Positions 1-64,000 of a DNA stretch of 64,000 nt are shown here, piece after piece. The position numbers and the translations under genes are program-made. The stretch's first letter is position 1; every line of letters starts with the position of its first letter. Source of the stretch: Sorangium aterium. GTDB lineage: Bacteria; Myxococcota_A; Polyangia; Polyangiales; Polyangiaceae. Where the stretch lies: positions 3,782,001 to 3,846,000 of the forward strand of contig NZ_JAQNDK010000001.1 of NCBI RefSeq assembly GCF_028368935.1, written 5' to 3'. The notes below the pieces were generated by a model. It saw only the letters and a list, made by a program, of their open reading frames with translations. It was not told where the DNA came from and made no database searches.

Positions 1-811
1 AGAGCTCGCCTTCGTCGGTGGCGCCGTTGCAGTCGTTGTCGAGCCCATCGCAGGTCTCCTGGGACGACGGCACGAGCCCCTGGCAGGTGAGCCCACCCGC
101 CGCGCACTGGGTCACCCCTGGCGCGCACACGCCGGGCAGCCCGGTGTCGCACGGCTCGCCGCCGCCGGTGCAGGTGAGGCCGCTGAAGAAGTAGACATAA
201 TCGTTGTAGTCGCCATCGTTGTTGAAGTCGCCAGGGTTCGGGCCGACGTTACCATCCTCGAACGCGACGTAGAACGCGTTCGGCGTCACCGTCGAAGCGT
301 AGATGACGGCGGTGACCCAGGGCCCGGGCGTGGTACAGCCCGTGCACACCTGATTCCACCGCTGCTCGGAGTAGTGGGTCTGCGCGCCGATGAGGGCGAA
401 GCCGATCTGCCCGCCCGCATAGGCGAGATCGCTCCGGATATCCGCGGCGGTGATGACGGTGCCAACGACGGAGCCGGCGGGGACGATCTCGTGGATGTCG
501 CCGCTCGCCGGCGGCGCCGTGGCAGCGGGGTCGACGTTGTACCAGCCGACCCCGAGGCGAGACCCTGTCTGCCTGAGCACCAGCTCCGCCGTGAAGCCGC
601 AGAGCGGCGAGAACGTCGACGGCTCGGTGTTCCCATCGGCCTGGTAGTCGAGCCCCTCTCCCCGGTTGGCGAACAGGGTGTAGAGCTGGACCTCGTTGTT
701 CCTCGAGTCCCGGGGCATGACGCTGCCGTTCGGCTGCGTGACGAGCGCGCTCGCGGGGAGCGACGAGAGGCCGATAAAGAGCGCTCCCGAAAGGATCAAA
801 GCGCGTTTCAT
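1..811 (-). CDS. Secreted protein with MopE-type Cys/Asp motif (partial, runs off left edge)
   Basis: The frame opens at an ATG at 811 and stays open for 270 codons to the window edge, so the C-terminus is missing. The first 22 or so residues form a signal peptide (MKRALILSGALF, then LSSLPASA). A middle segment contains FNNDGDYNDYVYFF, an acidic, Asp-rich stretch resembling calcium-binding segments of secreted bacterial proteins; I cannot assign a family firmly. Near the edge a Cys-rich segment leads into ETCDGLDNDCNGATDEGE, the motif typical of MopE-like putative metal-binding repeats common in myxobacterial surface proteins. It is probably exported and cell-surface or extracellular. No catalytic motif is visible in the part present. 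Confidence 0.75.
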   Translation of the reverse strand, partial: MKRALILSGALFIGLSSLPASALVTQPNGSVMPRDSRNNEVQLYTLFANRGEGLDYQADGNTEPSTFSPLCGFTAELVLRQTGSRLGVGWYNVDPAATAPPASGDIHEIVPAGSVVGTVITAADIRSDLAYAGGQIGFALIGAQTHYSEQRWNQVCTGCTTPGPWVTAVIYASTVTPNAFYVAFEDGNVGPNPGDFNNDGDYNDYVYFFSGLTCTGGGEPCDTGLPGVCAPGVTQCAAGGLTCQGLVPSSQETCDGLDNDCNGATDEGEL

Positions 812-912
812 CACCTGGTGATACAGAGACGCGCGCCCCAGCGTCAACGGAAACATTCCGTGACAGCAGACAGGCGAGATGTCGGGCGCCCGCCTACAAC
901 ACCGCTCCGCTG

Positions 913-926
913 ACGCTCATGAGCGT
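913..926. promoter_or_regulatory. 14-bp perfect palindrome upstream of the MopE-type gene
   Basis: ACGCTCATGAGCGT reads identically on both strands and lies about 100 bp upstream of the ATG at 811 and just beyond the stop of the next gene (955). It could be an operator for the secreted-protein gene or part of the end of the preceding transcript. There is no T-run, which argues against an intrinsic terminator. Confidence 0.35.
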
Positions 927-954
927 GAAAGCCTCTGCGCTCGCGGCGGTCCGC

Positions 955-1890
955 TCAGGCGACGCTGCGCGCGGGCCCTGACGCGGGCGCGGCTCCGTAC
1001 GTGACGCGATAGCGCTCGTACCGCTCGAGGAGCTCGCTCGTGGTCTTGGGCATCGGCACGCGCGCGCGTGTGATGTACGAGATCACGTTCTTGCCACGGA
1101 CGATCAGCTCGACGCCCTGGGCCGCCTGCTCCCGCTCGTGGGGCGAGGCGTCCTCGCCGAGCAGCGGCCGGAAGGCGGCGAGCTTCTCCGCCGACACGAC
1201 GAACGACGTCCAGACCTCGAAGATGTCGTCGTCGGTGCGCAGCGTCTCGCACTTGATCTTGGCCGCGTGCGCGAACTCGCGGGCCAGGCGGTCGAGCCCG
1301 GCGAACATCGGCGCGCCCGCGAAGGTGGCGATCATCGCGTCGCGAATGCCGTCGATCGCCCTCATGCTCTGGGCGATCTTGACATACCGGCTGTTGTAGA
1401 ACGCCTCGATGGGGAACGAGAACGCCTTGAAGGGCTCGCCCCAGAGCTCGTCGAGCCCCTCCTCGCCGCTGCGGTGGAGCACCATCTTCCCGAGTGTCAG
1501 GGCCTCGAGGAGGTGCTCTCCGCACTCACGCATCAGGGCGTTGTCGGGCTCGATGGTGACGCCGAGCTCCTGGATCTCGACGAGCTTGGTGAAGATATCC
1601 GCCGCTCGATTGAAGATCGCGCCCGCGAGCATGGCGGCCTTGACGCGCTTCCGCTGCGGATCGGCCTCCGACTCGAAGGCGAGCCGCGCCTCGTCCAGCC
1701 GTCTTCCTGGGACGTTGATGCCGTGCTCGACGTGGTTGAACAGGCGCCGCGTCAGCGCCTCGATGAGCCGCTTCTTCGCGAGCAGCGTGTCGGCCGGCGC
1801 CTCGTAGGCCTTGATCCAGTAACCGTAGTAGTAGACCCGCAGCTGGCCGTCGATGATCTGCTTTTTCCCGAGCGGTATCGCGCTTTCCAT
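955..1890 (-). CDS. Hypothetical protein, 311 aa, predicted helical
   Basis: I chose the ATG at 1890 (MESAIPLGKKQIIDG) because GGAGG lies about 7 bases upstream. The same frame continues upstream to 1974, but that extension is Arg-rich and low in complexity. The protein has no signal peptide or membrane segment and is rich in Ala, Leu, Glu and Arg with long amphipathic stretches, suggesting a soluble alpha-helical fold. I do not recognise the family. It reads as a cytoplasmic protein with a well-conserved look (YYYGYWIKAYEAP near the N-terminus). It is flanked on the same strand by lipoprotein and secreted-protein genes, with gaps of 143 and 228 bases, so it is probably transcribed alone. Confidence 0.7.
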   Translation of the reverse strand: MESAIPLGKKQIIDGQLRVYYYGYWIKAYEAPADTLLAKKRLIEALTRRLFNHVEHGINVPGRRLDEARLAFESEADPQRKRVKAAMLAGAIFNRAADIFTKLVEIQELGVTIEPDNALMRECGEHLLEALTLGKMVLHRSGEEGLDELWGEPFKAFSFPIEAFYNSRYVKIAQSMRAIDGIRDAMIATFAGAPMFAGLDRLAREFAHAAKIKCETLRTDDDIFEVWTSFVVSAEKLAAFRPLLGEDASPHEREQAAQGVELIVRGKNVISYITRARVPMPKTTSELLERYERYRVTYGAAPASGPARSVA

Positions 1891-2010
1891 GGCCCGCCTC
1901 CGATCGGCTGCCAGGCGGCGCCCCTGCGCTGGATGCGCGCGGGGGAGCATGCCCGTGCGACAGCCGAGTAGCATGGGCGCAAGGCGGCCCGCAAGCCGTG
2001 AGCGACGCGA

Positions 2011-2032
2011 TCCGGCGGAGTCCTCCGCCGGA
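2011..2032 (-). terminator. Inverted repeat downstream of the lipoprotein gene
   Basis: TCCGGCGGAG and CTCCGCCGGA form a 10-bp perfect inverted repeat separated by two bases, about 90 bp past the stop of the minus-strand gene ending at 2119. No clear U-run follows in that direction and the loop is very short. It may be a weak terminator or a protein site. Confidence 0.3.
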
Positions 2033-2118
2033 AACCGGGACTTAACCGACAGGAAAGACAGCGGCTCGCGGCGTCGCCGCGGCCGAGCGCCAGCCCGCGC
2101 GCCCGCCGACCTCGGGGG

Positions 2119-3162
2119 CTACTGCGCGCACCCCTCGAGCTCGGCCATCATGCGCCAGAAGGCCAGGGCCTTGTTCTCGCAGGCGCCCTGGGTCGTGTGG
2201 GTGTGCTCGTATTCCGTGTTGCCGGACGTCTCCACGTCGTAACGCGGGTGCTGCATCGGGATCTCGACGCCGCCCACCGTCGTCGTGTGTCGCTCGCCGT
2301 CCGCGTAGACGTCGAGGTCCTCGAAGTCATAGAGGATCTTCCCGTGATCCCGGCAGAAATCGCGGATCTGCTGGTTGCGCTCCGTGCGGTTCACGCCGTT
2401 GTATTCCTCGTCGCCGGGCCCCGTCATGTAGATGAAGGTCACCTCCGGGAACTCCTCGCCGAGCGCGTCGAGCACGTCGAGGTACCGCTGCACGTCCGCC
2501 TCGGTCTGCTCGGAGATCTCCGAGGACCACGCCCACATCGAGTACCGGATCTCCGGGTGCGCGCCGAGGATGGTGCGCACGTCGTTGATCCCGGCCTCGG
2601 TCGCCCAGTACTCCTCGCCCGGGATGAGGTTGGTGTCGATCATCCCGTCCCACATCAGGAAGGCGCCTTCCTGCTGCGGGACGTCGCAATACTCCGTCTC
2701 GAAGGCGTAGGTAGGCGTCTTCGCCTCGAGGCTCTCGGCGCCGACGATGATCTGGAAGCCGTGCGAGCGGTGGGCGTAATGGAAGACGAAATCCCCCGAC
2801 GTGAGCGCCTCGGTGCAGCTCGCCGGGATGCCGTCCAGGCTCGCGTGCCGGTGGTCGAATGTCCGCGCGTTCGCGGGATCGGGATTGGGATCGCCGCCCG
2901 ACGCCGTCGTCACCCCGCCGCTCGACGCCGACGTCGACGTCGACGCGCCGCCCGACCCGCTGGTCGCCCCGCCGCCCGACCCGCTGGTCGCCCCGCCGCC
3001 GGACCCCGTGGTCGCCCCGCCGCCCGACCCGCTGGTCGCCCCGCCGCCCCCGCCCGTCCCACTCCCGTCTGCCGGGCTGTCGTCTTCTCCGCAGGCCAGC
3101 ACGCCGAGAGCGAGGGAGAGACCAGCAACGATGATAGTTGAATTGCAAAATAATTTGTTCAT
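2119..3162 (-). CDS. Lipoprotein with repeat linker and SGNH-like domain, unknown activity
   Basis: The start at 3162 (MNKLFCNSTIIVAGLSLALG) gives a textbook lipoprotein signal, with lipobox residues V21-L22-A23 before C24; the upstream extension of the frame is Arg/Pro-rich and implausible. After the Cys comes a Gly/Ser/Thr linker built from near-identical 24-bp units (GGATSGSG-type). The roughly 240-residue C-terminal domain contains RYSMWAWSSE, FIYMTGPGDE and ILYDFEDLD, a block pattern resembling SGNH-hydrolase-like proteins (alternating strands, with Asp and Asn after a hydrophobic strand). I do not see a clean GDS nucleophile block, so no activity is assigned. It is probably exported and anchored by lipid; cleavage by signal peptidase II is expected. 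Confidence 0.75.
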   Translation of the reverse strand: MNKLFCNSTIIVAGLSLALGVLACGEDDSPADGSGTGGGGGATSGSGGGATTGSGGGATSGSGGGATSGSGGASTSTSASSGGVTTASGGDPNPDPANARTFDHRHASLDGIPASCTEALTSGDFVFHYAHRSHGFQIIVGAESLEAKTPTYAFETEYCDVPQQEGAFLMWDGMIDTNLIPGEEYWATEAGINDVRTILGAHPEIRYSMWAWSSEISEQTEADVQRYLDVLDALGEEFPEVTFIYMTGPGDEEYNGVNRTERNQQIRDFCRDHGKILYDFEDLDVYADGERHTTTVGGVEIPMQHPRYDVETSGNTEYEHTHTTQGACENKALAFWRMMAELEGCAQ

Positions 3163-3454
3163 TGCAGTGTGGATTCTAGACGGAGGCAAGGAGATCGCAA
3201 TAGATCTCGCAGGCGGTCTCGTGCTGCCGCGCGGGGGTCTGGATGTGGGGGCGCCATGGTTTCTGGCGGCGCGGGCTCCGGCGGACCGCCGCGGATGCCC
3301 GGCGTGCTGCGCTGCGCAAGCGGGGCCCCGGTGCGCCGGCGGCCACCTGCGCGCCACCAGCGCGCAGCGTCGGCCCGCGCGGCGTCCGTGCTCGCCGTGC
3401 TCGCGAGCGCATCCCCCTCGCCGGACACCGCTGCTGTCAGGAACTTCACTCACC

Positions 3455-3496
3455 GACGGCGCTGCCGACGCCCGCGACGGCGCTGTCGACGCCCGC
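3455..3496. repeat. 21-bp tandem duplication in the 3163-3681 intergenic region
   Basis: GACGGCGCTGCCGACGCCCG-C and its next copy differ at one base (C to T). They sit in the 519-bp gap between the divergent lipoprotein gene (start 3162) and kinase gene (start 3682). I see no credible gene in the rest of this gap; open frames across it are Arg/Ala/Pro-rich and typical of non-coding high-GC DNA. The gap must carry promoters for both genes. Confidence 0.5.
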
Positions 3497-3681
3497 GTCG
3501 GACCGCGCCTGTCACGGCGCTCCGGGGAGCCATCTCGTGGCCGTATCGAGCCCGAGGCGCCCGGAACGTGGCGCACAGAAGGACAATCCATCTAACATCT
3601 CCCGGCTCATCGTGGCCGGCGGCTTTCCTATCCTGTACGCTCCCCTCGCCTCCCCTCGGCTATCAGGAGGAAGCCATCACC

Positions 3682-5145
3682 ATGCAGTTCGCTCCGGATT
3701 CCGTCGTAGGTGGGAAGTATCGTCTTGAGCGACCTCTCTCGCACGGCGGGATGGGCTCGGTGTGGGTGGCGCGACACGTCAACTTGGGCTCTCTCGTCGC
3801 GGTCAAGTTCATGGACCCGACCTATGCTGCGTCGTCGACGTTCCTCGCTCGCTTCGAGCGTGAAGCCAGGATCGCAGCGAGCCTTCAGAGCCCACACGTC
3901 GTCTACGTCCAAGACTTTGGCGTCGACGACGACACTCCGTACCTCGTGATGGAGCTGCTTCAGGGTGAGGACCTGGGCACGCGTCTCGAGCGCGTCGGCC
4001 GGCTCTCTCTCGTGGACGCCACCCTGATCCTCCTGCAGGCCGGCAAGGCCATCCGTCGCGCGCACGACGCCGGCCTCGTCCACCGCGATCTCAAGCCTGC
4101 CAATCTGTTCCTCGTGCGTGTGGAGGGAGAGCAGGACGAGGTCGTCAAGATCCTCGACTTCGGCATCGTCAAGGAGACGGGCGCGGTGCTGACGGAAGAG
4201 GTGACCCGCACCGGGGAGCTGCTCGGCTCGCCCCACTACATGAGCCCGGAGCAGGTCCGGGGCGAAAAGGACATCGACCAGCGCAGCGATCTCTGGTCGC
4301 TCGGGGTCATCCTCTTCTATGGCGTCACCGGCGAGCTGCCCTTTCAGGGGGCCCAGCTCGGCGCCGTGATCGCCAACATCCTGGTCGGTCCAGTGCCCAG
4401 CGCGTCCCTGATCGCGCCCGACCTGCCGCCGGAGATCGATGCCTTCTTCGCGCGGGCGCTGGCCCGCGAGCGGGCGGAGCGCTTCCAGTCGATCGGAGAG
4501 ATGATGAGCGAGCTCCGCCGTATCGCGGGCACGGCGTCGCCATCGATTCCGGATCTGCAATCCCCGTGCTCCGGCGTGCCGAGCACCGCTCGGCCGAGGC
4601 TCAGCGGGACGATAGCGCTCGACGCCGCCCAGCTCGACGAGCCAGCATCCGCGCCCCGCTCGGCGGGCCCCGGCACCCTGACCATCGCCGGATCGACGGC
4701 GCAGGAGGCCGGACAGCAGCGGCCTCAGCGCGCGATGCTGGTGGCCGGCATCGCGATGACGATGCTGCTCGGCGCCGGCGTCACCATCGCGGTGGGTGGG
4801 GGCGGAGCGAGCGGCGGGGACGGAGTGGGCGCGAAGGTCGCCTCGGCCGGCGCGCCGGCGTCAGCGGAGGTCGCCGCCAGCGTGTCGGCAGAGGTCGGGC
4901 GCTCCTCGGAGCCGCTGGAGAGCGTGACGCCCGCGGTGCCCGCTGCGGAAGCGACGGGCTCGGCAGCGGACGCCGCCGGCGAGACCGCGGCGCCCTCGAC
5001 GTCCACCACGGCAGCACGGCCGCCGTCGAGCGCCACGCCCAGGCCGCCGCACACGGGTGTCCCCGCCGCTTCCAGGAGGCCGCCAATCCCGCCGACGACT
5101 ACGCCGGGGCTCGACCGCGCACCGATTCCGGAGGTGCCCTTCTAG
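3682..5145 (+). CDS. Membrane-anchored Ser/Thr protein kinase
   Basis: The ATG at 3682 is preceded by AGGAGG at 3665-3670, a strong ribosome-binding site, which decides the start over a longer upstream frame. The N-terminal kinase domain (about residues 10-280) has a glycine loop HGGMGSVWVA, the ATP-binding lysine K42 in VAVKFMD, the catalytic loop HRDLKPAN (D136), DFG at 159-161 and SPHYMSPEQ as the APE region. All key residues are present, so it should be active. A Ser/Pro/Ala-rich juxtamembrane segment leads to one hydrophobic helix near residues 352-372 (MLVAGIAMTMLLGAGVTIAV). A roughly 110-residue Ala/Ser/Pro/Thr-rich tail follows, presumably outside the membrane. This is the usual myxobacterial PknB-like layout, without recognisable PASTA or TPR sensor repeats. 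Confidence 0.92.
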   Translation: MQFAPDSVVGGKYRLERPLSHGGMGSVWVARHVNLGSLVAVKFMDPTYAASSTFLARFEREARIAASLQSPHVVYVQDFGVDDDTPYLVMELLQGEDLGTRLERVGRLSLVDATLILLQAGKAIRRAHDAGLVHRDLKPANLFLVRVEGEQDEVVKILDFGIVKETGAVLTEEVTRTGELLGSPHYMSPEQVRGEKDIDQRSDLWSLGVILFYGVTGELPFQGAQLGAVIANILVGPVPSASLIAPDLPPEIDAFFARALARERAERFQSIGEMMSELRRIAGTASPSIPDLQSPCSGVPSTARPRLSGTIALDAAQLDEPASAPRSAGPGTLTIAGSTAQEAGQQRPQRAMLVAGIAMTMLLGAGVTIAVGGGGASGGDGVGAKVASAGAPASAEVAASVSAEVGRSSEPLESVTPAVPAAEATGSAADAAGETAAPSTSTTAARPPSSATPRPPHTGVPAASRRPPIPPTTTPGLDRAPIPEVPF

Positions 5146-5172
5146 CGCGGAGATGCCTTGTTGGCATTTTAT

Positions 5173-5259
5173 GAAAAATTGAACAGGGAGGCGGGGAGAC
5201 GGGGAGATTTGTGGGATTTCACTCCCCGTCTCCCCGTGAATCCTCTCGACAAATCGAGG
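5173..5259. repeat. Dispersed hairpin element, copy 1
   Basis: A perfect 15-bp stem (5192-5206 with 5222-5236, CGGGGAGACGGGGAG and its complement) encloses a 15-base loop. The surrounding sequence (GAACAGGGAGGCGGGGAGAC before, CGTGAAT and a TCGAGGG block after) matches a second copy at 45425-45511. Short direct repeats (GAAAAATTGA / GACAAATCGA) flank the hairpin. It lies between the convergent stops at 5145 and 5271, so it could also end transcription from both sides. Confidence 0.75.
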
Positions 5260-5270
5260 GTTACTTCTGC

Positions 5271-6668
5271 TCACCGACAAGACACGTGCCAGCGCCCGGC
5301 GTTTCGATGCCGGCGACGAAGCATCAACAGCGCAAGGCCCATGGCGACGACCGCTGCGTACGAGCTCTTCGGCCTGGAATCGCCGGCGACGACCGCGCAC
5401 CCGCCTGTCTCACCCGATTCACCTGCAGAATCCGAGCCCACACCGGAGGTGGCGCTGTCAGCAGCGCCGCTCGTGCCGCTCGTGCCGCTCGTGCCGCTCG
5501 TTCCGCTCGGGTCGCTGCCGCCCGTCGTGGTGACTTCGCCGCCGCCGGCGGGCTGCCCGCCAGAGCCGACGGTCACCCCCTCGCCCACGCCTCCGCCGTC
5601 CCCCGAGGCGCCACCGCTCCCCGCAGCAGGCCCGGCGCCGCCGACGTTCTGGTCACCCCCGGAGCCGTCGCCCGAGCCACCCGTGCCGCCGCTGCCGGCA
5701 GCCTCGGAACAATCGGTCTCCGGATCGGCGCCACCGGCCTTGTCGAGACCGAAGAACGCGAGGATGGCGTCGGCCTCGTACGCCATGGAGTGCGCGCCGT
5801 TTCTTCCTGACCAGGCCTCGAACACCGTCTGGTTACACTCGTTCTTCCAGAACTGGCGATCATAGGTGGTCCCGCCCGATGTGATCATGTCGGTCGAGGT
5901 CGGGGTCTCGCTCAGCTCGAGGACGTTCGTCCATTCCTTGATCGCCTCGGCCTGGTTCTTGTAGTTGATCGTCGCGTCCGCCGTGCCGTGGAAGATCTGG
6001 AGGCGGGGGCGATGTCCCGTATACCCAGGATACATCCCGCGGACCAGGTCTCCCCATTGCTGCGCCGACTTGCTCGTCCTGCCCCCCGCGCAGTTGTTGC
6101 TCCATTGCTGGCCCGCGTCGAAGCCGTCCGCCCAGCACCCGGCTGCCACCCCCGCCCTCGCCGCGCCGGCCCGGAAGATGTCCGGGTACACCGCCAGCAT
6201 GGCTTGCGTCATCATCGCGCCGGATGAGCCGCCCATCACGTAGACCCGCTTCGGGTCGCCTTTGTACTTCTCGAGCGCGTACTTCACCATCTGAGCGACG
6301 GCCTGCGTGTCGCCTCCGCCGTCGTGGGTCAGGGATTTCGTTGTGCCCACATCCCAGCAGTTCCGGCCGGTGGCCTCCGGAAGGATGATGATGAAGCCGT
6401 TCTTGTCGGCGCCCGCTTTGACACCCGAGATGCTGTTGAAGAACGAGCTCACCGGCGTGCTGCAAGAGTGGCAGCCCACCACGATGGGCGGGTTCTCGGC
6501 CAGCTTGTCCGGCACGTAGATGTTCATGTTGACGTAGCTCGGGACGCCGTTCGCTCCCCACGTCGCCCGGCTCACCGCCTGCACTGACGCCGCGTACACC
6601 GGCATGGCCGCGAACAGCCCCAAAGAGAACGACGCGACCACGAAAACGCGATTCTGAAATCGACGCAT
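5271..6668 (-). CDS. Secreted CE1/PHB-depolymerase-type esterase (acetylxylan or feruloyl esterase) with MYXO-CTERM-like tail
   Basis: A signal peptide (residues 1-27, ending PVYAA) precedes an alpha/beta-hydrolase domain (about 30-308) of the family covering poly(3-hydroxybutyrate) depolymerases, feruloyl esterases and acetylxylan esterases. The nucleophile motif is GGSSG (S148), the acid is D231 in HGTAD, and the likely catalytic His is H292 in GRNGAHSMAY. It should remove acetyl or feruloyl groups from xylan-type polysaccharides; the exact substrate is an inference from family and context. A Gly/Ser/Pro-rich linker of about 110 residues then leads to a C-terminal Cys, a hydrophobic helix (YAAVVAMGLALLML) and RRRHR. 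That arrangement is the myxobacterial surface-sorting tail. It is transcribed alone and faces the kinase gene. Confidence 0.88.
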   Translation of the reverse strand: MRRFQNRVFVVASFSLGLFAAMPVYAASVQAVSRATWGANGVPSYVNMNIYVPDKLAENPPIVVGCHSCSTPVSSFFNSISGVKAGADKNGFIIILPEATGRNCWDVGTTKSLTHDGGGDTQAVAQMVKYALEKYKGDPKRVYVMGGSSGAMMTQAMLAVYPDIFRAGAARAGVAAGCWADGFDAGQQWSNNCAGGRTSKSAQQWGDLVRGMYPGYTGHRPRLQIFHGTADATINYKNQAEAIKEWTNVLELSETPTSTDMITSGGTTYDRQFWKNECNQTVFEAWSGRNGAHSMAYEADAILAFFGLDKAGGADPETDCSEAAGSGGTGGSGDGSGGDQNVGGAGPAAGSGGASGDGGGVGEGVTVGSGGQPAGGGEVTTTGGSDPSGTSGTSGTSGTSGAADSATSGVGSDSAGESGETGGCAVVAGDSRPKSSYAAVVAMGLALLMLRRRHRNAGRWHVSCR

Positions 6669-6726
6669 GTTCGATGACCTCTAAAGCTGGCGTCGCCGAC
6701 GACGGCGCGCGATTGGCGCGTGGATG

Positions 6727-6780
6727 CTATCGATAGAGGAACTTTGACGCAAGCCGCGTCGGGTTCTTCCAGCTGAAGAA
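6727..6780. promoter_or_regulatory. Two dyad sequences upstream of the esterase gene
   Basis: CTATCGATAG (6727-6736) is a 10-bp palindrome, and TTCTTC-CAGCT-GAAGAA (6764-6780) is a 6-bp inverted repeat with 5-base spacing. Both sit 60-110 bp upstream of the esterase start at 6668, in an unusually AT-rich patch. They are plausible operator sites, but no regulator can be named from sequence alone. Confidence 0.35.
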
Positions 6781-6846
6781 AATTGAACCAAGACCTTGCG
6801 CATCATGGATGCCTTCTTGCGCTGTGGATGGCCGTAAACCCGCAGC

Positions 6847-7689
6847 TCACCCCTTCACGCCGGGCGGGCCGCCTTTCGACCTCGCTGCCGCGCACCGCTC
6901 TGCATAGACGGCCGGTGTGAAGCCGACCTGGGCCTTGAATTCCCGGATCAGGTGCGCTTGATCATGATACCCGAGCTCCTGCGCGAGCGCCGCCCACGCG
7001 ACGGGCGCGCCCGTGGCCACGCGCTCCGCGGCCTCGTGGACGCGCGACCGCCGGATGATCCACTTGGGTCCGACGCCGATGTACCGCTCGAACGCGCGGT
7101 GCAGCGTGCGCACCGAGACACCCGCGACCCGGGCGAGATGCTCGGCGCGGTGGATGTCGCGATCTTCCTGCGCGCGGACGGCGAGCGCCATCGCCTCGCC
7201 GAGCCCGGCGTCCTCCGGGCCCTTGCGCGCGCGCAGGAGCTCCTCCACGGCGCGGATCGCGACGCCGTCGTCCGGCTGGTCGAGCGCGGCGCGCTCGAGC
7301 GGCCCGGCCGCGCCGCCGAAGATCTCGGCGAGGGGGACGACGCGGTCGACCAGCCGGCGCATGGGGAGGGGCGCGAACGGGAAGAAGCCGCCTGGCTTGA
7401 ACTTCGTCGCGACGACGCGCCCCGTGCCCTCGAGCCGGACGACCTCGCGCCGGGTCCCGATGCCGTGCACCGCCGAGCCCGGCGCCTCGATGGCCAGGTT
7501 GACGCAGGGGTGCGGCAAGACCTCCTGCTCGAAAGGAGCGGCGAGCGACCAGCGGACGACCCAGTGCCAGTCGACGAGCCTGGCCAGGTCCGGCGCGGGC
7601 GCCTGGCGGTGCAGCTCGAAGCGCTGGAGACCGGCGGCCGGGTTCAAGATGCCGCGGGTGGGGTCCTCGGGGGTGATGGTCCGGCTCAT
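6847..7689 (-). CDS. AraC-family transcriptional regulator
   Basis: This 280-aa protein has the AraC/XylS double helix-turn-helix in its C-terminal half: ARVAGVSVRTLHRAFERYIG (about 184-203) is the first HTH, and ALAQELGYHDQAHLIREFK the second. The N-terminal roughly 150 residues (WHWVVRW, PHPCVNLAIE, GTRREVVRLEGTG, ATKFKPGGFFPF) match the uncharacterised sensory domain often found in AraC proteins next to small enzymes, rather than a cupin. The gene is divergent from the glutathione-transferase gene with only 71 bp between starts, so it may control that gene and itself. It is not expected to regulate the upstream polysaccharide esterase directly. It is a soluble cytoplasmic DNA-binding protein. 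Confidence 0.88.
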   Translation of the reverse strand: MSRTITPEDPTRGILNPAAGLQRFELHRQAPAPDLARLVDWHWVVRWSLAAPFEQEVLPHPCVNLAIEAPGSAVHGIGTRREVVRLEGTGRVVATKFKPGGFFPFAPLPMRRLVDRVVPLAEIFGGAAGPLERAALDQPDDGVAIRAVEELLRARKGPEDAGLGEAMALAVRAQEDRDIHRAEHLARVAGVSVRTLHRAFERYIGVGPKWIIRRSRVHEAAERVATGAPVAWAALAQELGYHDQAHLIREFKAQVGFTPAVYAERCAAARSKGGPPGVKG

Positions 7690-7760
7690 GATCGCGCGTG
7701 GCGCTCTTTTACAATACCGGCCCTGGCCGTGGCAGTAGCGTCCGCCCCGGAGGCAGCAAC

Positions 7761-8435
7761 ATGGCTGATTCGACCACGACCCCGAGGGGCAACCTCGTCT
7801 TGTTCCATTCCCCGAACTCGCGCTCGGCGGGCACGCGCATCCTGCTCGAGGAGCTGGGCGCGCCCCACGAGCTCCGCGTGCTGAACATGAAGGCCGGCGA
7901 GCAGCGGAAGGCCCCTTACCTCGCCGTGAACCCGCTCGGGAAGGTGCCCGCGATCCTGCACGACGGCGCGCTCGTCACCGAGCAGGTCGCGATCGTCATT
8001 TACCTCGCCGATCTGTTCCCGGAGGCCGGCCTGACCCCGGCCATCGGGGATCCGCTGCGCGGGCCGTACCTCCGGTGGATCGCGTACTACGGCTCGTGCT
8101 TCGAGCCGGCCATCGTCGATCGGGCGATGAAGCGCGATCCGGCCCCGGCCGCGACGTCTCCGTACGGAGATTTCGATACGATGTTCGGCGTGGTGGCGGA
8201 GGCGCTCCGGAAGGGGCCATATCTGCTCGGCGATCGATTCTCGGCGGCCGACGTCCTCTGGGGCAAGGCGCTGGAGTGGATGGTGAAGTTCAAGCTCGTG
8301 CCCGAGCTGCCGGAGGTGACGGACTACGTCGCGCGGGTGTGCAGCCGGCCGGCGTTCGCGCGGATCGCGGCGAAGGACGCAGAGCTCGCCGCGGCGCTCG
8401 AGGCCGCGGCCGCAGCGGAGGCGCGGGCGAGCTGA
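7761..8435 (+). CDS. Glutathione S-transferase family protein
   Basis: The ATG at 7761 has GGAGG at 7749-7753, so the longer upstream frame is rejected. The 224-aa protein has the N-terminal thioredoxin-fold domain (LVLFHSPNSRSAGTRILLEE, then NPLGKVPAILHDG with the cis-Pro of the VP motif) and an all-helical C-terminal domain (LLGDRFSAADVLWG, the N-capping box of the GST C-domain). In the glutathione-contact region the usual ES pair is EQ (LVTEQVAIVIYLAD). It probably conjugates or reduces electrophiles with glutathione in the cytoplasm; the substrate is unknown. It is divergent from an AraC regulator that may control it. Confidence 0.9.
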   Translation: MADSTTTPRGNLVLFHSPNSRSAGTRILLEELGAPHELRVLNMKAGEQRKAPYLAVNPLGKVPAILHDGALVTEQVAIVIYLADLFPEAGLTPAIGDPLRGPYLRWIAYYGSCFEPAIVDRAMKRDPAPAATSPYGDFDTMFGVVAEALRKGPYLLGDRFSAADVLWGKALEWMVKFKLVPELPEVTDYVARVCSRPAFARIAAKDAELAAALEAAAAAEARAS

Positions 8436-8442
8436 TCGCCGC

Positions 8443-9345
8443 TCAGCACGCCGTCTGCTCCGGCTGCCCACCCAGCTGCTTCACCGCCCTCGATCCCGCC
8501 TCGATCCCGCGCCGCAGGCACTCCGCCTCGCGCGCGCCCAGGAGCTCCGCGGTGATGAACCCGGCCGCGAACGCATCGCCGGCCCCGGTCGTGTCCACCA
8601 CCTCGACCTGAGGCGCCGGCTCGTCGAGGCGCACGCCCTGCCGTCCGCCCACCGCCGCGCCCCGCGCGCCACGCTTGATGATCACCCGCTCGAAATAGGC
8701 GCCCAGCGCGATCATCTGCGCTGTGAGGTCACCCGCGCCCGAGAGCGCCTCTGCCTCGTCGGCATTGGCGAGCAGCGTCGACATCCCTCGTGTCCACTCA
8801 AGGAAGCTCCCGACCCCCACCTCCCGGAGGAAGCCCACGGACGCGGCGTCGAGGGCGATCGGGACGCCGCGGCGCCGCGCCTCTTCGGCGAGCCGCAGCG
8901 CTGCCCGCCGAGGCCCTTCGGCAAAGAGCGAATACCCCGAGAGGAGCACCAGCCGCGTCTCGCCAAGGAGCCCCACCGGCATGTCCGAAGGCTCGAGCGC
9001 GAGGTTCGCCCCACGGTCGGTGAGGAAGCTCCGCTCCCCGTCGGCGTCGACGAGGACGACCAGCACGCCCGACGGACTCTGCGGGTCGGCCACGAGGATC
9101 GGGTCGACATGGAAGCTCCTGAAATAGGCTTCGAGATGCGTCTTGTCCCTGGCTCCGACCCGGGCGACGAACGACACCTTCGCTCCCATCGAGCCGAGCC
9201 ACACCGCCTGGTTGGCCCCCGAGCCTCCGGGGCGGCTCTCGATCTTGGCGCGCCGGTCCGAGCCGCGCACCAGCGGCCCCTCGGGGCGGACGATCACGTC
9301 CGTCATCACGTCGCCGACCACGAGCACGCGGCCGGCCTCGCTCAT
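8443..9345 (-). CDS. psuK: PfkB-family sugar kinase, probable pseudouridine kinase
   Basis: The 300-aa product begins MSEAGRVLVVGDVMTDVIV, the typical PfkB N-terminus. It carries RPGGSGANQAVWLG (substrate-binding GG motif) and VVDTTGAGDAFAAGF (ATP/anion-hole motif with the catalytic Asp). Its start codon overlaps the stop of the preceding psuG gene in an ATGA, so the two are translationally coupled. PfkB kinases cover ribose, fructose, adenosine and pseudouridine; the direct coupling to PsuG makes pseudouridine the best guess: phosphorylation to pseudouridine 5'-phosphate, the substrate of PsuG. The specific activity is an inference from context. It converges on the GST gene with a gap of 7 bases. 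Confidence 0.85.
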   Translation of the reverse strand: MSEAGRVLVVGDVMTDVIVRPEGPLVRGSDRRAKIESRPGGSGANQAVWLGSMGAKVSFVARVGARDKTHLEAYFRSFHVDPILVADPQSPSGVLVVLVDADGERSFLTDRGANLALEPSDMPVGLLGETRLVLLSGYSLFAEGPRRAALRLAEEARRRGVPIALDAASVGFLREVGVGSFLEWTRGMSTLLANADEAEALSGAGDLTAQMIALGAYFERVIIKRGARGAAVGGRQGVRLDEPAPQVEVVDTTGAGDAFAAGFITAELLGAREAECLRRGIEAGSRAVKQLGGQPEQTAC

Positions 9346-10373
9346 GCCTTGGCCTTCGACTTTGATTTCGACTTCGCTTTCGACTTCGACTTGGCCCCGA
9401 GCTCGCTCATCGCCACCGCGATCTCCGCCGCCACCGCCGCGTTGTTCTCGACCAGCGCGATGTTCGCGATGAGGCTCTTGCCCTCGGTGAGCTCGAAGAT
9501 GCGCTTCAAGAGGAACGGCGTCAGGTCCTTCCGGCTCACCCCCTCTGCCTCGGCGCACCGGATCGCCTCCTCGATCCGCGCCTCGATCGCCCTGGCGTCC
9601 ATGGCATGGCTCTCGGGGATCGGGTTGGCCACCAGGACCCCGCCCATGCCGAGCTCGAACTGCAGCGCGATGACCCTGGCCGCTTCCTCGGCGCTCTCGA
9701 TCCTGTGGTCCACCTTCTGCCCGCTCTGCCGCGCCCAGAAGGCCGGGAAATCCTCGGTCTTGTAACCCAGGACCGGAACGCCCTGGGTCTCCAGCGTCTC
9801 CAGCGTCTTGGGAATGTCGAGGATCGACTTGGCCCCCGCGCAGACCACCGCCACCTGCGTCTGACTCAGCTCCTCGAGGTCGGCGGAGATGTCGAAGGTC
9901 GTCTCCGCCCCGCGATGCACGCCGCCGATGCCCCCGGTGGCGAATACCTGGATACCGGCCCAGGCCGCCGCCATCATCGTGGTCGCCACGGTCGTCCCGG
10001 CCATCCCGCCCAGGACCAGGAGCGCCGCCACGTCGCGCCGCGAGGCCTTGGCCGCCTTGCCGCCTCCCCTGGCCAGCCGCTCGAGATCTTCCCCCTTCAC
10101 GCCCACCTCGAGCTTGCCGTCCATGATGGCGATCGTCGCCGGCACGGCGCCGTTCCGGCGGATCACCGCCTCCACGCGCTGCACCATCTCGAGGTTCTGC
10201 GGATACGGCATGCCGTGCGTGATGATGGTCGACTCCAGCGCGACCACCGGCCGGCCGCCAGCGAGCGCCTTCCTGACCTCGGGAGAGATGGAGAGATGGT
10301 CCTTGACCGACACGCGGGGATCCTTCGGCTGCGAGGGTCTGGCGCCTATAGAGGCGCCGGGCGCGAGCGTCAA
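9342..10373 (-). CDS. psuG: Pseudouridine-5'-phosphate glycosidase
   Basis: The protein matches PsuG throughout: VVALESTIITHGMPYPQN near the N-terminus, AVPATIAIMDGKL, TTVATTMMAAAWAGIQVFATGGIGGVHRG in two parts, and GVLVANPIPESHAMD. PsuG splits pseudouridine 5'-phosphate into uracil and ribose 5-phosphate in a Mn-dependent reaction. The family is usually about 310 residues. The extra length here is a leader of roughly 20 residues (a GTG near 10313 is an alternative start) and a C-terminal tail of alternating Lys, Ser and Ala after residue 325. That tail is encoded by a hexamer-like repeat and looks disordered; it is unusual for the family. The gene is coupled to psuK by an ATGA overlap. Confidence 0.93.
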   Translation of the reverse strand: MTLAPGASIGARPSQPKDPRVSVKDHLSISPEVRKALAGGRPVVALESTIITHGMPYPQNLEMVQRVEAVIRRNGAVPATIAIMDGKLEVGVKGEDLERLARGGGKAAKASRRDVAALLVLGGMAGTTVATTMMAAAWAGIQVFATGGIGGVHRGAETTFDISADLEELSQTQVAVVCAGAKSILDIPKTLETLETQGVPVLGYKTEDFPAFWARQSGQKVDHRIESAEEAARVIALQFELGMGGVLVANPIPESHAMDARAIEARIEEAIRCAEAEGVSRKDLTPFLLKRIFELTEGKSLIANIALVENNAAVAAEIAVAMSELGAKSKSKAKSKSKSKAKA

Positions 10374-10412
10374 ATTCTGCCCTGTTCAGGAGGTTTCAAT
10401 CGATTTGTCGCC

Positions 10413-11219
10413 CTACGACCCGGTGGACTGGTACCGCCGCTCCCCGAAGCGCCAGATGCGCAGCGACACGAGCAGGAATGCTACCCCCACGAGCGGCGAC
10501 GCCCAGCGCGCGGCCTCGGGCAGCGCGGGGACCGTGGGGCGATCGAGCAGCGCCCCCGCAGGGATATAGCTCACGAACGCGAGCGGCACGACGAACGTGA
10601 AGAAGCGCCGGAACCAGTCGCGGTACAGGGTCAGCGGGTACTGCGCCGCCTCCGTGCCGCCATAGGTCAACGCGTTCATGATCTCCAGCGACTCGATCGT
10701 CCAGAAGCACAGGGTGGCCTGGAGCACGAGGAGCCCGTAAAAGACGCAGGCGCCGCCCACGATCGCGCCGGCGAGCAGCGCCAGCCTGGCAGCTGTCCAC
10801 CCCACGCTCAGCGCGCTCCCGGCCCACAGGAGCATCACGAGGCCTACGGCGAGCCGCCCCGCGCGCAGGAACTGGAACTCCCCTGTGGCGACCTGGAACG
10901 CCGTGGAGCGCGGGCGCAGCAGGAGCCTGTCGAAATCGCCCGACCTCACCATCGCGGAGAAGGTGTCGAACCCGCGGCCGAACGACTCGGCGAGCGCGAA
11001 CGAGACGTTGACGAGGCCGAACAGAAGCGCCACCTCCGCGAAGCGCCACCCCCGGACCGCCCCGAACCGGTCGAACAGCGCCCACGCCCCGAGAAGCTCG
11101 ATGCCCACCGTGATGAACTGCCCGACAGACCACATCACGAACGACGCGCGATACTGCATCTGCGCCCGCAGCGACGCGGCGGCGAGCCGCAGGTAAAGCC
11201 TCGTTGCGTCGAGCGACAT
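10413..11219 (-). CDS. ABC-2-type transporter permease (second subunit)
   Basis: This 268-aa integral membrane protein has about six hydrophobic helices, including FVMWSVGQFITVGIELLGAW and LAVGLVMLLWAGSALSVGW. The pattern (an N-terminal RLYLRLAAASLRAQMQYR amphipathic start, SGDFDRLLLRPR in a cytoplasmic loop) fits the uncharacterised permeases that occur as a pair with a second permease and an ATPase (the COG3694/COG4587/COG4586-type trio). It is the last gene of the three-gene unit 10413-13070, 19 bp after the preceding permease. The substrate is unknown; exporters of this type have been linked to drug or small-molecule efflux, so that is only a general expectation. Confidence 0.85.
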   Translation of the reverse strand: MSLDATRLYLRLAAASLRAQMQYRASFVMWSVGQFITVGIELLGAWALFDRFGAVRGWRFAEVALLFGLVNVSFALAESFGRGFDTFSAMVRSGDFDRLLLRPRSTAFQVATGEFQFLRAGRLAVGLVMLLWAGSALSVGWTAARLALLAGAIVGGACVFYGLLVLQATLCFWTIESLEIMNALTYGGTEAAQYPLTLYRDWFRRFFTFVVPLAFVSYIPAGALLDRPTVPALPEAARWASPLVGVAFLLVSLRIWRFGERRYQSTGS

Positions 11220-11238
11220 CTCGCCTGCTCCTCCTCCG

Positions 11239-12075
11239 TCAACCGCCCTGCACCACGAGCCGGCGCAGGCCGCGCGCGACCATCGCCCTGCCGAGCGCCA
11301 CGAACGCGGCGGTCCACAGCGCCTGATGCAGCAGCACGCCGGGGAGCGCGCCCGCGGGCAGGTGCCCGAGGTAGAGCCGGAACGGCGCGTCGACCATGCC
11401 GCGGAACGGCAGCGCGTCGAGCCACGGCAGCATCCACGGCGGAAACAGCGGCAGCGGCACGATCATGCCGGAGGCGACGAGCACGAGCGACGGCACGATC
11501 CGCGCAATCCCGTCGCCGGACGTCGTCCACAGCATCGTCGACGTCACCGCCGTCGCGAACGCGCCCACGAGCGCCGCCGCGCCGACCATCGCCGCCGCCC
11601 ACGCGCCCGCGGCGGCCAGCGACGGCGGCAGCGCCATGCCGAGGAGCGGCACCGCGACCGCGAACATCGGGACCGCGCGCAGCAGCGTCGGCGCGACGCG
11701 CGCGGCGAGCGCGCGGGCGAGCCAGAGCGCGTGCAGATCGAGCGGGCGCGCCAGCTCGTAGCCCACCGCGCCGGTGCGGATCAGCTCGCGCACCTCGGGA
11801 TCGGGGTTCGTGGAGAACGGCAGCAGCTGGAAGAACGCCTGTCCGAGCCACGTGTACGTGATGGCCTGCCCGAGCGCCATCGGCGGCGGCGCGCCCGACA
11901 TGGCGTTCCCGTAGAACGCCTCGAGCACCATGACCTTGATGAACCCCCAGAACAGCTGCGTGCCGAACCCGGCCGCGGCCGCGGCGCGGTACTGCAGGAG
12001 CGCGCGGCAGCGCGCCCGAAACACGGCGGCACAGGCGGCAAGATTGCCCGCAAAGCCGGCGAACGGCGCGCTCAC
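11239..12075 (-). CDS. ABC-2-type transporter permease (first subunit)
   Basis: The start is a GTG at 12075 overlapping the stop of the ATPase gene (GTGA), which implies coupled translation and supports this start. The 278-aa protein is strongly hydrophobic, with about six membrane helices. Near residue 100 it has the cytoplasmic-loop motif RELIRTGAVGYELARPLDL, mirroring the equivalent loop of the partner permease. The two permeases are only distantly alike and probably form a heterodimeric channel driven by the ATPase encoded just upstream. No periplasmic binding protein gene is nearby, which favours export. Confidence 0.85.
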   Translation of the reverse strand: MSAPFAGFAGNLAACAAVFRARCRALLQYRAAAAAGFGTQLFWGFIKVMVLEAFYGNAMSGAPPPMALGQAITYTWLGQAFFQLLPFSTNPDPEVRELIRTGAVGYELARPLDLHALWLARALAARVAPTLLRAVPMFAVAVPLLGMALPPSLAAAGAWAAAMVGAAALVGAFATAVTSTMLWTTSGDGIARIVPSLVLVASGMIVPLPLFPPWMLPWLDALPFRGMVDAPFRLYLGHLPAGALPGVLLHQALWTAAFVALGRAMVARGLRRLVVQGG

Positions 12076-13070
12076 GGCGGCGCCCCCGCCTCGCCGCCCT
12101 CGCCGTAGAGCCGCGCCACGATCTCGTCGATGGGCGGGTTCTGCACCAGGAGGTCGCGCACCGGATAGCGGGCCGTGACGCGCCCGACCAGCTCCGCCGT
12201 CGAGATCGCGGCGGGGTCGAAGCGCAGCGTCACGCGGGCGCCCTCGCGGCGGATCACCTCGGCGCGCGGCTCGGCGATCTCCGCCGCGGGGTCCGCCAGG
12301 TCCACGATGAGCCAGCGCTCCGCGGTGACCTGCGCGCGCAGCGCCTCGAGCGAGCCGTCCGAGAGCACCCGCCCCCCGGCGATGAGGATGACCCGCGAGC
12401 AGAGGGCCTCGATGTCATCCATGTCGTGCGTCGTCAGGATCACCGTGACGCCGCGCTCGCGGTTGAGCCGCTGCACGAAGCGGCGCACAGCGAGCTTCGA
12501 GACGGCGTCGAGGCCTATCGTCGGCTCGTCGAGGAAGAGCAGGTCGGGCGCGTGGAGCAGCGCGGCCGCGAGATCGCACCGCATGCGCTGGCCGAGGCTG
12601 AGCTGCCGCACCGGCGTGTCGAGCAGCGGCCCGAGGTCGAGCATCGCGACGAGCTCGTCGCGCGCGCGGGCGTGCTCGGCCGCGCCCACGCGGTAGATGT
12701 CCCGGAGGAGCTCGAACGAGTCGATCACCGGCAGATCCCACAGGAGCTGGGTGCGCTGGCCGAACACGACGCCGAGCCGCCGCACGTGCTCGATGCGCTC
12801 GCGCCACGGGACGCGGCCGGCCACCTCGCATCGCCCCGAGTCCGGCACGAGGATGCCCGCCAGGATCTTGACCGTCGTCGACTTGCCGGCGCCGTTCGGC
12901 CCGATGTACCCGACGAGCTCGCCCCGCTCGAGCGAGAACGAGACGCCCGCGAGCGCGTCGACGGCGCGGTAGCGCGGGCGCACGAGCCCGGCGAGCGCTC
13001 CCAGGGCGCCCGGCCGGCGCTCGACCACCCGGTACGCCTTGCGCAAATCCTCGACGACGATCAGCGGCAT
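12072..13070 (-). CDS. ABC transporter ATP-binding protein
   Basis: The domain has Walker A GPNGAGKST, Q-loop GVVFGQRTQ, signature LSLGQRMRCD, Walker B LLFLDEPT and the switch His in TTHDMDD, all intact. A C-terminal extension of about 80 residues after the nucleotide-binding domain (ERWLIVDLADPAAE, then VRDLLVQNPPIDEIVARLY) is typical of the ATPases of this export trio. I placed the start at the ATG at 13070 (MPLIVVEDLRKAY), where the domain begins; an in-frame ATG at 13106 would add 12 unlikely residues. No strong ribosome-binding site is visible for either. It is the first gene of the transporter operon and is divergent from the APH-like gene at 13346 with 275 bp between. Confidence 0.92.
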   Translation of the reverse strand: MPLIVVEDLRKAYRVVERRPGALGALAGLVRPRYRAVDALAGVSFSLERGELVGYIGPNGAGKSTTVKILAGILVPDSGRCEVAGRVPWRERIEHVRRLGVVFGQRTQLLWDLPVIDSFELLRDIYRVGAAEHARARDELVAMLDLGPLLDTPVRQLSLGQRMRCDLAAALLHAPDLLFLDEPTIGLDAVSKLAVRRFVQRLNRERGVTVILTTHDMDDIEALCSRVILIAGGRVLSDGSLEALRAQVTAERWLIVDLADPAAEIAEPRAEVIRREGARVTLRFDPAAISTAELVGRVTARYPVRDLLVQNPPIDEIVARLYGEGGEAGAPP

Positions 13071-13345
13071 GACGGCGGCCAGGGTCTCACGGGCGGCCGG
13101 GAGCATACTGGACCTGGGCCGAGCGGCCAGCGCCGCGAGCCCCGCGCCGCCTTCGCCGTGCGCAGCCGGCCTTCAATCCCGGATACAGACGATGTTTCCC
13201 GCGGAGGACTATCCGACGGCTCGGGCCGCGCCACTTGATCTCCCTGTTCGCGCAGGGCCCGCGGCCCAAGCTCACCACGAGCGCGCGCGGTCCGATTCCG
13301 CGATGGCCGCGCCGGCGTGCGCGGGTTACGGTAGCCGCCGCCTCG

Positions 13346-14329
13346 ATGCCGCCCGATCACAGCGCGCCCCCTGGCGATCGATCCCTGTTCCCGTCGTTCG
13401 ACGGCCCCGCCGGCTTCGACCGGATCCGCGCCGACCTCCCGGCCTTTCTCCCGGCGATCCGCGTCGTGTGCGAGCGCCACGGGCTCTCGTCGGGCGGGCT
13501 CTCCGCCTTCGCGCACGGGACCAACGTGGTCGTCTCGAACGACGCAGGCCAGATCATCAAGCTGTTCCCTCCCTTCCTCCGGCACCAGTTCGAGGCCGAG
13601 CGCCTCTCGCTGGGGCGCTTCCACGGGACCGTCCCCGTGGCCACGCCGGAGCTCCTCTGGCAAGGGGAGCTCGAAGGCTGGCCCTATCTCGTGATATCGC
13701 GCCTCCCGGGGCGCACGCTCGAAGAGGCCTGGCCCGCGATGAGCGGCGCGGAGCGCGCCGAGGCGCTCGCCCGCATCGGCGAGATCATGAGGGCCGCCCA
13801 CGCGCTGCCCACCGCCGGACTGGAGAGCATCGATCTCGGCTGGGATGCGTTCCTGGAGCGCCAGATCGCCGGATGCGAGAGCCGGCACCGGCGGATGGGC
13901 TTGCCCGAGCGTCTCGCCTCGCAGATCCCGGCTTACCTCGAGTCTGCCCGCGCCCTCCTGCCGACCTCCGTGGTCCCGGTCCTGCTGACCGGCGAATACA
14001 CCCCGCAGAACCTCCTCGTGACCCGAGCGGACGGGAGGTGGCGCGTCACCGGCATGATCGACTTCGCGGACGCGTGCCTCGGAGCACCCGAGTACGATCT
14101 CCTGGGCCCGTGCCTCTTCCTGGCAGCCGGCAGCGCGGACCTCCAGCGCGCCATCCTCGGCGCCTACGGATACCCGCCTGCCGACCTGGGCTCAGCGCTG
14201 CGCCGCAAGCTGATGGCCCTCGCGCTGCTGCACAGGTACAGCCACCTCAGGTTCCAGCTCAGGCTCGAAGGATGGGAGTCCCAGGTCTCCTCGCTCTCCG
14301 AGCTGGAACAGACGATCTGGCCGCTCTGA
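13346..14329 (+). CDS. APH/choline-kinase-fold phosphotransferase with altered catalytic loop
   Basis: The 327-aa protein has the aminoglycoside-phosphotransferase fold: a nucleotide-binding lobe (GTNVVVSNDAGQIIKLFPPF, with the lysine of IIKL), a strand-linker WPYLVISRLPGRTLEE, and a C-lobe ending in GMIDFADACLGAPEYDL, which matches the metal-binding IDF/W-D block. The catalytic loop, normally HGDLHxxN, reads TGEYTPQN here: His is Thr and the catalytic Asp is Glu. This may define a subfamily or indicate weak activity. The start at 13346 was chosen because the upstream extension is Arg-rich. The substrate is unknown, and drug resistance should not be assumed. Confidence 0.82.
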   Translation: MPPDHSAPPGDRSLFPSFDGPAGFDRIRADLPAFLPAIRVVCERHGLSSGGLSAFAHGTNVVVSNDAGQIIKLFPPFLRHQFEAERLSLGRFHGTVPVATPELLWQGELEGWPYLVISRLPGRTLEEAWPAMSGAERAEALARIGEIMRAAHALPTAGLESIDLGWDAFLERQIAGCESRHRRMGLPERLASQIPAYLESARALLPTSVVPVLLTGEYTPQNLLVTRADGRWRVTGMIDFADACLGAPEYDLLGPCLFLAAGSADLQRAILGAYGYPPADLGSALRRKLMALALLHRYSHLRFQLRLEGWESQVSSLSELEQTIWPL

Positions 14330-14351
14330 AGCAGGATCCGCCTGTCGCTGC

Positions 14352-14373
14352 CCGCGAGCTCGGCGGCTCGCGG
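14352..14373. terminator. Hairpin between convergent genes
   Basis: CCGCGAGC (14352-14359) pairs perfectly with GCTCGCGG (14366-14373) around a six-base loop. It sits in the 63-bp gap between the convergent stops at 14329 and 14393, so a shared bidirectional end of transcription is the simplest reading. No T-run is present. Confidence 0.4.
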
Positions 14374-14392
14374 TCGGCGCGCCCCGCCGCGA

Positions 14393-15031
14393 TCACCTGG
14401 CCGCGAGCAGTGCCGTGACGTCCTCGCAGGTGTGCTCCTCGACGGCCCGGCAGTTCGTCACGTCACCCCACGGCAGGAACGCACACTCCTCGGTGTCGGC
14501 TTCGCACGCTGCTTCGAGGTCCGGAGAGACAACGAGATCGCAGATCTGATGTTGCGACAGCTCCCACACCGGCGTCGGCCCGCACTCCATCCCTTCGCGC
14601 CCGCAGTGCCTCTCGCGGGTCTGCACCAGCGCGGTGCCGTCGCCCAGCACGAAGATCAGCGATTCGGTCTCGTCGACGTACGGGCCAGGCGTGAGCAGCG
14701 AGCCGAGGACGCCCGTGCCGCCTCCGAGCACCAGCCTGGCCGCGCAGGGGAGCGTCTCTGGCGGGACCGCAGAGATGTGCACGACGACCCGCTCGCAGCT
14801 CAACTCGAAGCCGCAAGCGAAGAGATCCAGGGCCGGATCGGTCGCCTCGGCGCCGCCGCCCGACGTGGTGTCGGACGACTCCGGTCCGGGATCCGTGTCA
14901 TCGCCCCTGTCCGGCTCCGCCTCGGTCTCGGCGCCGTCCGAGCCCTCGACGACGCGCGCGCAAGCGATGACGAAAGGAAGCTGCGCCGCTGCCAGCAGGA
15001 GCGCTCCCTGGATGATGCGATGTGCCTTCAT
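14393..15031 (-). CDS. Cys-rich exported protein, probable lipoprotein, unknown function
   Basis: The start at 15031 has AAAGGG 7 bases upstream. The N-terminus MKAHRIIQGALLLAAAQLPF followed by VIACARVV is a signal peptide with a Cys at residue 24; VIAC is a poor but possible lipobox. An acidic, Asp/Glu/Ser/Gly-rich linker (residues 29-60) follows. The C-terminal roughly 150 residues contain nine or more Cys (for example FACGFELSCERVVVH, RHCGREGMECGPTPVW, ECAFLPWGDVTNC, HTCEDV), suggesting a disulfide-bonded extracellular domain. I do not recognise the family. It probably resides on the outside of the cell. The long upstream gap (to 16042) holds its promoter. Confidence 0.72.
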   Translation of the reverse strand: MKAHRIIQGALLLAAAQLPFVIACARVVEGSDGAETEAEPDRGDDTDPGPESSDTTSGGGAEATDPALDLFACGFELSCERVVVHISAVPPETLPCAARLVLGGGTGVLGSLLTPGPYVDETESLIFVLGDGTALVQTRERHCGREGMECGPTPVWELSQHQICDLVVSPDLEAACEADTEECAFLPWGDVTNCRAVEEHTCEDVTALLAAR

Positions 15032-15231
15032 GGTATTGCCCTTTCGACGAGTCTGAGGCGACTGTGCCAGGCATGGCACAAGCAAGCGGCGCGCCACACC
15101 GTCCTGGCATCGCGGCGGCGCCGTGGCGCTCCGCGGCTCCAGCAACCATCCGCAGGCCCACAGCGCCGGGGCGTCGACGTCGCAACCCGAAGCGCCGCGA
15201 CATGGACGCGCCGCCTTCAGCTCTTGCCGAC

Positions 15232-15265
15232 GACCCATGATGACACAAAATGGCCATCATGGGTC
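15232..15265. promoter_or_regulatory. 11-bp perfect inverted repeat in the 15032-16042 gap
   Basis: GACCCATGATG (15232-15242) and CATCATGGGTC (15255-15265) flank a 12-base spacer. The site lies about 200 bp upstream of the Cys-rich gene start (15031). It could be an operator for a dimeric regulator or a transcript hairpin. Confidence 0.45.
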
Positions 15266-15839
15266 ACTACTACGGCACACCATGACGCAACCCACGTGCC
15301 TCGAATGTCCGTTGGAGCGCCCGAACGCCCCCTCTTGCAATGGCGCTGTTCTCGAAGCAGTATCGCGGCGGAACGAGCCAGGCTGGCTATACCCCTCTCT
15401 TGGTCTATTTGTAACGAGCATTACTTATCCTTGTTCACTTCGAGGCAGCGTGGCTGATGCGGCAACTTGGCGTCTTGAATGTCGTTGCGGCGTCGCTCTC
15501 GACGGTTGCAGAGGCTCAGGGAAACATCGTTTACCAGAACAACGCCTTCTTCCCCATCGACGAGCGGAACTTCATAACCACTGTCACTCATCACCGCTGC
15601 GGTAAGCCAGGGGACGCGCGCGCCATGCAACAGCCACCTCGATGCATGACGGCATCCCCCCGCGCGCCGCGACGACGAAAACGGATGCCGACCCGAAAAA
15701 TCGAGCCGATTGCATGATCAGATCAGCGCGCTGCGGGAATTCTCGCGGGCCACACCAGCGAGGTGCAACCTGGGTGACACCCAGCCAACTTGTGCAGAGA
15801 AGGCGTACGCCGCCTCCGAGCTTCATCTGTCGCGCCGTG
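15266..15839. other. Gene-free stretch upstream of the GH115 gene
   Basis: No open frame here has a ribosome-binding site, a family-like sequence or high-GC third-position bias. A short AT-rich patch at about 15395-15440 (TATTTGTAACGAGCATTACT) could hold a promoter. I see no RNA gene or mobile element. Confidence 0.5.
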
Positions 15840-15900
15840 GTGATCACCGGGATCGCCGCGGCGTGATCGCTCGGAGCAGCGCCTCGTGATCACCGGGATC
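15840..15900. promoter_or_regulatory. 15-bp direct repeat pair upstream of the GH115 gene
   Basis: GTGATCACCGGGATC occurs at 15840-15854 and again at 15886-15900, a spacing of 46 bp. It lies about 150-200 bp upstream of the GH115 start at 16043. Each copy contains the half-palindrome TGATCA. Two identical sites upstream of an inducible-type enzyme gene suggest cooperative binding by a regulator. Confidence 0.45.
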
Positions 15901-16042
15901 ACGGTCGCGATCGCGCGGATCGCCGCAGGGATTTGGACGATTGCATAGGAGCGCCCGGCCTCAGCGCCGGAGGTCACGGCCCGTGTCCAGCGCGGGCGCG
16001 TCGACGACGCCGGTCAGCCGCATCAACGAGGGAAACACCGTT

Positions 16043-19000
16043 ATGAGTTACGCACGCATGGCCATCAGGAAGGGTCGAATCGGATCCTCGCTACTCTGCT
16101 TGCTGCTCCCCATGTCGCTCGCTTCGCTGGCCGCCTGCGGGTCGGATGGAGCGAAGGGGGATCCGGGGGATCCGGGCGCGCCCGGCGAGCCGGGGGATCC
16201 GGGCGCGCCCGGCGAGCCGGGGCCGCAGGGGCCGCCCGGCGAGACGCCGGTGTCGCCGGTCGACCCGGTGACGGGCTCCCTGGAGAAGTACGTTTCAACC
16301 GAGGGTGGAGCGGATCGCTTCGCCCTCGCCGTGGGCGGCAAGGTCGCTCCGCTGGTCGTCAGCGAGAGCGATTATGCGGGCGTGAACCGCGTCGTGGACG
16401 ACCTCGCGGCGGACATCCAGCGGGTGACCGGCACCGCCGCCGCCGTCAGCCACGAGATCCCCGCGTCGGCGAAGGAAGTGGTCCTCGTCGGGACGGTGGG
16501 CAAGAGCGCGCTCATCGATCAGCTGGTGGATGCCGATAAGCTCGATGTCTCGGGCTTGACCGGGAAGTGGGAGACGTTCGTCACGCAGATCGTCGAGCAG
16601 CCGATCGAGGGCGTGGACCGAGCGCTCGTCATCGCCGGCAGCGACCAGCGCGGCACCATCTTCGGCGCGTACGACCTCTCCTCGCAGATCGGCGTATCGC
16701 CCCTGTACTGGTGGGACGACGTCCCGGCGCAGAAGAAGCAGGCGCTGTTCGTGCTCCCCGGGCAGCACACCCAGGGCGAGCCGAAGGTGAAGTACCGTGG
16801 GTTCTTCATCAACGACGAGAACCCCGCGACGGGCAACTGGGCGGCCAAGATGTTCGGGCCGGGCAAGGCGGATGGCTTCCCCGGAGGCCTCAACCACCTT
16901 TACTGGGAGAAGATCTTCGAGGTCGCGCTCCGCATGAAGGCGAACTACATCTGGCCGGCCGTCTGGGGCCGTGCGTTCGGCGAGGACGACCCGGAGAACC
17001 ACGCGACGGCCACGCGGTACGGCGTCGTGATGGGGACCTCGCACGAGGCCCCGATGATGCAGGGTATCGAGGAGTGGAATCGCCACGTGGTCGCGGCGCA
17101 GAGGGATGCGGCAGGCACCATCACCAAGCCAGGGAACGATCCGTACGGCGGCACCGGCGAGTGGCGCTTCTCGGTGAACTCCGAGGCGCTGAAGAAGCAC
17201 TGGACCAAGGGCATCCAGCGGATGGTCGACGAGAAGATCGAGGGCGTCGTCACGCTCGGCATGCGCGGCCCCGGCGACGTCAGCCTGCCCCCGGCGGACG
17301 GCATCCCGCTCATGCAGAATATCGTCGCGGCCCAGCGGAAGATCCTCGCGGACGTGACGGGGCAGGACGTGACGACCATCCCCCAGGTCTGGACGCTGTA
17401 CAAGGAGATCCAGGGTTACTGGGACGCCGGCATCACCGTGCCGGACGACGTCACGGTGGTCTATTGCGACGACAACTGGTCCAACATGAAGCGCCTGCCG
17501 GAGCTCGGCACGGAGCGGGCCGGCGGCTTCGGCCTCTACTACCACTTCGATTACGTCGGCGGCGGCCGTAACTACAAGTGGGTCGACACGATCCTCCTGC
17601 CCAACGTCTGGGAGCAGCTCCACCTCGCCTACAACTACGGCGTGGATCGGCTCTGGGTCGTCAACGTCGGAGACTTCAAGAGCGAGGAGCAGCCGCTCCA
17701 GTTCTTCCTCGACTACGCGTGGAACCCGGATCGCTGGCCGGTCGAGCGCATCGGCGACTGGGAGCGGCGGTGGACCGAGCAGCAGTTCGGCTCCGAGCAC
17801 GCGGACATCATCGCCGACATCCTGCACAGCTACTCGCTGCTGCAGTCGGATCGCAAGCCGGAGCTGACCAACCGGAAGATCACCGTCGATTACGATCTCA
17901 TGGTCAGCACGCCCACGACCGATGTCCCGGATCCCGACACGGCCGCGATCACGTACGACGACGGCGCGAGCCCGTTCAGCCTCACGAACTACCGCGAGCT
18001 CGAGAGCGTCACGGAGGAGTGGGAGGCGCTGGCGTCGCAGGCGGAGTTCGTGGAGAGGCTCCTGCCGGAGGAGGCGCACGACGCCTACTTCCAGCTCGTG
18101 CTCTACCAGGTGAAGGCGACGGCGAACCTGTATGCGCTGCGCCTGGCAGGGTTCAAGAACAAGCTCTACGCGGCGCAGGGGCGCGCGGCCACGAACGACA
18201 TGGCGGCCGTCGCGGAGGCGCGGCTCCAGGACGATCTGGCGCTCGCGTCCTACTACAACCACGATCTCGCCAGCGGGAAGTGGGAAGGGTTCCAGACGCA
18301 GCCGCACATCGGCTACGGCGCGCCGGGGAACCCGTCCTGGCAGCAGCCCGAGTACCAGTACAACAACATCCAGGAGTTCATCTGGCCCGAGCTCGTCTCG
18401 ATCGATGTCCCCGCGGCGGCGGAGCTCGGCGTGGCGATCGACGGATCGAGCAACTTCTGGACGGGTGAAGGGGCAGGCGACGGGACCACGGCGAAAGCCG
18501 TCCTGCCGACGTTCAGCCGGTATCAGACGCAGCCCGAGCAGTACATCGAGGTGTTCAACCGCGGCAGCGCGCCGCTCGAGTACACGATCGACGTCGCTCT
18601 CCCGGTCGAGTGCCCCTCCGGCTGGGCCGCGAACACGCCTTGCCCGCCGTGGCTGAACGTCTATCCGAGCCACGGTATCGTCGACAAGGAGGTGCGCGCG
18701 ACGGTGAGGGTGGACTGGGTCATGATCCCCACGAACCAGACGTTCCCGGTCGATGTCCCGATCACGGTCACGGGCTCGGACGGGAGCTCGGTGGAGGTCG
18801 TCGCCCGCGTCGAGGACCCGCGGCAGGTCGCGTGGAAGCCGAACCGCTTCATCGAGGCGAACGGCTATGTCTCGATGGAAGCGGACCACTTCAGCCGCGC
18901 GGTCAGCACGGATGACGTCGAGTGGAAGCTGCTTCCGGACATCGGGCGCACCGGGTCGGGCGTGACGCCGTTCCCTGTGACGGCCGAGGCCCAGGTGCCC

Positions 19001-19405
19001 GGCGGCGCGTCGCCTCGCCTCGAGTACGACATGCACCTCACGAGCAGCGGCCCGGTGAACGTGTATGTCTACGTGTCGCCCAGGAACAACTTCCAGAACT
19101 GGAAAGAAGGCCTGCAGTACGCGGTGTCGTTCGACGACGGCCCGGTCCAGAAGGTCAACACGAGCTACGCCGTCGAGCTCAACGGCAACGGCAACAAGAT
19201 CTGGGAGCGGCACACCTCGGACAACGCCAACATCATGCGCACCAAGCACACGATCGCTGCGGCGGGTGACCACACGCTGAAGGTGTGGATGGTCCACCCG
19301 GGCGTGGTCGTCCAGAAGATCGTGGTGGACGCCGGTGGCGTGAAGGAGAGCCTCCTGGGCCCGCCCGAGAGCTACTGGATGGGCAAGGGGCCGGAGCAGC
19401 AGTAA
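16043..19405 (+). CDS. GH115 xylan alpha-1,2-glucuronidase lipoprotein
   Basis: The start at 16043 has GAGGG about 11 bases upstream; the earlier frame is Arg-rich. The lipoprotein signal ends at C32 (LASLAAC). A short collagen-like stretch (GDPGDPGAPGEPGDPGAPGE, then GPQGPPGE) follows, encoded by 27-bp repeats. The rest is glycoside hydrolase family 115: KYRGFFINDENPATGNW, GGLNHLYWEKIFEVALRMKA, NYIWPAVWGRAF, GVVMGTSHEAPM, VTLGMRGPGD and DNWSNMKRLP are characteristic blocks, and the roughly 160 C-terminal residues match the family's C-terminal beta domain. The family removes 4-O-methylglucuronic or glucuronic acid side chains from xylan. It should act at the cell surface. At 1120 residues it is close to full length for lipid-anchored members. 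Confidence 0.93.
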   Translation: MSYARMAIRKGRIGSSLLCLLLPMSLASLAACGSDGAKGDPGDPGAPGEPGDPGAPGEPGPQGPPGETPVSPVDPVTGSLEKYVSTEGGADRFALAVGGKVAPLVVSESDYAGVNRVVDDLAADIQRVTGTAAAVSHEIPASAKEVVLVGTVGKSALIDQLVDADKLDVSGLTGKWETFVTQIVEQPIEGVDRALVIAGSDQRGTIFGAYDLSSQIGVSPLYWWDDVPAQKKQALFVLPGQHTQGEPKVKYRGFFINDENPATGNWAAKMFGPGKADGFPGGLNHLYWEKIFEVALRMKANYIWPAVWGRAFGEDDPENHATATRYGVVMGTSHEAPMMQGIEEWNRHVVAAQRDAAGTITKPGNDPYGGTGEWRFSVNSEALKKHWTKGIQRMVDEKIEGVVTLGMRGPGDVSLPPADGIPLMQNIVAAQRKILADVTGQDVTTIPQVWTLYKEIQGYWDAGITVPDDVTVVYCDDNWSNMKRLPELGTERAGGFGLYYHFDYVGGGRNYKWVDTILLPNVWEQLHLAYNYGVDRLWVVNVGDFKSEEQPLQFFLDYAWNPDRWPVERIGDWERRWTEQQFGSEHADIIADILHSYSLLQSDRKPELTNRKITVDYDLMVSTPTTDVPDPDTAAITYDDGASPFSLTNYRELESVTEEWEALASQAEFVERLLPEEAHDAYFQLVLYQVKATANLYALRLAGFKNKLYAAQGRAATNDMAAVAEARLQDDLALASYYNHDLASGKWEGFQTQPHIGYGAPGNPSWQQPEYQYNNIQEFIWPELVSIDVPAAAELGVAIDGSSNFWTGEGAGDGTTAKAVLPTFSRYQTQPEQYIEVFNRGSAPLEYTIDVALPVECPSGWAANTPCPPWLNVYPSHGIVDKEVRATVRVDWVMIPTNQTFPVDVPITVTGSDGSSVEVVARVEDPRQVAWKPNRFIEANGYVSMEADHFSRAVSTDDVEWKLLPDIGRTGSGVTPFPVTAEAQVPGGASPRLEYDMHLTSSGPVNVYVYVSPRNNFQNWKEGLQYAVSFDDGPVQKVNTSYAVELNGNGNKIWERHTSDNANIMRTKHTIAAAGDHTLKVWMVHPGVVVQKIVVDAGGVKESLLGPPESYWMGKGPEQQ
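16169..16222 (+). repeat. 27-bp tandem repeat coding the collagen-like linker
   Basis: Two perfect 27-bp units (16169-16195, 16196-16222) encode nine-residue GDPGAPGEP-type units, preceded by a partial unit. The unit length keeps the frame, so copy number could vary between strains without breaking the GH115 gene. Confidence 0.7.
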
Positions 19406-19426
19406 ACCATCGTCTGCAAGCAGTCC

Positions 19427-19463
19427 GAGGGCCCGCCGCGCACACGCTGTGCGGCGGGCCCTC
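19427..19463 (+). terminator. Intrinsic-type terminator after the GH115 gene
   Basis: GAGGGCCCGCCGC (19427-19439) pairs perfectly with GCGGCGGGCCCTC (19451-19463) around an 11-base loop, followed by GTCATTT. It begins 22 bp after the stop at 19405. The 13-bp GC stem makes this the most convincing terminator in the window. Confidence 0.75.
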
Positions 19464-19593
19464 GTCATTTCTGCGCCCTGGCGCCTATCGACAGCGGATC
19501 TTTCTACCGGCGGCGCCGCGATCGTGGACGCGCCCTCTTCGTGCGCGGTGATCGCGCGAATGGCCAATGGTAGGATCCTCGCCGGAGTCAGGG

Positions 19594-20826
19594 ATGCTGC
19601 GACAGAAGCTGGGATGGATGGGTGTTGTGACGCTGCTTCCGGCGCTCGCCGCGTGCGGTGAGAGCTCAGGGGCCGGGGCGGCCGGCGGGGGTGGCGCCGC
19701 TCAGGCCGCGTCGACGGGCGCCGAGGCGTCCACGGGGAGCGGAGCGGGCGGCGCGAGCGGCAGCACGAGCGGCAGCGGAGCCGGCGCGGGTGGCACGTCC
19801 GCGAGCACCGGCGGCGCGGGCGCGGGCGGGAGCGGAGGCGACGGGACGCCGGGCGCGCCCCAGGGCTTCATCCTCGGCGCGGACATCTCCTGGGTGCAGG
19901 AGCGCGAGGCCGGAGGCAAGGTGTTCCGCGACATCGACCCGCGGACGGGTGAGCTCGTCGAGAAGGACATCCTCGAGATCCTGAAGGCGCACGGGTTCAA
20001 CTGGATCCGCCTGCGCCTGTTCAATGACCCCACGGCGGTGTACGCCGACGCGGCCGTCGACGACGACCCCTACTCGCCAGAGGGCTTCTGCGATCTCGAG
20101 CACACGATCGAGATGGCGCGGCGCGTGAAGCGAGCGAACATGGGTTTCCTGCTCGACTTTCACTACAGCGACGTGTGGGCCGACCCCGACGATCAACACA
20201 AGCCCGTCGCCTGGACCGATCTCGAGGGCGACGCGCTGGCGAGCGCCATGCGCGAGTTCACGCGGGACGCGATCGAGCAGCTGAGCGCCGCCGGCGCGCG
20301 GCCGGACATGGTCCAGATCGGCAACGAGATCCCGCAGGGGCTGCTGTGGCCTGACGGCTTCGTCACCGGGCAGGCGTTCCAGGGGCTGGGCTCGCTCCTG
20401 AAGGCCGGGATCCAGGGCGTCAAGGACGCCGACGACACGATCACCGTCATGCTGCACCTCGACCGCTGCGACGACAACGCGGCGACGCGCTGGTGGGTCG
20501 ACGGCGTGCGCGGGCAGGGCGTCAAGTTCGATGTGCTCGGCCAGTCCTGTTACACCGAGTACCAGGGGCCGCCCTCGGGGTGGAAGGCGAATTTCGATGA
20601 TCTCGTGAAGCGCTATCCCGACCTGAAGTTCGTTGTGGCGGAGTACTCGTGGGAGAAGCGCGCGGCCAACGACCTGATGTTCAACCTCCCGGACAAGCGC
20701 GGGCTCGGCACCTTCATCTGGGAGCCGACCGAGTGGCACGAGCGCATCTTCTCGCCGAGCGGAGATATCATCGAGAGCATGATCGCGCCCTACGATCAGA
20801 TGAAGGTCGACTACCAGGACTTCTAA
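19594..20826 (+). CDS. GH53 arabinogalactan endo-beta-1,4-galactanase lipoprotein
   Basis: I chose the ATG at 19594 (MLRQKLGWMGVV), which has GGAG upstream, over the ATG at 19567. The lipobox is LAA before C21. About 75 residues of Gly/Ser/Ala/Thr linker follow. The catalytic domain begins GFILGADISWVQEREAGGK and shows GH53 landmarks: FNWIRLRLFNDP, FLLDFHYSDVWADP, VQIGNEIPQGLLWP with the acid/base E245, and FVVAEYSWEK with the nucleophile E350. GH53 enzymes cut the beta-1,4-galactan chains of type I arabinogalactan in pectin. It probably acts at the cell surface next to the GH115 enzyme; the two genes are separated by a terminator. Confidence 0.93.
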   Translation: MLRQKLGWMGVVTLLPALAACGESSGAGAAGGGGAAQAASTGAEASTGSGAGGASGSTSGSGAGAGGTSASTGGAGAGGSGGDGTPGAPQGFILGADISWVQEREAGGKVFRDIDPRTGELVEKDILEILKAHGFNWIRLRLFNDPTAVYADAAVDDDPYSPEGFCDLEHTIEMARRVKRANMGFLLDFHYSDVWADPDDQHKPVAWTDLEGDALASAMREFTRDAIEQLSAAGARPDMVQIGNEIPQGLLWPDGFVTGQAFQGLGSLLKAGIQGVKDADDTITVMLHLDRCDDNAATRWWVDGVRGQGVKFDVLGQSCYTEYQGPPSGWKANFDDLVKRYPDLKFVVAEYSWEKRAANDLMFNLPDKRGLGTFIWEPTEWHERIFSPSGDIIESMIAPYDQMKVDYQDF

Positions 20827-20836
20827 AGCGAGCTCG

Positions 20837-21240
20837 TCCCGGACGACCGCGGCGTTCATCGCTGACCGCGGGTTCGTCCCGATGCTGATCCAGCTCGCGC
20901 GCAAGACCGGGCGCTCCGGGTACATCGGTGACGGCGAGAACCGGTGGCCCGCGGTGCACCGGCTCGACGCCGCGCGGCTGCTCGTCCTCGCGCTCGAGAA
21001 GGCGCCGGCCGGCGCGCGGCTCCACGCGGTCAGCAACGAGGGTGTTCCGGCCCGCGACATCGCCGGCGTGCTCGACCGCAAGCTCGGCCTGCCGGTCGAG
21101 TCGGTCCCCGAGGAGCACTTCGGCTCGTTCGGCGCGTTCTTCGCGCTCGACGCCCCGCGTCGAGCGCGCTCACGCAGGCGCGGTTCCGCTCGCCAGCGGG
21201 CCACCGTGCGCACGCTGAGCCCGAGCGCACGGCAGGCACG
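20837..21240 (+). pseudogene. Truncated, frameshifted SDR-family NAD-dependent epimerase remnant
   Basis: The frame reads ADRGFVPMLIQLARKTGRSG, YIGDGENRWPAVHRLDAARL, then HAVSNEGVPARDIAGVLDRK and HFGSFGAFFALDAP. This is the C-terminal half of atypical short-chain dehydrogenase/epimerases. After DAP the frame turns into Arg-rich noise, but one frame over the sequence continues ASSALTQARF, the expected end of the family. A single-base loss near 21157 explains this. The N-terminal Rossmann half with its GxxGxxG motif is absent. The gene is therefore dead by both truncation and frameshift. Confidence 0.8.
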
Positions 21241-21664
21241 AGCTCCCGCAGGCCGTGGAGTGATGGCGGCGTCTTTCGATGCATGGGTTAAAGTCGTTGA
21301 TATGGCATCGATTTTTCATGCGGGTGTGCCAGATCACAGCGACGAATGCGCTGCCGACCGGGGCAACGTCCCGCAGTTGGCGCTTGACGTTTCGGAAGGC
21401 TTTGGATTTCCTTCTCTCTGCGTTGGTTCATCGAGTTCTCGTCGTTAGGCCAGAGCGCGCCGCCGACCCCTCTCGCTCGGGAGGCGCCAGGGCTGGCATT
21501 GGGCGCCAGGAGGAGAGCGGGAGTCGACGGGGGCGCAGCGGGTGAGCGGCTCCCGGCAGGGGGGTCGCGAAGCGCTGTGGTTCCTTCAGCCATCAGGGGG
21601 AGCGCCGTTCTCGAGCACACGCAGAACCAGCCTCGGCCGATGAAAGCGAGCGGGACGCAAATCA
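21241..21664 (+). other. Gene-free stretch upstream of the giant sensor gene
   Basis: No supported gene is visible. An AT-richer patch at 21285-21325 may carry promoter elements for the gene at 21665. Short open frames here lack ribosome-binding sites and family resemblance. Confidence 0.5.
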
Positions 21665-24600
21665 ATGAACCGAAACAGTCAAGCACACCTCGGTGAGGAT
21701 GCTTATCAGATCACGGAAACCGTGGCGGTATTGCCGCGCAGCATCTGGCGGCGCGCGCGCCGCGCGACCTCCGGCGCGAGCGCCTTGCTGCACTCGCTCC
21801 GGCACGCAGTCGCTCAGCCGCGCCGGGTCTTGGAGCTCGAGCTGCAGATGTGGCGTCGAATCGGCACGCTCGCGATCGACGACGACGTGTGCGAGGTAGA
21901 CGGCGAGCTTTCCCTCATCATGGAGGACTTCGGAGGCACACCGCTCGAGATTCCCGCGAAGGGTCTGGAGGTCGGAACGTGCCTGGAGCTCGCGCTCGGC
22001 ATGTCTCGCTTGCTGCATCGCTTGCACGAGCAGGGGCTGCTTCATCAGGACGTGAGCCATAAGAGCTTTCTGGTCAATCTCGAGACTCGACGTGTCGAGT
22101 TTGCCGATCTCCTGGCAGTCTCCGAGGACGCGGCAGTCGACACCGCTTGCGAACCCGCGCACTCACTCTCCCACGTCGCGCCAGAGCGGACGGGCCGCCT
22201 CAACCGCCGCCCCGATCACCGAGCAGACTACTATTCTCTAGGCGTCACGCTCTTCCAGATGCTGACGGGCCAGCTGCCGTTCGCGGCGAGCGATGCCATC
22301 GGCTGGGCTCACGCGCACGTGTCCAAGCGCGCTCCGCTCGTCACGGAGTTGTCGCCCGACATGCCGCCAGTCCTCGCACAGCTCGTGTCCAAGCTGCTCG
22401 CGAAGAATCCTGACGAGCGCTACCAGAGCGATCACGGGCTGCTGAGCGACCTGACCACGCTCTATGAGAGCTTCCGGCGAACGCAGACCCTCCCTGCTGT
22501 GGTCCTGGGGGTGAATGACGTTTCCAGTCAATTCATGGTCAGCCGAGACGTGCAAGGACGTGACGCCGAGCTGTCGGCGCTGGGAGGCGCCCTCCACGAC
22601 GTGTGCTCCGGCAAGAGGCTGCTCGTGCTCATGCCAGGAGCCGCGGGCGCCGGAAAGTCCGCCGTACTCGCGGAGTTCCTGCAACAGCACGGCGGAGCGC
22701 CGGCGCGACTGCTGTCGACGGCGTTCGAAGAGCGAGCTCAGGCAGTGCCGCTGTCTGGATTGGCGCAGGTGCTACGACGCCTGGCAGGGGACCTGCTGTC
22801 GCTCTCCGAAGCCGAGCTGACGGAGCTGCGGCAGCGCGTGACCGCAGCTCTGGGGCACAACGCAGGCATGATGACCGAGCTGGTGCCGGCGCTCTCCTGC
22901 GTCACCGGTCCCTCCACGTCCATCGTCGCGTTGAATCCCATCGAGGCGCAGCGCAGGTTGCAGCATGTCTTCCTCTCCTTCATCCGTATCTTCGCCACGC
23001 CGGAGCGTCCCCTCGCCTTCGTCCTCGACGATTCTCAGTGGCTCGACGCCGCCTCTGCCGAGGTGCTGTCTGCCATTTTGACGAATCCCGACTCGAGTCA
23101 CGTGATGGTGCTGGCCGCGCTCCGCGGCGGTGATGTCAGTGACGTACCGACGCTCCTGAACATGCAGAGAGCGTTGCACCGGGCGAAGAGGGTCGTGCTG
23201 ACATTGCCGCTCGGACCGCTGTCCTCCGAGGCGGTCGCGGAGATCGTGGCTCGCTCGCTGCGCGCGCCTGTCGCTGAAGCCCGCGGGCTCGCGGAGATCG
23301 TGAGGCGCAAGACCGATGGTAACCCGTTCTTCATCGGTCAGCTGCTCGTTTCCTTGCATCGACAGGGCATCCTGCGTCTGGAGGTCGAGCGCGGCCGATG
23401 GTCCGCTGACTTGCAGCGCGCGGAGGCGCACCCCGCTTGCGACAATGTCGGCGCGTTGATGGCGGAGCGCCTCGAGAACCTCGGTCCCGACGCGGCGAGG
23501 CTGCTGTCCGCCGCAGCATGCTTCGGCATGCATTTCGATCTGCAGACCCTGTCGGAGGCCGTGGGCAGGCCGCCCGCGGCCTGTCTTGAGCTCCTTCGGG
23601 AGGGGCTGGCCCATCGTCTCCTGTCCGAGGTCTCCGTCGAGGCTCGGGCGGAGCCGTCAGCGCCTGGCCGGAGCCACGAGCCTGCATCGTACGCGTTCGA
23701 ACACTCGCGCGTGCAGCAGGCCGCGCTCTCGCGCGCCAGCGACGCGGAGCGTGTGGCAGCTCATGGTTGCATCGGACGGATCCTGCGCGAGCGCCTGCGG
23801 GGCGATCGCGCGCCGAGTCGACTCTTCGATGTGCTTCATCATTTGAACGCCGCTCGCGGCGCGATCCATGACCGAGAAGAGCACCTCGACCTCGTGGAGC
23901 TCAACCTGACCGCGAGTCACCAGGCGCTTCAGAGCGGCGCGTGGAGCATCGCGGGAGCCCACGCCGAGATCGCCGTCGAGCTGCTGGTCAGGTGCGAGAG
24001 CGAATGTTCGCCGGATCTGGCCTTTCGAGCGATCTTCGCGCGCGCCGAGACAGCGTTCGTGCTGGCTGATCCGCATGTCGAAGCGCTCTGCGAGGAGGCG
24101 TTCAGGCTCGCCCCCGACCTCCTGGCGCGCGGCCGAGTTCATGTCTTGAAGACCCGGATCCTCGAGCACGGCGGGCGAATGCTGGACGCCGTGGTCCAGG
24201 TACGCGCAGCCCTGGCCGAGTTCGGCGTGCGCTTGCCGGAAGCGCCCGACGAGATCAACCAGGGCATCGGTGAGGGTATCGGCAAGCTGCAAGCGCACTT
24301 GGCGCGCGTGACGATCGAGGGCCTGGCGGCTCTTCCGACGGCAGAGGACGCAGGGTCGCGCTTGGTCCTCGAATTGCTGGCGCAGGTGATTCCCCCGGCG
24401 TTTCAGACCTATCCGCCCTTGTTCTTCCTGGCGGAGCTCATCATGTTCGACCTGGCGCTATGCCGCGGCGTCGACGCGGTCTCGTGCAAGAACTTCGCTG
24501 ACTGCGGCATCATCCTCCTCGCGATGCTGGGCGACTACGATGCCGCCTATCGCATCGGCCTGGCTGCCTTCGAGCTCTTGAAGCGCTTCTCGCCGACCCC

Positions 24601-27600
24601 GGTCGAATCGGGCGTGTGCTTCGTGTTCGCGGGCTTCCTTGCGCACTGGAAGGCGACTTACCGAGATCTGTTCGCGGTTTACGACCGGGGGGAGAAGAGC
24701 GGGCTCATGCTCGGCGACCTGCAGCACGTCGCCTACGCCAAGAACGATCGCGCCCAGCGCTCGTTCTTGGTCGGTGCGCGGCTGCGGGCCTGCCGCGAGC
24801 AGGTAGCGGAGCTGCGGCGCTACCTGACGCACATTTCGGCGGCAGGTCAGCTGGTCAATGCGCTGGTCGTCGAGCGAGCCGTCGCTCGATTGACGGCACG
24901 CGAATCGGAGAAGCAGGCCGTCGCCGCGGCCGACCACGAAGCGACCGCCGTGGTGGTTGCCGAGAAGAGCACCCAGTACTCGTACGCCTACGGGCAAGCC
25001 CAGATGATGACGAGCTTCATCCTCGGCGACTTCGCTTCGGCGCGTCAGTGGATGGAGTTCACCCGGGAGTTCTTGATCATCGCGGCGGGGCAGTTCTCGC
25101 TTCCCGATTACAAGCTCTTCGAAGGGCTGCTGGCGGCGAGGGCGTGCCGCGAAGGAGGCCCGGAGGCGCGGGAGGCCCTGCTCGCTGTCATCGAGGAGAA
25201 TCTGAAGCAGCTCGAGGCCTGGTCCCGTCTGTGCTCGGAGAACTTCGCTCACAAGGCTCACTTCCTGTCCGCCGAGCACGCGCGCCTGACGGGGCAGCCG
25301 CTGCAAGTCGTGCTCGCCCGCTACCGCGACGCGATCAGGACGGCCGGAGACGGGTTCATCCACTTGCGGGCGCTCGCCCACGAGCACCAGGCCCAGATGT
25401 GGCTATCGCTGGACGAGCCCCTTCACGCCAGGACATGCCTGGAGACGGCTTACCGGCTCTACGCTGACTGGGGCGCCACGGCGAAGCTCGAATTGCTAGC
25501 GCGTGAGCACCCCGCTTTGCTCGCGGATACCGTGAGAGGAGACATCGCGACAGCACGCGGCGCGATGGCGGCCGGCCAGGGTTTCGACAGCGCGTCCCTG
25601 CTCAAGGCAACGCAGAGCATCTTCGTCGAGGTCGAGACCGAGCGGCTGTTCGCCGCGCTGATGGCCACGTTGATCGAGAACGCCGGGGCAGAGCACGGCT
25701 GCCTCGTCTTGCAAGACGACACCGATCGCGCGTACTACGTGGAGGCGCGCGCCCACGTGGAGCGCCCGATTACGCGCCTTTCGCAGCGCGTGGAGTACTC
25801 GGAAGCCGATTTTTTGTGCCCCACCGTCGTCAGCTACGTGCTGCGCACGGGAGAGGCCGTCACGCTGGACGACGCAGCGAAGGCCGGCGCCTTCCAGGCG
25901 GACCCGCAAATTCGAAAGAGGGGCGTACGTTCGGTGCTGTGCGCTCCCATCATGCGCAAGGGCGACGTCCTGGGCGCGCTGTACGTGGAGAACAACGTCA
26001 GCGCGTATGCTTTCACGCTCGATCGACTGGCTGCGTTGCAGGTGATTGCCAGCCAGGCAGCGATCTCGATTTACAACGCACAGCTCTACGAGAGCCTGGA
26101 GCGACGCGTGGCCCAGCGCACCGAGGAGCTGGCGCTCAAGAACGGTCAAATCGCTTCGATGCTCGACAATCTGGACGAGGGCGTCTTCACCATCGGCCGG
26201 AACCGGCGTGTCGAACCGGGATACTCTCGACGATTGGCGGACATCCTCGGCAATGCCGAGCTGGTCGGTCGCGACTGCCTCGCGCTGCTGTTCGATGGCT
26301 CCAACGTCCGACCGGACGCGCGGAGCGCGGCAGAGGCCGCGCTCAGCTGTGCCTTCGGTCAAGAGCAGTGGCTGGCGGAGCTGAACACCCATCACCTGAT
26401 CCGTGAAGTGGAGCGTACGGGTCCCGGCGGCAAACCCCAGTTCCTGGAGATATCCTGGAACTTTATCGAGTCGGAAGCGGGCCAGGTGGAGCGCATGCTG
26501 GTCACGGTTCGCGACGTGACCTTGCTGCGTAGCTTGAGACAAGCGGCGCGCAACAAGGAGCGCGAGGTCGACATCATGGTGCAAGCGCTCGATTGCGGCG
26601 TCGAGGCCACACGCGCGTTCTGCGTCGACTGTCGCGAGCTGCTAGCCGCAAATCGCGCGGCGCTCGGGCCGCATGTCGAGAGCTCCGAGCAGCTCTGCGA
26701 TGCCGTCTTGCGCAACCTGCACACCCTGAAAGGCAACGCTCGCCTGCACGGCTTCACGCACCTGGTGGACTGCCTGCACTCCGCGGAGCACGCCTGCCAG
26801 GCGTTGCGCCGGGAGCCAGCGCGACCGAGCGACAGGCACGAGCTGCTGGAGCAATTGGACGCCGTCGCGCGAACGGTCGCGGAGTACGAATCGGTTTGCC
26901 AGCAAAGGCTGACGGCCGTGAGCAAGAGGCTGGATGAACGGAGCGAGGGTGTCCTTCACGACATCCGGGGCCTGGTCGCAACGGCCGCTCCCACCGGCGC
27001 GGCCGAGGCGCTGGCGCGCAAGCTGCGTGGAGTCCTCGCGCGCCTCGATCCTACGTCGGTGGCGCGCTTGGTCGACGAGACGCGCGAGATGTTGCCGAGC
27101 TTGGCCGCCGAGCTCGGGAAGCCCGCGCCCGCGGTGCTCACGGAGCAGGCCGAGGCGCAGCTGGCCAGCGACTGGACGGGACTCGTGAAAGACATCCTGG
27201 TTCAGTGCTTTCGCAACTCCCTCTATCACGGCATCGAGAGGCCCGACGTGCGAGAGCTCGCCGGCAAGCCGGCGCAGGGCCGCATCGATGTTCGCGTGCG
27301 GCGCGGACCGAGCGCGCTCGAGCTGCAGATCTTCGACGACGGCAGCGGACTTTCACTCGAGAAGCTGCGTCGGAGGGAGGGCGTTCATGCGCTGCCCGAT
27401 GAAGCCCTGGCCGACCAGATCTTCCTGTCCGGCGTCTCGACCGCAGAGACGATCGGTCAAGTAGCCGGTCGAGGTGTCGGGCTCGACATCGTGCGCGCGA
27501 GCCTCCGGGCTCGCGGCGGTGACGCCCTGGTGCGCTTCACCGGCGAGGAGCGCGATGGCCACCGGCCGTTCATGCTGGTCCTCCTTATGCCGAAGAGCGC

Positions 27601-27643
27601 GCTCGCCTCCCGCTCCCGAGCGGCGCCCGACGCGCCTCGGTGA
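21665..27643 (+). CDS. Giant sensor: pseudokinase - AAA ATPase - helical repeats - GAF - PAS - HPt - CheA-type histidine kinase
   Basis: The 1992-aa protein has these domains in order. Residues 14-280 are a protein-kinase fold, but the glycine loop is lost, the ATP lysine position is His (LLHSL, H43) and the catalytic loop reads HQDVSHKS, so Lys and Asn are both Ser. It is probably inactive. An AAA-type ATPase (about 290-560) has Walker A GAAGAGKS (K331) and FVLDDSQWLD. A long helical/TPR-like region (600-1290) is followed by GAF (about 1308-1465), a PAS-like domain (1490-1620) and an HPt domain with LHTLKGNARL (H1686). A CheA-like ATPase has CFRNSLYHGIE (N box), FDDGSGL (G1) and GRGVGLDIV (G2). 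It is probably cytoplasmic, as no membrane segment is seen. No response regulator gene adjoins it. Confidence 0.88.
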   Translation: MNRNSQAHLGEDAYQITETVAVLPRSIWRRARRATSGASALLHSLRHAVAQPRRVLELELQMWRRIGTLAIDDDVCEVDGELSLIMEDFGGTPLEIPAKGLEVGTCLELALGMSRLLHRLHEQGLLHQDVSHKSFLVNLETRRVEFADLLAVSEDAAVDTACEPAHSLSHVAPERTGRLNRRPDHRADYYSLGVTLFQMLTGQLPFAASDAIGWAHAHVSKRAPLVTELSPDMPPVLAQLVSKLLAKNPDERYQSDHGLLSDLTTLYESFRRTQTLPAVVLGVNDVSSQFMVSRDVQGRDAELSALGGALHDVCSGKRLLVLMPGAAGAGKSAVLAEFLQQHGGAPARLLSTAFEERAQAVPLSGLAQVLRRLAGDLLSLSEAELTELRQRVTAALGHNAGMMTELVPALSCVTGPSTSIVALNPIEAQRRLQHVFLSFIRIFATPERPLAFVLDDSQWLDAASAEVLSAILTNPDSSHVMVLAALRGGDVSDVPTLLNMQRALHRAKRVVLTLPLGPLSSEAVAEIVARSLRAPVAEARGLAEIVRRKTDGNPFFIGQLLVSLHRQGILRLEVERGRWSADLQRAEAHPACDNVGALMAERLENLGPDAARLLSAAACFGMHFDLQTLSEAVGRPPAACLELLREGLAHRLLSEVSVEARAEPSAPGRSHEPASYAFEHSRVQQAALSRASDAERVAAHGCIGRILRERLRGDRAPSRLFDVLHHLNAARGAIHDREEHLDLVELNLTASHQALQSGAWSIAGAHAEIAVELLVRCESECSPDLAFRAIFARAETAFVLADPHVEALCEEAFRLAPDLLARGRVHVLKTRILEHGGRMLDAVVQVRAALAEFGVRLPEAPDEINQGIGEGIGKLQAHLARVTIEGLAALPTAEDAGSRLVLELLAQVIPPAFQTYPPLFFLAELIMFDLALCRGVDAVSCKNFADCGIILLAMLGDYDAAYRIGLAAFELLKRFSPTPVESGVCFVFAGFLAHWKATYRDLFAVYDRGEKSGLMLGDLQHVAYAKNDRAQRSFLVGARLRACREQVAELRRYLTHISAAGQLVNALVVERAVARLTARESEKQAVAAADHEATAVVVAEKSTQYSYAYGQAQMMTSFILGDFASARQWMEFTREFLIIAAGQFSLPDYKLFEGLLAARACREGGPEAREALLAVIEENLKQLEAWSRLCSENFAHKAHFLSAEHARLTGQPLQVVLARYRDAIRTAGDGFIHLRALAHEHQAQMWLSLDEPLHARTCLETAYRLYADWGATAKLELLAREHPALLADTVRGDIATARGAMAAGQGFDSASLLKATQSIFVEVETERLFAALMATLIENAGAEHGCLVLQDDTDRAYYVEARAHVERPITRLSQRVEYSEADFLCPTVVSYVLRTGEAVTLDDAAKAGAFQADPQIRKRGVRSVLCAPIMRKGDVLGALYVENNVSAYAFTLDRLAALQVIASQAAISIYNAQLYESLERRVAQRTEELALKNGQIASMLDNLDEGVFTIGRNRRVEPGYSRRLADILGNAELVGRDCLALLFDGSNVRPDARSAAEAALSCAFGQEQWLAELNTHHLIREVERTGPGGKPQFLEISWNFIESEAGQVERMLVTVRDVTLLRSLRQAARNKEREVDIMVQALDCGVEATRAFCVDCRELLAANRAALGPHVESSEQLCDAVLRNLHTLKGNARLHGFTHLVDCLHSAEHACQALRREPARPSDRHELLEQLDAVARTVAEYESVCQQRLTAVSKRLDERSEGVLHDIRGLVATAAPTGAAEALARKLRGVLARLDPTSVARLVDETREMLPSLAAELGKPAPAVLTEQAEAQLASDWTGLVKDILVQCFRNSLYHGIERPDVRELAGKPAQGRIDVRVRRGPSALELQIFDDGSGLSLEKLRRREGVHALPDEALADQIFLSGVSTAETIGQVAGRGVGLDIVRASLRARGGDALVRFTGEERDGHRPFMLVLLMPKSALASRSRAAPDAPR

Positions 27644-28236
27644 CCCCTTGACACGGTGCCGTTCGATCACGCCCGCTGGCGTGCACCCGCGCCGTCGAGG
27701 TCGAGCCCGGCTTTGATGCTGGGAGCCAGGAGCAGCGGGAACGGTGGAAGGATTCTGTTGAACGGCGCCTCTTGCCCGGGTGCGTGAGCGCCTACGACTC
27801 GCCGCGACCGCGACCGCAACCGCGCCTCGGGCCCGAGGGAGCACCAGGCTCGTGGGGCCCGTCCGGAGCGCCGCGTCAAGCGTCAACAGGAGCGGACGCC
27901 TCGGCCGGCTGCCGCTGCGCCCCCTCGGGCTTGAGGACATCTGCGCGCAGTCCATTTTGATTGACGCCAGACATGTGAGCGTTCACATTTGGCGCAGGGT
28001 ATTCTTTCGCCTTGCCCTGGATAGGTGCGTCATGCGCACCGGCCGTTCTCCTTATGCGCGTTCACGGTGGCGGTCGGGCTGCTGGCTCCCGTCGAGGCGC
28101 ATGCAGGGGGAGGAAGCAGCAGTTGGACCCTGCTGGGATGACATAGCAAGGCACACTTGCCCTCTGGATGGGCAACGATTCGAGGATTTCAAGGGCGCGT
28201 CGGCAGCTGGATCAGCTTACGTTCGAGGCAAAAATC
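27644..28236. other. Gene-free stretch before the beta-helix lipoprotein gene
   Basis: Open frames in this 593-bp gap are short, lack ribosome-binding sites and show no family resemblance. The one notable structure is the palindrome at 27973-27988, listed separately. Confidence 0.5.
27973..27988. promoter_or_regulatory. Dyad ATGTGA-N4-TCACAT upstream of the beta-helix gene
   Basis: ATGTGA and TCACAT flank GCGT, and outer CGCCA / TGGCG blocks extend the symmetry with unequal spacing. The core resembles a CRP-type half-site pair (TGTGA/TCACA), but the spacer is four rather than six bases. It lies about 250 bp upstream of the ATG at 28237. A catabolite- or ligand-responsive regulator is a reasonable guess only. 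Confidence 0.45.
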
Positions 28237-30690
<2,454 letters not shown>

Positions 30691-30698
30691 CGTGCCGC

Positions 30699-30726
30699 GG
30701 TGGGCGCTACAGCAGCGGCGCCCACC
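30699..30726 (+). terminator. Hairpin after the beta-helix gene
   Basis: GGTGGGCGC (30699-30707) and GCGCCCACC (30718-30726) form a 9-bp perfect stem with a 10-base loop, starting 9 bp after the stop codon at 30690 and followed by TTGAAAC. It is a probable terminator despite the weak T-run. Confidence 0.6.
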
Positions 30727-30900
30727 TTGAAACCTATCCCAGCAGGAGCACCTGGGATCTTGGGAGACGATGAGGAGGCGCGCGATCGACCAGGCGTTCT
30801 TCTTGACGCGCGCCTCGGCCGCCACGTCGACCCGCGGCGCCTCGGCGCCCTCGGTCACGGCGGCTCGCATCTGCATCTGTCGCGCGCGCCCGCCCGGGGT

Positions 30901-31869
30901 ATGCTGGCCGGCGTCGTGGACTGGGATGACGTGCGCCATTTTCTCGCGCTCGCTCGAACGGGCTCCGTGCGCGCGGCGGGCTCGATGCTCGGCGTGAGCC
31001 ACTCGACCGTGGCGCGGCGGGTCGAGGCCCTCGAGGCGCGGCTCGGCGTGAAGCTGTTCGACCGGCACCGCGACGGGTACCAGCTGACGGACGCGGGCAA
31101 CGAGATGGTCTCGGGGGCGGAGCGCGTCGAGCGGGAGATGGCCGCGCTGGAGCGCGGCATCGCCGGGCAAGACGCGCGGCTCGAGGGGCCCGTGCGGGTG
31201 ACCTGCACCGACCCGTTCATCGCGAAGATCCTCCTCCGCGCCCTCGCCGGCCTCTGCGAGCAGCATCCCGGCATCGAGCTCGAGCTGGATGCCGACGCCA
31301 AGAACCTGGATCTGTCGAAGCGCGAGGCCGACGTCGCGGTGCGCGCGCTCTTGCCCGGCGCGGCCCCGCCGGAGCACCTGATCGGGCGGCGGCTCGCCCC
31401 CATCACCCTCTGCAGCTACGTCGCGACCGCGCACGCTGCCCGGCTCGACCCCGAGCGCGGCGCGCGCCCCGCGCGCTGGCTCGGATCCAGCGTGCACAGG
31501 ATCGTCAAGGAGCTCGTCGCGTCGTCGAGCTATCCCGAGGTTCCGATCTGGGGCACGTTCGAGTCGATGGCGATCATGGTGGAGGCCGCGCACGCGGGCC
31601 TCGGCTTCGTGATGTTGCCCACCTACGCCGGCGATCCGGAGCCCGGGTTGCAGCGGCTCGCGAGGCCGGACCTGCGCCACGTCGCCGATTTCTGGCTCCT
31701 CAGCCACCGCGACCTCCGGGACAACGCGCGCCTGCGGGCCGCGCGCGAGGGCATCAGCGCGGCGATGGCGGAGCGCGCGGCGCTGTTTCGCGGCGAGGCC
31801 GAGGGGTGGCGCGAAACTGCGCCCCTGCGTCACGAAACTGCACCGGGCGCAGCCGCGCCGCGTGCGTAG
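30901..31869 (+). CDS. LysR-family transcriptional regulator
   Basis: The N-terminal winged helix-turn-helix is clear: DWDDVRHFLALARTGSVRAA, GSMLGVSHSTVARRVEALE and LGVKLFDRHRDGYQLTDAG. The C-terminal effector-binding domain spans about residues 90-290 (GPVRVTCTDPF, DLSKREADVAVRAL, HAGLGFVMLPTYAG). I placed the start at the ATG at 30901; a GTG at 30916 is possible. The downstream methyltransferase gene lies 14 bp after the stop on the same strand, so the two may be co-transcribed, unlike the usual divergent LysR layout. The ligand is unknown. The final roughly 25 residues (RETAPLRHETAPGAAAPRA) are low-complexity. Confidence 0.9.
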   Translation: MLAGVVDWDDVRHFLALARTGSVRAAGSMLGVSHSTVARRVEALEARLGVKLFDRHRDGYQLTDAGNEMVSGAERVEREMAALERGIAGQDARLEGPVRVTCTDPFIAKILLRALAGLCEQHPGIELELDADAKNLDLSKREADVAVRALLPGAAPPEHLIGRRLAPITLCSYVATAHAARLDPERGARPARWLGSSVHRIVKELVASSSYPEVPIWGTFESMAIMVEAAHAGLGFVMLPTYAGDPEPGLQRLARPDLRHVADFWLLSHRDLRDNARLRAAREGISAAMAERAALFRGEAEGWRETAPLRHETAPGAAAPRA

Positions 31870-31883
31870 ATTCATCGACCACC

Positions 31884-32522
31884 ATGACCACCATGACCGC
31901 CGACGCCAAGTTCTGGGACGACCTCGCCGAGAAGTACGCCGCCAAGCCGGTGGCGAACGTCGCGGCCTTCGAGCGCAAGAAGGCCATCACCCGCGAGCGC
32001 CTGCGCCCGCGCTCGACAGTCCTCGAGATCGGCTGCGGCACCGGCTCGCTCGCCCTGGAGATGTCGCAGTTCGCGGGCCACATCCACGCGATGGACGTCT
32101 CTGGCGAGATGATCCGCATCGCCAACCAGAAGAAGCAGTCCCAAGGCGCGGCCAACGTCACCTTCCGCCAGGGCACGCTGGACGGACCTACCCCGTACGA
32201 GCCCGAGCACTTCGACAGCGCCTGGGCTTACTCCATCCTCCACCTCGTCCCCGATCGGAGGCGCACCCTCAAGACGATCTTCGACCTCCTCAAGCCGGGC
32301 GGCTCGTTCATCTCGTCCAATGTCTGCCTCGGCAGCACCTGGCTACCTTACGGCGCGATCATCACGGTGATGCGCTGGTTCGGGAAGGCGCCGTTCGTCT
32401 ACACCTACGATCGCGAGACGATCCTCCGCGAGATGCGCGAGGCAGGGTTCGTCGAGATCGAGGAGAGGGACGTTGGTGCTGGGAAGATGGTTGCGTTCCT
32501 CGTGGCGAAGAAGCCGGGGTAG
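31884..32522 (+). CDS. Class I SAM-dependent methyltransferase
   Basis: The SAM-binding motif I is VLEIGCGTGSLALEM, followed by an acidic strand end HIHAMDVSGEMI and the post-motif AWAYSILHLVPDRRRTL. The 212-residue length fits small-molecule methyltransferases of the UbiE/Methyltransf_11 type. The start is the first of two ATGs (31884, 31893) nine bases apart; no strong ribosome-binding site distinguishes them. Its short distance from the LysR gene suggests they form one transcript. The substrate is not predictable from sequence. It is probably cytoplasmic, although a hydrophobic stretch (LPYGAIITVMRWFG) could touch the membrane surface. Confidence 0.88.
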   Translation: MTTMTADAKFWDDLAEKYAAKPVANVAAFERKKAITRERLRPRSTVLEIGCGTGSLALEMSQFAGHIHAMDVSGEMIRIANQKKQSQGAANVTFRQGTLDGPTPYEPEHFDSAWAYSILHLVPDRRRTLKTIFDLLKPGGSFISSNVCLGSTWLPYGAIITVMRWFGKAPFVYTYDRETILREMREAGFVEIEERDVGAGKMVAFLVAKKPG

Positions 32523-33031
32523 GACGCAGCTCGCTGCGACCGACCCTCATGCGGCCAGCCAACCCTGGTTCCGATTCGAGATCGGATGCTCCCCGCGGCG
32601 CTCGGCCACGGGGCACGGGGATGCGGGAGCAACGATAGCGGCAAAATCCGGGTCAGAACCGCGACCGGAATCGGCGCGATCCCGTGCCAGCATAGTTCGT
32701 CAAGCTCTCCGTAAAGCACCGATGAGCTTGGGGGACAGTCCCCTACAATCCACGTCACTTCATGTCGATTTCGCGAGGCCTCGTTGCTCGTCGAATTCTT
32801 GCTCCGACCCGCTTTTCACTCGGCAGGTCTGCTAGCACACTACATTCATTCGCTGGAGCCGATCGTCTCCGGGCGAAGCACGGCGAGCAGGTGGCAGGGC
32901 GGCGGGGGCGTACCGTGCTCGCGACGGCTCGCCCCCTCGACGCGTGGAAGCCCAGGAAGGCGTCCCGAGCCTGCGGACCGGCCCGGGCGCTCGCATCCAC
33001 GTCGACCCGTGTCCGCTCCTGGAGAACACCG
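32523..33031. other. Gene-free stretch with REP-like palindrome
   Basis: No gene is supported in this 509-bp gap. It holds a compact palindrome at 32731-32743 (GGGGACAGTCCCC), described separately, and AT-richer patches near 32750-32850 that may hold the promoter for the gene at 33032. Confidence 0.5.
32730..32743. repeat. REP-like palindrome GGGGGACAGTCCCC
   Basis: GGGGAC-A-GTCCCC is a 6-bp perfect dyad around one base, embedded in CTTGGGGGACAGTCCCCTA. Similar GGGACAGTCCC palindromes are common in REP/RAYT-type repeat families of diverse bacteria (from memory). I see only this one copy and no RAYT transposase gene nearby, so it may be an orphan remnant. Confidence 0.4.
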
Positions 33032-33805
33032 ATGTTCAACCTCACGCATCATCGCCTCTCGCTGCTCGCCCTGCTCGGCGTGCTGGCCGTGCCAGCGCTC
33101 GCCTGCGAAGCCCCGCGCGAGGGCGGCCTCGCGGGGGACCTCGCCGAGGCCGAGCTCGACGTCGAGGACGATGTCGGCGCGCTGGCCGCTGCCGATGTCG
33201 CCGTGGCGGACTATTTCATCGCGACCCATCCTGACTACCGAAAATGCGTCGCGCCGATCTGCGGCGGCCATTTCGTCGCCCGCGTCAACACCAGCGTGAC
33301 CCGCTGCGCCGATGGAACTTGGCAAGAAGAATGCCATATGTTCGAGCTGGATCTGTCCGGGCTCGGCCTCGACCGCTCGACCGAGGCCAAAGCAAGAGAG
33401 GCGTTCGGCGCCGGGCAGGCGCTGGTCCGCGGCGGCCTGAAGCAGGTCGCGCTCGGCGACCTGCGGTCGCGGCCGGCTGACGTCCTCGTCGCCAGCGAGA
33501 TCTGGCTCGGGGCGACGGGCAATACGCCGAAGGGCCACTTTTCTCGGGTCGACAGCACCGGGATCGTGTGCGTGACGTATCCCTGTCCCTCCTTCTCCGA
33601 GCATGGCCTGAACACCGACCTGAGCGGTCCGCTCGACGGCGTCGATCTGTCCGCGTCCGGGGCCACGGCGAAGCAGGTCGAAGGCGGCATGAAGGCGCTC
33701 TCCACGGCCGGTCTGCTGGTCGCCGGTCAACATGCGATCATCACCGGTCCGGCCGGCTCGATGAACCGCCTCGACGCGGCGGAGTTCTACCTGCGCCTGA
33801 AGTGA
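33032..33805 (+). CDS. Lipoprotein, possibly DUF6748-type, unknown function
   Basis: The start at 33032 has GGAG 8-11 bases upstream, and the lipobox Cys is C25 (PALAC). The mature protein of about 230 residues includes DYRKCVAPICGGHFVARVN, TRCADGTWQEECHMFELDLS and a second half with GIVCVTYPCPSFSEHGLN. The Cys-rich pattern with paired CGG/YPC blocks is one I associate with the myxobacterial domain of unknown function DUF6748, but that is from memory and moderate. The two halves may be divergent repeats of one fold, as both pair a Cys-xx-C(P) block with a following acidic strand. It is probably anchored to a membrane. No activity can be assigned. Confidence 0.72.
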   Translation: MFNLTHHRLSLLALLGVLAVPALACEAPREGGLAGDLAEAELDVEDDVGALAAADVAVADYFIATHPDYRKCVAPICGGHFVARVNTSVTRCADGTWQEECHMFELDLSGLGLDRSTEAKAREAFGAGQALVRGGLKQVALGDLRSRPADVLVASEIWLGATGNTPKGHFSRVDSTGIVCVTYPCPSFSEHGLNTDLSGPLDGVDLSASGATAKQVEGGMKALSTAGLLVAGQHAIITGPAGSMNRLDAAEFYLRLK

Positions 33806-34123
33806 TGATGCCGGCCCCCTCGTGTCTGCCCGTGCCCGCCCGGCTCCAGGGCCGACGCGCCCGCGCCCGATAGCACTGTTTCACCTCTCGAACGCCGCCG
33901 TTCCAGCTCGCTGTCTGGTGTCGCCCACCGTGTCGCCGCATACTCTGGACATGATCCTGGCGCGGTTGCCGGGCGGGGCGGATCGGATGCGCCTGCCTCC
34001 GGACCTCCGGCTGCGGCGGGCTCATCTTGTGGCTCGCCGGTGCAGAGGGCATGACGGAGGATGGAACCTGGCCTCGCGCTTGGCTTGGAAGTTAACTCAA
34101 CATAACCACACATTGGCAAACCA
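33806..34123. other. Gene-free stretch, 318 bp
   Basis: No supported gene. It ends with an AT-rich segment (GTTAACTCAACATAACCACA) and a hairpin that overlaps the next start codon. Confidence 0.5.
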
Positions 34124-34126
34124 ATG
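34111..34126 (+). promoter_or_regulatory. Hairpin covering the start codon of the next gene
   Basis: CATTGG (34111-34116) and CCAATG (34121-34126) form a 6-bp stem around CAAA. The start ATG (34124-34126) lies inside the stem and there is no clear Shine-Dalgarno sequence. Either translation is modulated by this hairpin, or the true start is a downstream Met (34142 or 34151). Confidence 0.4.
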
Positions 34127-34687
34127 AAACACATCTATCACATGACGCCCATGCGCGCCCTGCTCTGCAGCCTCATCGCCGGAGGCATCTCGCTGAGCGC
34201 ACCCGCTCAAGCTCAGACGGTGTTCGGAGTCTACGAAGGAGAAGCTTGCCCCGCAGGATACACGCCGCTCGCCCCAGTCGACGCCTTCTGGACGTTTCTC
34301 GCCCGCTGCGATGAGCTCCCCTATTCAGGGGTCTTTCGTATCGCAGACGGGGCTTCGATAGATGGCCCGTGGAATAACTGCCAGCAGCACGCCAACGATA
34401 CCCGCGAGCTGGAATACACGCTCTGCAAACCCAACTACCAGCTCTTTGACATTGACGGGACCACCTTTGCGGTGGTGAGAGGCGGAGAGCAATGTCTAGA
34501 AGGCTTCGAGCACGTGGATTTCGCTACCGCCTCCGCCTATTCGGATGAGATATGCACTCACGTCGGGTACTGGGGGATCGCGAGGATCGGCGGAGGGGGC
34601 TCCATCGACGGTGTAGGTTACAATTGCGGCATCCGCGCGACCGACTCTCGCCAGCTCGGTGATGCCATCTGCGTAGAAATCGAGTGA
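34124..34687 (+). CDS. Secreted protein with exactly duplicated four-Cys module
   Basis: The 187-aa protein starts MKHIYHMTPMRALLCSLIAG and has a signal peptide ending at about residue 30 (APAQAQ). The mature part consists of two copies of an approximately 82-residue module. Cys residues are at 42, 62, 86, 101 and again at 124, 144, 168, 183: the spacing C-x19-C-x23-C-x14-C is identical in both. Each copy also has a matching IADGASIDG / IGGGGSIDG strand and a (N)NC/YNC block. I do not recognise a family. Four conserved cysteines per module suggest two disulfides each, so it should fold outside the cytoplasm. The start codon sits in a hairpin; Met7 or Met10 are alternatives. It is transcribed alone and faces the glycosyltransferase gene with a short gap. 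Confidence 0.8.
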   Translation: MKHIYHMTPMRALLCSLIAGGISLSAPAQAQTVFGVYEGEACPAGYTPLAPVDAFWTFLARCDELPYSGVFRIADGASIDGPWNNCQQHANDTRELEYTLCKPNYQLFDIDGTTFAVVRGGEQCLEGFEHVDFATASAYSDEICTHVGYWGIARIGGGGSIDGVGYNCGIRATDSRQLGDAICVEIE

Positions 34688-34739
34688 ACCTCCCGAACCA
34701 GAGGCAGCTGGCGCAACCCCTGCCGACCTGGCGAGCATC

Positions 34740-37688
34740 TCACCTCGCCGGCGCGTCCCGCCCGCCCAGGCACACGCCCACGTAGTCGGCGACCATCCTC
34801 TCCAGCGAGAACCGCTCCCGCGCGCGCTCCCACCCCGCCGCCCCCATGCGCGCCCGCCGCGCCGCATCGGCGCCGAGCTCCGCGAGCGCCGCGGCGAGCG
34901 CCTCCGCGTCGCCCGGCGGCACCAGCCGGCCCGTCACGCCGTCGTCCACCTGCTCGGACATGCCGCCGACCGCGGTGGCCACCACCGGCAGCCCCTCGGC
35001 CATCGCCTCCAGCGACGCGTTCGGGCACCCGGCAGGCTCGGCGATCAGCGCGAACACGTCGAGCTCTCGCAGGAACGCGCGCGTGTCGGCGAGCTCGCCG
35101 ACCCACTCGACCGGCAGCCCCGCCGCCATCCGCCGCAGCTCCTCGGCGTGCGCCTCGGCGCCGCGCTCCACGCCGCCCGCGATGCGCAGCACGTGCGGCG
35201 GCAAGCGCGGCGCCGCGAGGCGCAGCGCCGCGAGGAGCTCGTCGAGCTTCTTGTGCGGGTGGATCCGCGCCGCCGTCCCGATCGCGAGCAGCGCGCGCCC
35301 GCCGCCGGACGCGCGCTGCTCGGGCGCCGGCGAGCACGGCGCCGCAACCGGGCGCGGGCCGAGGGCCACGCCGTTCGGCACGACGTGCGCCGGCGCCCCG
35401 AGCACCTCGGCGGCGAGCGCCGCCTCGGCCCCGTACTTGACGATCACCCCCGCAAGGCGAGCGCCGTAGTCGCGCGGCGCGCTGTAGGGCAGCCCGCGGC
35501 GCGGCGACGCGAAATACCGGCGCAGCGAGGCGAAGTACATCTCGCCCGGGCTGATGTCGAAGAGCGGGACGTCGAGCAGCCCGTCGGCCAGGAGCACCTT
35601 GTGCTCGGCGATCACGTTCCACATCAGCACGGCCTCGGGCGGGTCCTCCTCGATCGCGCGCAGCAGCCGCTCCACCGCCTCGGCCGGCTCGATGTCTGCC
35701 GGCGGAGGCACCGCCAGCACCGGGATGCCCGCGGCCTCGAGCGCGCGCCGCCCCGGCGTCGGGTACTCCGGCTGCTCCTCGATCACGGCCGCCCGGCCGC
35801 GCACGCCGGCCCCCGCGAGGCCGAGCAGCAGCCGGCGCGCGCTCGACTGGGCCCCGCCCATCGAGAAGTTGTTCGTGACGAGGAGCAGCCCGTCGCCCCG
35901 GCGCAGGCCGCGGTTCCGCGCGATCGCCCGCGGGTAGAGCCGCGCGTAGCCCTCGGCCATCCGCGCGAGGCTGAAGTGCCGCGCCACGACCTCCCGGCCG
36001 CTCGGCGGCCCCACGCCGGCGCGCGCCTCCGCCGCGACCTCCCGGCCGCCTGTCGACGGGTCGCGCGCATCGCCCGCGGCGCCGGCGCGCGCCGCGGCCA
36101 CGATCGCCCCGGCGAACCGCTCGGGCGCGGCGTCGAGCGGCAGGTGGACCATCGCCGGCGGCTCGGCCGCGATCTCCGCGGTGCCGCCGGCGCCGGTCGC
36201 GACGACCGGGAGGCCCGCCGCGAGCGCCTCCAGGTGCGCGAGGCTCAGCCCCTCGTGGGCGCTCGGCGACACGAGGACGTCGGCCGCCGCGAGCAGGCCG
36301 GCGACGTCGCCGACCGCCCCCGCGAAGCGCACCTCGGCGCGCAGGCCGAGCCGGTCGACCTCGCGTCGGATCTCCGCCTCCGCGGCCAGCGCCTGCTCGC
36401 TGCCGGGCGAGGCGCTCCCGGCGATGACGAGCCGAGCCGCCCGCGGATCGCCGGCCGCCGCCAGCGCGGCCCGCGTGGCCGCGAGGATTCCAGGCAGCAG
36501 GTGCAGCCGCTTCTGCGGCCGCGGGTTCGCCACGGCGAGCAGCACGAGGTCGTCCGGCGCGATCTCGAGACGCCGCCGCCACGCCGCGGCCTCCGCCGAC
36601 CCGGACCGGCGCGCCGCCTCCGCAGGCGCGAGGTCGATGCCGTTCCAGACCGTGCGCGCCGGGATCGGCAGCGCGCGCTCCGCGAGCTCCGCCTCGACCG
36701 CGCGCGCACACGCGACGAGCAGCGCCGCGTCGTCCGGAGCGAGGCGCTCCAGGCCCGCCGGCCAGCCCGCAGCCACGTTATGCACCGTGACGAGCGGCCG
36801 GAACCCGCGCGCGGACAGCCGCGCGAGATCCTCGGCGTCGAGCAGGTGCGCGTGCGCGAGATCCGCGCCCCACGCGGCGAGCCCGCGGGCGAGCGCGTCG
36901 AAGCGCGCCTCCCGATCGCCGCGCGCATCGGACAGATCCAGCGCCCCCGGCGGCGCGGCGAACGTGGCGCGGGTCGGCCGGTACACCGCGCAGACGAGCG
37001 AGCGCACGCCGCGCCGCGGCAGCTCCCTGGCGAGGTCGATCGCGATCCGCTCGGCGCCCCCCTGCTGCAAGCTGGTCACCACCTGCGCGACCCGCGGCGC
37101 CGCGTCGTCGCACACGTCGAGCGGCGCGTGCCGCACCACGCGCGCCCGCCGCGCCCCGAGCTCGCCCTGGAGCGCGGCGTCGAGCGGCTCGCCCGCGCCG
37201 AGCCGCGCCGCGACGCCCGCGGCGAGCGCCCCGTCGAGGTACACGCTCGCCGCGCGGGGTAGCCCCGGAGCGCGGCGGGCGCGCGCGGCGCGGCTCAGCT
37301 CGCCGCCCGTGGCGCGCAGCAGCTCGGCCCACGCCGTGGCGTCGGCGTCGACCCACGCCGTGGCGTCGGAGCGCGCAGGGACGATCGCCGGCAGATCGAT
37401 CGGCGCAAGGACGGCGCCGAGCGCGCAGAGCGGTAGCCCGGTGTCGCTCGGCGGCGGGAACGGCTCGAGCGCGGCGGAGGGCGCAGGCCAGGCGCCCCCG
37501 CGCACGAGCCACACCGGCCCCGCCGCGAGTTCCTCCGCCGCGGCCGCGAGCGGCGCCGCCGTGAGGTCGACCGGCGCGAGCCCGGCGAGCCGGAGCGCGC
37601 GCAGCGTGCGGCCGGCGCGGGCGCGGTGCGCGGGCGCCTCGGCGAAGACGGCGCAGAGCGGGCGGCACATGCGGGACATGCGAAACAT
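34740..37688 (-). CDS. Tandem glycosyltransferase (two GT-B/GT4-like domains in one chain)
   Basis: The product is about 980 residues. After a roughly 190-residue Ala-rich N-terminal region it contains a complete GT-B pair, VAQVVTSLQQGGAERIAIDL to SPSAHEGLSLAHLEALAAGL and PVVATGAGGTAEIA, then a second pair, LLLVTNNFSMGGAQSSARRL to CPNASLEAMAEGLPVVATAV and GGMSEQVDDG. Each has the EGxSLA(H)LEA or CPNASLEA nucleotide-sugar signature of GT4 enzymes. Two transferases in one chain suggest consecutive sugar additions to the same acceptor. Three Met codons at 37688, 37679 and 37670 are possible starts; none has a clear ribosome-binding site. The gene follows the SUMF1-like gene by 20 bp and is probably its operon partner. 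It has no membrane helix and is probably cytoplasmic. Confidence 0.85.
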   Translation of the reverse strand: MFRMSRMCRPLCAVFAEAPAHRARAGRTLRALRLAGLAPVDLTAAPLAAAAEELAAGPVWLVRGGAWPAPSAALEPFPPPSDTGLPLCALGAVLAPIDLPAIVPARSDATAWVDADATAWAELLRATGGELSRAARARRAPGLPRAASVYLDGALAAGVAARLGAGEPLDAALQGELGARRARVVRHAPLDVCDDAAPRVAQVVTSLQQGGAERIAIDLARELPRRGVRSLVCAVYRPTRATFAAPPGALDLSDARGDREARFDALARGLAAWGADLAHAHLLDAEDLARLSARGFRPLVTVHNVAAGWPAGLERLAPDDAALLVACARAVEAELAERALPIPARTVWNGIDLAPAEAARRSGSAEAAAWRRRLEIAPDDLVLLAVANPRPQKRLHLLPGILAATRAALAAAGDPRAARLVIAGSASPGSEQALAAEAEIRREVDRLGLRAEVRFAGAVGDVAGLLAAADVLVSPSAHEGLSLAHLEALAAGLPVVATGAGGTAEIAAEPPAMVHLPLDAAPERFAGAIVAAARAGAAGDARDPSTGGREVAAEARAGVGPPSGREVVARHFSLARMAEGYARLYPRAIARNRGLRRGDGLLLVTNNFSMGGAQSSARRLLLGLAGAGVRGRAAVIEEQPEYPTPGRRALEAAGIPVLAVPPPADIEPAEAVERLLRAIEEDPPEAVLMWNVIAEHKVLLADGLLDVPLFDISPGEMYFASLRRYFASPRRGLPYSAPRDYGARLAGVIVKYGAEAALAAEVLGAPAHVVPNGVALGPRPVAAPCSPAPEQRASGGGRALLAIGTAARIHPHKKLDELLAALRLAAPRLPPHVLRIAGGVERGAEAHAEELRRMAAGLPVEWVGELADTRAFLRELDVFALIAEPAGCPNASLEAMAEGLPVVATAVGGMSEQVDDGVTGRLVPPGDAEALAAALAELGADAARRARMGAAGWERARERFSLERMVADYVGVCLGGRDAPAR

Positions 37689-37708
37689 GCGCGATCGAGC
37701 GGCGCGGC

Positions 37709-39172
37709 TCAGTAGGCCGACGGATAGCCGCGGAACGGCGCGGCGGCGGCCACGTCGGGCGCGCTCGAGATGCGGTCCCTCGAGCGTCGACCCGCGGCGC
37801 CCACGGCCGCGCGCGGCGCGGCGGACGGCGCCGCGGCCCACCCGGCCGCACGCGGCGCTGCCCACGCGGCCGCGCCGATCTGCTCCACCTCCACCGCGGA
37901 CGGGACGCCGCCCGTGTAGACGAACTGCCCGCGCGGGCCCGGCTCGATCGGGACCGACGCGCGCCGCATCGCGCCCTTCACGAGGCAGCGGTAGTGGAGC
38001 ACCGACCCGTGCAGGTGCGGGGGCGCGTGCAGCCAGAAGCCGTCGCCCTGCGGCCGGAACGTCACGCCGGGCGGCCCCCCGGCCATGGGCCTGCGGCCGA
38101 CCGCGCGGTGCACGAGCAGGCCGATGAGGCCGACGACGGCGCTGGCCAGGACGACGCCGCCGCCGACGAACCCCACCATCGCCGCGGTCGACCAGGAGCT
38201 CGAGCGAGGCGCCTGCGCGGTCGCCGCCGGCGGCGGGGTCGGGCCGGGCGCCGCGGCAGCGGCGCTCGCCGAGAGCGCGGCGACCACGCGGAAGCCGTTG
38301 TCCGCGTTGCGGCTGCCGGGGTCGTTGCGGTACCGCGCCGCGGCGCGCAGGTGCTTCGCGTCCTTGAGCCACGACCCGCCGCGCAGCACGCGCCGGGGCT
38401 TGTCGCCGGCCGGGGGCGCCGTCTGCTCGGGGTCGACCGCCGGCCCGGGCGCATAGGGGCCGTACCAGTCGCGACACCACTCGTAGACATTGCCGCTCAT
38501 GTCGTGCAGGCCGAAGGCGTTCGGCTGCTTCTGCCCGACAGGCCTCGTCCCGCTCCCCGCGTTGGCCTTGAACCACCCGACGGCGGCCGCGGCGCTGTCG
38601 TTGTCCCCCGCATAGAACCGCGTCTGGGTCCCCGCGCGGTCGGCGTACTCCCATTGCGCCTCCGTCGGCAGGTCGAAGGCGCGGCCGGTCTTCTGCGTCA
38701 GCCAGCGAGTGAACTCGCCCGCGTCCTTGAAGGTCACCAGCGTCACCGGGTGCACGTCGGTCTGCGGGAAGCCGGGAGTCCTCCAGGTGAACTCCTTGCG
38801 CTGCGAGAGGCCCTTGCCGTCGAACCCGAACCCGCCGGAGGCGCCGACCTCGGCCTCCGTGCGGTAGCCGGTCTCCGCGGCGAAGCGCGCGAACTGCCCG
38901 ACCGTGACCGGAAACTTCCCCAGGTAGAAGTCGCGGCCGAGGGTCACGTCCCGGACCGCCTCATCGTCGCCGCGCCCGGCCTCCGCGGGCGGCGAGCCCT
39001 GGCGGAAGCGCCCCGCCTTCACCAGCACGAGCTCGAGCTGCACCCCCCCGAGGTCGATCGCGACGGCCGGGGCCGGGTCCGCGGCCCGCGCCGAGGCCGG
39101 AGCGAGGAAGGCGACGGCCGCCCCGAGGACGATCGCAGGAGGGAGGCCGCAGGCGGTGGCGCGAGGCTGCAC
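37709..39172 (-). CDS. SUMF1/FGE-fold membrane protein lacking the FGE cysteines
   Basis: The start is a GTG at 39172 giving a signal peptide (TACGLPPAIVLGAAVAFLAP, ASARA). The FGE-sulfatase fold spans about residues 40-300: FYLGKFPVTVGQFARFA, PVTLVTFKDAGEFTRWL, RAFDLPTEAQWEYADRAG, NAFGLHDMSGNVYEWCRDWY, RRVLRGGSW and ARYRNDPGSRNADNGFRVV. True formylglycine-generating enzymes have two Cys in the block after GGS; here it reads GGSWLKDAKHLRAAARYRN, so that chemistry is not expected. A transmembrane helix follows (AAMVGFVGGGVVLASAVVGL), then a roughly 130-residue domain of unknown type and an Ala-rich tail. It is probably a periplasmic or surface-side SUMF1-like domain; its role with the adjacent glycosyltransferase is unknown. 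Confidence 0.82.
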   Translation of the reverse strand: MQPRATACGLPPAIVLGAAVAFLAPASARAADPAPAVAIDLGGVQLELVLVKAGRFRQGSPPAEAGRGDDEAVRDVTLGRDFYLGKFPVTVGQFARFAAETGYRTEAEVGASGGFGFDGKGLSQRKEFTWRTPGFPQTDVHPVTLVTFKDAGEFTRWLTQKTGRAFDLPTEAQWEYADRAGTQTRFYAGDNDSAAAAVGWFKANAGSGTRPVGQKQPNAFGLHDMSGNVYEWCRDWYGPYAPGPAVDPEQTAPPAGDKPRRVLRGGSWLKDAKHLRAAARYRNDPGSRNADNGFRVVAALSASAAAAAPGPTPPPAATAQAPRSSSWSTAAMVGFVGGGVVLASAVVGLIGLLVHRAVGRRPMAGGPPGVTFRPQGDGFWLHAPPHLHGSVLHYRCLVKGAMRRASVPIEPGPRGQFVYTGGVPSAVEVEQIGAAAWAAPRAAGWAAAPSAAPRAAVGAAGRRSRDRISSAPDVAAAAPFRGYPSAY

Positions 39173-40336
39173 GGGCCCACGCTACCAGAGAGCGCGGCCG
39201 AGGTGCGCGCAGCGACGCGAGCGGCGTAAGCGCGCAAGCGACCGAACGGCGGAGGACGCCGGGATCGCCCTCGCCCCGCCGGAAGAGCGGGCGCGCCGGC
39301 GCGCCCCTACCTCGCTGCCTTGCGCCACGCTCGCGACATCACACTTGTCAAAACGTCTTTACAGTTCTTCACTCAACACATGATCTGACCTGCAGCAGCG
39401 TGAAAACAGCGACAAAACAGCCCGTCAATGCCACTCCGGGTGCCCCATCGGGGCCTGGATCGAGGCTCGACAGGCGCTCGTCCGCATGGCATTCAACGAT
39501 GCTCGACGCCGGACGCAACCGCGGTCGAGCGCAACCAGGCGACAACTCACGGCGAAGCGAAAGGATGTACGCACTGTCGGCCGAGGCGTTCGATGTGCCA
39601 TGGCATGCGAACGGACGCGGGGCGCGTGGCTCGTCCTCCGGCGCTGAGGACGTCGTGTCCTTGCTGCCCGATGGCCTCTTCATGACCGATCGTCCAGCGT
39701 GGGCGCTCACAGCGAACGCCCCGCAGCTCGCCTTGAACATCGAGCAGCGAGCAGCGGAACGAGCACAGCCTGTACTTGCTCTCGCGACAGGCTCACATGT
39801 GCGTGGTGGGGGGATTCCCCCGTCCTGCCGGCATGAGGGAACCGCCAAGTCGCCGCAGGAGCCCCGCGCCGCTGCGGGTGGCAGCGAGGACGGTGGGGAG
39901 TTTTTCGCGGCGCTGAGCGTACGTGCCGACATGGCCAGCGGTGCGATCGTCTACCCCCGCGCTATCGCGCTTGATCTGCAGCGGGGCGCCGACAAGGACA
40001 TTGCTTTTGGCGGCGGCAATCACTATTGCATCGGGGCGACGCTGGCTCGCCTCGATGTGCGCTCGCCATCGACACATCGCTCGGCCGCTCCCCGGGATGG
40101 GGCTCGCGGGACCGGCCGAACTGGCGCGGCCGCCCTCGATCCTGGAGATGACTTCATGATGCGTCCGACTCCGCCCTCGGCGGGGTGAGGTCGGCCGCGG
40201 ACATGCCGGCGCGGACCAGCCGGCGTCGATCGATTTGCCTGGGTGCGCGCCCCTCCGCGAGCCCCCGGGAGTTATGTGCGCGCGACACGACGGGCGCGCG
40301 CGAGATGCGATATCAACACACGGCAGGGATCAACGC
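39173..40336. other. Degraded, gene-poor stretch around the P450 remnant
   Basis: Open frames run through this 1164-bp gap (for example 39400-40188) but are patchy, lacking ribosome-binding sites and whole-family similarity. The one recognisable piece is a cytochrome P450 fragment. The rest looks like decayed DNA or spacer. Confidence 0.5.
39940..40065 (+). pseudogene. Cytochrome P450 heme-binding remnant
   Basis: In a plus-strand frame the sequence reads ALDLQRGADKDIAFGGGNHY followed by CIGATLARLDV. FGGGNHYCIG is the P450 heme-thiolate motif FGxGxHxCxG, with the Cys codon at 40027. It is preceded by the usual (D/R)xxDKDIAF lead-in. The N-terminal four-fifths of a P450 (I-helix threonine, ExxR) are absent, and the sequence after LARLDV dissolves into low-complexity residues. 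It is a fragment of a dead gene. Confidence 0.75.
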
Positions 40337-41587
40337 ATGCGAACAACGACCTCACTCATCGCTCTCCTCGGTGCAACTGCGCTCTTCGGCTGTTCTTCCT
40401 CGAGCCCCACCCCTCAACCCTCCGAGGACGAGATCCTGGCGCCGCCGGCCGAGGGCACCGGCGTGCAGTATCGGATGGTCTCCACGCTCCAGCCGGCGCA
40501 GGAGATCGAGCGCTGCCAGCTGTTCGTCGCGCCGCCGGAGGGGCTCAACGTCAACCGGGAGGTGGTGCGGTTCTCCGGCGGGAGCCACCACGTGCTCCTG
40601 TACACGACGCCCTACACGTCGATCCCGACCGAGACGCGCCGCGGCGTCGCCCTGGACGCGACCCAGGTCCACGACTGCAACGACGGCCCCCAGGCCGACT
40701 GGGAGGTCAACGGCGTGGTCGCCGGCTCCCAGTCGCCCGACGGCAACTCCTTCCTGGGCGATCTCCCGGACGGCGTGGCGCTCAAGGTCCCGCCGGGCAC
40801 GGTGCTCCTCATGAACACCCATTACCTGAACTCGTCGTCCAACCCCATCGAGACCGACGCGCGCATCAACCTCTACACGATCGCGGACGACGAGGTGGAG
40901 GTCGAGGCGGGCATGCTCTTCCATTACAACCCCTTCATCAGCGTGCCGGCGCACGGAAGCTCCACGGCGCGGATGCGTTGTGTCACCGAGAACGATATCT
41001 CTGTCGTGAGGATCCAGTCGCACATGCACCGGCGCGGAGTCGGCTATGCCGCGAACAAGGTCGCTCTCGACGGCACGATGACGGAGCTCTATGCCCACGA
41101 CAGGTGGGAGGGGGTCCCGTCGAAGGAGTTCTCGCCCTTCCTCGAGGTCAAGGCGGGAGAGTCCCTGGACTACCACTGCGACTTCAACAACGTCGAGGAT
41201 CGCAACATCGCGCAGGGCCTGACCACCCGCGACGAGATGTGCATGCTGATCGGGCCGTACTTCCCGCGCTCCCCGGCCTACGAGAACTGCCGGACGGAGG
41301 AGGGCCTGGAGGCCGCGACGTGGTTCGGCGACGGGCAGACCACGTGCGCCCAGGCGTTCGAGTGCCTCGGCAGCGCCCAGGATGACGCCGCGGCCTACGG
41401 CTGCGTGGTGAACAGCTGCGAGAGCGTCGGCCCCCAGCTCTCGGCGGCGCTCGCTTGCCAGATGACGGGAGGGAACGGCGCCTGCATCGAGGCGTGCGAC
41501 GGCCAGGACGCCGAGGCCTGCAATACCTGCATCGGCACGGCGTGCGGCGCGGAGATGGAGGCCTGTCAGGCCGCGACGTGCGACTGA
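40337..41587 (+). CDS. PHM-like type II copper monooxygenase lipoprotein
   Basis: The start at 40337 (MRTTTSLIALLGATALFGCS) gives a lipoprotein signal with C19. The roughly 300-residue domain carries every copper ligand of the peptidylglycine alpha-hydroxylating/dopamine-beta monooxygenase fold, in order. CuA ligands are H84/H85 in GSHHVLLY and H162 in MNTHYLN; CuB ligands are H229 and H231 in QSHMHRRG plus a Met (M301 or M303) in DEMCMLIG. The spacing from H231 to M301 (70) equals that from H244 to M314 in rat PHM (from memory). The reaction would be O2- and ascorbate-type hydroxylation of a C-H bond; the substrate is unknown. A Cys-rich tail (about residues 335-416, with pairs such as CNTCIGTACG) may form a separate disulfide domain. 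Transcribed alone and convergent with the chitosanase-like gene. Confidence 0.87.
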   Translation: MRTTTSLIALLGATALFGCSSSSPTPQPSEDEILAPPAEGTGVQYRMVSTLQPAQEIERCQLFVAPPEGLNVNREVVRFSGGSHHVLLYTTPYTSIPTETRRGVALDATQVHDCNDGPQADWEVNGVVAGSQSPDGNSFLGDLPDGVALKVPPGTVLLMNTHYLNSSSNPIETDARINLYTIADDEVEVEAGMLFHYNPFISVPAHGSSTARMRCVTENDISVVRIQSHMHRRGVGYAANKVALDGTMTELYAHDRWEGVPSKEFSPFLEVKAGESLDYHCDFNNVEDRNIAQGLTTRDEMCMLIGPYFPRSPAYENCRTEEGLEAATWFGDGQTTCAQAFECLGSAQDDAAAYGCVVNSCESVGPQLSAALACQMTGGNGACIEACDGQDAEACNTCIGTACGAEMEACQAATCD

Positions 41588-41632
41588 CGTCGCGATGACA
41601 GTCGCCGCGGGGCGGCCCTGCTCCGCTCCGCG

Positions 41633-41737
41633 GCGATCCTCCAGCTCCCGGAGGCGATCATCCCATGCCCGGGGGCGATCCTCCCGCTCCCGGAGACGAT
41701 CCTCCCACGCCCGAAGGCGATCCTCCCGCTCCCGTAC
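41633..41737. repeat. Five-copy 21-bp tandem repeat between convergent genes
   Basis: Five consecutive 21-bp units start at 41633, 41654, 41675, 41696 and 41717, with consensus GCGATCCTCCCGCTCCCGGA-G (unit 4 begins ACGATC; units 2 and 4 have CATG/CACG in the middle). The array fills most of the 157-bp gap between the convergent stops at 41587 and 41745. On the minus strand a frame through it would repeat a seven-residue Arg/Asp/Glu unit, but no gene start or ribosome-binding site supports coding. Confidence 0.85.
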
Positions 41738-41744
41738 CGCCAGC

Positions 41745-42683
41745 TCAGGGAGCCGTGAGGAGCTGGGCCGCGAGCTGGATCCCCAGCTCCTCGGCCTTCG
41801 CGTGGTCCTCGACGGGATCGACGACCGCCCGCGGCCCCGCGAAGGCGATGTAGGTGACGCCGCTCGCCACCCCGGCGCCCGGCCGCTCGATGCCCACGGC
41901 CTGCGCCATCGCGTACGAGCCCATCCCGATCGTATCGCACTCCCCCGTGTCGCCGAGGATGCCATAGGCGACCGTGTCGCCGCGGATGACCGCCACAACG
42001 GCCCCCAGCTCGACGCCGGCGTCTCTGTGGTTCCACGCCACCGCGTCGCATTCGGCGGGCCAGCTGTTGGGGGCGACGACGAACGGGAGATGGACCGAGT
42101 CGAGCGCGTTTCCCTGCGCGTCGGCCAGCGCCGTGTGAGCCGTCGACGAGGGGCACTCGGAGGACTCGTGGGACAAACCGTCGCAGTCGATCCCCATCCC
42201 GGCTTGCCAGAAGTACGCCCCGTTCAGCTGGCAGACAGAAATGCCGGGCTCCGCGCTGCCGTCGAACGCGTTCCTGAAGCTTCCCGACGAGGCCGGGCGG
42301 CACGACGCCGTGAGCGCGAGCAGCTCCGCCGCCGTCGGAGGGCCCGGCGGCTGACCCCCGCCGGCGCCGCCCTCGCCGGCCCCGCCGCCGCTGCCCCCGT
42401 GGCCTCCCCCGCCTGTGCCCCCCTCGCCAGCGCCCCCCTCGCCGGCGCCAGCGCCTCCCTCGCTTGCGCCGCTCCCGCCTGTGCTGCCGCCGCCTGCGCC
42501 GCTCCCGCCTGCGCCGCCCTGGCCGACGCCGCCCGCGCCTGTGCCTCCCCCGCCCTGGCCGACACCGAACTCGAGATCGCCGATCCCGGAGATGCTCGTG
42601 CACGCGCTGCCGCCGGAGAGCGCCAGGGCCGCGAGCGCTCCGACACGCCAGCCCCTCCTCGCGCGCAGCGCCAGCGTTCGCAT
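41745..42683 (-). CDS. GH75 chitosanase-like lipoprotein
   Basis: The start at 42683 overlaps the stop of the TPR gene (TGATG), so they are coupled. The lipobox Cys is C28 (GGSACTS). A roughly 65-residue Gly/Glu/Ala/Ser linker follows. The catalytic domain matches family 75 (fungal-type) chitosanases: YFWQAGMGIDCDGLSHES, VHLPFVVAP, GAVVAVIRGDTVAYGILGDT, then AMAQAVGIERPG and GVTYIAFAGP. These enzymes cleave beta-1,4 bonds in chitosan. The Asp in GDTG is present, but the usual Glu of the GEAS block appears to be Met (IGMGSY), so activity may be reduced or altered; this motif assignment is from memory. It converges on the copper-enzyme gene across the 21-bp repeats. Confidence 0.82.
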   Translation of the reverse strand: MRTLALRARRGWRVGALAALALSGGSACTSISGIGDLEFGVGQGGGGTGAGGVGQGGAGGSGAGGGSTGGSGASEGGAGAGEGGAGEGGTGGGGHGGSGGGAGEGGAGGGQPPGPPTAAELLALTASCRPASSGSFRNAFDGSAEPGISVCQLNGAYFWQAGMGIDCDGLSHESSECPSSTAHTALADAQGNALDSVHLPFVVAPNSWPAECDAVAWNHRDAGVELGAVVAVIRGDTVAYGILGDTGECDTIGMGSYAMAQAVGIERPGAGVASGVTYIAFAGPRAVVDPVEDHAKAEELGIQLAAQLLTAP

Positions 42684-43510
42684 CAGAACTTCCCCTGGAG
42701 CTCGATCCGCCCGAGGCCCACCCCGGCGCTCCAGACCACGCCGCGCGGCGCTCGCGGCGGCCCGCCCGCAGCCGCAGGCGCGCCCGCGGCCTCGCTGCCG
42801 CCGCCGGGCCGGACCACGAGCAGCACGACGCCCGTCGCGGCCGCCGCCGCGCCCACGATGAAGCTCACGGTGGACACATGGCCCAGCGTGGCCGCCGCAT
42901 CCGCGTCGGCCTGCAGCTCGGCCGGGCAGCGTCGGCCCTCGCAGCCCGACCTGATGTCCGAGACCTGCGACAGCGACATGAGGCCGGTCACGGCGCCGAC
43001 GCCGATGCCCACCGCCCCGAGCCCGAACGCGACGCCGGCGGGGACCAGCGAGCCGCCGGCCTCCGCGCCTGCCGGCGCCGCGGGCTCGGCGCGGGGCGGC
43101 GCCTTCACCGCGGCCGCCTCCAGCGCGGCGCGCACGCCCGCGAGCTCGGTCTCGGCGTCCTTCCGCGCCTCGAGGAACGCGGTCGGCGGATCCTCCGGGA
43201 GCGGCTCGCCGAGGACCTGCTCGTACAGGTCGCGCGCGGCCTCCAGGCGGTCGAGCTTGCGCTGGCACCGCGCCATGTAGAGCACCAGCGTCGGCGCATG
43301 AAAGAGGCGATCCGCCTCCTGGAAGACGTCGAACGCCTCCTGCCAGCGGTCCGCGCCGTACAGCTTGAGCCCCTCGTGCGCCTTGGTCCGGGCGGCCTGC
43401 TGCGCCTCGGCCGAGGCGCCGGCGGGCGGAGGCGCCCCGAGCGCCGGCACGGCAGCCAGCAACGTCACAACGAACGCACACCGGCGAAGACAGTTCGAGA
43501 GCATCATCAT
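42683..43510 (-). CDS. TPR-containing membrane protein
   Basis: A signal peptide (residues 1-25, ending ALGAPP) is followed by TPR-like helices in residues 35-110 (KAHEGLKLYGADRWQEAFDV, TLVLYMARCQRKLDRLEAAR, DLYEQVLGEPL). Two hydrophobic segments come later (LVPAGVAFGLGAVGIGVGAV and VSTVSFIVGAAAAATGVVLL). Three in-frame ATGs at 43510, 43507 and 43504 follow an AAGG; the third has the better spacing, so the true start may be 43504. This arrangement of TPR plus two helices recurs in myxobacterial lipoprotein-neighbour genes of unknown role. It is coupled by a one-base overlap to the chitosanase-like gene. A tandem 10-bp array lies directly upstream. Confidence 0.8.
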   Translation of the reverse strand: MMMLSNCLRRCAFVVTLLAAVPALGAPPPAGASAEAQQAARTKAHEGLKLYGADRWQEAFDVFQEADRLFHAPTLVLYMARCQRKLDRLEAARDLYEQVLGEPLPEDPPTAFLEARKDAETELAGVRAALEAAAVKAPPRAEPAAPAGAEAGGSLVPAGVAFGLGAVGIGVGAVTGLMSLSQVSDIRSGCEGRRCPAELQADADAAATLGHVSTVSFIVGAAAAATGVVLLVVRPGGGSEAAGAPAAAGGPPRAPRGVVWSAGVGLGRIELQGKF

Positions 43511-43518
43511 CCTTGTCC

Positions 43519-43558
43519 GTCAGAAGCCGTCAGAAGCCGTCAGGAGCGGTCAGAGACT
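43519..43558. repeat. Four-copy 10-bp tandem repeat upstream of the TPR operon
   Basis: GTCAGAAGCC occurs at 43519-43528 and 43529-43538, then GTCAGGAGCG and GTCAGAGACT follow in register. The array begins 9 bp upstream of the first ATG (43510) and so probably lies in the 5' untranslated region or the promoter. A 10-bp period equals roughly one helical turn, which suits side-by-side protein binding. Confidence 0.7.
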
Positions 43559-43798
43559 GGAGCAGAAGCCGGAGAGGGCGCCGCGGCCGTCGCCTGCTTC
43601 ACGGCCCGCGCTCCCGCGCACGCCGCCTCGCCGCCGCGGGGGTCGACACCTTAAGGGGAAGAGCGCGCCACCGTCCAGCGACGACGCCGATGACCGGCGC
43701 CGTGATCTCCCAGGATCCCCGGCGCGCCCGCCGCCCGCCCGGCGACGTCACCGCGACGCCGCGGCGCTGGCCGGGGACCGCGCACGCCGCGCCGGTCA

Positions 43799-45268
43799 AT
43801 GGCAAACGAGCGAAACGAGCGGACCGGCGACGACGCCGCGTCGAAACGGATTCGATACATGGCGCATGTTACGGCTTCATGCATGACTTGCCCCCTCAAA
43901 CGCTCGGATGAAGTAGCGGCGCGAGCTCGATTGAGGCTCGACAATGTCCTGACGGACGAGCGGTCGCTCGTGGACCTGCTCCGGGTGGTCACCGTCGACG
44001 TCCACGAGGCAGCGAGCGTCGAAGAGGCGCTGCATCGCACCATCACGCACATCTGCAATCACCTCGGCTGGCCGGTTGGGCATGCGTACGTGCCGGCCGC
44101 GGACGATCCGTCTCTGCTCCTTCCCACGGCGCTCTGGCACCTGAACGATGAAGCAAAGTTCGCGACGTTCAAGGCTGTCACCGAGGCGACACAGTTCACC
44201 GCGGGGCTCGGTCTTCCCGGGAGGGTGCTCGCCTCGAAGCAGCCGGCGTGGGTGCGCAACGTCACGACGGACGCCAATTTCCCGCGCGCCAGGCTCGCGA
44301 GGAACCTGGGCGTGAAGGCGGGGTTCGCGTTCCCCGTGGTGGTCGGCGCGGACGTCGTGGCCGTGCTGGAGTTCTTCTCCGACGCCGAGCACGCGGACGA
44401 CGGGAAGTTCACCGCGACCATCGGCCGCATCGCGCGGCAGCTCGGCCGCATCTTCGAGCGCAAGCACGGGCAGGAGATGCTGAGCAGGGAGCGGGACTTC
44501 ATGGCGGCCGTCATGGACCTCGTCGACGGCCTCATCGTGGCGCTCGACGCGCAGGGCCGCATCGTCCGCACGAACAGCGCCGCCGAGCAGGCGCTGGGGA
44601 GCGCGCGGGGGCTCCGGGAGGCGCGGTTCCTCTGGGACCTCACGCCGGATCCGCGCGCGTCGGCGCAGCTCAAAGGCCTCTTCGAGCAGCTCGGCTCGGA
44701 CGGGTCGAAGAAGCAGGTGGAGGTGCCGTGGACGGCTGCAGACGGCGCCCGCCGGGTGACGGCGTGGTCGGGCGCCGTCCTGCGCGGCAGGGACGAGCGG
44801 GTCCGGTTCGTCATCATGACCGGCATCGACATGACGGAGCGCAAGCGCGCCGAGGAGGAGCGCGCGCGGCTGCAGGAGGAGGTGATCAAGGCCCAGGACG
44901 CCGCGCTGGCGAAGCTGTCCATGCCGCTCATCCCCATCCGCGACGACGTGGTGGTCGTGCCGCTCATCGGCCCGCTCGAGGCCGGGCGGGTGCGCCGCAT
45001 GATCGAGGCGCTGTCGCGCGGCATCGCGGATCGCCGCACGCGGATCGCCATCATCGACCTGACCGGCGTGGACGAGATCGATCCGCCGGCGATGGAGGCG
45101 CTGCTCGAGGCGGTGCGGGTCGCGGGCCTCCTCGGCACGCAGGTGGTCCTCACGGGGATCCGCCCCCAGGTCGCCCACCGCCTCGCCGAGCGCGGCGCGA
45201 ACATGGGCCGCTGCGCGGTGAAGAGCTCCCTCCAGAGCGGGATCGCGTTCGCGATGGCGAGCCGCTGA
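43799..45268 (+). CDS. GAF-PAS-STAS regulator (RsbR-like)
   Basis: The 489-aa protein has an N-terminal segment with CMTCPLKRSD, a GAF domain (about 55-215: LHRTITHICNHLGWPVGHAY, GLPGRVLASKQPAWV, VVAVLEFFSDAE), a PAS domain (about 230-350: VMDLVDGLIVALDAQGRIV, FVIMTGIDMTERK) and a C-terminal STAS domain (about 375-485: VVVVPLIGPLEAGR, IAIIDLTGVDEIDPPAMEAL, VVLTGIRPQVAHRL). The STAS end is like RsbR proteins of the stressosome. Of the two Thr sites phosphorylated by RsbT-type kinases, the first (usually in a DT block) is Pro here (DPPAM); the second in LTGIRP is present. No RsbT or RsbS gene is next to it. ATG 43799 is used; 43859 is an alternative. Confidence 0.85.
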   Translation: MANERNERTGDDAASKRIRYMAHVTASCMTCPLKRSDEVAARARLRLDNVLTDERSLVDLLRVVTVDVHEAASVEEALHRTITHICNHLGWPVGHAYVPAADDPSLLLPTALWHLNDEAKFATFKAVTEATQFTAGLGLPGRVLASKQPAWVRNVTTDANFPRARLARNLGVKAGFAFPVVVGADVVAVLEFFSDAEHADDGKFTATIGRIARQLGRIFERKHGQEMLSRERDFMAAVMDLVDGLIVALDAQGRIVRTNSAAEQALGSARGLREARFLWDLTPDPRASAQLKGLFEQLGSDGSKKQVEVPWTAADGARRVTAWSGAVLRGRDERVRFVIMTGIDMTERKRAEEERARLQEEVIKAQDAALAKLSMPLIPIRDDVVVVPLIGPLEAGRVRRMIEALSRGIADRRTRIAIIDLTGVDEIDPPAMEALLEAVRVAGLLGTQVVLTGIRPQVAHRLAERGANMGRCAVKSSLQSGIAFAMASR

Positions 45269-45424
45269 GCCGACCAGCGCGCCCGACGTCGGGTGTCGTC
45301 CGTCCGCAACCGGAACGGCATCCTCACTGCATGGAACAGGGACGAACGCGACACCGCCGTGCCATCGTTCCGTGCTGTAATGAGACGTTCCTGACAAACC
45401 CCTCGTTTTGCTCACATCTTTAGA

Positions 45425-45511
45425 GAAGAACTCAACAGGGAGGCGGGGAGACGGAGAGAACGGAGTGGTTTCACTCCCCGCCTCCCTGTGAATTTTCCCG
45501 AAGAACTCGAG
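45425..45511. repeat. Dispersed hairpin element, copy 2
   Basis: A perfect 16-bp stem (45435-45450 ACAGGGAGGCGGGGAG with 45474-45489) surrounds a 23-base loop. The flanks match copy 1 at 5173-5259 (AACAGGGAGGCGGGGAGACG before, a CTCGAGGGG block after). The direct repeat GAAGAACTC occurs on both sides (45425-45433 and 45500-45508). It is in the gap between the stop at 45268 and the start at 45557. Confidence 0.75.
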
Positions 45512-45556
45512 GGGATGCTTCAGGAGACGATCCCCAGAAAGGTCGGGTGCAGCGAT

Positions 45557-47068
45557 ATGCGATCGACGTCTTCTTTCTTGAAGCGATGCTCATGGGTTCG
45601 ACTGCCTCTGCTCACCGCGGCGCTCGCCATGCCCGCGTGCGCGGCCGATCTGCCGCTCGACGAGGAGGAGGGCGCGGAGGCGGAGCTCCTCGGCGAGCAC
45701 AGCGATGCGCTGTCGACGCGCGTCCGGCTCATGGCCGCCAACATCACGAGCGGCAACAACCAGAGCTACGATCCCGGGCACGGCAAGCGCATCCTGCAGG
45801 GAATCAAGCCCGACATCGCCCTGCTGCAAGAGTTCAACTACGGAGGCAACACCGCGTCCGAGATCCGCGGCTTCGTGGACGCGACGTTCGGCGCCGGGTT
45901 CAGCTACTACCGCGAGAGCGGGGCGCAGATCCCGAACGGGATCGTGAGCCGGTGGCCGATCGTGGCGTCCGGCGAGTGGGACGACACGTCGGTGAGCAAC
46001 CGGGACTTCGCGTGGGCGCGCATCGATATCCCCGGCCCCGGCCACGTGTTCGCGATCAGCGTCCACCTCCTGACCTCCAGCGCGTCGGCGCGCGACACGG
46101 AGGCGCAGGACCTCGTCTCGTTCATCGAGGCGAACGTGGCCCAGGGCGATTACCTGGTGATCGGCGGCGACTTCAACACGGGGAGCCGGACCGAGGCGTG
46201 CGTCTCGAGCCTCTCGGACGTCGTCGTCACGGCCGGGCCCTATCCCGCCGACAGGAACGGGAACGCGAACACCAACGCCGGCAGGACGAAGCCCTACGAC
46301 TGGGTGCTCGTCGACGGGGACCTGGAGGCGTACGAGACGGCCGTCGTGGTCGGCGGGAGCAGCTTCGCGAACGGCCTGGTGGCGGACACGCGCGTCTACT
46401 CGCCGCTGTCCGAGATCAGCCCCGCGCTCTCGTCGGACAGCGGCGCCTCGAACATGCAGCACATGGGCGTCGTGCGCGACTTCCTGGTCCCCGACGGCGG
46501 CGGCGGGGGCGGCAGCGGCGGGGCCGGCGGCAGCGGCGGGGCCGGCGGCAGCGGCGGGGCCGGCGGCAGCGGCGGGGCCGGCGGCAGCGGCGGGGGCACG
46601 GGCACCGCCGCCGTGATCATCAACGAGGTCCTCGCGAACGAGCCGGGCAGCAACACGGCGGGCGAGTTCGTGGAGATCGTCAATGTCGGCACGGCGGCGG
46701 CGGCCCTCGCCGGCTGGACGCTGTCGGACGGCACGTCGACGCGGCACACCTTCCCGACCGGCGCGTCGCTCGCGCCCTCGACGGCCATCGTCGTGTACGG
46801 CGGCGCGTCCGCCGTGCCGAGCGGCAGCGGGGCCGTCGCGGCGTCCACGGGGTCCTTGAACCTCGGCAACAGCGGGGACACGGTCACGCTGCGAAGCGCC
46901 TCGGGCGCGACCGTGGACACCGTCACCTACGCGAGCGGGCTCGCGGCGCAGGACGGCGTCTCGATGAACCGCAGCCCCGACGCCTCCACGGGGGTGCCGT
47001 TCGTGCTGCACAGCACCCTTGGCGCGAGCGCCTCTCCGGGCCTTCGCGCGAACGGCTCGGCGTTCTGA
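45557..47068 (+). CDS. Exonuclease/endonuclease/phosphatase lipoprotein with lamin-tail domain
   Basis: The start at 45557 (MRSTSSFLKRCSWVRLPLLT) gives a lipobox at C28 (AMPAC); the longer upstream frame begins inside the hairpin element. Residues about 50-315 form the endonuclease/exonuclease/phosphatase (DNase I-like) fold: RLMAANITSGN, IALLQEFNYGG (metal-binding Glu), IGGDFNTGS (Asp, Asn) and a C-terminal NMQHMGVVRDF with the catalytic His. The acidic partner in the usual SDH motif is Gln here. A Gly-Ser-Gly-Gly-Ala linker coded by 18-bp repeats follows, then a lamin-tail (LTD) beta-sandwich (VIINEVLANEPGSNTAGEFV, EIVN, GWTLSDG). LTD domains often accompany surface nucleases. The likely role is extracellular DNA or phosphodiester cleavage. 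Confidence 0.88.
   Translation: MRSTSSFLKRCSWVRLPLLTAALAMPACAADLPLDEEEGAEAELLGEHSDALSTRVRLMAANITSGNNQSYDPGHGKRILQGIKPDIALLQEFNYGGNTASEIRGFVDATFGAGFSYYRESGAQIPNGIVSRWPIVASGEWDDTSVSNRDFAWARIDIPGPGHVFAISVHLLTSSASARDTEAQDLVSFIEANVAQGDYLVIGGDFNTGSRTEACVSSLSDVVVTAGPYPADRNGNANTNAGRTKPYDWVLVDGDLEAYETAVVVGGSSFANGLVADTRVYSPLSEISPALSSDSGASNMQHMGVVRDFLVPDGGGGGGSGGAGGSGGAGGSGGAGGSGGAGGSGGGTGTAAVIINEVLANEPGSNTAGEFVEIVNVGTAAAALAGWTLSDGTSTRHTFPTGASLAPSTAIVVYGGASAVPSGSGAVAASTGSLNLGNSGDTVTLRSASGATVDTVTYASGLAAQDGVSMNRSPDASTGVPFVLHSTLGASASPGLRANGSAF
46508..46597 (+). repeat. 18-bp tandem repeat coding the interdomain linker
   Basis: Four perfect 18-bp units (46508-46525, 46526-46543, 46544-46561, 46562-46579) plus a partial fifth encode GGSGGA units. 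The repeat keeps the frame and is a candidate for copy-number variation between strains. Confidence 0.85.
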
Positions 47069-47424
47069 GGCGCCGCTCGGACGAGCGTGGATTGCCCCGC
47101 CGGCCCCGGGTCGCCGTGACCCGAGGCCGCCCCGAACCACGGTTGCAGAGGAGTCGATCGGGCTGGTCCCGGAGAGCGGCCAGCCGGCTCCTTCGCTCCA
47201 GATCTCCGCGACAGCCCATCGAGGTCGAGCGCCGGAGCGCCGCGCGCGCAGCCAGCACGAGCCTGCTCGCGGCCGCGCGAAGCGTATACCCAGAGGCAGG
47301 TACACAGGGTTGACGGTCGGCGCCAGGGCTCTAGAGGGTGAACCGCGTCAAGGTCGGAGGGACCTGACGTACAGCCGATCGTTCGAGACAAGCATCGTTC
47401 TCTCAATGGCAGGAGGGGTGATCC
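47069..47424. other. Gene-free stretch, 356 bp
   Basis: No supported gene or strong structure; it probably holds the promoter for the small secreted protein. A strong ribosome-binding site (AGGAGGGG, about 47412-47419) lies at its end. Confidence 0.5.
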
Positions 47425-47829
47425 ATGAGCAGGCTACGCCGCGGTCTCGCTACCCTGGCCGTCGTGTCGCTCACAGCGACGGCCGCCTATGCGCAGATGA
47501 TGATCTATGCGTACTCCGGGCCCACCACCAGGGACGGAGGGGTCACCGGGACCACCCATCGAACGTTCACCTATGTGTCGATGGGCAGATGGGAGGCACG
47601 AACAAAAAATATCTGGAGTGATGGGCTACAGGACCCCGAGCAGGTGGATTACTATCTCGAGTACGACAGAGGGCCCGGGAAGGTCTGCTTGAGCCACGAG
47701 AACCAGGGCCCGATCTGTCTCCTCGACGACGGGATCTACACGTATCGCGCGTGGCCGGGGTCCCCGAGCGCCGAGGTGAAGTGGTGGAAGCAGCAGGGGA
47801 ACGGGTACTGGCAGTCGGGGAGGCCGTGA
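47425..47829 (+). CDS. Small secreted protein, 134 aa, unknown function
   Basis: The ATG at 47425 follows AGGAGGGG with good spacing, so the start is secure. The signal peptide is MSRLRRGLATLAVVSLTATA, then AYAQ. The mature roughly 110 residues are rich in aromatic residues and Gly (YAYSGPTTRDGG, RTFTYVSMGRWEAR, VDYYLEYDRGPGKVCLSHEN, VKWWKQQGNGYWQSG) with two Cys, which could form one disulfide. It looks like a compact beta-rich exported protein. I do not recognise the family. It is convergent with the phosphatidylserine synthase gene with only 13 bases between stops. Confidence 0.78.
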   Translation: MSRLRRGLATLAVVSLTATAAYAQMMIYAYSGPTTRDGGVTGTTHRTFTYVSMGRWEARTKNIWSDGLQDPEQVDYYLEYDRGPGKVCLSHENQGPICLLDDGIYTYRAWPGSPSAEVKWWKQQGNGYWQSGRP

Positions 47830-47842
47830 TCCGCGGGCCGCG

Positions 47843-48769
47843 CTACGGCCGCTCCTCGCCTCCCCGGGCGCGCGCCGCGAGCACGGCCGGAGCGCCGCGC
47901 CGTAGCGCCGGGAGCCGCCAGAGCGACTCGACGACGCCGAGCAGGACATAGGCGCCGAGCCCCCAGGCGAGGACGAGCGCGGGCCCCCAGCGGACGGAGA
48001 GGAGCGCGCTCGATCCGAGCGCGAGCGCGATGGCCAGCAGCGTGCGGGGGCCGGGCCGGAGATCCTTGAACGAGCGGAACCGGAGCGTCGACACCATCAG
48101 CATCGAGACGAGCAGCGTCGTCGCGAGGACGGGCAGCTCGACGCCGGCGCTGCCGAGCTGCTCGTCCGCGCCGCGGTGGGTCATGACGATCGCGAGCAGG
48201 ATCCCCGCCGCGCCCGTGACAGGGAGGCCCACGATGTACCTCGCGGGCGAAGGCGGCCTGCCCGCCTCGCCCATGGAGAGGACATTGAAGCGGGCGAGCC
48301 GGATCGCGCCGCACGCGGCGAACACGGACCCGCCGAGCACGCCGGCCAGACCGAGGCGGTGGAGCGCCCACTGGTACACGAGCAGCGCCGGGGCCACGCC
48401 GAAGGAGACGAGATCGGCCAGCGAGTCGAGCTGGACCCCGAACGCGCTCTCGGTCCGGGTCATCCGCGCGACGCGGCCATCGAGCGTGTCGGCGAGCATC
48501 GCGAAGAGGATGAGGAGCGCGGCGCGCTGGAAGTCGTCGTCGGACCGCGCGGAGGCCGAGAGCCGTACCGCGTCGAAGCCGCAGAAGACCGAGGACAGCG
48601 TGATCAGGTTGGGGAGGAGGTACAGGATCCGCGGTGGCGCGGGCCGCGGCAGTCCCAGCGCCACCTCGCCGCGCCGGCGCTCGGGACGCGCCCTCGTCCG
48701 CTGCCCCGGGCCCGCGGGACACCACGGCCCGACGCCGGTGTCCCACGCTGCTCGATGATGTTCTGACAT
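47843..48769 (-). CDS. pssA: CDP-diacylglycerol-serine O-phosphatidyltransferase
   Basis: The 308-aa membrane protein carries the full CDP-alcohol phosphotransferase signature DG-x2-AR-x8-G-x3-D-x3-D (DGRVARMTRTESAFGVQLDS, then LADLVS), with about six membrane helices. IRLARFN and MGEAGRPPSPARYIVGLPV are characteristic of the PssA subgroup. It makes phosphatidylserine from CDP-diacylglycerol and L-serine, the first committed step to phosphatidylethanolamine. No decarboxylase gene is nearby. I chose the ATG at 48769 (MSEHHRAAWD); the in-frame extension to 49015 would overlap the sensor gene and is Arg-rich. A roughly 55-residue hydrophilic N-terminal extension before the first helix is longer than usual. 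Confidence 0.92.
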   Translation of the reverse strand: MSEHHRAAWDTGVGPWCPAGPGQRTRARPERRRGEVALGLPRPAPPRILYLLPNLITLSSVFCGFDAVRLSASARSDDDFQRAALLILFAMLADTLDGRVARMTRTESAFGVQLDSLADLVSFGVAPALLVYQWALHRLGLAGVLGGSVFAACGAIRLARFNVLSMGEAGRPPSPARYIVGLPVTGAAGILLAIVMTHRGADEQLGSAGVELPVLATTLLVSMLMVSTLRFRSFKDLRPGPRTLLAIALALGSSALLSVRWGPALVLAWGLGAYVLLGVVESLWRLPALRRGAPAVLAARARGGEERP

Positions 48770-48863
48770 GGTGGCGATCCCGCGGGATGAGGGCGCCGCG
48801 GCGCCACGCCGCTGCCCGACGAGCACGCCCGGCCGGGCTCGTAGTACACGAGGCCGCTCTCGT

Positions 48864-51800
48864 TCAAGCGTTTCCTGGGATATGTTCCGAGCTGTCGTCG
48901 GCCCCGCGGCGGGGCGCTGCGTCCTGGCCGCCCGCCGCCGGGGGACGCAAGGGGAGCTCCACGATGAACGTCGCTCCAGCGTTCGGTCTGCTCTCCACCC
49001 GGACGGTCCCGCCATGCGACGTCACGATCCAGCGCACCAGATACAGGCCGAGGCCGAGACCGCCGAAATTCCGCACGGACACCGCGCGCTCGAAGCGATT
49101 GAAGATCCTGGCCTGATCCTCCTCTGCTATCCCGATCCCCTGATCTCGGACGGTGATCAACGCCGAGTCCCCCTGCCTGCGCACGCCCACGTGAATGGGC
49201 TGATGCATGCCGTACTTCATCGCGTTCGACAGAAGGTTGAGCAGGACCTGCTCCAGGCGGGACCTGTCCCAGAACCCAATCACCGGCTCGTCCATGTCGA
49301 GCTCTGCCCGGCAGCCGGCCGTCGCGAGCTGCGGCGCCGCCCGCTCGACGATCTCACGGATCAGGCGGGAGAGCTCGATCGGCTCGCACGCCAGCGTCAG
49401 TCGTCCGGCGTTCAGCCTCGAGACATCGAGCAGCTCGTTCACGAGATTCCCGAGCCGCGCGCTCTGCCGATGGAGGACGCGGAGCATCGTCTCGAGCCGC
49501 GCTGGGCTCGGGTGCGCGGACGGGTCGTGGCGCAAGAGCCGCTCCATTCTCTGAATCTGCATCTGAAGCGACGTGAGCGGGGTCTTGAGCTCATGAGAGG
49601 CGATCGTGAGGAATTCGTCCCGTCGCCCGATCGCCTCCTGCGCCAGCGCGTACAGCCGGGTGTTGTCGAGCGCGAGGCCGGCGCGGCGCCCCAGCTCCTC
49701 AGCCAGCGCCAGGTCGGCGGGCCCATAACGACGCTGCGGCGCGGTCGCGAGGAGGAACATGACCCCGAGGTGTCGATCGCGCGCGCGGAGCGGAACGCGA
49801 AGGTAGGCGTGGACGCCGAGCTGCTGTAGGAGGGGCAGGGCGCGGGCGTCCCCGATCTCGGCCTCGGTCGAGGTCGCCGCCGCGGGTGACGTCAGCGCCT
49901 GACGCAGCGCCTCGATCTCTTCGAGGCGCACCCCGGAAGCGGCGGCGCCGAAGACCGCGTCGTCCTCGGAGGAGACGCTGACGAGGCACTGGTCGGAGAG
50001 CTCGGGCACCGCGAGATCGGCGACGCTGGCCAGCGTGGCGTCGTAGCCCAGCGCCATCAGCTTGCGGCTCGCCTCGGCCAGAAAGCGCTGGGCCCGCTCG
50101 GCCTGCTTGCGCTCGGTGATGTCGGTGGAGATCCCGCAGAGCGCGCGCGGCGCGGCGCCTCTGCCGAGAGGAAATTTGACCGACAGAAAGGTGCGCGGCC
50201 CATCGGAGAGCGGCAGCTCCTCCTCCCACTCCATGGGTGCTCCCACCTCGAGCACCTTCCGGTCGTGGTCACGAAGGGCTTCCGCGATCGGACCGGGAAC
50301 GATCTCCGCGTCGGTCTTCCCGAGGAGCTGCTCGCTCGGCACGCGAAACAGGTCGCACACGCGCCGATTGGCGAGCAGGAAGCGGCCCTCGCGGTCCTTC
50401 AGGTAGATGGCCGCCGCCGAGTTGTCGACGATGCCCTGGAGGATCTCTTGATGGGCCTTGAGCTCGTGCTCCGCCCGCCGCCGCTCGAAGTTCTCCTCCT
50501 CGAGATCGGAATAGAGCATGGCATTCTCCAGCGAGATCGCCGTTTGCGAGGCGAGCAGCTCGAGCACGTTGAGCCGCCCGGGGGTGAACGCGCCGGTGAC
50601 CAGGCTGTTCTCCAGGTAGAGGACGCCGAGCAGCCGGGTCTGGCGCGCGATGGGGAGGCACAGCAACGACCTCGGCCGCCTGCGCGTGAAGTACTCGTCC
50701 TCCAGGAACGGGTGCGGGGCAGCGGCGTCGTCGAGCAGCACGCGCTCGCGGCTCCGGCGAACATAGTTGAGGATCGATCGCGGGAGCGCCGCCGTCGACC
50801 CCTCGCCCAGATCGAGCGATCGCACCGCCCCCCCGCTCGCGTCGATCGCGGCCGCGGTCGAGAGACGCTCGCCCCGGACGAGGAGCACAACCCCCTCCTC
50901 GGCGCCCGCGTGCTCGACCACGACGCGCAGCAAGGTCTCGAGCAGGCGCGGCAGCTTCAGCTCTCCGGAGATGCTCTGAGAGGCCTTGACCACCGAAAGG
51001 ACGTCGAACTGCTCGGCCCGCAGCGCGAAGGTGACGGTGGGGGCGATGGGCCTGCGCTCCACGAGGTGGGGGTAGCGCTGGTCGAGCTGCTCCACCTTGG
51101 CATGGGCGCCCCAGCGGAAGTAGCCGGCGCGGGCCATCTGCAGGTAGGCGTCCGCGGCGATGGGGAGGCCGTGCGCGCGGCAGAACCCCGCGGCGAGCTC
51201 GCACGCGATGGCCTCGTGCTGGACGAACCCGTGCTCCCGCGCCGACGAGATGGCTTGCTCGTAGAGCCGGTTCGCCTCGGATTCCCGACCCAGGAGCCGG
51301 GCGATCTCGGCGCGCACCAGGGCGTGCTTGTGGAGGAAGTTCGCGGGGCAGTTGTCCGCCCACACGCCGAGCTGCCTCTCGCCCGCGAGGAGGCCCTCGG
51401 GGAGATCTCGAGGCGACGACGGCGGCTCTTCGTAGGCGGCGGCGAGCGCGAGCGTCCGATAGAAGACGAACTCGACGATCAAGGGCCCCATTTCGAACCG
51501 CCAGGCTTGCTCGGCGCTCGCGATGGTCGTCGCCGCGACCGCCTCCCTCGGGTGGCCGAGCACGAACAACGCCTGTGCTTTCAATATATAGTAGAAGCAG
51601 TGAACCCCCTCCAGATCCTTCGGATCCAGCCGCGCCTCGAAGGCCGCCTGATCCAGGACCGATCCATCGAGCATCGAGAGGCGGGCTGGCCTCCCTCGAA
51701 GCGCCTGGATCAGGCAATGAACACCGAGGAGAAATTCATGAGAGAACGCGTGACGGGCTCGGCGCACGAAGCCAAGTCGATCGTCGACCTCATGAAGGAC

Positions 51801-54800
51801 GTCCTCAAGGGGCTCGCCGCAGGAGAGCGGGAACAGCGGAGAGTACTGGCAGTTGCTGCATGCCAGATGCAGATCGCCGGACGCGATCGCGGCGTCGAAG
51901 CCGATACGGGAATAAGAGGATGCCTCCCGGTAGTGCCGCCGCCAGAAGATCAAGTGATTGCCGAATATGGTAAATACAAAGGACTTCGTGAGGAGGCTGC
52001 TCCCGCCCGCCAGGCCGCAGGCGAGCTCGCCGAAGCGGAACGCCTCGTTGTATTTCCAGTACCTCCGGGCGATCTCGACCGCGAAGGTGCTGTACGCGTG
52101 GGCGGAGCTCTCGGCGTTGCCGTGGCGCAGGCTGAGCTCGATCTTGCGCACGTTGACGAGGTACATCAGGTTCGGGTCCACGAAATAAGCGGCGAGGGCC
52201 ACACCTCGCAGGACACCCATCACGACCTTGATCTCCGGGTGTGTCATGGGGGGCAGGCGGATCAGATCCTCGATCGCCCGGTCCCCCAGCGCCTGCCACA
52301 CGCGCTCGGTCGCTTCTTCGACCTGGGCGTCGCTGGGATGGATCGGTAAATCGATGCCGAAGGCGCGGAGGCACCGGAGCCCGAGCTCCAGCGCGCGGAC
52401 GCTCTGCCTGCGGGTCACATGGAAGCCGACCGCGAGCTCGACGACCGCGGCCCTCTCGAGCTCGGTCCGCGCTCGAGACATGAGCTCTTCGAAGAGCGGC
52501 TCGGCGTCCTCGAAACTGCCCGTGACGTACGCGGCGTATGCGCGCTCGAAGGTCAGGTCGTAGGTCAGCTCGTACTGCGTCTCCCAGCGGTCCGGCGCGA
52601 GCAATGCCATGCCCGCGGCGAAGTGGTCGGCCGCGCCGTGGAACGCCGCCGCGGCCTTGGCCTTCCTGCCGGCGCGGAGGTTCAACGCGGCGAGCTCTTC
52701 CCTCTCCGCCCGGGAACGGACGAGCGTCGCGCCGCGGTTGAGGTGCCCTATGACGTCGAAGATCATGTCCTCACGCTCCTCCGCGCGCTGCCGCTCCAGG
52801 AGCAGCCGGCCAATCCCCAGGTGCACCTCGGCGAGCCGTTCGGCCGGGATCAACGCGTAGGCGGCTTGCTGCACCCGATCGTGGAGGAACCTGTAGGCCC
52901 CGCCCTGACCGACGATCAACCCCTCCTGCACGGCCTCTTCGAGCGCCTCGCGGAGCTCTGCCGCCGGCCGCTTCGCGACCACCGCGAGGGTGTCGAGGTC
53001 CAGGCGGCTGCCCAGGCACGCGGCGAGCTTGAGCGCGTCCAGCGCCACGACCGGGAGCCGCCTCAGCTTCTCCGTCATCAGCTCGACGATGTTGTCGGTG
53101 AAGCCCTTGCCGCGGATCGCGGCGATGTCCCACCGCCATGCGCCGGCCTCCGCGTCGAGGGTGATGAGCCCCTCTTGATGCAGCGCGATCAAGAACTGGA
53201 GCACGAAGAACGGGTTGCCGCCGGTCTTCTCGTAGACCAGCCGCGCGAGGGGCTCGGCGCGCGCCGCGCTGGCGTGGACCGCCTCGGCCACGAGCGCTCC
53301 GACATCAGCCCCCGAGAGCGGCGCGAGCACGACGTCGGAGACGACGGCGCCGCGCTTCCTCGCCTCGGCCAGCATGCGCGGAAGCGGGTGCGCGGGGGCG
53401 ACCTCGTTGTCGCGGTAGGCGCCGAGCAGGAGCAGGTGCGCGGTCTCGGTGCACGTCACGAGCTGCTCGACGAGCTTCAAGCTGGCCGCGTCAGCCCATT
53501 GGAGATCGTCGAGGAAGAGCACCACGGGGTGCTCTTTCTGGGCAGTCACCGCGACGAAGCGCTGGATTGTCGCGAACAGCCGGCTCTGGGCTTCGGTCGC
53601 CGGGAGCTCGGGCATGGGCTCTCGCGGGCCCACGAGCTGCTCGATCTCGGGCAGCACGTCGGCGAGCAGCCGACCGTTCGAGCCAAGGGCCTCCCGGAGA
53701 CGCTGCCGGAAGCGGTCGACCCGCTCCTCGCTGGCGGAGAGGATCTCCTGCAAGAGACCCCGGAACGCCTGGAGGAAAGGAAGGTAGGGGATGTTCCTGT
53801 TGTACTGGTCGCATTTGCCGGAGAGGAAATACCCTCGCTCCCGCACCACCGGGCTGTGCAGCCCGGCGACGAGCGACGTCTTGCCGATGCCCGAGTACCC
53901 CGACACGAGCACGAGCTCCGGCCGGCCCTGCGCCACCACCCGCTCGAAGGCGGCGCGCAGCGCCTCGACCTCACGCTCGCGTCCATAGAGCCGCTGCGGG
54001 ACCAGGAAGCGGTCGGAGAGGTCGCGCTGCCCGAGCGCAAAGGCCTTGATGGTGCCGGTGGCCCGCCACGCTGCGAAGCACGCCTCCAGGTCGCGCCGCA
54101 GGCCGAGCGCGCTCTGGTAACGCTCCTCCGCGGCCTTGGCCAGCAGCTTGAGCACGACGGCGGACAGCGGCGGGGGAACGGAGGGCAGGATCACGTGGGG
54201 CGGGAGCGGCGTTCGGGCGATATGGCAATGCACCCATTCCAGGGGATCGCGCGCCTCGAAGGGCAGGCGGCCCGTGAGCATCTGGTAGAACGTAACCCCG
54301 AGGGAGTACAGGTCGGTCCGCTCGTCGATCCAGCGGTTCATCCGGCCCGTCTGCTCCGGGGCCATATAGGCCAGCGTCCCCTCGATGAGACCTGCGCGGG
54401 TGAGGTTCTGGGACTCGCGAGGCGCTCGGGAGGCGATCCCCAGATCGGTGATCTTGACCTCGTCGGTATCCGGGTTGTAGAGCAGGTTTTGAGGCTTGAT
54501 GTCCTTGTGGACGAGTCGATGTCGATGCAGCTCGGCGAGCGCCGCGGCGATGCGGAGGGCGAGGGGGAAGAAGCGCTCGAGCGGCATCGGCTCGTCGAGG
54601 GAAAGATCGAGCGGGCGGCCCCCGAAGTCCTCCAGTATCAGCGCAGACTGGCCGTGGAGCGCGTCGATCGCGTAAGGCTTGACGACGGCCGGAGCGTCGA
54701 TCGCACTGGAGATTTCGTACTCGTGGAGCAGCCGCCCGAGAGCGCGGGGGTCGGCGTGGTCGGGTCGCAAGACCTTGAGCACCACCGGCCGGTCGTCTTC

Positions 54801-54881
54801 TTCGCGACGCGCTCGAAAGACGAGGGTATCTGCCCCTTCATGGAGAAGCTCGAGGCTGACATAATGTGAATCCCTGGCCAT
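48864..54881 (-). CDS. Giant sensor: active Ser/Thr kinase - AAA ATPase - helical repeats - GAF - PAS - GAF - histidine kinase
   Basis: The 2005-aa protein starts MARDSHYVSLELLHEG. Its kinase domain (1-280) keeps the ATP lysine K36 (VVLKVL), the catalytic loop HKDIKPQN (D127, K129, N132), DLG (D146) and AYMAPEQTG, so activity is expected. An AAA-type ATPase follows with Walker A GYSGIGKT (K334) and LFLDDLQWAD. Residues about 600-1280 are helical repeats. Next come GAF (1295-1445), PAS (about 1460-1590, IYLKDREGRFLLANRRV), a second GAF (1600-1740), HisKA with SHELKTPL (H1763) and HATPase (LLNLLSNAMKYG, VRDQGIGIAEED, GGLGLGLYLVRWIV). It can thus sign both Ser/Thr and His targets. No membrane segment or adjacent response regulator is seen. 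It is 182 bp downstream of the metal-motif membrane protein gene on the same strand. Confidence 0.93.
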   Translation of the reverse strand: MARDSHYVSLELLHEGADTLVFRARREEDDRPVVLKVLRPDHADPRALGRLLHEYEISSAIDAPAVVKPYAIDALHGQSALILEDFGGRPLDLSLDEPMPLERFFPLALRIAAALAELHRHRLVHKDIKPQNLLYNPDTDEVKITDLGIASRAPRESQNLTRAGLIEGTLAYMAPEQTGRMNRWIDERTDLYSLGVTFYQMLTGRLPFEARDPLEWVHCHIARTPLPPHVILPSVPPPLSAVVLKLLAKAAEERYQSALGLRRDLEACFAAWRATGTIKAFALGQRDLSDRFLVPQRLYGREREVEALRAAFERVVAQGRPELVLVSGYSGIGKTSLVAGLHSPVVRERGYFLSGKCDQYNRNIPYLPFLQAFRGLLQEILSASEERVDRFRQRLREALGSNGRLLADVLPEIEQLVGPREPMPELPATEAQSRLFATIQRFVAVTAQKEHPVVLFLDDLQWADAASLKLVEQLVTCTETAHLLLLGAYRDNEVAPAHPLPRMLAEARKRGAVVSDVVLAPLSGADVGALVAEAVHASAARAEPLARLVYEKTGGNPFFVLQFLIALHQEGLITLDAEAGAWRWDIAAIRGKGFTDNIVELMTEKLRRLPVVALDALKLAACLGSRLDLDTLAVVAKRPAAELREALEEAVQEGLIVGQGGAYRFLHDRVQQAAYALIPAERLAEVHLGIGRLLLERQRAEEREDMIFDVIGHLNRGATLVRSRAEREELAALNLRAGRKAKAAAAFHGAADHFAAGMALLAPDRWETQYELTYDLTFERAYAAYVTGSFEDAEPLFEELMSRARTELERAAVVELAVGFHVTRRQSVRALELGLRCLRAFGIDLPIHPSDAQVEEATERVWQALGDRAIEDLIRLPPMTHPEIKVVMGVLRGVALAAYFVDPNLMYLVNVRKIELSLRHGNAESSAHAYSTFAVEIARRYWKYNEAFRFGELACGLAGGSSLLTKSFVFTIFGNHLIFWRRHYREASSYSRIGFDAAIASGDLHLACSNCQYSPLFPLSCGEPLEDVLHEVDDRLGFVRRARHAFSHEFLLGVHCLIQALRGRPARLSMLDGSVLDQAAFEARLDPKDLEGVHCFYYILKAQALFVLGHPREAVAATTIASAEQAWRFEMGPLIVEFVFYRTLALAAAYEEPPSSPRDLPEGLLAGERQLGVWADNCPANFLHKHALVRAEIARLLGRESEANRLYEQAISSAREHGFVQHEAIACELAAGFCRAHGLPIAADAYLQMARAGYFRWGAHAKVEQLDQRYPHLVERRPIAPTVTFALRAEQFDVLSVVKASQSISGELKLPRLLETLLRVVVEHAGAEEGVVLLVRGERLSTAAAIDASGGAVRSLDLGEGSTAALPRSILNYVRRSRERVLLDDAAAPHPFLEDEYFTRRRPRSLLCLPIARQTRLLGVLYLENSLVTGAFTPGRLNVLELLASQTAISLENAMLYSDLEEENFERRRAEHELKAHQEILQGIVDNSAAAIYLKDREGRFLLANRRVCDLFRVPSEQLLGKTDAEIVPGPIAEALRDHDRKVLEVGAPMEWEEELPLSDGPRTFLSVKFPLGRGAAPRALCGISTDITERKQAERAQRFLAEASRKLMALGYDATLASVADLAVPELSDQCLVSVSSEDDAVFGAAASGVRLEEIEALRQALTSPAAATSTEAEIGDARALPLLQQLGVHAYLRVPLRARDRHLGVMFLLATAPQRRYGPADLALAEELGRRAGLALDNTRLYALAQEAIGRRDEFLTIASHELKTPLTSLQMQIQRMERLLRHDPSAHPSPARLETMLRVLHRQSARLGNLVNELLDVSRLNAGRLTLACEPIELSRLIREIVERAAPQLATAGCRAELDMDEPVIGFWDRSRLEQVLLNLLSNAMKYGMHQPIHVGVRRQGDSALITVRDQGIGIAEEDQARIFNRFERAVSVRNFGGLGLGLYLVRWIVTSHGGTVRVESRPNAGATFIVELPLRPPAAGGQDAAPRRGADDSSEHIPGNA

Positions 54882-55063
54882 GGGAGAGCCTTGGAAGACG
54901 ATCGGGCTAGGTCAGCGCGACGCGCGCCCAATTCACAGAGTTATCGAGCACGGTTGCACATCGCGCAGAGGTGCGCAGCCGGGCCGCCGCCGACCGTCGG
55001 GGCGTCGAGGTGGGCGCGGGCGAGCTCGGGAGCCAGGCCGCCGCCCGGTCGCCCGTCACAACG

Positions 55064-55702
55064 TCAGAGCAGCACCGCGATGACGCCGGCCACGATGAGC
55101 GCGACGGCCCAGGCCCGATCGAGGTTGAACCAGGCGGTGCGAAGGATGGCGACGCCGAGCTTGTGATAGACCACGAACGCGACCGCGGCCGCCGCCGCCA
55201 TCATGGCGGCGGTGTGGACGAGGACCGCGGCGAGGTAGCCGAGAGGGCTCGCGAGCGACAGGCCAGCCGCGTTGTGACACCCGCCGCCGTGGCACGGAGC
55301 GGGGTTGCCTTCGCCGAGCAGGAAGACCGGGATCAGCATGAGCCCCGCGCCGTGCGCGGTGGCCATCAGGAAGGACCACCAGGTCAGGTCGCGGAAGCCG
55401 ACGCGCATCCCGACCCACCTCGGGTGCCGCGGCCTCACCAGCTTGAGCACGCCGAACGCGACGAGCGCGGCCGCCGTGAGCCACCGGAGCGCCGCGGCGG
55501 GGACGCTCGCGAGCCCGACCCCGAGCAGCGCGACCGTGAGGCCGATCGACGCCGCGTGGCCGAGCGCGATGGGGACGAGCGCCCGCCGCACCGCGCCGCT
55601 GCTCTTCTCCTGCAGGCCCAGGGCGACGGCGAACAGCCAGCCCATGCCAGGGTTGACGCCGTGATAGGCGCCGAGGAGCGCCAGCGTGAGCCAGGGCATC
55701 AT
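55064..55702 (-). CDS. Small membrane protein with CHGGGCH loop, partner of SBP56
   Basis: The 212-aa protein has about six membrane helices. The first contains GAYHGVNPGMGWLFAVALGL, a His-Asn-Pro pattern seen in metal-permease-like families (UreH/NicO-like). Between helices is GEGNPAPCHGGGCHNAAGLS, whose two Cys and two His look like a metal-binding loop. The start could be 55702 or the next Met (55699). It lies six bases after the SBP56 gene, so the two are almost certainly co-transcribed. I infer metal (possibly copper) handling for the SBP56 enzyme; the family itself is not firmly identified. Confidence 0.72.
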   Translation of the reverse strand: MMPWLTLALLGAYHGVNPGMGWLFAVALGLQEKSSGAVRRALVPIALGHAASIGLTVALLGVGLASVPAAALRWLTAAALVAFGVLKLVRPRHPRWVGMRVGFRDLTWWSFLMATAHGAGLMLIPVFLLGEGNPAPCHGGGCHNAAGLSLASPLGYLAAVLVHTAAMMAAAAAVAFVVYHKLGVAILRTAWFNLDRAWAVALIVAGVIAVLL

Positions 55703-55708
55703 GGCCGG

Positions 55709-57112
55709 CTAGGGGTAGCAGAACGAGTCGGACGACGCGTCGCCCCCCTCGAGCCGCACCTGGTGAGGGCGCAGCGCGCCGAAATCGACGAAGAACTCGG
55801 GATCGACCGTGATGCCCCCGCCCGCCGCCACATCGACCTTGGCCATCCAGCCGCCCACGCCCTCGGGATAGAACTGCTCGTCCCACGACGCGTAAAGCGA
55901 GTTCGTGAAGTAGACGCGCCGGCCGTCGCGGCTCACCTCGACCATCTGCGGCCCGCCCCGCAGCGGGCCGGAGCGGCGATGCGCCGCCCGGCGGACGATC
56001 CCGCCGAGGTGCACCGAGCCGGCCAGCTTCGGGTGGAACGGGTCCGATACATCGTACTGGCGGAGCTCGCCTGTGCCCCAGCAAGACACGTAGAGGAACC
56101 GGTCGTCGAGGGAGAGGTTGATGTCGGTGATCAGCGGCGGCACCGCCTTGAAGCCCTTGAGCAGCGGCGGCAAGAGGTCGGGATCCGCCGGCTCGGCCGG
56201 CACCTCGATCACCTTGCGGATCGCCCACCGATCGCCGTCGCGATGCCAGAGCCAGATCGAGGCGGAGAGATCCTTGACGCTCACGACGACGCCGACGAAG
56301 CCATACGCCTTGGTCGGGTCGTGGGCGGGGCGGAGCTCCAGCGCCATCTGGTGCTCATCGCCGAGATCCAGCGCCTGGAGGTGCTTGCGTTTCCGCAGGT
56401 CCCATACATGGACGCGGTGTCCGTACTTCTTGCCGAGCAGGAGCTCCGGATTCACGCCGTCCTCGATCATCTTCGGCGTCCCCCACTCGCTCGTGAGGAG
56501 GGTGTCGTGGCCGAGGTGCCACCAGAAGTCGTAGTGGAGGAACTGCGGTCCGCGATCGATCTCCCATCGGCCGAGCACATCGAAGCTCTCGCAGTCGAGC
56601 ACGAAGATGCCCCCCGGCCCGTCGCCGTCAGGGCCGCCGAGCGCGCTCACGTAGATGCCGTCGGGGCCGCAGTGCAGCGTGTGCGGGCGCGAGTAGCCGG
56701 CCCGCTTCGCGATCTCCTCGGCGCGCACCGTGTGGACGAGCTCGGGGCGGCGCGGGTCCGGCTTGACGTCGAAGACGAAGATGTTCGACGAGCGGAGCGC
56801 CGGGAGCAGGAGGAAGCGGCGCTCGACGTGGGGGTGCGGCGCGTAGGGGCACAGGGCGGCGCTGCACGCGTTCCAGCCGGAATGGTGGAGCTCATCGCCA
56901 TAGGTCGGCAGCTCGTTGACCGAGACCAGGGTGCCGTACGCCGGCGACCTCGGATCGAGATCGACGACCGTGAGCGCGTCATGGCGCAGCTCGCCCGGGC
57001 GCTTCAGGGCGGCGCCCGCGTCGAGCGCGGTCACGTAGGCCAGCCGCTCGGGCGGCGCCTCCATCGCCAGGCGCGGCGACGGGTAAAAGGTGGGATCCGG
57101 ACGAAACCGCAT
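55709..57112 (-). CDS. Selenium-binding protein SBP56 family / methanethiol oxidase
   Basis: The protein matches SBP56 from end to end: RPDPTFYPSPRLAMEAPPER, ELHHSGWNACSAALCPY, FVFDVKPDPRRPELVHTV, ALGGPDGDGPGGIFVLDC, FLHYDFWWHLGHDTLLTSEW, GTPKMIEDGVNPELLLGKKY, CWGTGELRQYDVSDPFHP, GGPQMVEVSRDGRRVYFTNS and LYASWDEQFYPEGVGGW. At 467 aa it is the family's usual length. Bacterial relatives (MtoX) and human SELENBP1 oxidise methanethiol to formaldehyde, H2S and H2O2, with copper reported for bacterial members. No signal peptide is present, so this one is probably cytoplasmic. It is first in an operon with the CHGGGCH membrane protein. Confidence 0.93.
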   Translation of the reverse strand: MRFRPDPTFYPSPRLAMEAPPERLAYVTALDAGAALKRPGELRHDALTVVDLDPRSPAYGTLVSVNELPTYGDELHHSGWNACSAALCPYAPHPHVERRFLLLPALRSSNIFVFDVKPDPRRPELVHTVRAEEIAKRAGYSRPHTLHCGPDGIYVSALGGPDGDGPGGIFVLDCESFDVLGRWEIDRGPQFLHYDFWWHLGHDTLLTSEWGTPKMIEDGVNPELLLGKKYGHRVHVWDLRKRKHLQALDLGDEHQMALELRPAHDPTKAYGFVGVVVSVKDLSASIWLWHRDGDRWAIRKVIEVPAEPADPDLLPPLLKGFKAVPPLITDINLSLDDRFLYVSCWGTGELRQYDVSDPFHPKLAGSVHLGGIVRRAAHRRSGPLRGGPQMVEVSRDGRRVYFTNSLYASWDEQFYPEGVGGWMAKVDVAAGGGITVDPEFFVDFGALRPHQVRLEGGDASSDSFCYP

Positions 57113-57194
57113 GCGCTGCGTCTCTTTGAGCTTGGGCGTTCGCGTGTTCTTCCAAGGCGCCGCCGGCGAGGACCGGCGCGCTCCGAGCCTACCC

Positions 57195-57551
57195 CTACCC
57201 CTTCAGATCGGTGCTGAGAAATACCTCGTGGATATCGAGCTTGCTCGGGCCCGCGAACATCTCCTTCGGCGCGCGGTTCCTGTGCGCCTCCGCGAACGCG
57301 GGGCTCCGCGTCCAGGCGATGAAGTCGTCCATGGACCGCCACCAGGTCTTCACCTCGTAGAACCCCTGCGCGTCCGGGTCCGGGCTCCACGCGCCGGTCG
57401 CGTGGTCCAGCTTCATCGGCTTCGGCCTGTGGACCTCGTTCCGGATGAAGCCGGGCGCCTGATCGACCAGGTGGACCCTGTTCTTGAAGCGATCCTCGAA
57501 ATCGGCCTCGTGGCCCTCGGCGACGGGGATGCGGTTGGTGACGACGATCAT
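57195..57551 (-). CDS. ABM-domain monooxygenase-like protein
   Basis: The start at 57551 has AAGGAGAGG about 5-13 bases upstream. The 118-aa protein is a ferredoxin-like antibiotic biosynthesis monooxygenase (ABM) domain: MIVVTNRIPVAEGHEADFED, VHLVDQAPGFIRNEVHRP, GFYEVKTWWRSMDDFIAWTR and SPAFAEAHRNRAP. This group includes heme-degrading and quinone monooxygenases that work without bound cofactor. The His in SPAFAEAHR matches the position used by heme-degrading members (IsdG/HmoA-like), but substrate cannot be told from sequence. The SBP56 gene follows 82 bp downstream on the same strand and may share its transcript. Confidence 0.87.
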   Translation of the reverse strand: MIVVTNRIPVAEGHEADFEDRFKNRVHLVDQAPGFIRNEVHRPKPMKLDHATGAWSPDPDAQGFYEVKTWWRSMDDFIAWTRSPAFAEAHRNRAPKEMFAGPSKLDIHEVFLSTDLKG

Positions 57552-58157
57552 CGCTCCTCTCCTTCTTGCTCGTACGGGAGGCCCGCATGCTGCGGGCGAC
57601 GGAAAGCTTAGCAGCGCCTGTGCCCGACCGGGGCCGCGCGGCGCTCGCCGCCCTGCTCGCGCGCTCCCGCGCTGGCGCCGCCCGCACGCCGGCAGAATGC
57701 CTGGGAATCCCTCGGAGCTCAATGCAATGCCGCCGGCGACACGCAACCGATCAGAACCATCGCTACGGGTTCACCCTAACCGCTCCGACGTCAGCGGATC
57801 TCGCGCACTCGAACGGTACAGACCGGCCCGGAAGACGACGGGAAAGCCCCTATGGGCTCGCCAGACTCGAGCATTCCTCGGCGGAGCACGGAAAATCGCA
57901 CGGAGCGGGCCCTTGTTGAATACCTCACAACGATGCTTGCGTGATCGTGAGTCGCATGATACTCGGATGGCGTCCGGGGCAACGATCATGCCCTGTTTGC
58001 AACGAACGGAGCAGGGAACGACGCGCAGCGATCCGCCGGAGCACGACGTCATCGCAAGGGACATCGACCTCCGGCCTCATCTGGCCTCGCTCGCCTCGCC
58101 TGTTCCGCCCGGGCTCGCGGCGCCTCCGCCGTGCGCCGATCATCGAACCAGAGGGAT
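57552..58157. other. Gene-free stretch between divergent operons
   Basis: This 606-bp gap separates the ABM gene (start 57551) from the sugar operon (start 58158). I see no credible gene; several AT-richer spots (57895-57965) may hold promoters. No strong inverted repeat stands out. Confidence 0.5.
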
Positions 58158-59276
58158 ATGACAAGCCACGTCCTCATCACCGGTGGAGCAGGGTTCATCG
58201 GCTCTCACGTCGCCGACGAGCTCCTGCGCCAGGGGGTCCGCGTCCGGGCGCTCGACAGCCTGGTCCCTCAGGTGCACGGCCCCGACCGCCGCCGCCCGGC
58301 GTACCTCGACCCGGAGGTCGAGCTCATCGTGGGTGATGTCCGCGACCGCGACGCGGTGAGGTCGGCGCTCCGGGGCGTGGACGCGGTTGTCCACTTCGCG
58401 TCCGCGGTCGGGGTCGGACAGAGCATGTACAAGATCGCGGAGTACACCTCGATCAACAACGTCGGCACCGCCGTGCTCCTCGAGGAGCTCGCCGAGAAGC
58501 CGGTCTCGAGGCTGCTCGTCGCCTCCAGCATGAGCGTGTATGGCGAGGGGCTCTACCGGACGGCCTCCGGCGCGGTGGTCCCCGGCGTGAGCCGGCCGCT
58601 CGAGCAGCTCAGGCGCGGCGACTGGGAGGTCCGGAGCGAGGCCGGCGAGGCGCTCGTGCCCATCCCGACGCCCGAGTCCAAGCCCCCGTCGCTCGAGTCG
58701 GTCTATGCGCTCTCCAAGTACGACCAGGAGCGGCTCTGCCTGATGATCGGGCGCGCCTATCAGATCCCGACCGTCGCGCTCCGCTTCTTCAACGTCTACG
58801 GCCGCCGCCAGGCCCTCTCCAACCCGTACACCGGCGTCCTCGCCATCTTCGCCGCGAGGCTCCTCAACGGCCGTCCGCCCGTGATCTTCGAGGACGGGCT
58901 GCAGCGGCGCGATCTCGTGAGCGTCACCGACGTCGCCCGCGCCTGCGTCCGGGCCCTCGGCGCCGACGCCGCGATCGGCCAGGTGCTCAACATCGGCAGC
59001 GGGCGGTCGTACACCGTGCGCGAGGTCGCCGAGCGCGTCCGCGAGGTGATGGGGAAGAGCGGTATCGAGCCCGAGATCGTCGGGAAATCCCGGCTGGGCG
59101 ACGTCCGGCACTGCTTCGCCGACATCGGCGCGGCGCAGCAGAAGATCGGGTATGCGCCCCGGGTCTCGCTCGAGGAGGGGCTCCGCGATCTCGCCGACTG
59201 GCTCGAGGGTCAGGTGGCGAAGGACGCTGTCGCCCAGGCCCGCGCAGAGCTGGAATCCAGGGGGCTGACGGTATGA
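58158..59276 (+). CDS. NAD-dependent epimerase/dehydratase (extended SDR), first gene of sugar operon
   Basis: The start at 58158 has GAGGG 4-8 bases upstream. The 372-aa protein is an extended SDR: LITGGAGFIGSHVADELLRQ (NAD motif GxxGxxG), VHFASAVGVGQSMYKI, ASSMSVYGEG with the catalytic Ser, YALSKYDQE (Y183, K187) and RFFNVYGRRQALSNPYTGV. Such enzymes epimerise or dehydrate nucleotide-activated sugars; the exact sugar is not clear. It probably feeds the glycosyltransferases downstream. The next gene starts in its stop codon (ATGA), so they are coupled. Confidence 0.9.
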   Translation: MTSHVLITGGAGFIGSHVADELLRQGVRVRALDSLVPQVHGPDRRRPAYLDPEVELIVGDVRDRDAVRSALRGVDAVVHFASAVGVGQSMYKIAEYTSINNVGTAVLLEELAEKPVSRLLVASSMSVYGEGLYRTASGAVVPGVSRPLEQLRRGDWEVRSEAGEALVPIPTPESKPPSLESVYALSKYDQERLCLMIGRAYQIPTVALRFFNVYGRRQALSNPYTGVLAIFAARLLNGRPPVIFEDGLQRRDLVSVTDVARACVRALGADAAIGQVLNIGSGRSYTVREVAERVREVMGKSGIEPEIVGKSRLGDVRHCFADIGAAQQKIGYAPRVSLEEGLRDLADWLEGQVAKDAVAQARAELESRGLTV

Positions 59277-60406
59277 GCGCCGCGGCGCTCGACCCGGACG
59301 GCGCGACCCTGGCGGAAGGACGCCCGGCGCTGATCACCGGCGGCGCCGGCTTCATCGGGGCCAACCTGGCCCACCGCCTGCTCCAGGCGGGAGAGGCGGT
59401 GATCCTCTTCGACAACCTCTCCCGCCCCTCGGTGGCGCGCAACGTCGAGTGGCTGAGGCGCACCCACGGTGACCGCGTCACGCTGATCACCGGCGACGTG
59501 AGGGACGCCCGCGCTGTCGCGGCCGCGGTCCGGCGCGCCTCCAGCGTCTTCCACTTCGCCGCCCAGGTGGCCGTGACGACGAGCCTCGTCCAGCCGGTGG
59601 AAGACTTCGAGATCAACGCCCGCGGGACGCTCAATGTCCTCGAGGCGATCCGCGCCGAGAGCGCCCCTCCGCCGCTCCTCCTCACGTCGACCAACAAGGT
59701 GTACGGCGGCCTCCCCGACGTCCCGCTCTCGTGCAGCGGCCGGCGCTACGAGCCCACGGATCCGGAGCTCCGGGCCTCCGGCGTCTCCGAGGCCCGCCCG
59801 CTCGATTTCCACAGCCCCTACGGCTGCTCCAAGGGCGCGGCGGACCAGTACGTCATCGATTATGCCCGCACCTTCGGGCTCCCCGCGGCGGTGTTCCGGA
59901 TGAGCTGTATCTACGGTCCTCGCCAGTTCGGGACCGAGGACCAGGGGTGGGTCGCTCATTTCCTCCTCCAGGCGCTCCGGCGGGAGCCGATCACCCTCTA
60001 CGGCGACGGGATGCAGGTGCGGGACGTGCTCTTCATCGACGATCTCGTCGACGCGCTCCTCCTCGCCCGCGGCGACATCCGGCGGATCTCGGCGTCGGCG
60101 TTCAACGTCGGCGGGGGCCCTGAGAACACCCTCAGCCTGCTCGAGCTGCTCGACCTCATCGAGGAGCTCGACGGCAAGCGCCCCCTGATCGGCTTCGAGG
60201 GGTGGCGGCCGGGCGATCAGCGGTACTACGTCTCCGACTGCCGCCGGCTCTCCGCGGCCACGGGGTGGTGGCCGCGCGTCCGGGTCCGCGAGGGGGTGCG
60301 CAGGCTGCACGGCTGGCTGCGGGAGATGACGGAGACGACGGGCGCCGGGAAGGCCGTCGCCGCCGGCCAGCCCGCGAAGGAGCCGTGCGCGGGGGGCGTC
60401 CGGTGA
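59273..60406 (+). CDS. NAD-dependent epimerase (CDP-paratose 2-epimerase-like)
   Basis: A second extended SDR, only distantly like the first: LITGGAGFIGANLAHRLLQA, VFHFAAQVAVTTSLVQPVED, LLTSTNKVYGGL, HSPYGCSKGAADQYVIDYAR (Y183, K187), RMSCIYGPRQFGTEDQGWVA and VRDVLFIDDLVDALLLA. The TNKVYG and RQFGTEDQGWVAHF blocks are those of CDP-paratose/tyvelose 2-epimerase-like proteins, so a dideoxy- or branched-sugar role is plausible but not proven. About 15 extra residues precede the Rossmann strand. Its stop overlaps the next gene's GTG start (GTGA). Confidence 0.9.
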   Translation: MSAAALDPDGATLAEGRPALITGGAGFIGANLAHRLLQAGEAVILFDNLSRPSVARNVEWLRRTHGDRVTLITGDVRDARAVAAAVRRASSVFHFAAQVAVTTSLVQPVEDFEINARGTLNVLEAIRAESAPPPLLLTSTNKVYGGLPDVPLSCSGRRYEPTDPELRASGVSEARPLDFHSPYGCSKGAADQYVIDYARTFGLPAAVFRMSCIYGPRQFGTEDQGWVAHFLLQALRREPITLYGDGMQVRDVLFIDDLVDALLLARGDIRRISASAFNVGGGPENTLSLLELLDLIEELDGKRPLIGFEGWRPGDQRYYVSDCRRLSAATGWWPRVRVREGVRRLHGWLREMTETTGAGKAVAAGQPAKEPCAGGVR

Positions 60407-61704
60407 GGTTCGCGCTCGTCAACCCGGCCTGGAGCTTCGAGGGGAGCATCTATTTCGGCTGCCGCGAGCCTCACCTGCCCCTCGAGTACGGCTACGCCAG
60501 GGCGCTGCTCGAGGCCGCGGGGCACGAGGCGACCGTCATCGACGCCCAGGCCCGGGGCCTCGCCGACGGCGCCCTCCGCGACGAGGTGGCCGCGCTCCGC
60601 GCCGACGCGATCGTGGTGACCACCGCGCCGAGCTACCTCTTCTGGCGCTGCGCGCCGCCCGAGCTCCGCGTCCCGCAGCAGGCGCTCCGCGCACTCCACG
60701 GGCTGCCAGGGCTCCGGCTCGCGGTGGGCCCCCACGCCTCCACCACCCCTCGCGCCACCCTGCGCAAGCTCGGGGTCGACGCCGTGGTGATGGGCGAGTG
60801 CGAGGACGTGCTGGTGGAGCTCGCCGATCGCCCGCGATCGCGCTGGGGCGAGATCGACTCGATCGCCTGGCTGGAAGGTGACGAGGCGCGCGTGCAGGGC
60901 GGCCCGCGCGCCTCGGACATGGGCCGGCTGCCGGCCCTCCGCTGGGACGAGGCCACGGTGGCGCGCCACGCCCACCACCACCACCGCTTCGACGCCGCGC
61001 CGATCGGCCCCGGCGCGGAGGTCGAGGCGTCCAGAGGGTGCCCCTACCACTGCACCTTCTGCGCGAAGGACAACTTCCGCGAGGGCTACCGCAAGCGCCC
61101 CCTCGACGTGCTCCTCGACGAGCTCGACGGGCTCGTCGCCCAGGGCGTCCGTTACGTCTACTTCATCGACGAGATCTTCCTGCCGGATCGCCCGCTGCTC
61201 GAGGCGCTCGTCGATCGCCCGGTGTCGTTCGGCGTCCAGATGCGCGTCGACAACTGGAGCCGGGAGATGCTCGACCTGCTCGGGAGAGCGGGGTGCGTCT
61301 CGATCGAGGCAGGGGTGGAGAGCATCACCCGGGAGGGCAGGAGCCTCCTGGCCAAGCGCTGCAAGCTCTCGACCGAGCAGCTCGGCGATCTCCTGATCCA
61401 CGCCAAGCAGAGCGTCCCCTTCGTCCAGGCGAACCTGATCCAGTCGCCGACCGACGATCCCGCGGACGTCGCCGCCTTCCGGGAGCGGCTCCGGCAGCAC
61501 GGCGTGTGGGCGAACGAGCCGGTGCCGATGTTCCCTTACCCGGGCTCGCCCGAGTACACGATGCGCTGGGGCGCACCCGATGATCAGGCGTGGGAGCGCT
61601 CGGTCGCGCACTACCTCGATCGGTTCGATCGCTTCAGCGACCTCCAGGACAGCCGCCCTCTCCCGCTCTCCGCGCTGGAGATCGCGCCCCCCGGCCATGG
61701 CTGA
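60403..61704 (+). CDS. B12-binding radical SAM enzyme of sugar cluster
   Basis: The start is a GTG at 60403, overlapping the preceding stop. An N-terminal cobalamin-binding-type domain (residues 1-160, FALVNPAWSFEGSIYFGCRE, PLEYGYARALLEAAGHEATV, GPHASTTPRATLRKLGVDAV) precedes a radical SAM barrel with CPYHCTFC (C213, C217, C220; CxxxCxxC). The latter part (VRYVYFIDEIFLP, VQMRVDNWSREMLDLL, VSIEAGVESIT, VQANLIQSPTDDP) is typical of the class. From memory it resembles the TIGR04295 'rhizo-twelve' family tied to sugar gene cassettes. It may methylate or remodel a sugar or lipid intermediate. It overlaps the next gene by 8 bases. Confidence 0.87.
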   Translation: MRFALVNPAWSFEGSIYFGCREPHLPLEYGYARALLEAAGHEATVIDAQARGLADGALRDEVAALRADAIVVTTAPSYLFWRCAPPELRVPQQALRALHGLPGLRLAVGPHASTTPRATLRKLGVDAVVMGECEDVLVELADRPRSRWGEIDSIAWLEGDEARVQGGPRASDMGRLPALRWDEATVARHAHHHHRFDAAPIGPGAEVEASRGCPYHCTFCAKDNFREGYRKRPLDVLLDELDGLVAQGVRYVYFIDEIFLPDRPLLEALVDRPVSFGVQMRVDNWSREMLDLLGRAGCVSIEAGVESITREGRSLLAKRCKLSTEQLGDLLIHAKQSVPFVQANLIQSPTDDPADVAAFRERLRQHGVWANEPVPMFPYPGSPEYTMRWGAPDDQAWERSVAHYLDRFDRFSDLQDSRPLPLSALEIAPPGHG

Positions 61705-62938
61705 CGCCGCGCGCGCCCCCGGCTCCGTCTTGATGACCGCCGACACGGTGGGGGGCGTCTTCTCCTACGCGATCGAGCTCGCGCGCGCGCTCGCGGCGCG
61801 CGGGGTCAGGACGTCGCTCGCCACCCTGGGCGGGCCGCTCTCCGCGCCCCAGCGCGAGGCCGCGGGCCGCGTGCCCGGGCTCGCCGTCTTCGAGAGCTCC
61901 TTCCGGCTCGAGTGGATGGAGGATCCCTGGGACGACGTCGCGCGCGCCGGGGACTGGCTCCTCGAGCTCGAGGAGCGCCTCCGCCCGGCGCTGATCCACC
62001 TGAACGGCTATGCGCACGGCGCGCTCGACTTCCGCGCCCCGAAGCTCGTGGTGGCCCACTCGTGCGTCCTCTCCTGGTGGGCGGCGGTCCTCGGCGGGGA
62101 GGCGCCGCCGCGGTACGATCGCTACCGGCGCGAGGTGGCCCGGGGGCTCGCCGCCGCGTCGGCGGTGGTGGCCCCGACCCGGGCGATGCTCGACGCCCTC
62201 CTGCGCCACCACGGCCCGCTCCCCGCGGGCTCGCGGGCGGAGGTGATCTCCAACGCCGCCGATCCCGCGCGGTTCGCCCCGCGCCCCAAGGAGGAGCTCG
62301 TCCTCGCGGTCGGGCGGCTCTGGGACCAGGCCAAGAACATCGAGGCGCTCGGCGAGGTAGCCCCTCACCTGCCCTGGCCGATCCAGGTGGCCGGGAGCGA
62401 CGTGCGCCCCGGCGGGGGCGCGAGCGCGATACCCCTCCCCTCGCTCGAGCGCCTCGGCGTGCTCTCGCCCTCCGCCGTCGCCGCCGCGCTCGGCCGCGCG
62501 TCGATCTACGCTCACCCGGCCCGCTACGAGCCGTTCGGCCTCTCGGTCCTGGAGGCGGCGCTCTCCGGGTGCGCCCTCGTCCTGGGCGACATCCCCAGCC
62601 TGCGCGAGGTCTGGGGGGACGCGGCCCTCTACGTGGATCCCGGCGACACGGAGGCCCTCCGGCGCGCGCTCCGGACGCTCATCGACGCGCCCGGCGCGCG
62701 GCGCGAGATGGCTGCGCGCGCCCGCGCCCGCGCCCTCGGCTTCTCGCCGCGGCGGATGGCCCGGGGCTACCTGCGCCTCTACGGCGAGCTCCTCGGCCGC
62801 GGGCGCAGCGAACAGCGCTCGCCGGCGAGGGAAGCGCGCTCGCCGGCGCGCGATGCGGCCGTGGTGCTCGAGCGGCGCGGGACCTCGGGGTTCGCGGCCG
62901 CGCTCCCCGCGAAGAAGGCGAGCACGCCATGCGCATAG
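61697..62938 (+). CDS. GT4-type glycosyltransferase
   Basis: The start at 61697 (MADAARAPGSVLMTADTVGG) overlaps the radical SAM gene by 8 bases. The 413-aa chain has the GT-B fold: MTADTVGGVFSYAIELARAL near the N-terminus, PALIHLNGYAHGALDF, VVAHSCVLSWWAAVL, VISNAADPARFAPRPKEELV, VGRLWDQAKNIEALGE and ARYEPFGLSVLEAALSGCAL with the EPFGLSVLEA signature of the GT4 family. It probably transfers a sugar from a nucleotide donor to a lipid- or glycan-linked acceptor in the cytoplasm. The last roughly 50 residues are Arg/Ser/Ala-rich and low-complexity. It overlaps the next gene by 10 bases. Confidence 0.9.
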   Translation: MADAARAPGSVLMTADTVGGVFSYAIELARALAARGVRTSLATLGGPLSAPQREAAGRVPGLAVFESSFRLEWMEDPWDDVARAGDWLLELEERLRPALIHLNGYAHGALDFRAPKLVVAHSCVLSWWAAVLGGEAPPRYDRYRREVARGLAAASAVVAPTRAMLDALLRHHGPLPAGSRAEVISNAADPARFAPRPKEELVLAVGRLWDQAKNIEALGEVAPHLPWPIQVAGSDVRPGGGASAIPLPSLERLGVLSPSAVAAALGRASIYAHPARYEPFGLSVLEAALSGCALVLGDIPSLREVWGDAALYVDPGDTEALRRALRTLIDAPGARREMAARARARALGFSPRRMARGYLRLYGELLGRGRSEQRSPAREARSPARDAAVVLERRGTSGFAAALPAKKASTPCA

Positions 62939-64000
62939 CCCTGTTCTGCCACTCCCTGCTCTCCGACTGGAACCACGGGAACGCGCACTTCCTCCGCGGC
63001 GTGGTCACCGAGCTCGCCGAGCGCGGGCACGAGGTCCGCGCCTTCGAGCCGAGGGACGCCTGGAGCCTCCAGAACCTCGTCGCCGATCACGGCGACGCGC
63101 CGCTCCGCGAGGTGAGGGAGGTCTATCCGCGCGTCGATCCGATCCGCTACGACCTTGCCTCGCTCGACCTGGACGAGGCGCTCGAGGGCACCTCGCTGGT
63201 CATCGTCCACGAGTGGAGCGAGCCCGAGCTGGTCGCCCGCATCGGCGCGCACCGGGCACGCGCGCCGCGCGCGCCGTACCGGCTGCTCTTCCACGACACG
63301 CACCACCGGTCGGTGACGGATCCCGGGGCCATGGCGCGCTACGACCTCACCCGCTACGACGGCGTCCTCGCCTTCGGCCGGGTGATCCGCGACCTCTACC
63401 TCGCGCGACGATGGGCCCGCCGGGCCTTCGTCTGGCACGAGGCCGCAGACGTCCGCGTGTTCCGCCCGCGCCGCGGGGCCGGGCCGGAGCGCGATCTCGT
63501 GTGGATCGGCAACTGGGGCGACGAGGAGCGCACCCGCGAGCTCGACGCGTTCCTGATCGGCCCTGCGCGCGATCTCGGCCTCTCCGCCCACGTGTACGGG
63601 GTGCGTTACCCCGAGCACGCCCGCGCCGCGCTCGACGCGGCCGGCATCGAGCACCGGGGCTGGCTCCCCAACTACCGCGCTCCCGAGGCGTTCGCGCGGG
63701 CCAGGGTGACCGTCCACGTCCCGAGGAGGCCCTACGTCGCCTCGCTCCCGGGGATCCCGACCATCCGGCCGTTCGAGGCCATGGCCTGCGCCATCCCGCT
63801 CATCTGCTCGCCGTGGAGCGACGCGGAGGGGCTGTTCTCGCCCGGCCTCGACTACCTCGTCGCCCGGGACGGCGACCAGATGAAGCGCCACCTCGCGGCC
63901 CTCCTCGCCGAGCCCGCCCTGGCGGCCGAGCTGGCGGAGCGGGGGCGCAGGACGATTCTCGCGCGCCACACGTGCGCCCACCGGGTCGACGAGCTCCTCG
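62929..64000 (+). CDS. Glycosyltransferase, CgeB/GT-B-like (partial, runs off right edge)
   Basis: The ATG at 62929 (MRIALFCHSLLSDWNHGNAH) starts inside the stop region of the preceding gene, and the frame stays open for 357 codons to the window edge. GT-B features include FLRGVVTELAERGHEVRAFE, RLLFHDTHHRSVT, DLVWIGNWGDEERTRELDAF, VYGVRYPEHAR, HRGWLPNYRAPEAFARARVT and IPTIRPFEAMACAIPLICSP. The motifs are those of the CgeB/DUF3880-type spore-maturation and glycan transferases. It is the fifth gene of the sugar operon; more genes probably follow outside the window. Confidence 0.87.
   Translation, partial: MRIALFCHSLLSDWNHGNAHFLRGVVTELAERGHEVRAFEPRDAWSLQNLVADHGDAPLREVREVYPRVDPIRYDLASLDLDEALEGTSLVIVHEWSEPELVARIGAHRARAPRAPYRLLFHDTHHRSVTDPGAMARYDLTRYDGVLAFGRVIRDLYLARRWARRAFVWHEAADVRVFRPRRGAGPERDLVWIGNWGDEERTRELDAFLIGPARDLGLSAHVYGVRYPEHARAALDAAGIEHRGWLPNYRAPEAFARARVTVHVPRRPYVASLPGIPTIRPFEAMACAIPLICSPWSDAEGLFSPGLDYLVARDGDQMKRHLAALLAEPALAAELAERGRRTILARHTCAHRVDELL

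Follow-up and report, generated by a model that had tools for sequence, protein, structure and literature searches.

Bacterial MITEs such as the Correia/NEMIS and RUP elements are short, gene-less and foldable, lie between genes, and carry inverted ends and a target duplication. The purpose of the MITE interior is usually left open, as it is assumed to be what remains of the parent element. Some of the largest genomes among bacteria belong to the genus Sorangium. Within our incomplete coverage of the literature, we found no publication dealing with MITEs in Sorangium or in any other myxobacterium. Insertion sequences of the IS10 subgroup are characterized by CT ends, a YREK motif and a 9-bp direct repeat (PMC2266710). 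Most REPs, in turn, can be sorted by a GTAG/CGTC foot tag, which stays unpaired beside a palindrome of 20-40 bp, at one of its ends (PMC3733652).

We analysed a stretch of 64,000 nucleotides from Sorangium aterium (hereafter the window) that contains two copies of a hairpin element. A sequence-only reading had placed them at 5173-5259 and 45425-45511; the element is real, and these limits were too narrow. An alignment of the copies including their flanks placed the hairpin in the middle of a longer unit (Table 1). Both copies are almost certainly insertions of a non-autonomous MITE from the IS10 group of the IS4 family, probably moved in trans by an IS10-like transposase. The mobile, MITE-like origin proposed earlier is thereby supported and can be specified. 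We place the MITE in the IS10 group because a full-length insertion sequence (IS) shares both of its ends and the 9-bp duplication and encodes an IS10-type transposase of the IS4 family; this placement rests on the ends, the YREK motif, the 9-bp repeat and the identity to the R100 protein. The limits of the unit, the ends shared with the IS, the 9-bp duplication, an orthologous site free of the element and a genus-wide family were observed directly. As far as our coverage of the literature reaches, the MITE family itself is new, while its kind is already known. A repeat family of Sorangium is thus explained as IS10-driven MITEs, with an insertion event that can be demonstrated.

Table 1 Features of the two MITE copies in the window (positions count from the first nucleotide of the window; CM, covariance model)
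Feature	Position	Strand	Evidence or remark
Copy 1, same MITE without left terminal repeat	~5158..5269	+	CM match 5171-5269, 91.3 bits; sequence
Copy 1, left hairpin arm	5192..5206	+	inner two of three octamers paired
Copy 1, right hairpin arm, CTCCCCGT CTCCCCG	5222..5236	+	
Target duplication (9 bp), left copy, GAGACGTTC	45382..45390		congener G004: one copy, element absent
Copy 2, complete MITE, 133 bp, IS10-type ends	45391..45523	+	CM 100.1 bits; ends; empty site
Copy 2, left terminal inverted repeat, CTGACAAACCCCTC	45391..45404	+	matches left end of full-length IS (CTGACAGATCCCCTCATTTT)
Copy 2, left hairpin arm, paired octamers ACAGGGAG GCGGGGAG	45435..45450	+	third octamer ACGGAGAG in loop
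Copy 2, right hairpin arm, CTCCCCGC CTCCCTGT	45474..45489	+	
Copy 2, right terminal inverted repeat, GAGGGGATGCTTCAG	45509..45523	-	matches right end of full-length IS (CTGAGGCATCCCCTC)
Target duplication (9 bp), right copy, GAGACGATC	45524..45532		

The unit consists of a left end (CTGACAAATCCCCTCATTTTGTTGGCATTTT...), the bases AAATTGA, a palindromic core and a right end (GAATTTTCCCGAAAAATTCGAGGGGATGCTTCAG). About 43 bp correspond to the left end of the IS and ~35-40 bp to the right end, and the core between them is built of 8-bp units according to the formula ACAGGGAG(RCGGGGAG)n, loop, (CTCCCCGY)nCTCCCTGT. Since the arms are tandem octamers, unit lengths change in steps of 8, with 126, 134 or 142 bp being common. 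The inverted ends of copy 2 span ~15 bp, and the terminal inverted repeats of the MITE start with CT, as do those of the autonomous IS. No transposase ORF is present in copy 2. Homology in copy 1 starts a few bases past the stop codon (5143-5145) of a protein kinase gene (3169-5145).

Insertion left a clear footprint. The flanks on either side of the unit were compared in 27 copies, with the duplication length left free between 5 and 12 bp. At 9 bp, the flanks matched at 6.85 of 9 positions, compared to 3.06 for swapped flanks (z = 12.1), and 15 of the 27 copies showed at most one mismatch. Lengths of 5-8 and 10-12 bp gave no comparable signal in the same copies (z ≤ 2.0). A 7-bp duplication, guessed from few copies, was replaced by 9 bp once all these lengths had been tested. 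As aligned, five of the 27 copies had no 9-bp duplication (at least 5 mismatches), which fits with age, rearrangement or misplaced ends. Copy 1 shows no duplication because its left end is lost. In congener G004, the site orthologous to that of copy 2 reads ...GTAATGCGACGATCCCGAGAA..., with a single copy of the target (GCGACGATC) and without the element. The sequence-only reading had also described a flanking direct repeat, and was right about its kind and wrong about its place. The proposed repeat GAAGAACTC (45425-45433 and 45500-45508) lies in the interior of copy 2 and was ruled out as an insertion duplication.

Screening the DDE_Tnp_1 proteins of the genus for MITE-type ends identified intact insertion sequences in congeners G001 and G003, for example at L104 (1257-2707, 1451 bp), with CTGACAGATCCCCTCATTTTAT as left end, CTGAGGCATCCCCTCATATAAT as right end and a 9-bp duplication of their own (GTGGTAGGC). 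MITE left ends scored best against IS left ends and MITE right ends against IS right ends, with similarity extending over ~40 bp. Both this transposase (419 aa), which contains DDE_Tnp_1, and the IS10 transposase encoded by plasmid R100 match NF033591 (NCBIfam, IS4 family) above the cut-off. The two proteins are 27% identical and have the YREK region in common, which reads Y-GR-R-FCI-E-ETFRDI-K in the 419-aa protein; the R100 IS10 end is CTGATGAATCCCCTAATGATTTT. At 1451 bp, the Sorangium IS slightly exceeds the 1200-1350 bp published for IS10. Looking for a full IS beside isolated ends in congener G005 (L070, L091, L092) yielded no parent, which was instead identified through the DDE_Tnp_1 screen. 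The earlier call for a transposase with matching ends was thus answered in congeners by intact elements, and in the window's own genome by a remnant only. There we found a single C-terminal transposase fragment (C2:225452-225700, 60% identity, in a 99-aa frame) and no present mobiliser, and for this reason the copies in this genome may be stranded.

Together with the known behaviour of IS10, these data suggest the following route. An IS10-like IS would supply the transposase in trans, which would recognise the MITE ends and move the unit, probably by the cut-and-paste route of IS10, leaving a 9-bp target duplication behind. The arms of different copies vary by multiples of 8 bp and at individual sites, probably because the tandem units slip and mutate after insertion. 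The MITE resembles IS10/Tn10 (IS4 family, IS10 subgroup) in its CTGAnnnATCCCCT ends, the 9-bp duplication and the related YREK transposase, and differs in having no transposase gene, a length of 133 bp instead of ~1.3 kb and a palindromic core of octamers. Compared with Correia/NEMIS and RUP, which it resembles in overall build, it has other ends, another duplication length and 8-bp units in variable number.

A BLAST search with copy 1 against the window's own genome (7 contigs totalling 13.47 Mb) revealed that the two copies belong to a dispersed family. We derived a covariance model from 25 family copies, including copies 1 and 2, and it matched exactly these two sites in the window. Among the 150 of 2348 candidates scored in the own genome, at least 13 were strong copies (E < 1e-20) and at least about a dozen more were weaker or divergent, which makes about two dozen altogether; control patterns read backwards had zero matches in this genome. 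The further copies that the sequence-only reading had suggested looking for also exist in five congeners, and the family was thus present in all six Sorangium genomes searched. In a pattern search of named genomes, the element matched S. cellulosum So0008-312 and a Sorangium MAG. An Rfam search returned nothing above the gathering score, only hairpin-like sub-threshold matches to microRNA and viral families. Three half elements with one arm only and similar surroundings (L018, L030 and L017, at 2406302, 2487268 and 2487982 of contig C2 of the own genome, G000) were possibly duplicated along with neighbouring DNA.

The hairpins themselves were as described earlier. An ungapped stem search confirmed perfect stems of 15 bp in copy 1 (CGGGGAGACGGGGAG with CTCCCCGTCTCCCCG) and 16 bp in copy 2 (ACAGGGAGGCGGGGAG with CTCCCCGCCTCCCTGT), and both copies share the left arm as well as the outer flanks. 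The right arms, however, had not changed to match altered partners, as the sequence-only reading had proposed. The left arms are nearly identical sets of three octamers, whereas the right arms, of two octamers each, differ by two base changes, so that the right arm of copy 1 fits the inner octamer pair and that of copy 2 the outer pair. Because the unit (RCGGGGAG) repeats, some pairing register is always available, and the shifted yet matching stems are explained more simply by tandem-octamer arms that let any right arm pair.

To the claim that covariation between the two copies reflects structural selection, the own genome lends no support: own arms paired no better than swapped ones (13.23 vs 13.75, p = 0.88). 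The same comparison gave p = 0.07 and 0.31 in G005 and p = 0.43 in G003/G004, two sets weakened, unlike that of the own genome, by a wrong anchor in L073 and a poor one in L087. The pooled set across subfamilies was the sole one with a signal (p < 0.001), because both arms changed together between subfamilies: the arms are ACAGGGAG/CTCCCTGT in G000 and G005, and ACATGAAG/CTTCATGT in G003 and G004. One single copy, L075, also carries a concerted change of both arms (ACAGTGAG/CTCACTGT), and two-sided changes affect 5 of 16 stem pairs in counts on the named structure. Arm covariation is therefore seen between subfamilies and in L075 but not within the own genome. In the transposing line, pairing is maintained or restored, either by selection or because one arm is copied onto its partner. 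In resident copies it is not visibly kept, as swapping the arms between copies of the own genome costs no pairing. More generally, tandem-unit arms of two hairpins can mimic covariation. A further copy in the own genome, L178 (C1: 3249578), has a perfect stem of ~25 bp with ACATGAAG-type arms; the other copies there are mostly of the ACAGGGAG type.

What, then, could the hairpin be for? A REP or REPIN, moved by a RAYT (a Y1 tyrosine transposase acting on a single-stranded hairpin), would likewise appear as a single long imperfect palindrome, dispersed and intergenic, and an unpaired basal step (TTGA-ACA on the left, TGT-GAAT on the right) is conserved in several genera. Yet the stem is flanked by TTGA and GAAT where the defining GTAG/CGTC tag would stand, and IS10-type terminal repeats together with a 9-bp duplication mark a DDE transposase rather than Y1 chemistry. 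The REP-like character suggested earlier is therefore not supported, and we give this explanation almost no credence. Tagged REPs (PMC3733652) share with the Sorangium MITE that they are dispersed extragenic palindromes, but they measure 20-40 bp instead of 133 bp and differ in tag and in the DDE-type duplication. It is also improbable, if less so, that the hairpin has a host function as an intrinsic terminator or RNA processing site under pairing selection, with its spread being secondary. The long G+C-rich stem followed by GAATTTTC, folding on either strand and the conservation of the core across genera would suit such a role. Against it, the U run is short, own arms show no pairing advantage over swapped ones within the genome, and the gene pair at the empty site of G004 manages without the element. 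Neither are gene ends favoured, with 11 copies in tandem, 6 in convergent and 4 in divergent contexts according to a rough gene caller based on G+C by codon position, by which 11 of 32 copies were unclassified or overlapped a predicted gene.

A stronger candidate, although we rate it somewhat below an even chance, is that the palindromic core serves the transposon, for example by protecting it against transcription that enters from its surroundings or by facilitating cruciform formation or strand transfer, with selection acting on the master element and not on residents. Transcription entering from outside inhibits IS10, and such a role would accommodate both the joint change of arms between subfamilies (G000/G005 vs G003/G004) and in L075 and the free decay of resident copies. 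The covariation counts are small, however, and copying of arm onto arm during palindrome repair could give the same covariation. This idea concerns the role of the core and is compatible with an IS10-group MITE.

The core is also found outside Sorangium, as the covariance model matches other genera of its family. There it reads TTGAACAGGRAG(RCGGGRAG)n...CTYCCTGTGAATT, with the same unpaired foot step and different ends. In G008, a member of another genus, the core lies between the ends CTAGGGCGCCGATCAGCTTGA and CTAGAGCACCGAACAGGTTGA, which are flanked by CTAG on either side, and similar ends occur on insertion-sequence fragments (L280, L281). The N-terminal frame of this insertion sequence gives a partial match to the IS1182 family model, with a score under the whole-protein cut-off. 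These IS1182-type MITEs share the core TTTAACAGGGAGGCGAGGAG...CTCGCCTCCCTGTGAATT with the Sorangium MITE and differ from it in the CTAGAGCACCGAACAGGTTGA ends, the CTAG flanks and the matching IS1182-family fragments. About 25 near-identical copies were seen in G008 (L221-L234, L255-L283), many of them at contig ends, so that repeats interrupt this assembly.

The length and detail of the core make its common descent across end types likely. Whether one core has been passed as a module between MITEs with unrelated transposase ends (IS10-type in Sorangium, IS1182-type in G008, and more in G000, G028 and G084) we regard as evenly balanced. If so, the core would act as a cassette that ensures the success of a non-autonomous element irrespective of the transposase involved, and the sharing would offer a test of the purpose of MITE interiors. 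To our knowledge, one core between ends of two or more unrelated transposase families is unusual among MITEs.

Further end types surround the same core. Type B elements in the own genome (C2: 284304, 450694, 577435, 2401388 and 2454041; L173, L182, L170, L185 and L184) have the same arms, the loop AAAAACTTAGTAA and the ends TGGTCRACTTTGCCC; neither a duplication nor a parent was found for them in this genome, where the type-B end pattern matched, besides known copies, mostly core-less sites and no full IS. G028 has two further end types, L195/L236 (GACCCGCCAAGNCGCCAGA) and L235/L237 (TAGGCRTTAACCG). In G084 (L201-L220), cores carry a second hairpin in the loop, often lie a few bases past a stop codon, and have CTAG- or TTAG-like bases and purine-rich ends.

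The window contains two other short repeats. An 18-bp tandem repeat (GCGGCGGGGCCGGCGGCA, 5.5 copies, 46497-46595) lies inside the gene downstream of copy 2, which had no Pfam or NCBIfam match. A PHA-depolymerase-like protein with a weak MYXO-CTERM tail (5271-6668, minus strand) contains a nine-base tandem repeat (GCCGCTCGT, 5466-5509) in its C-terminal linker.
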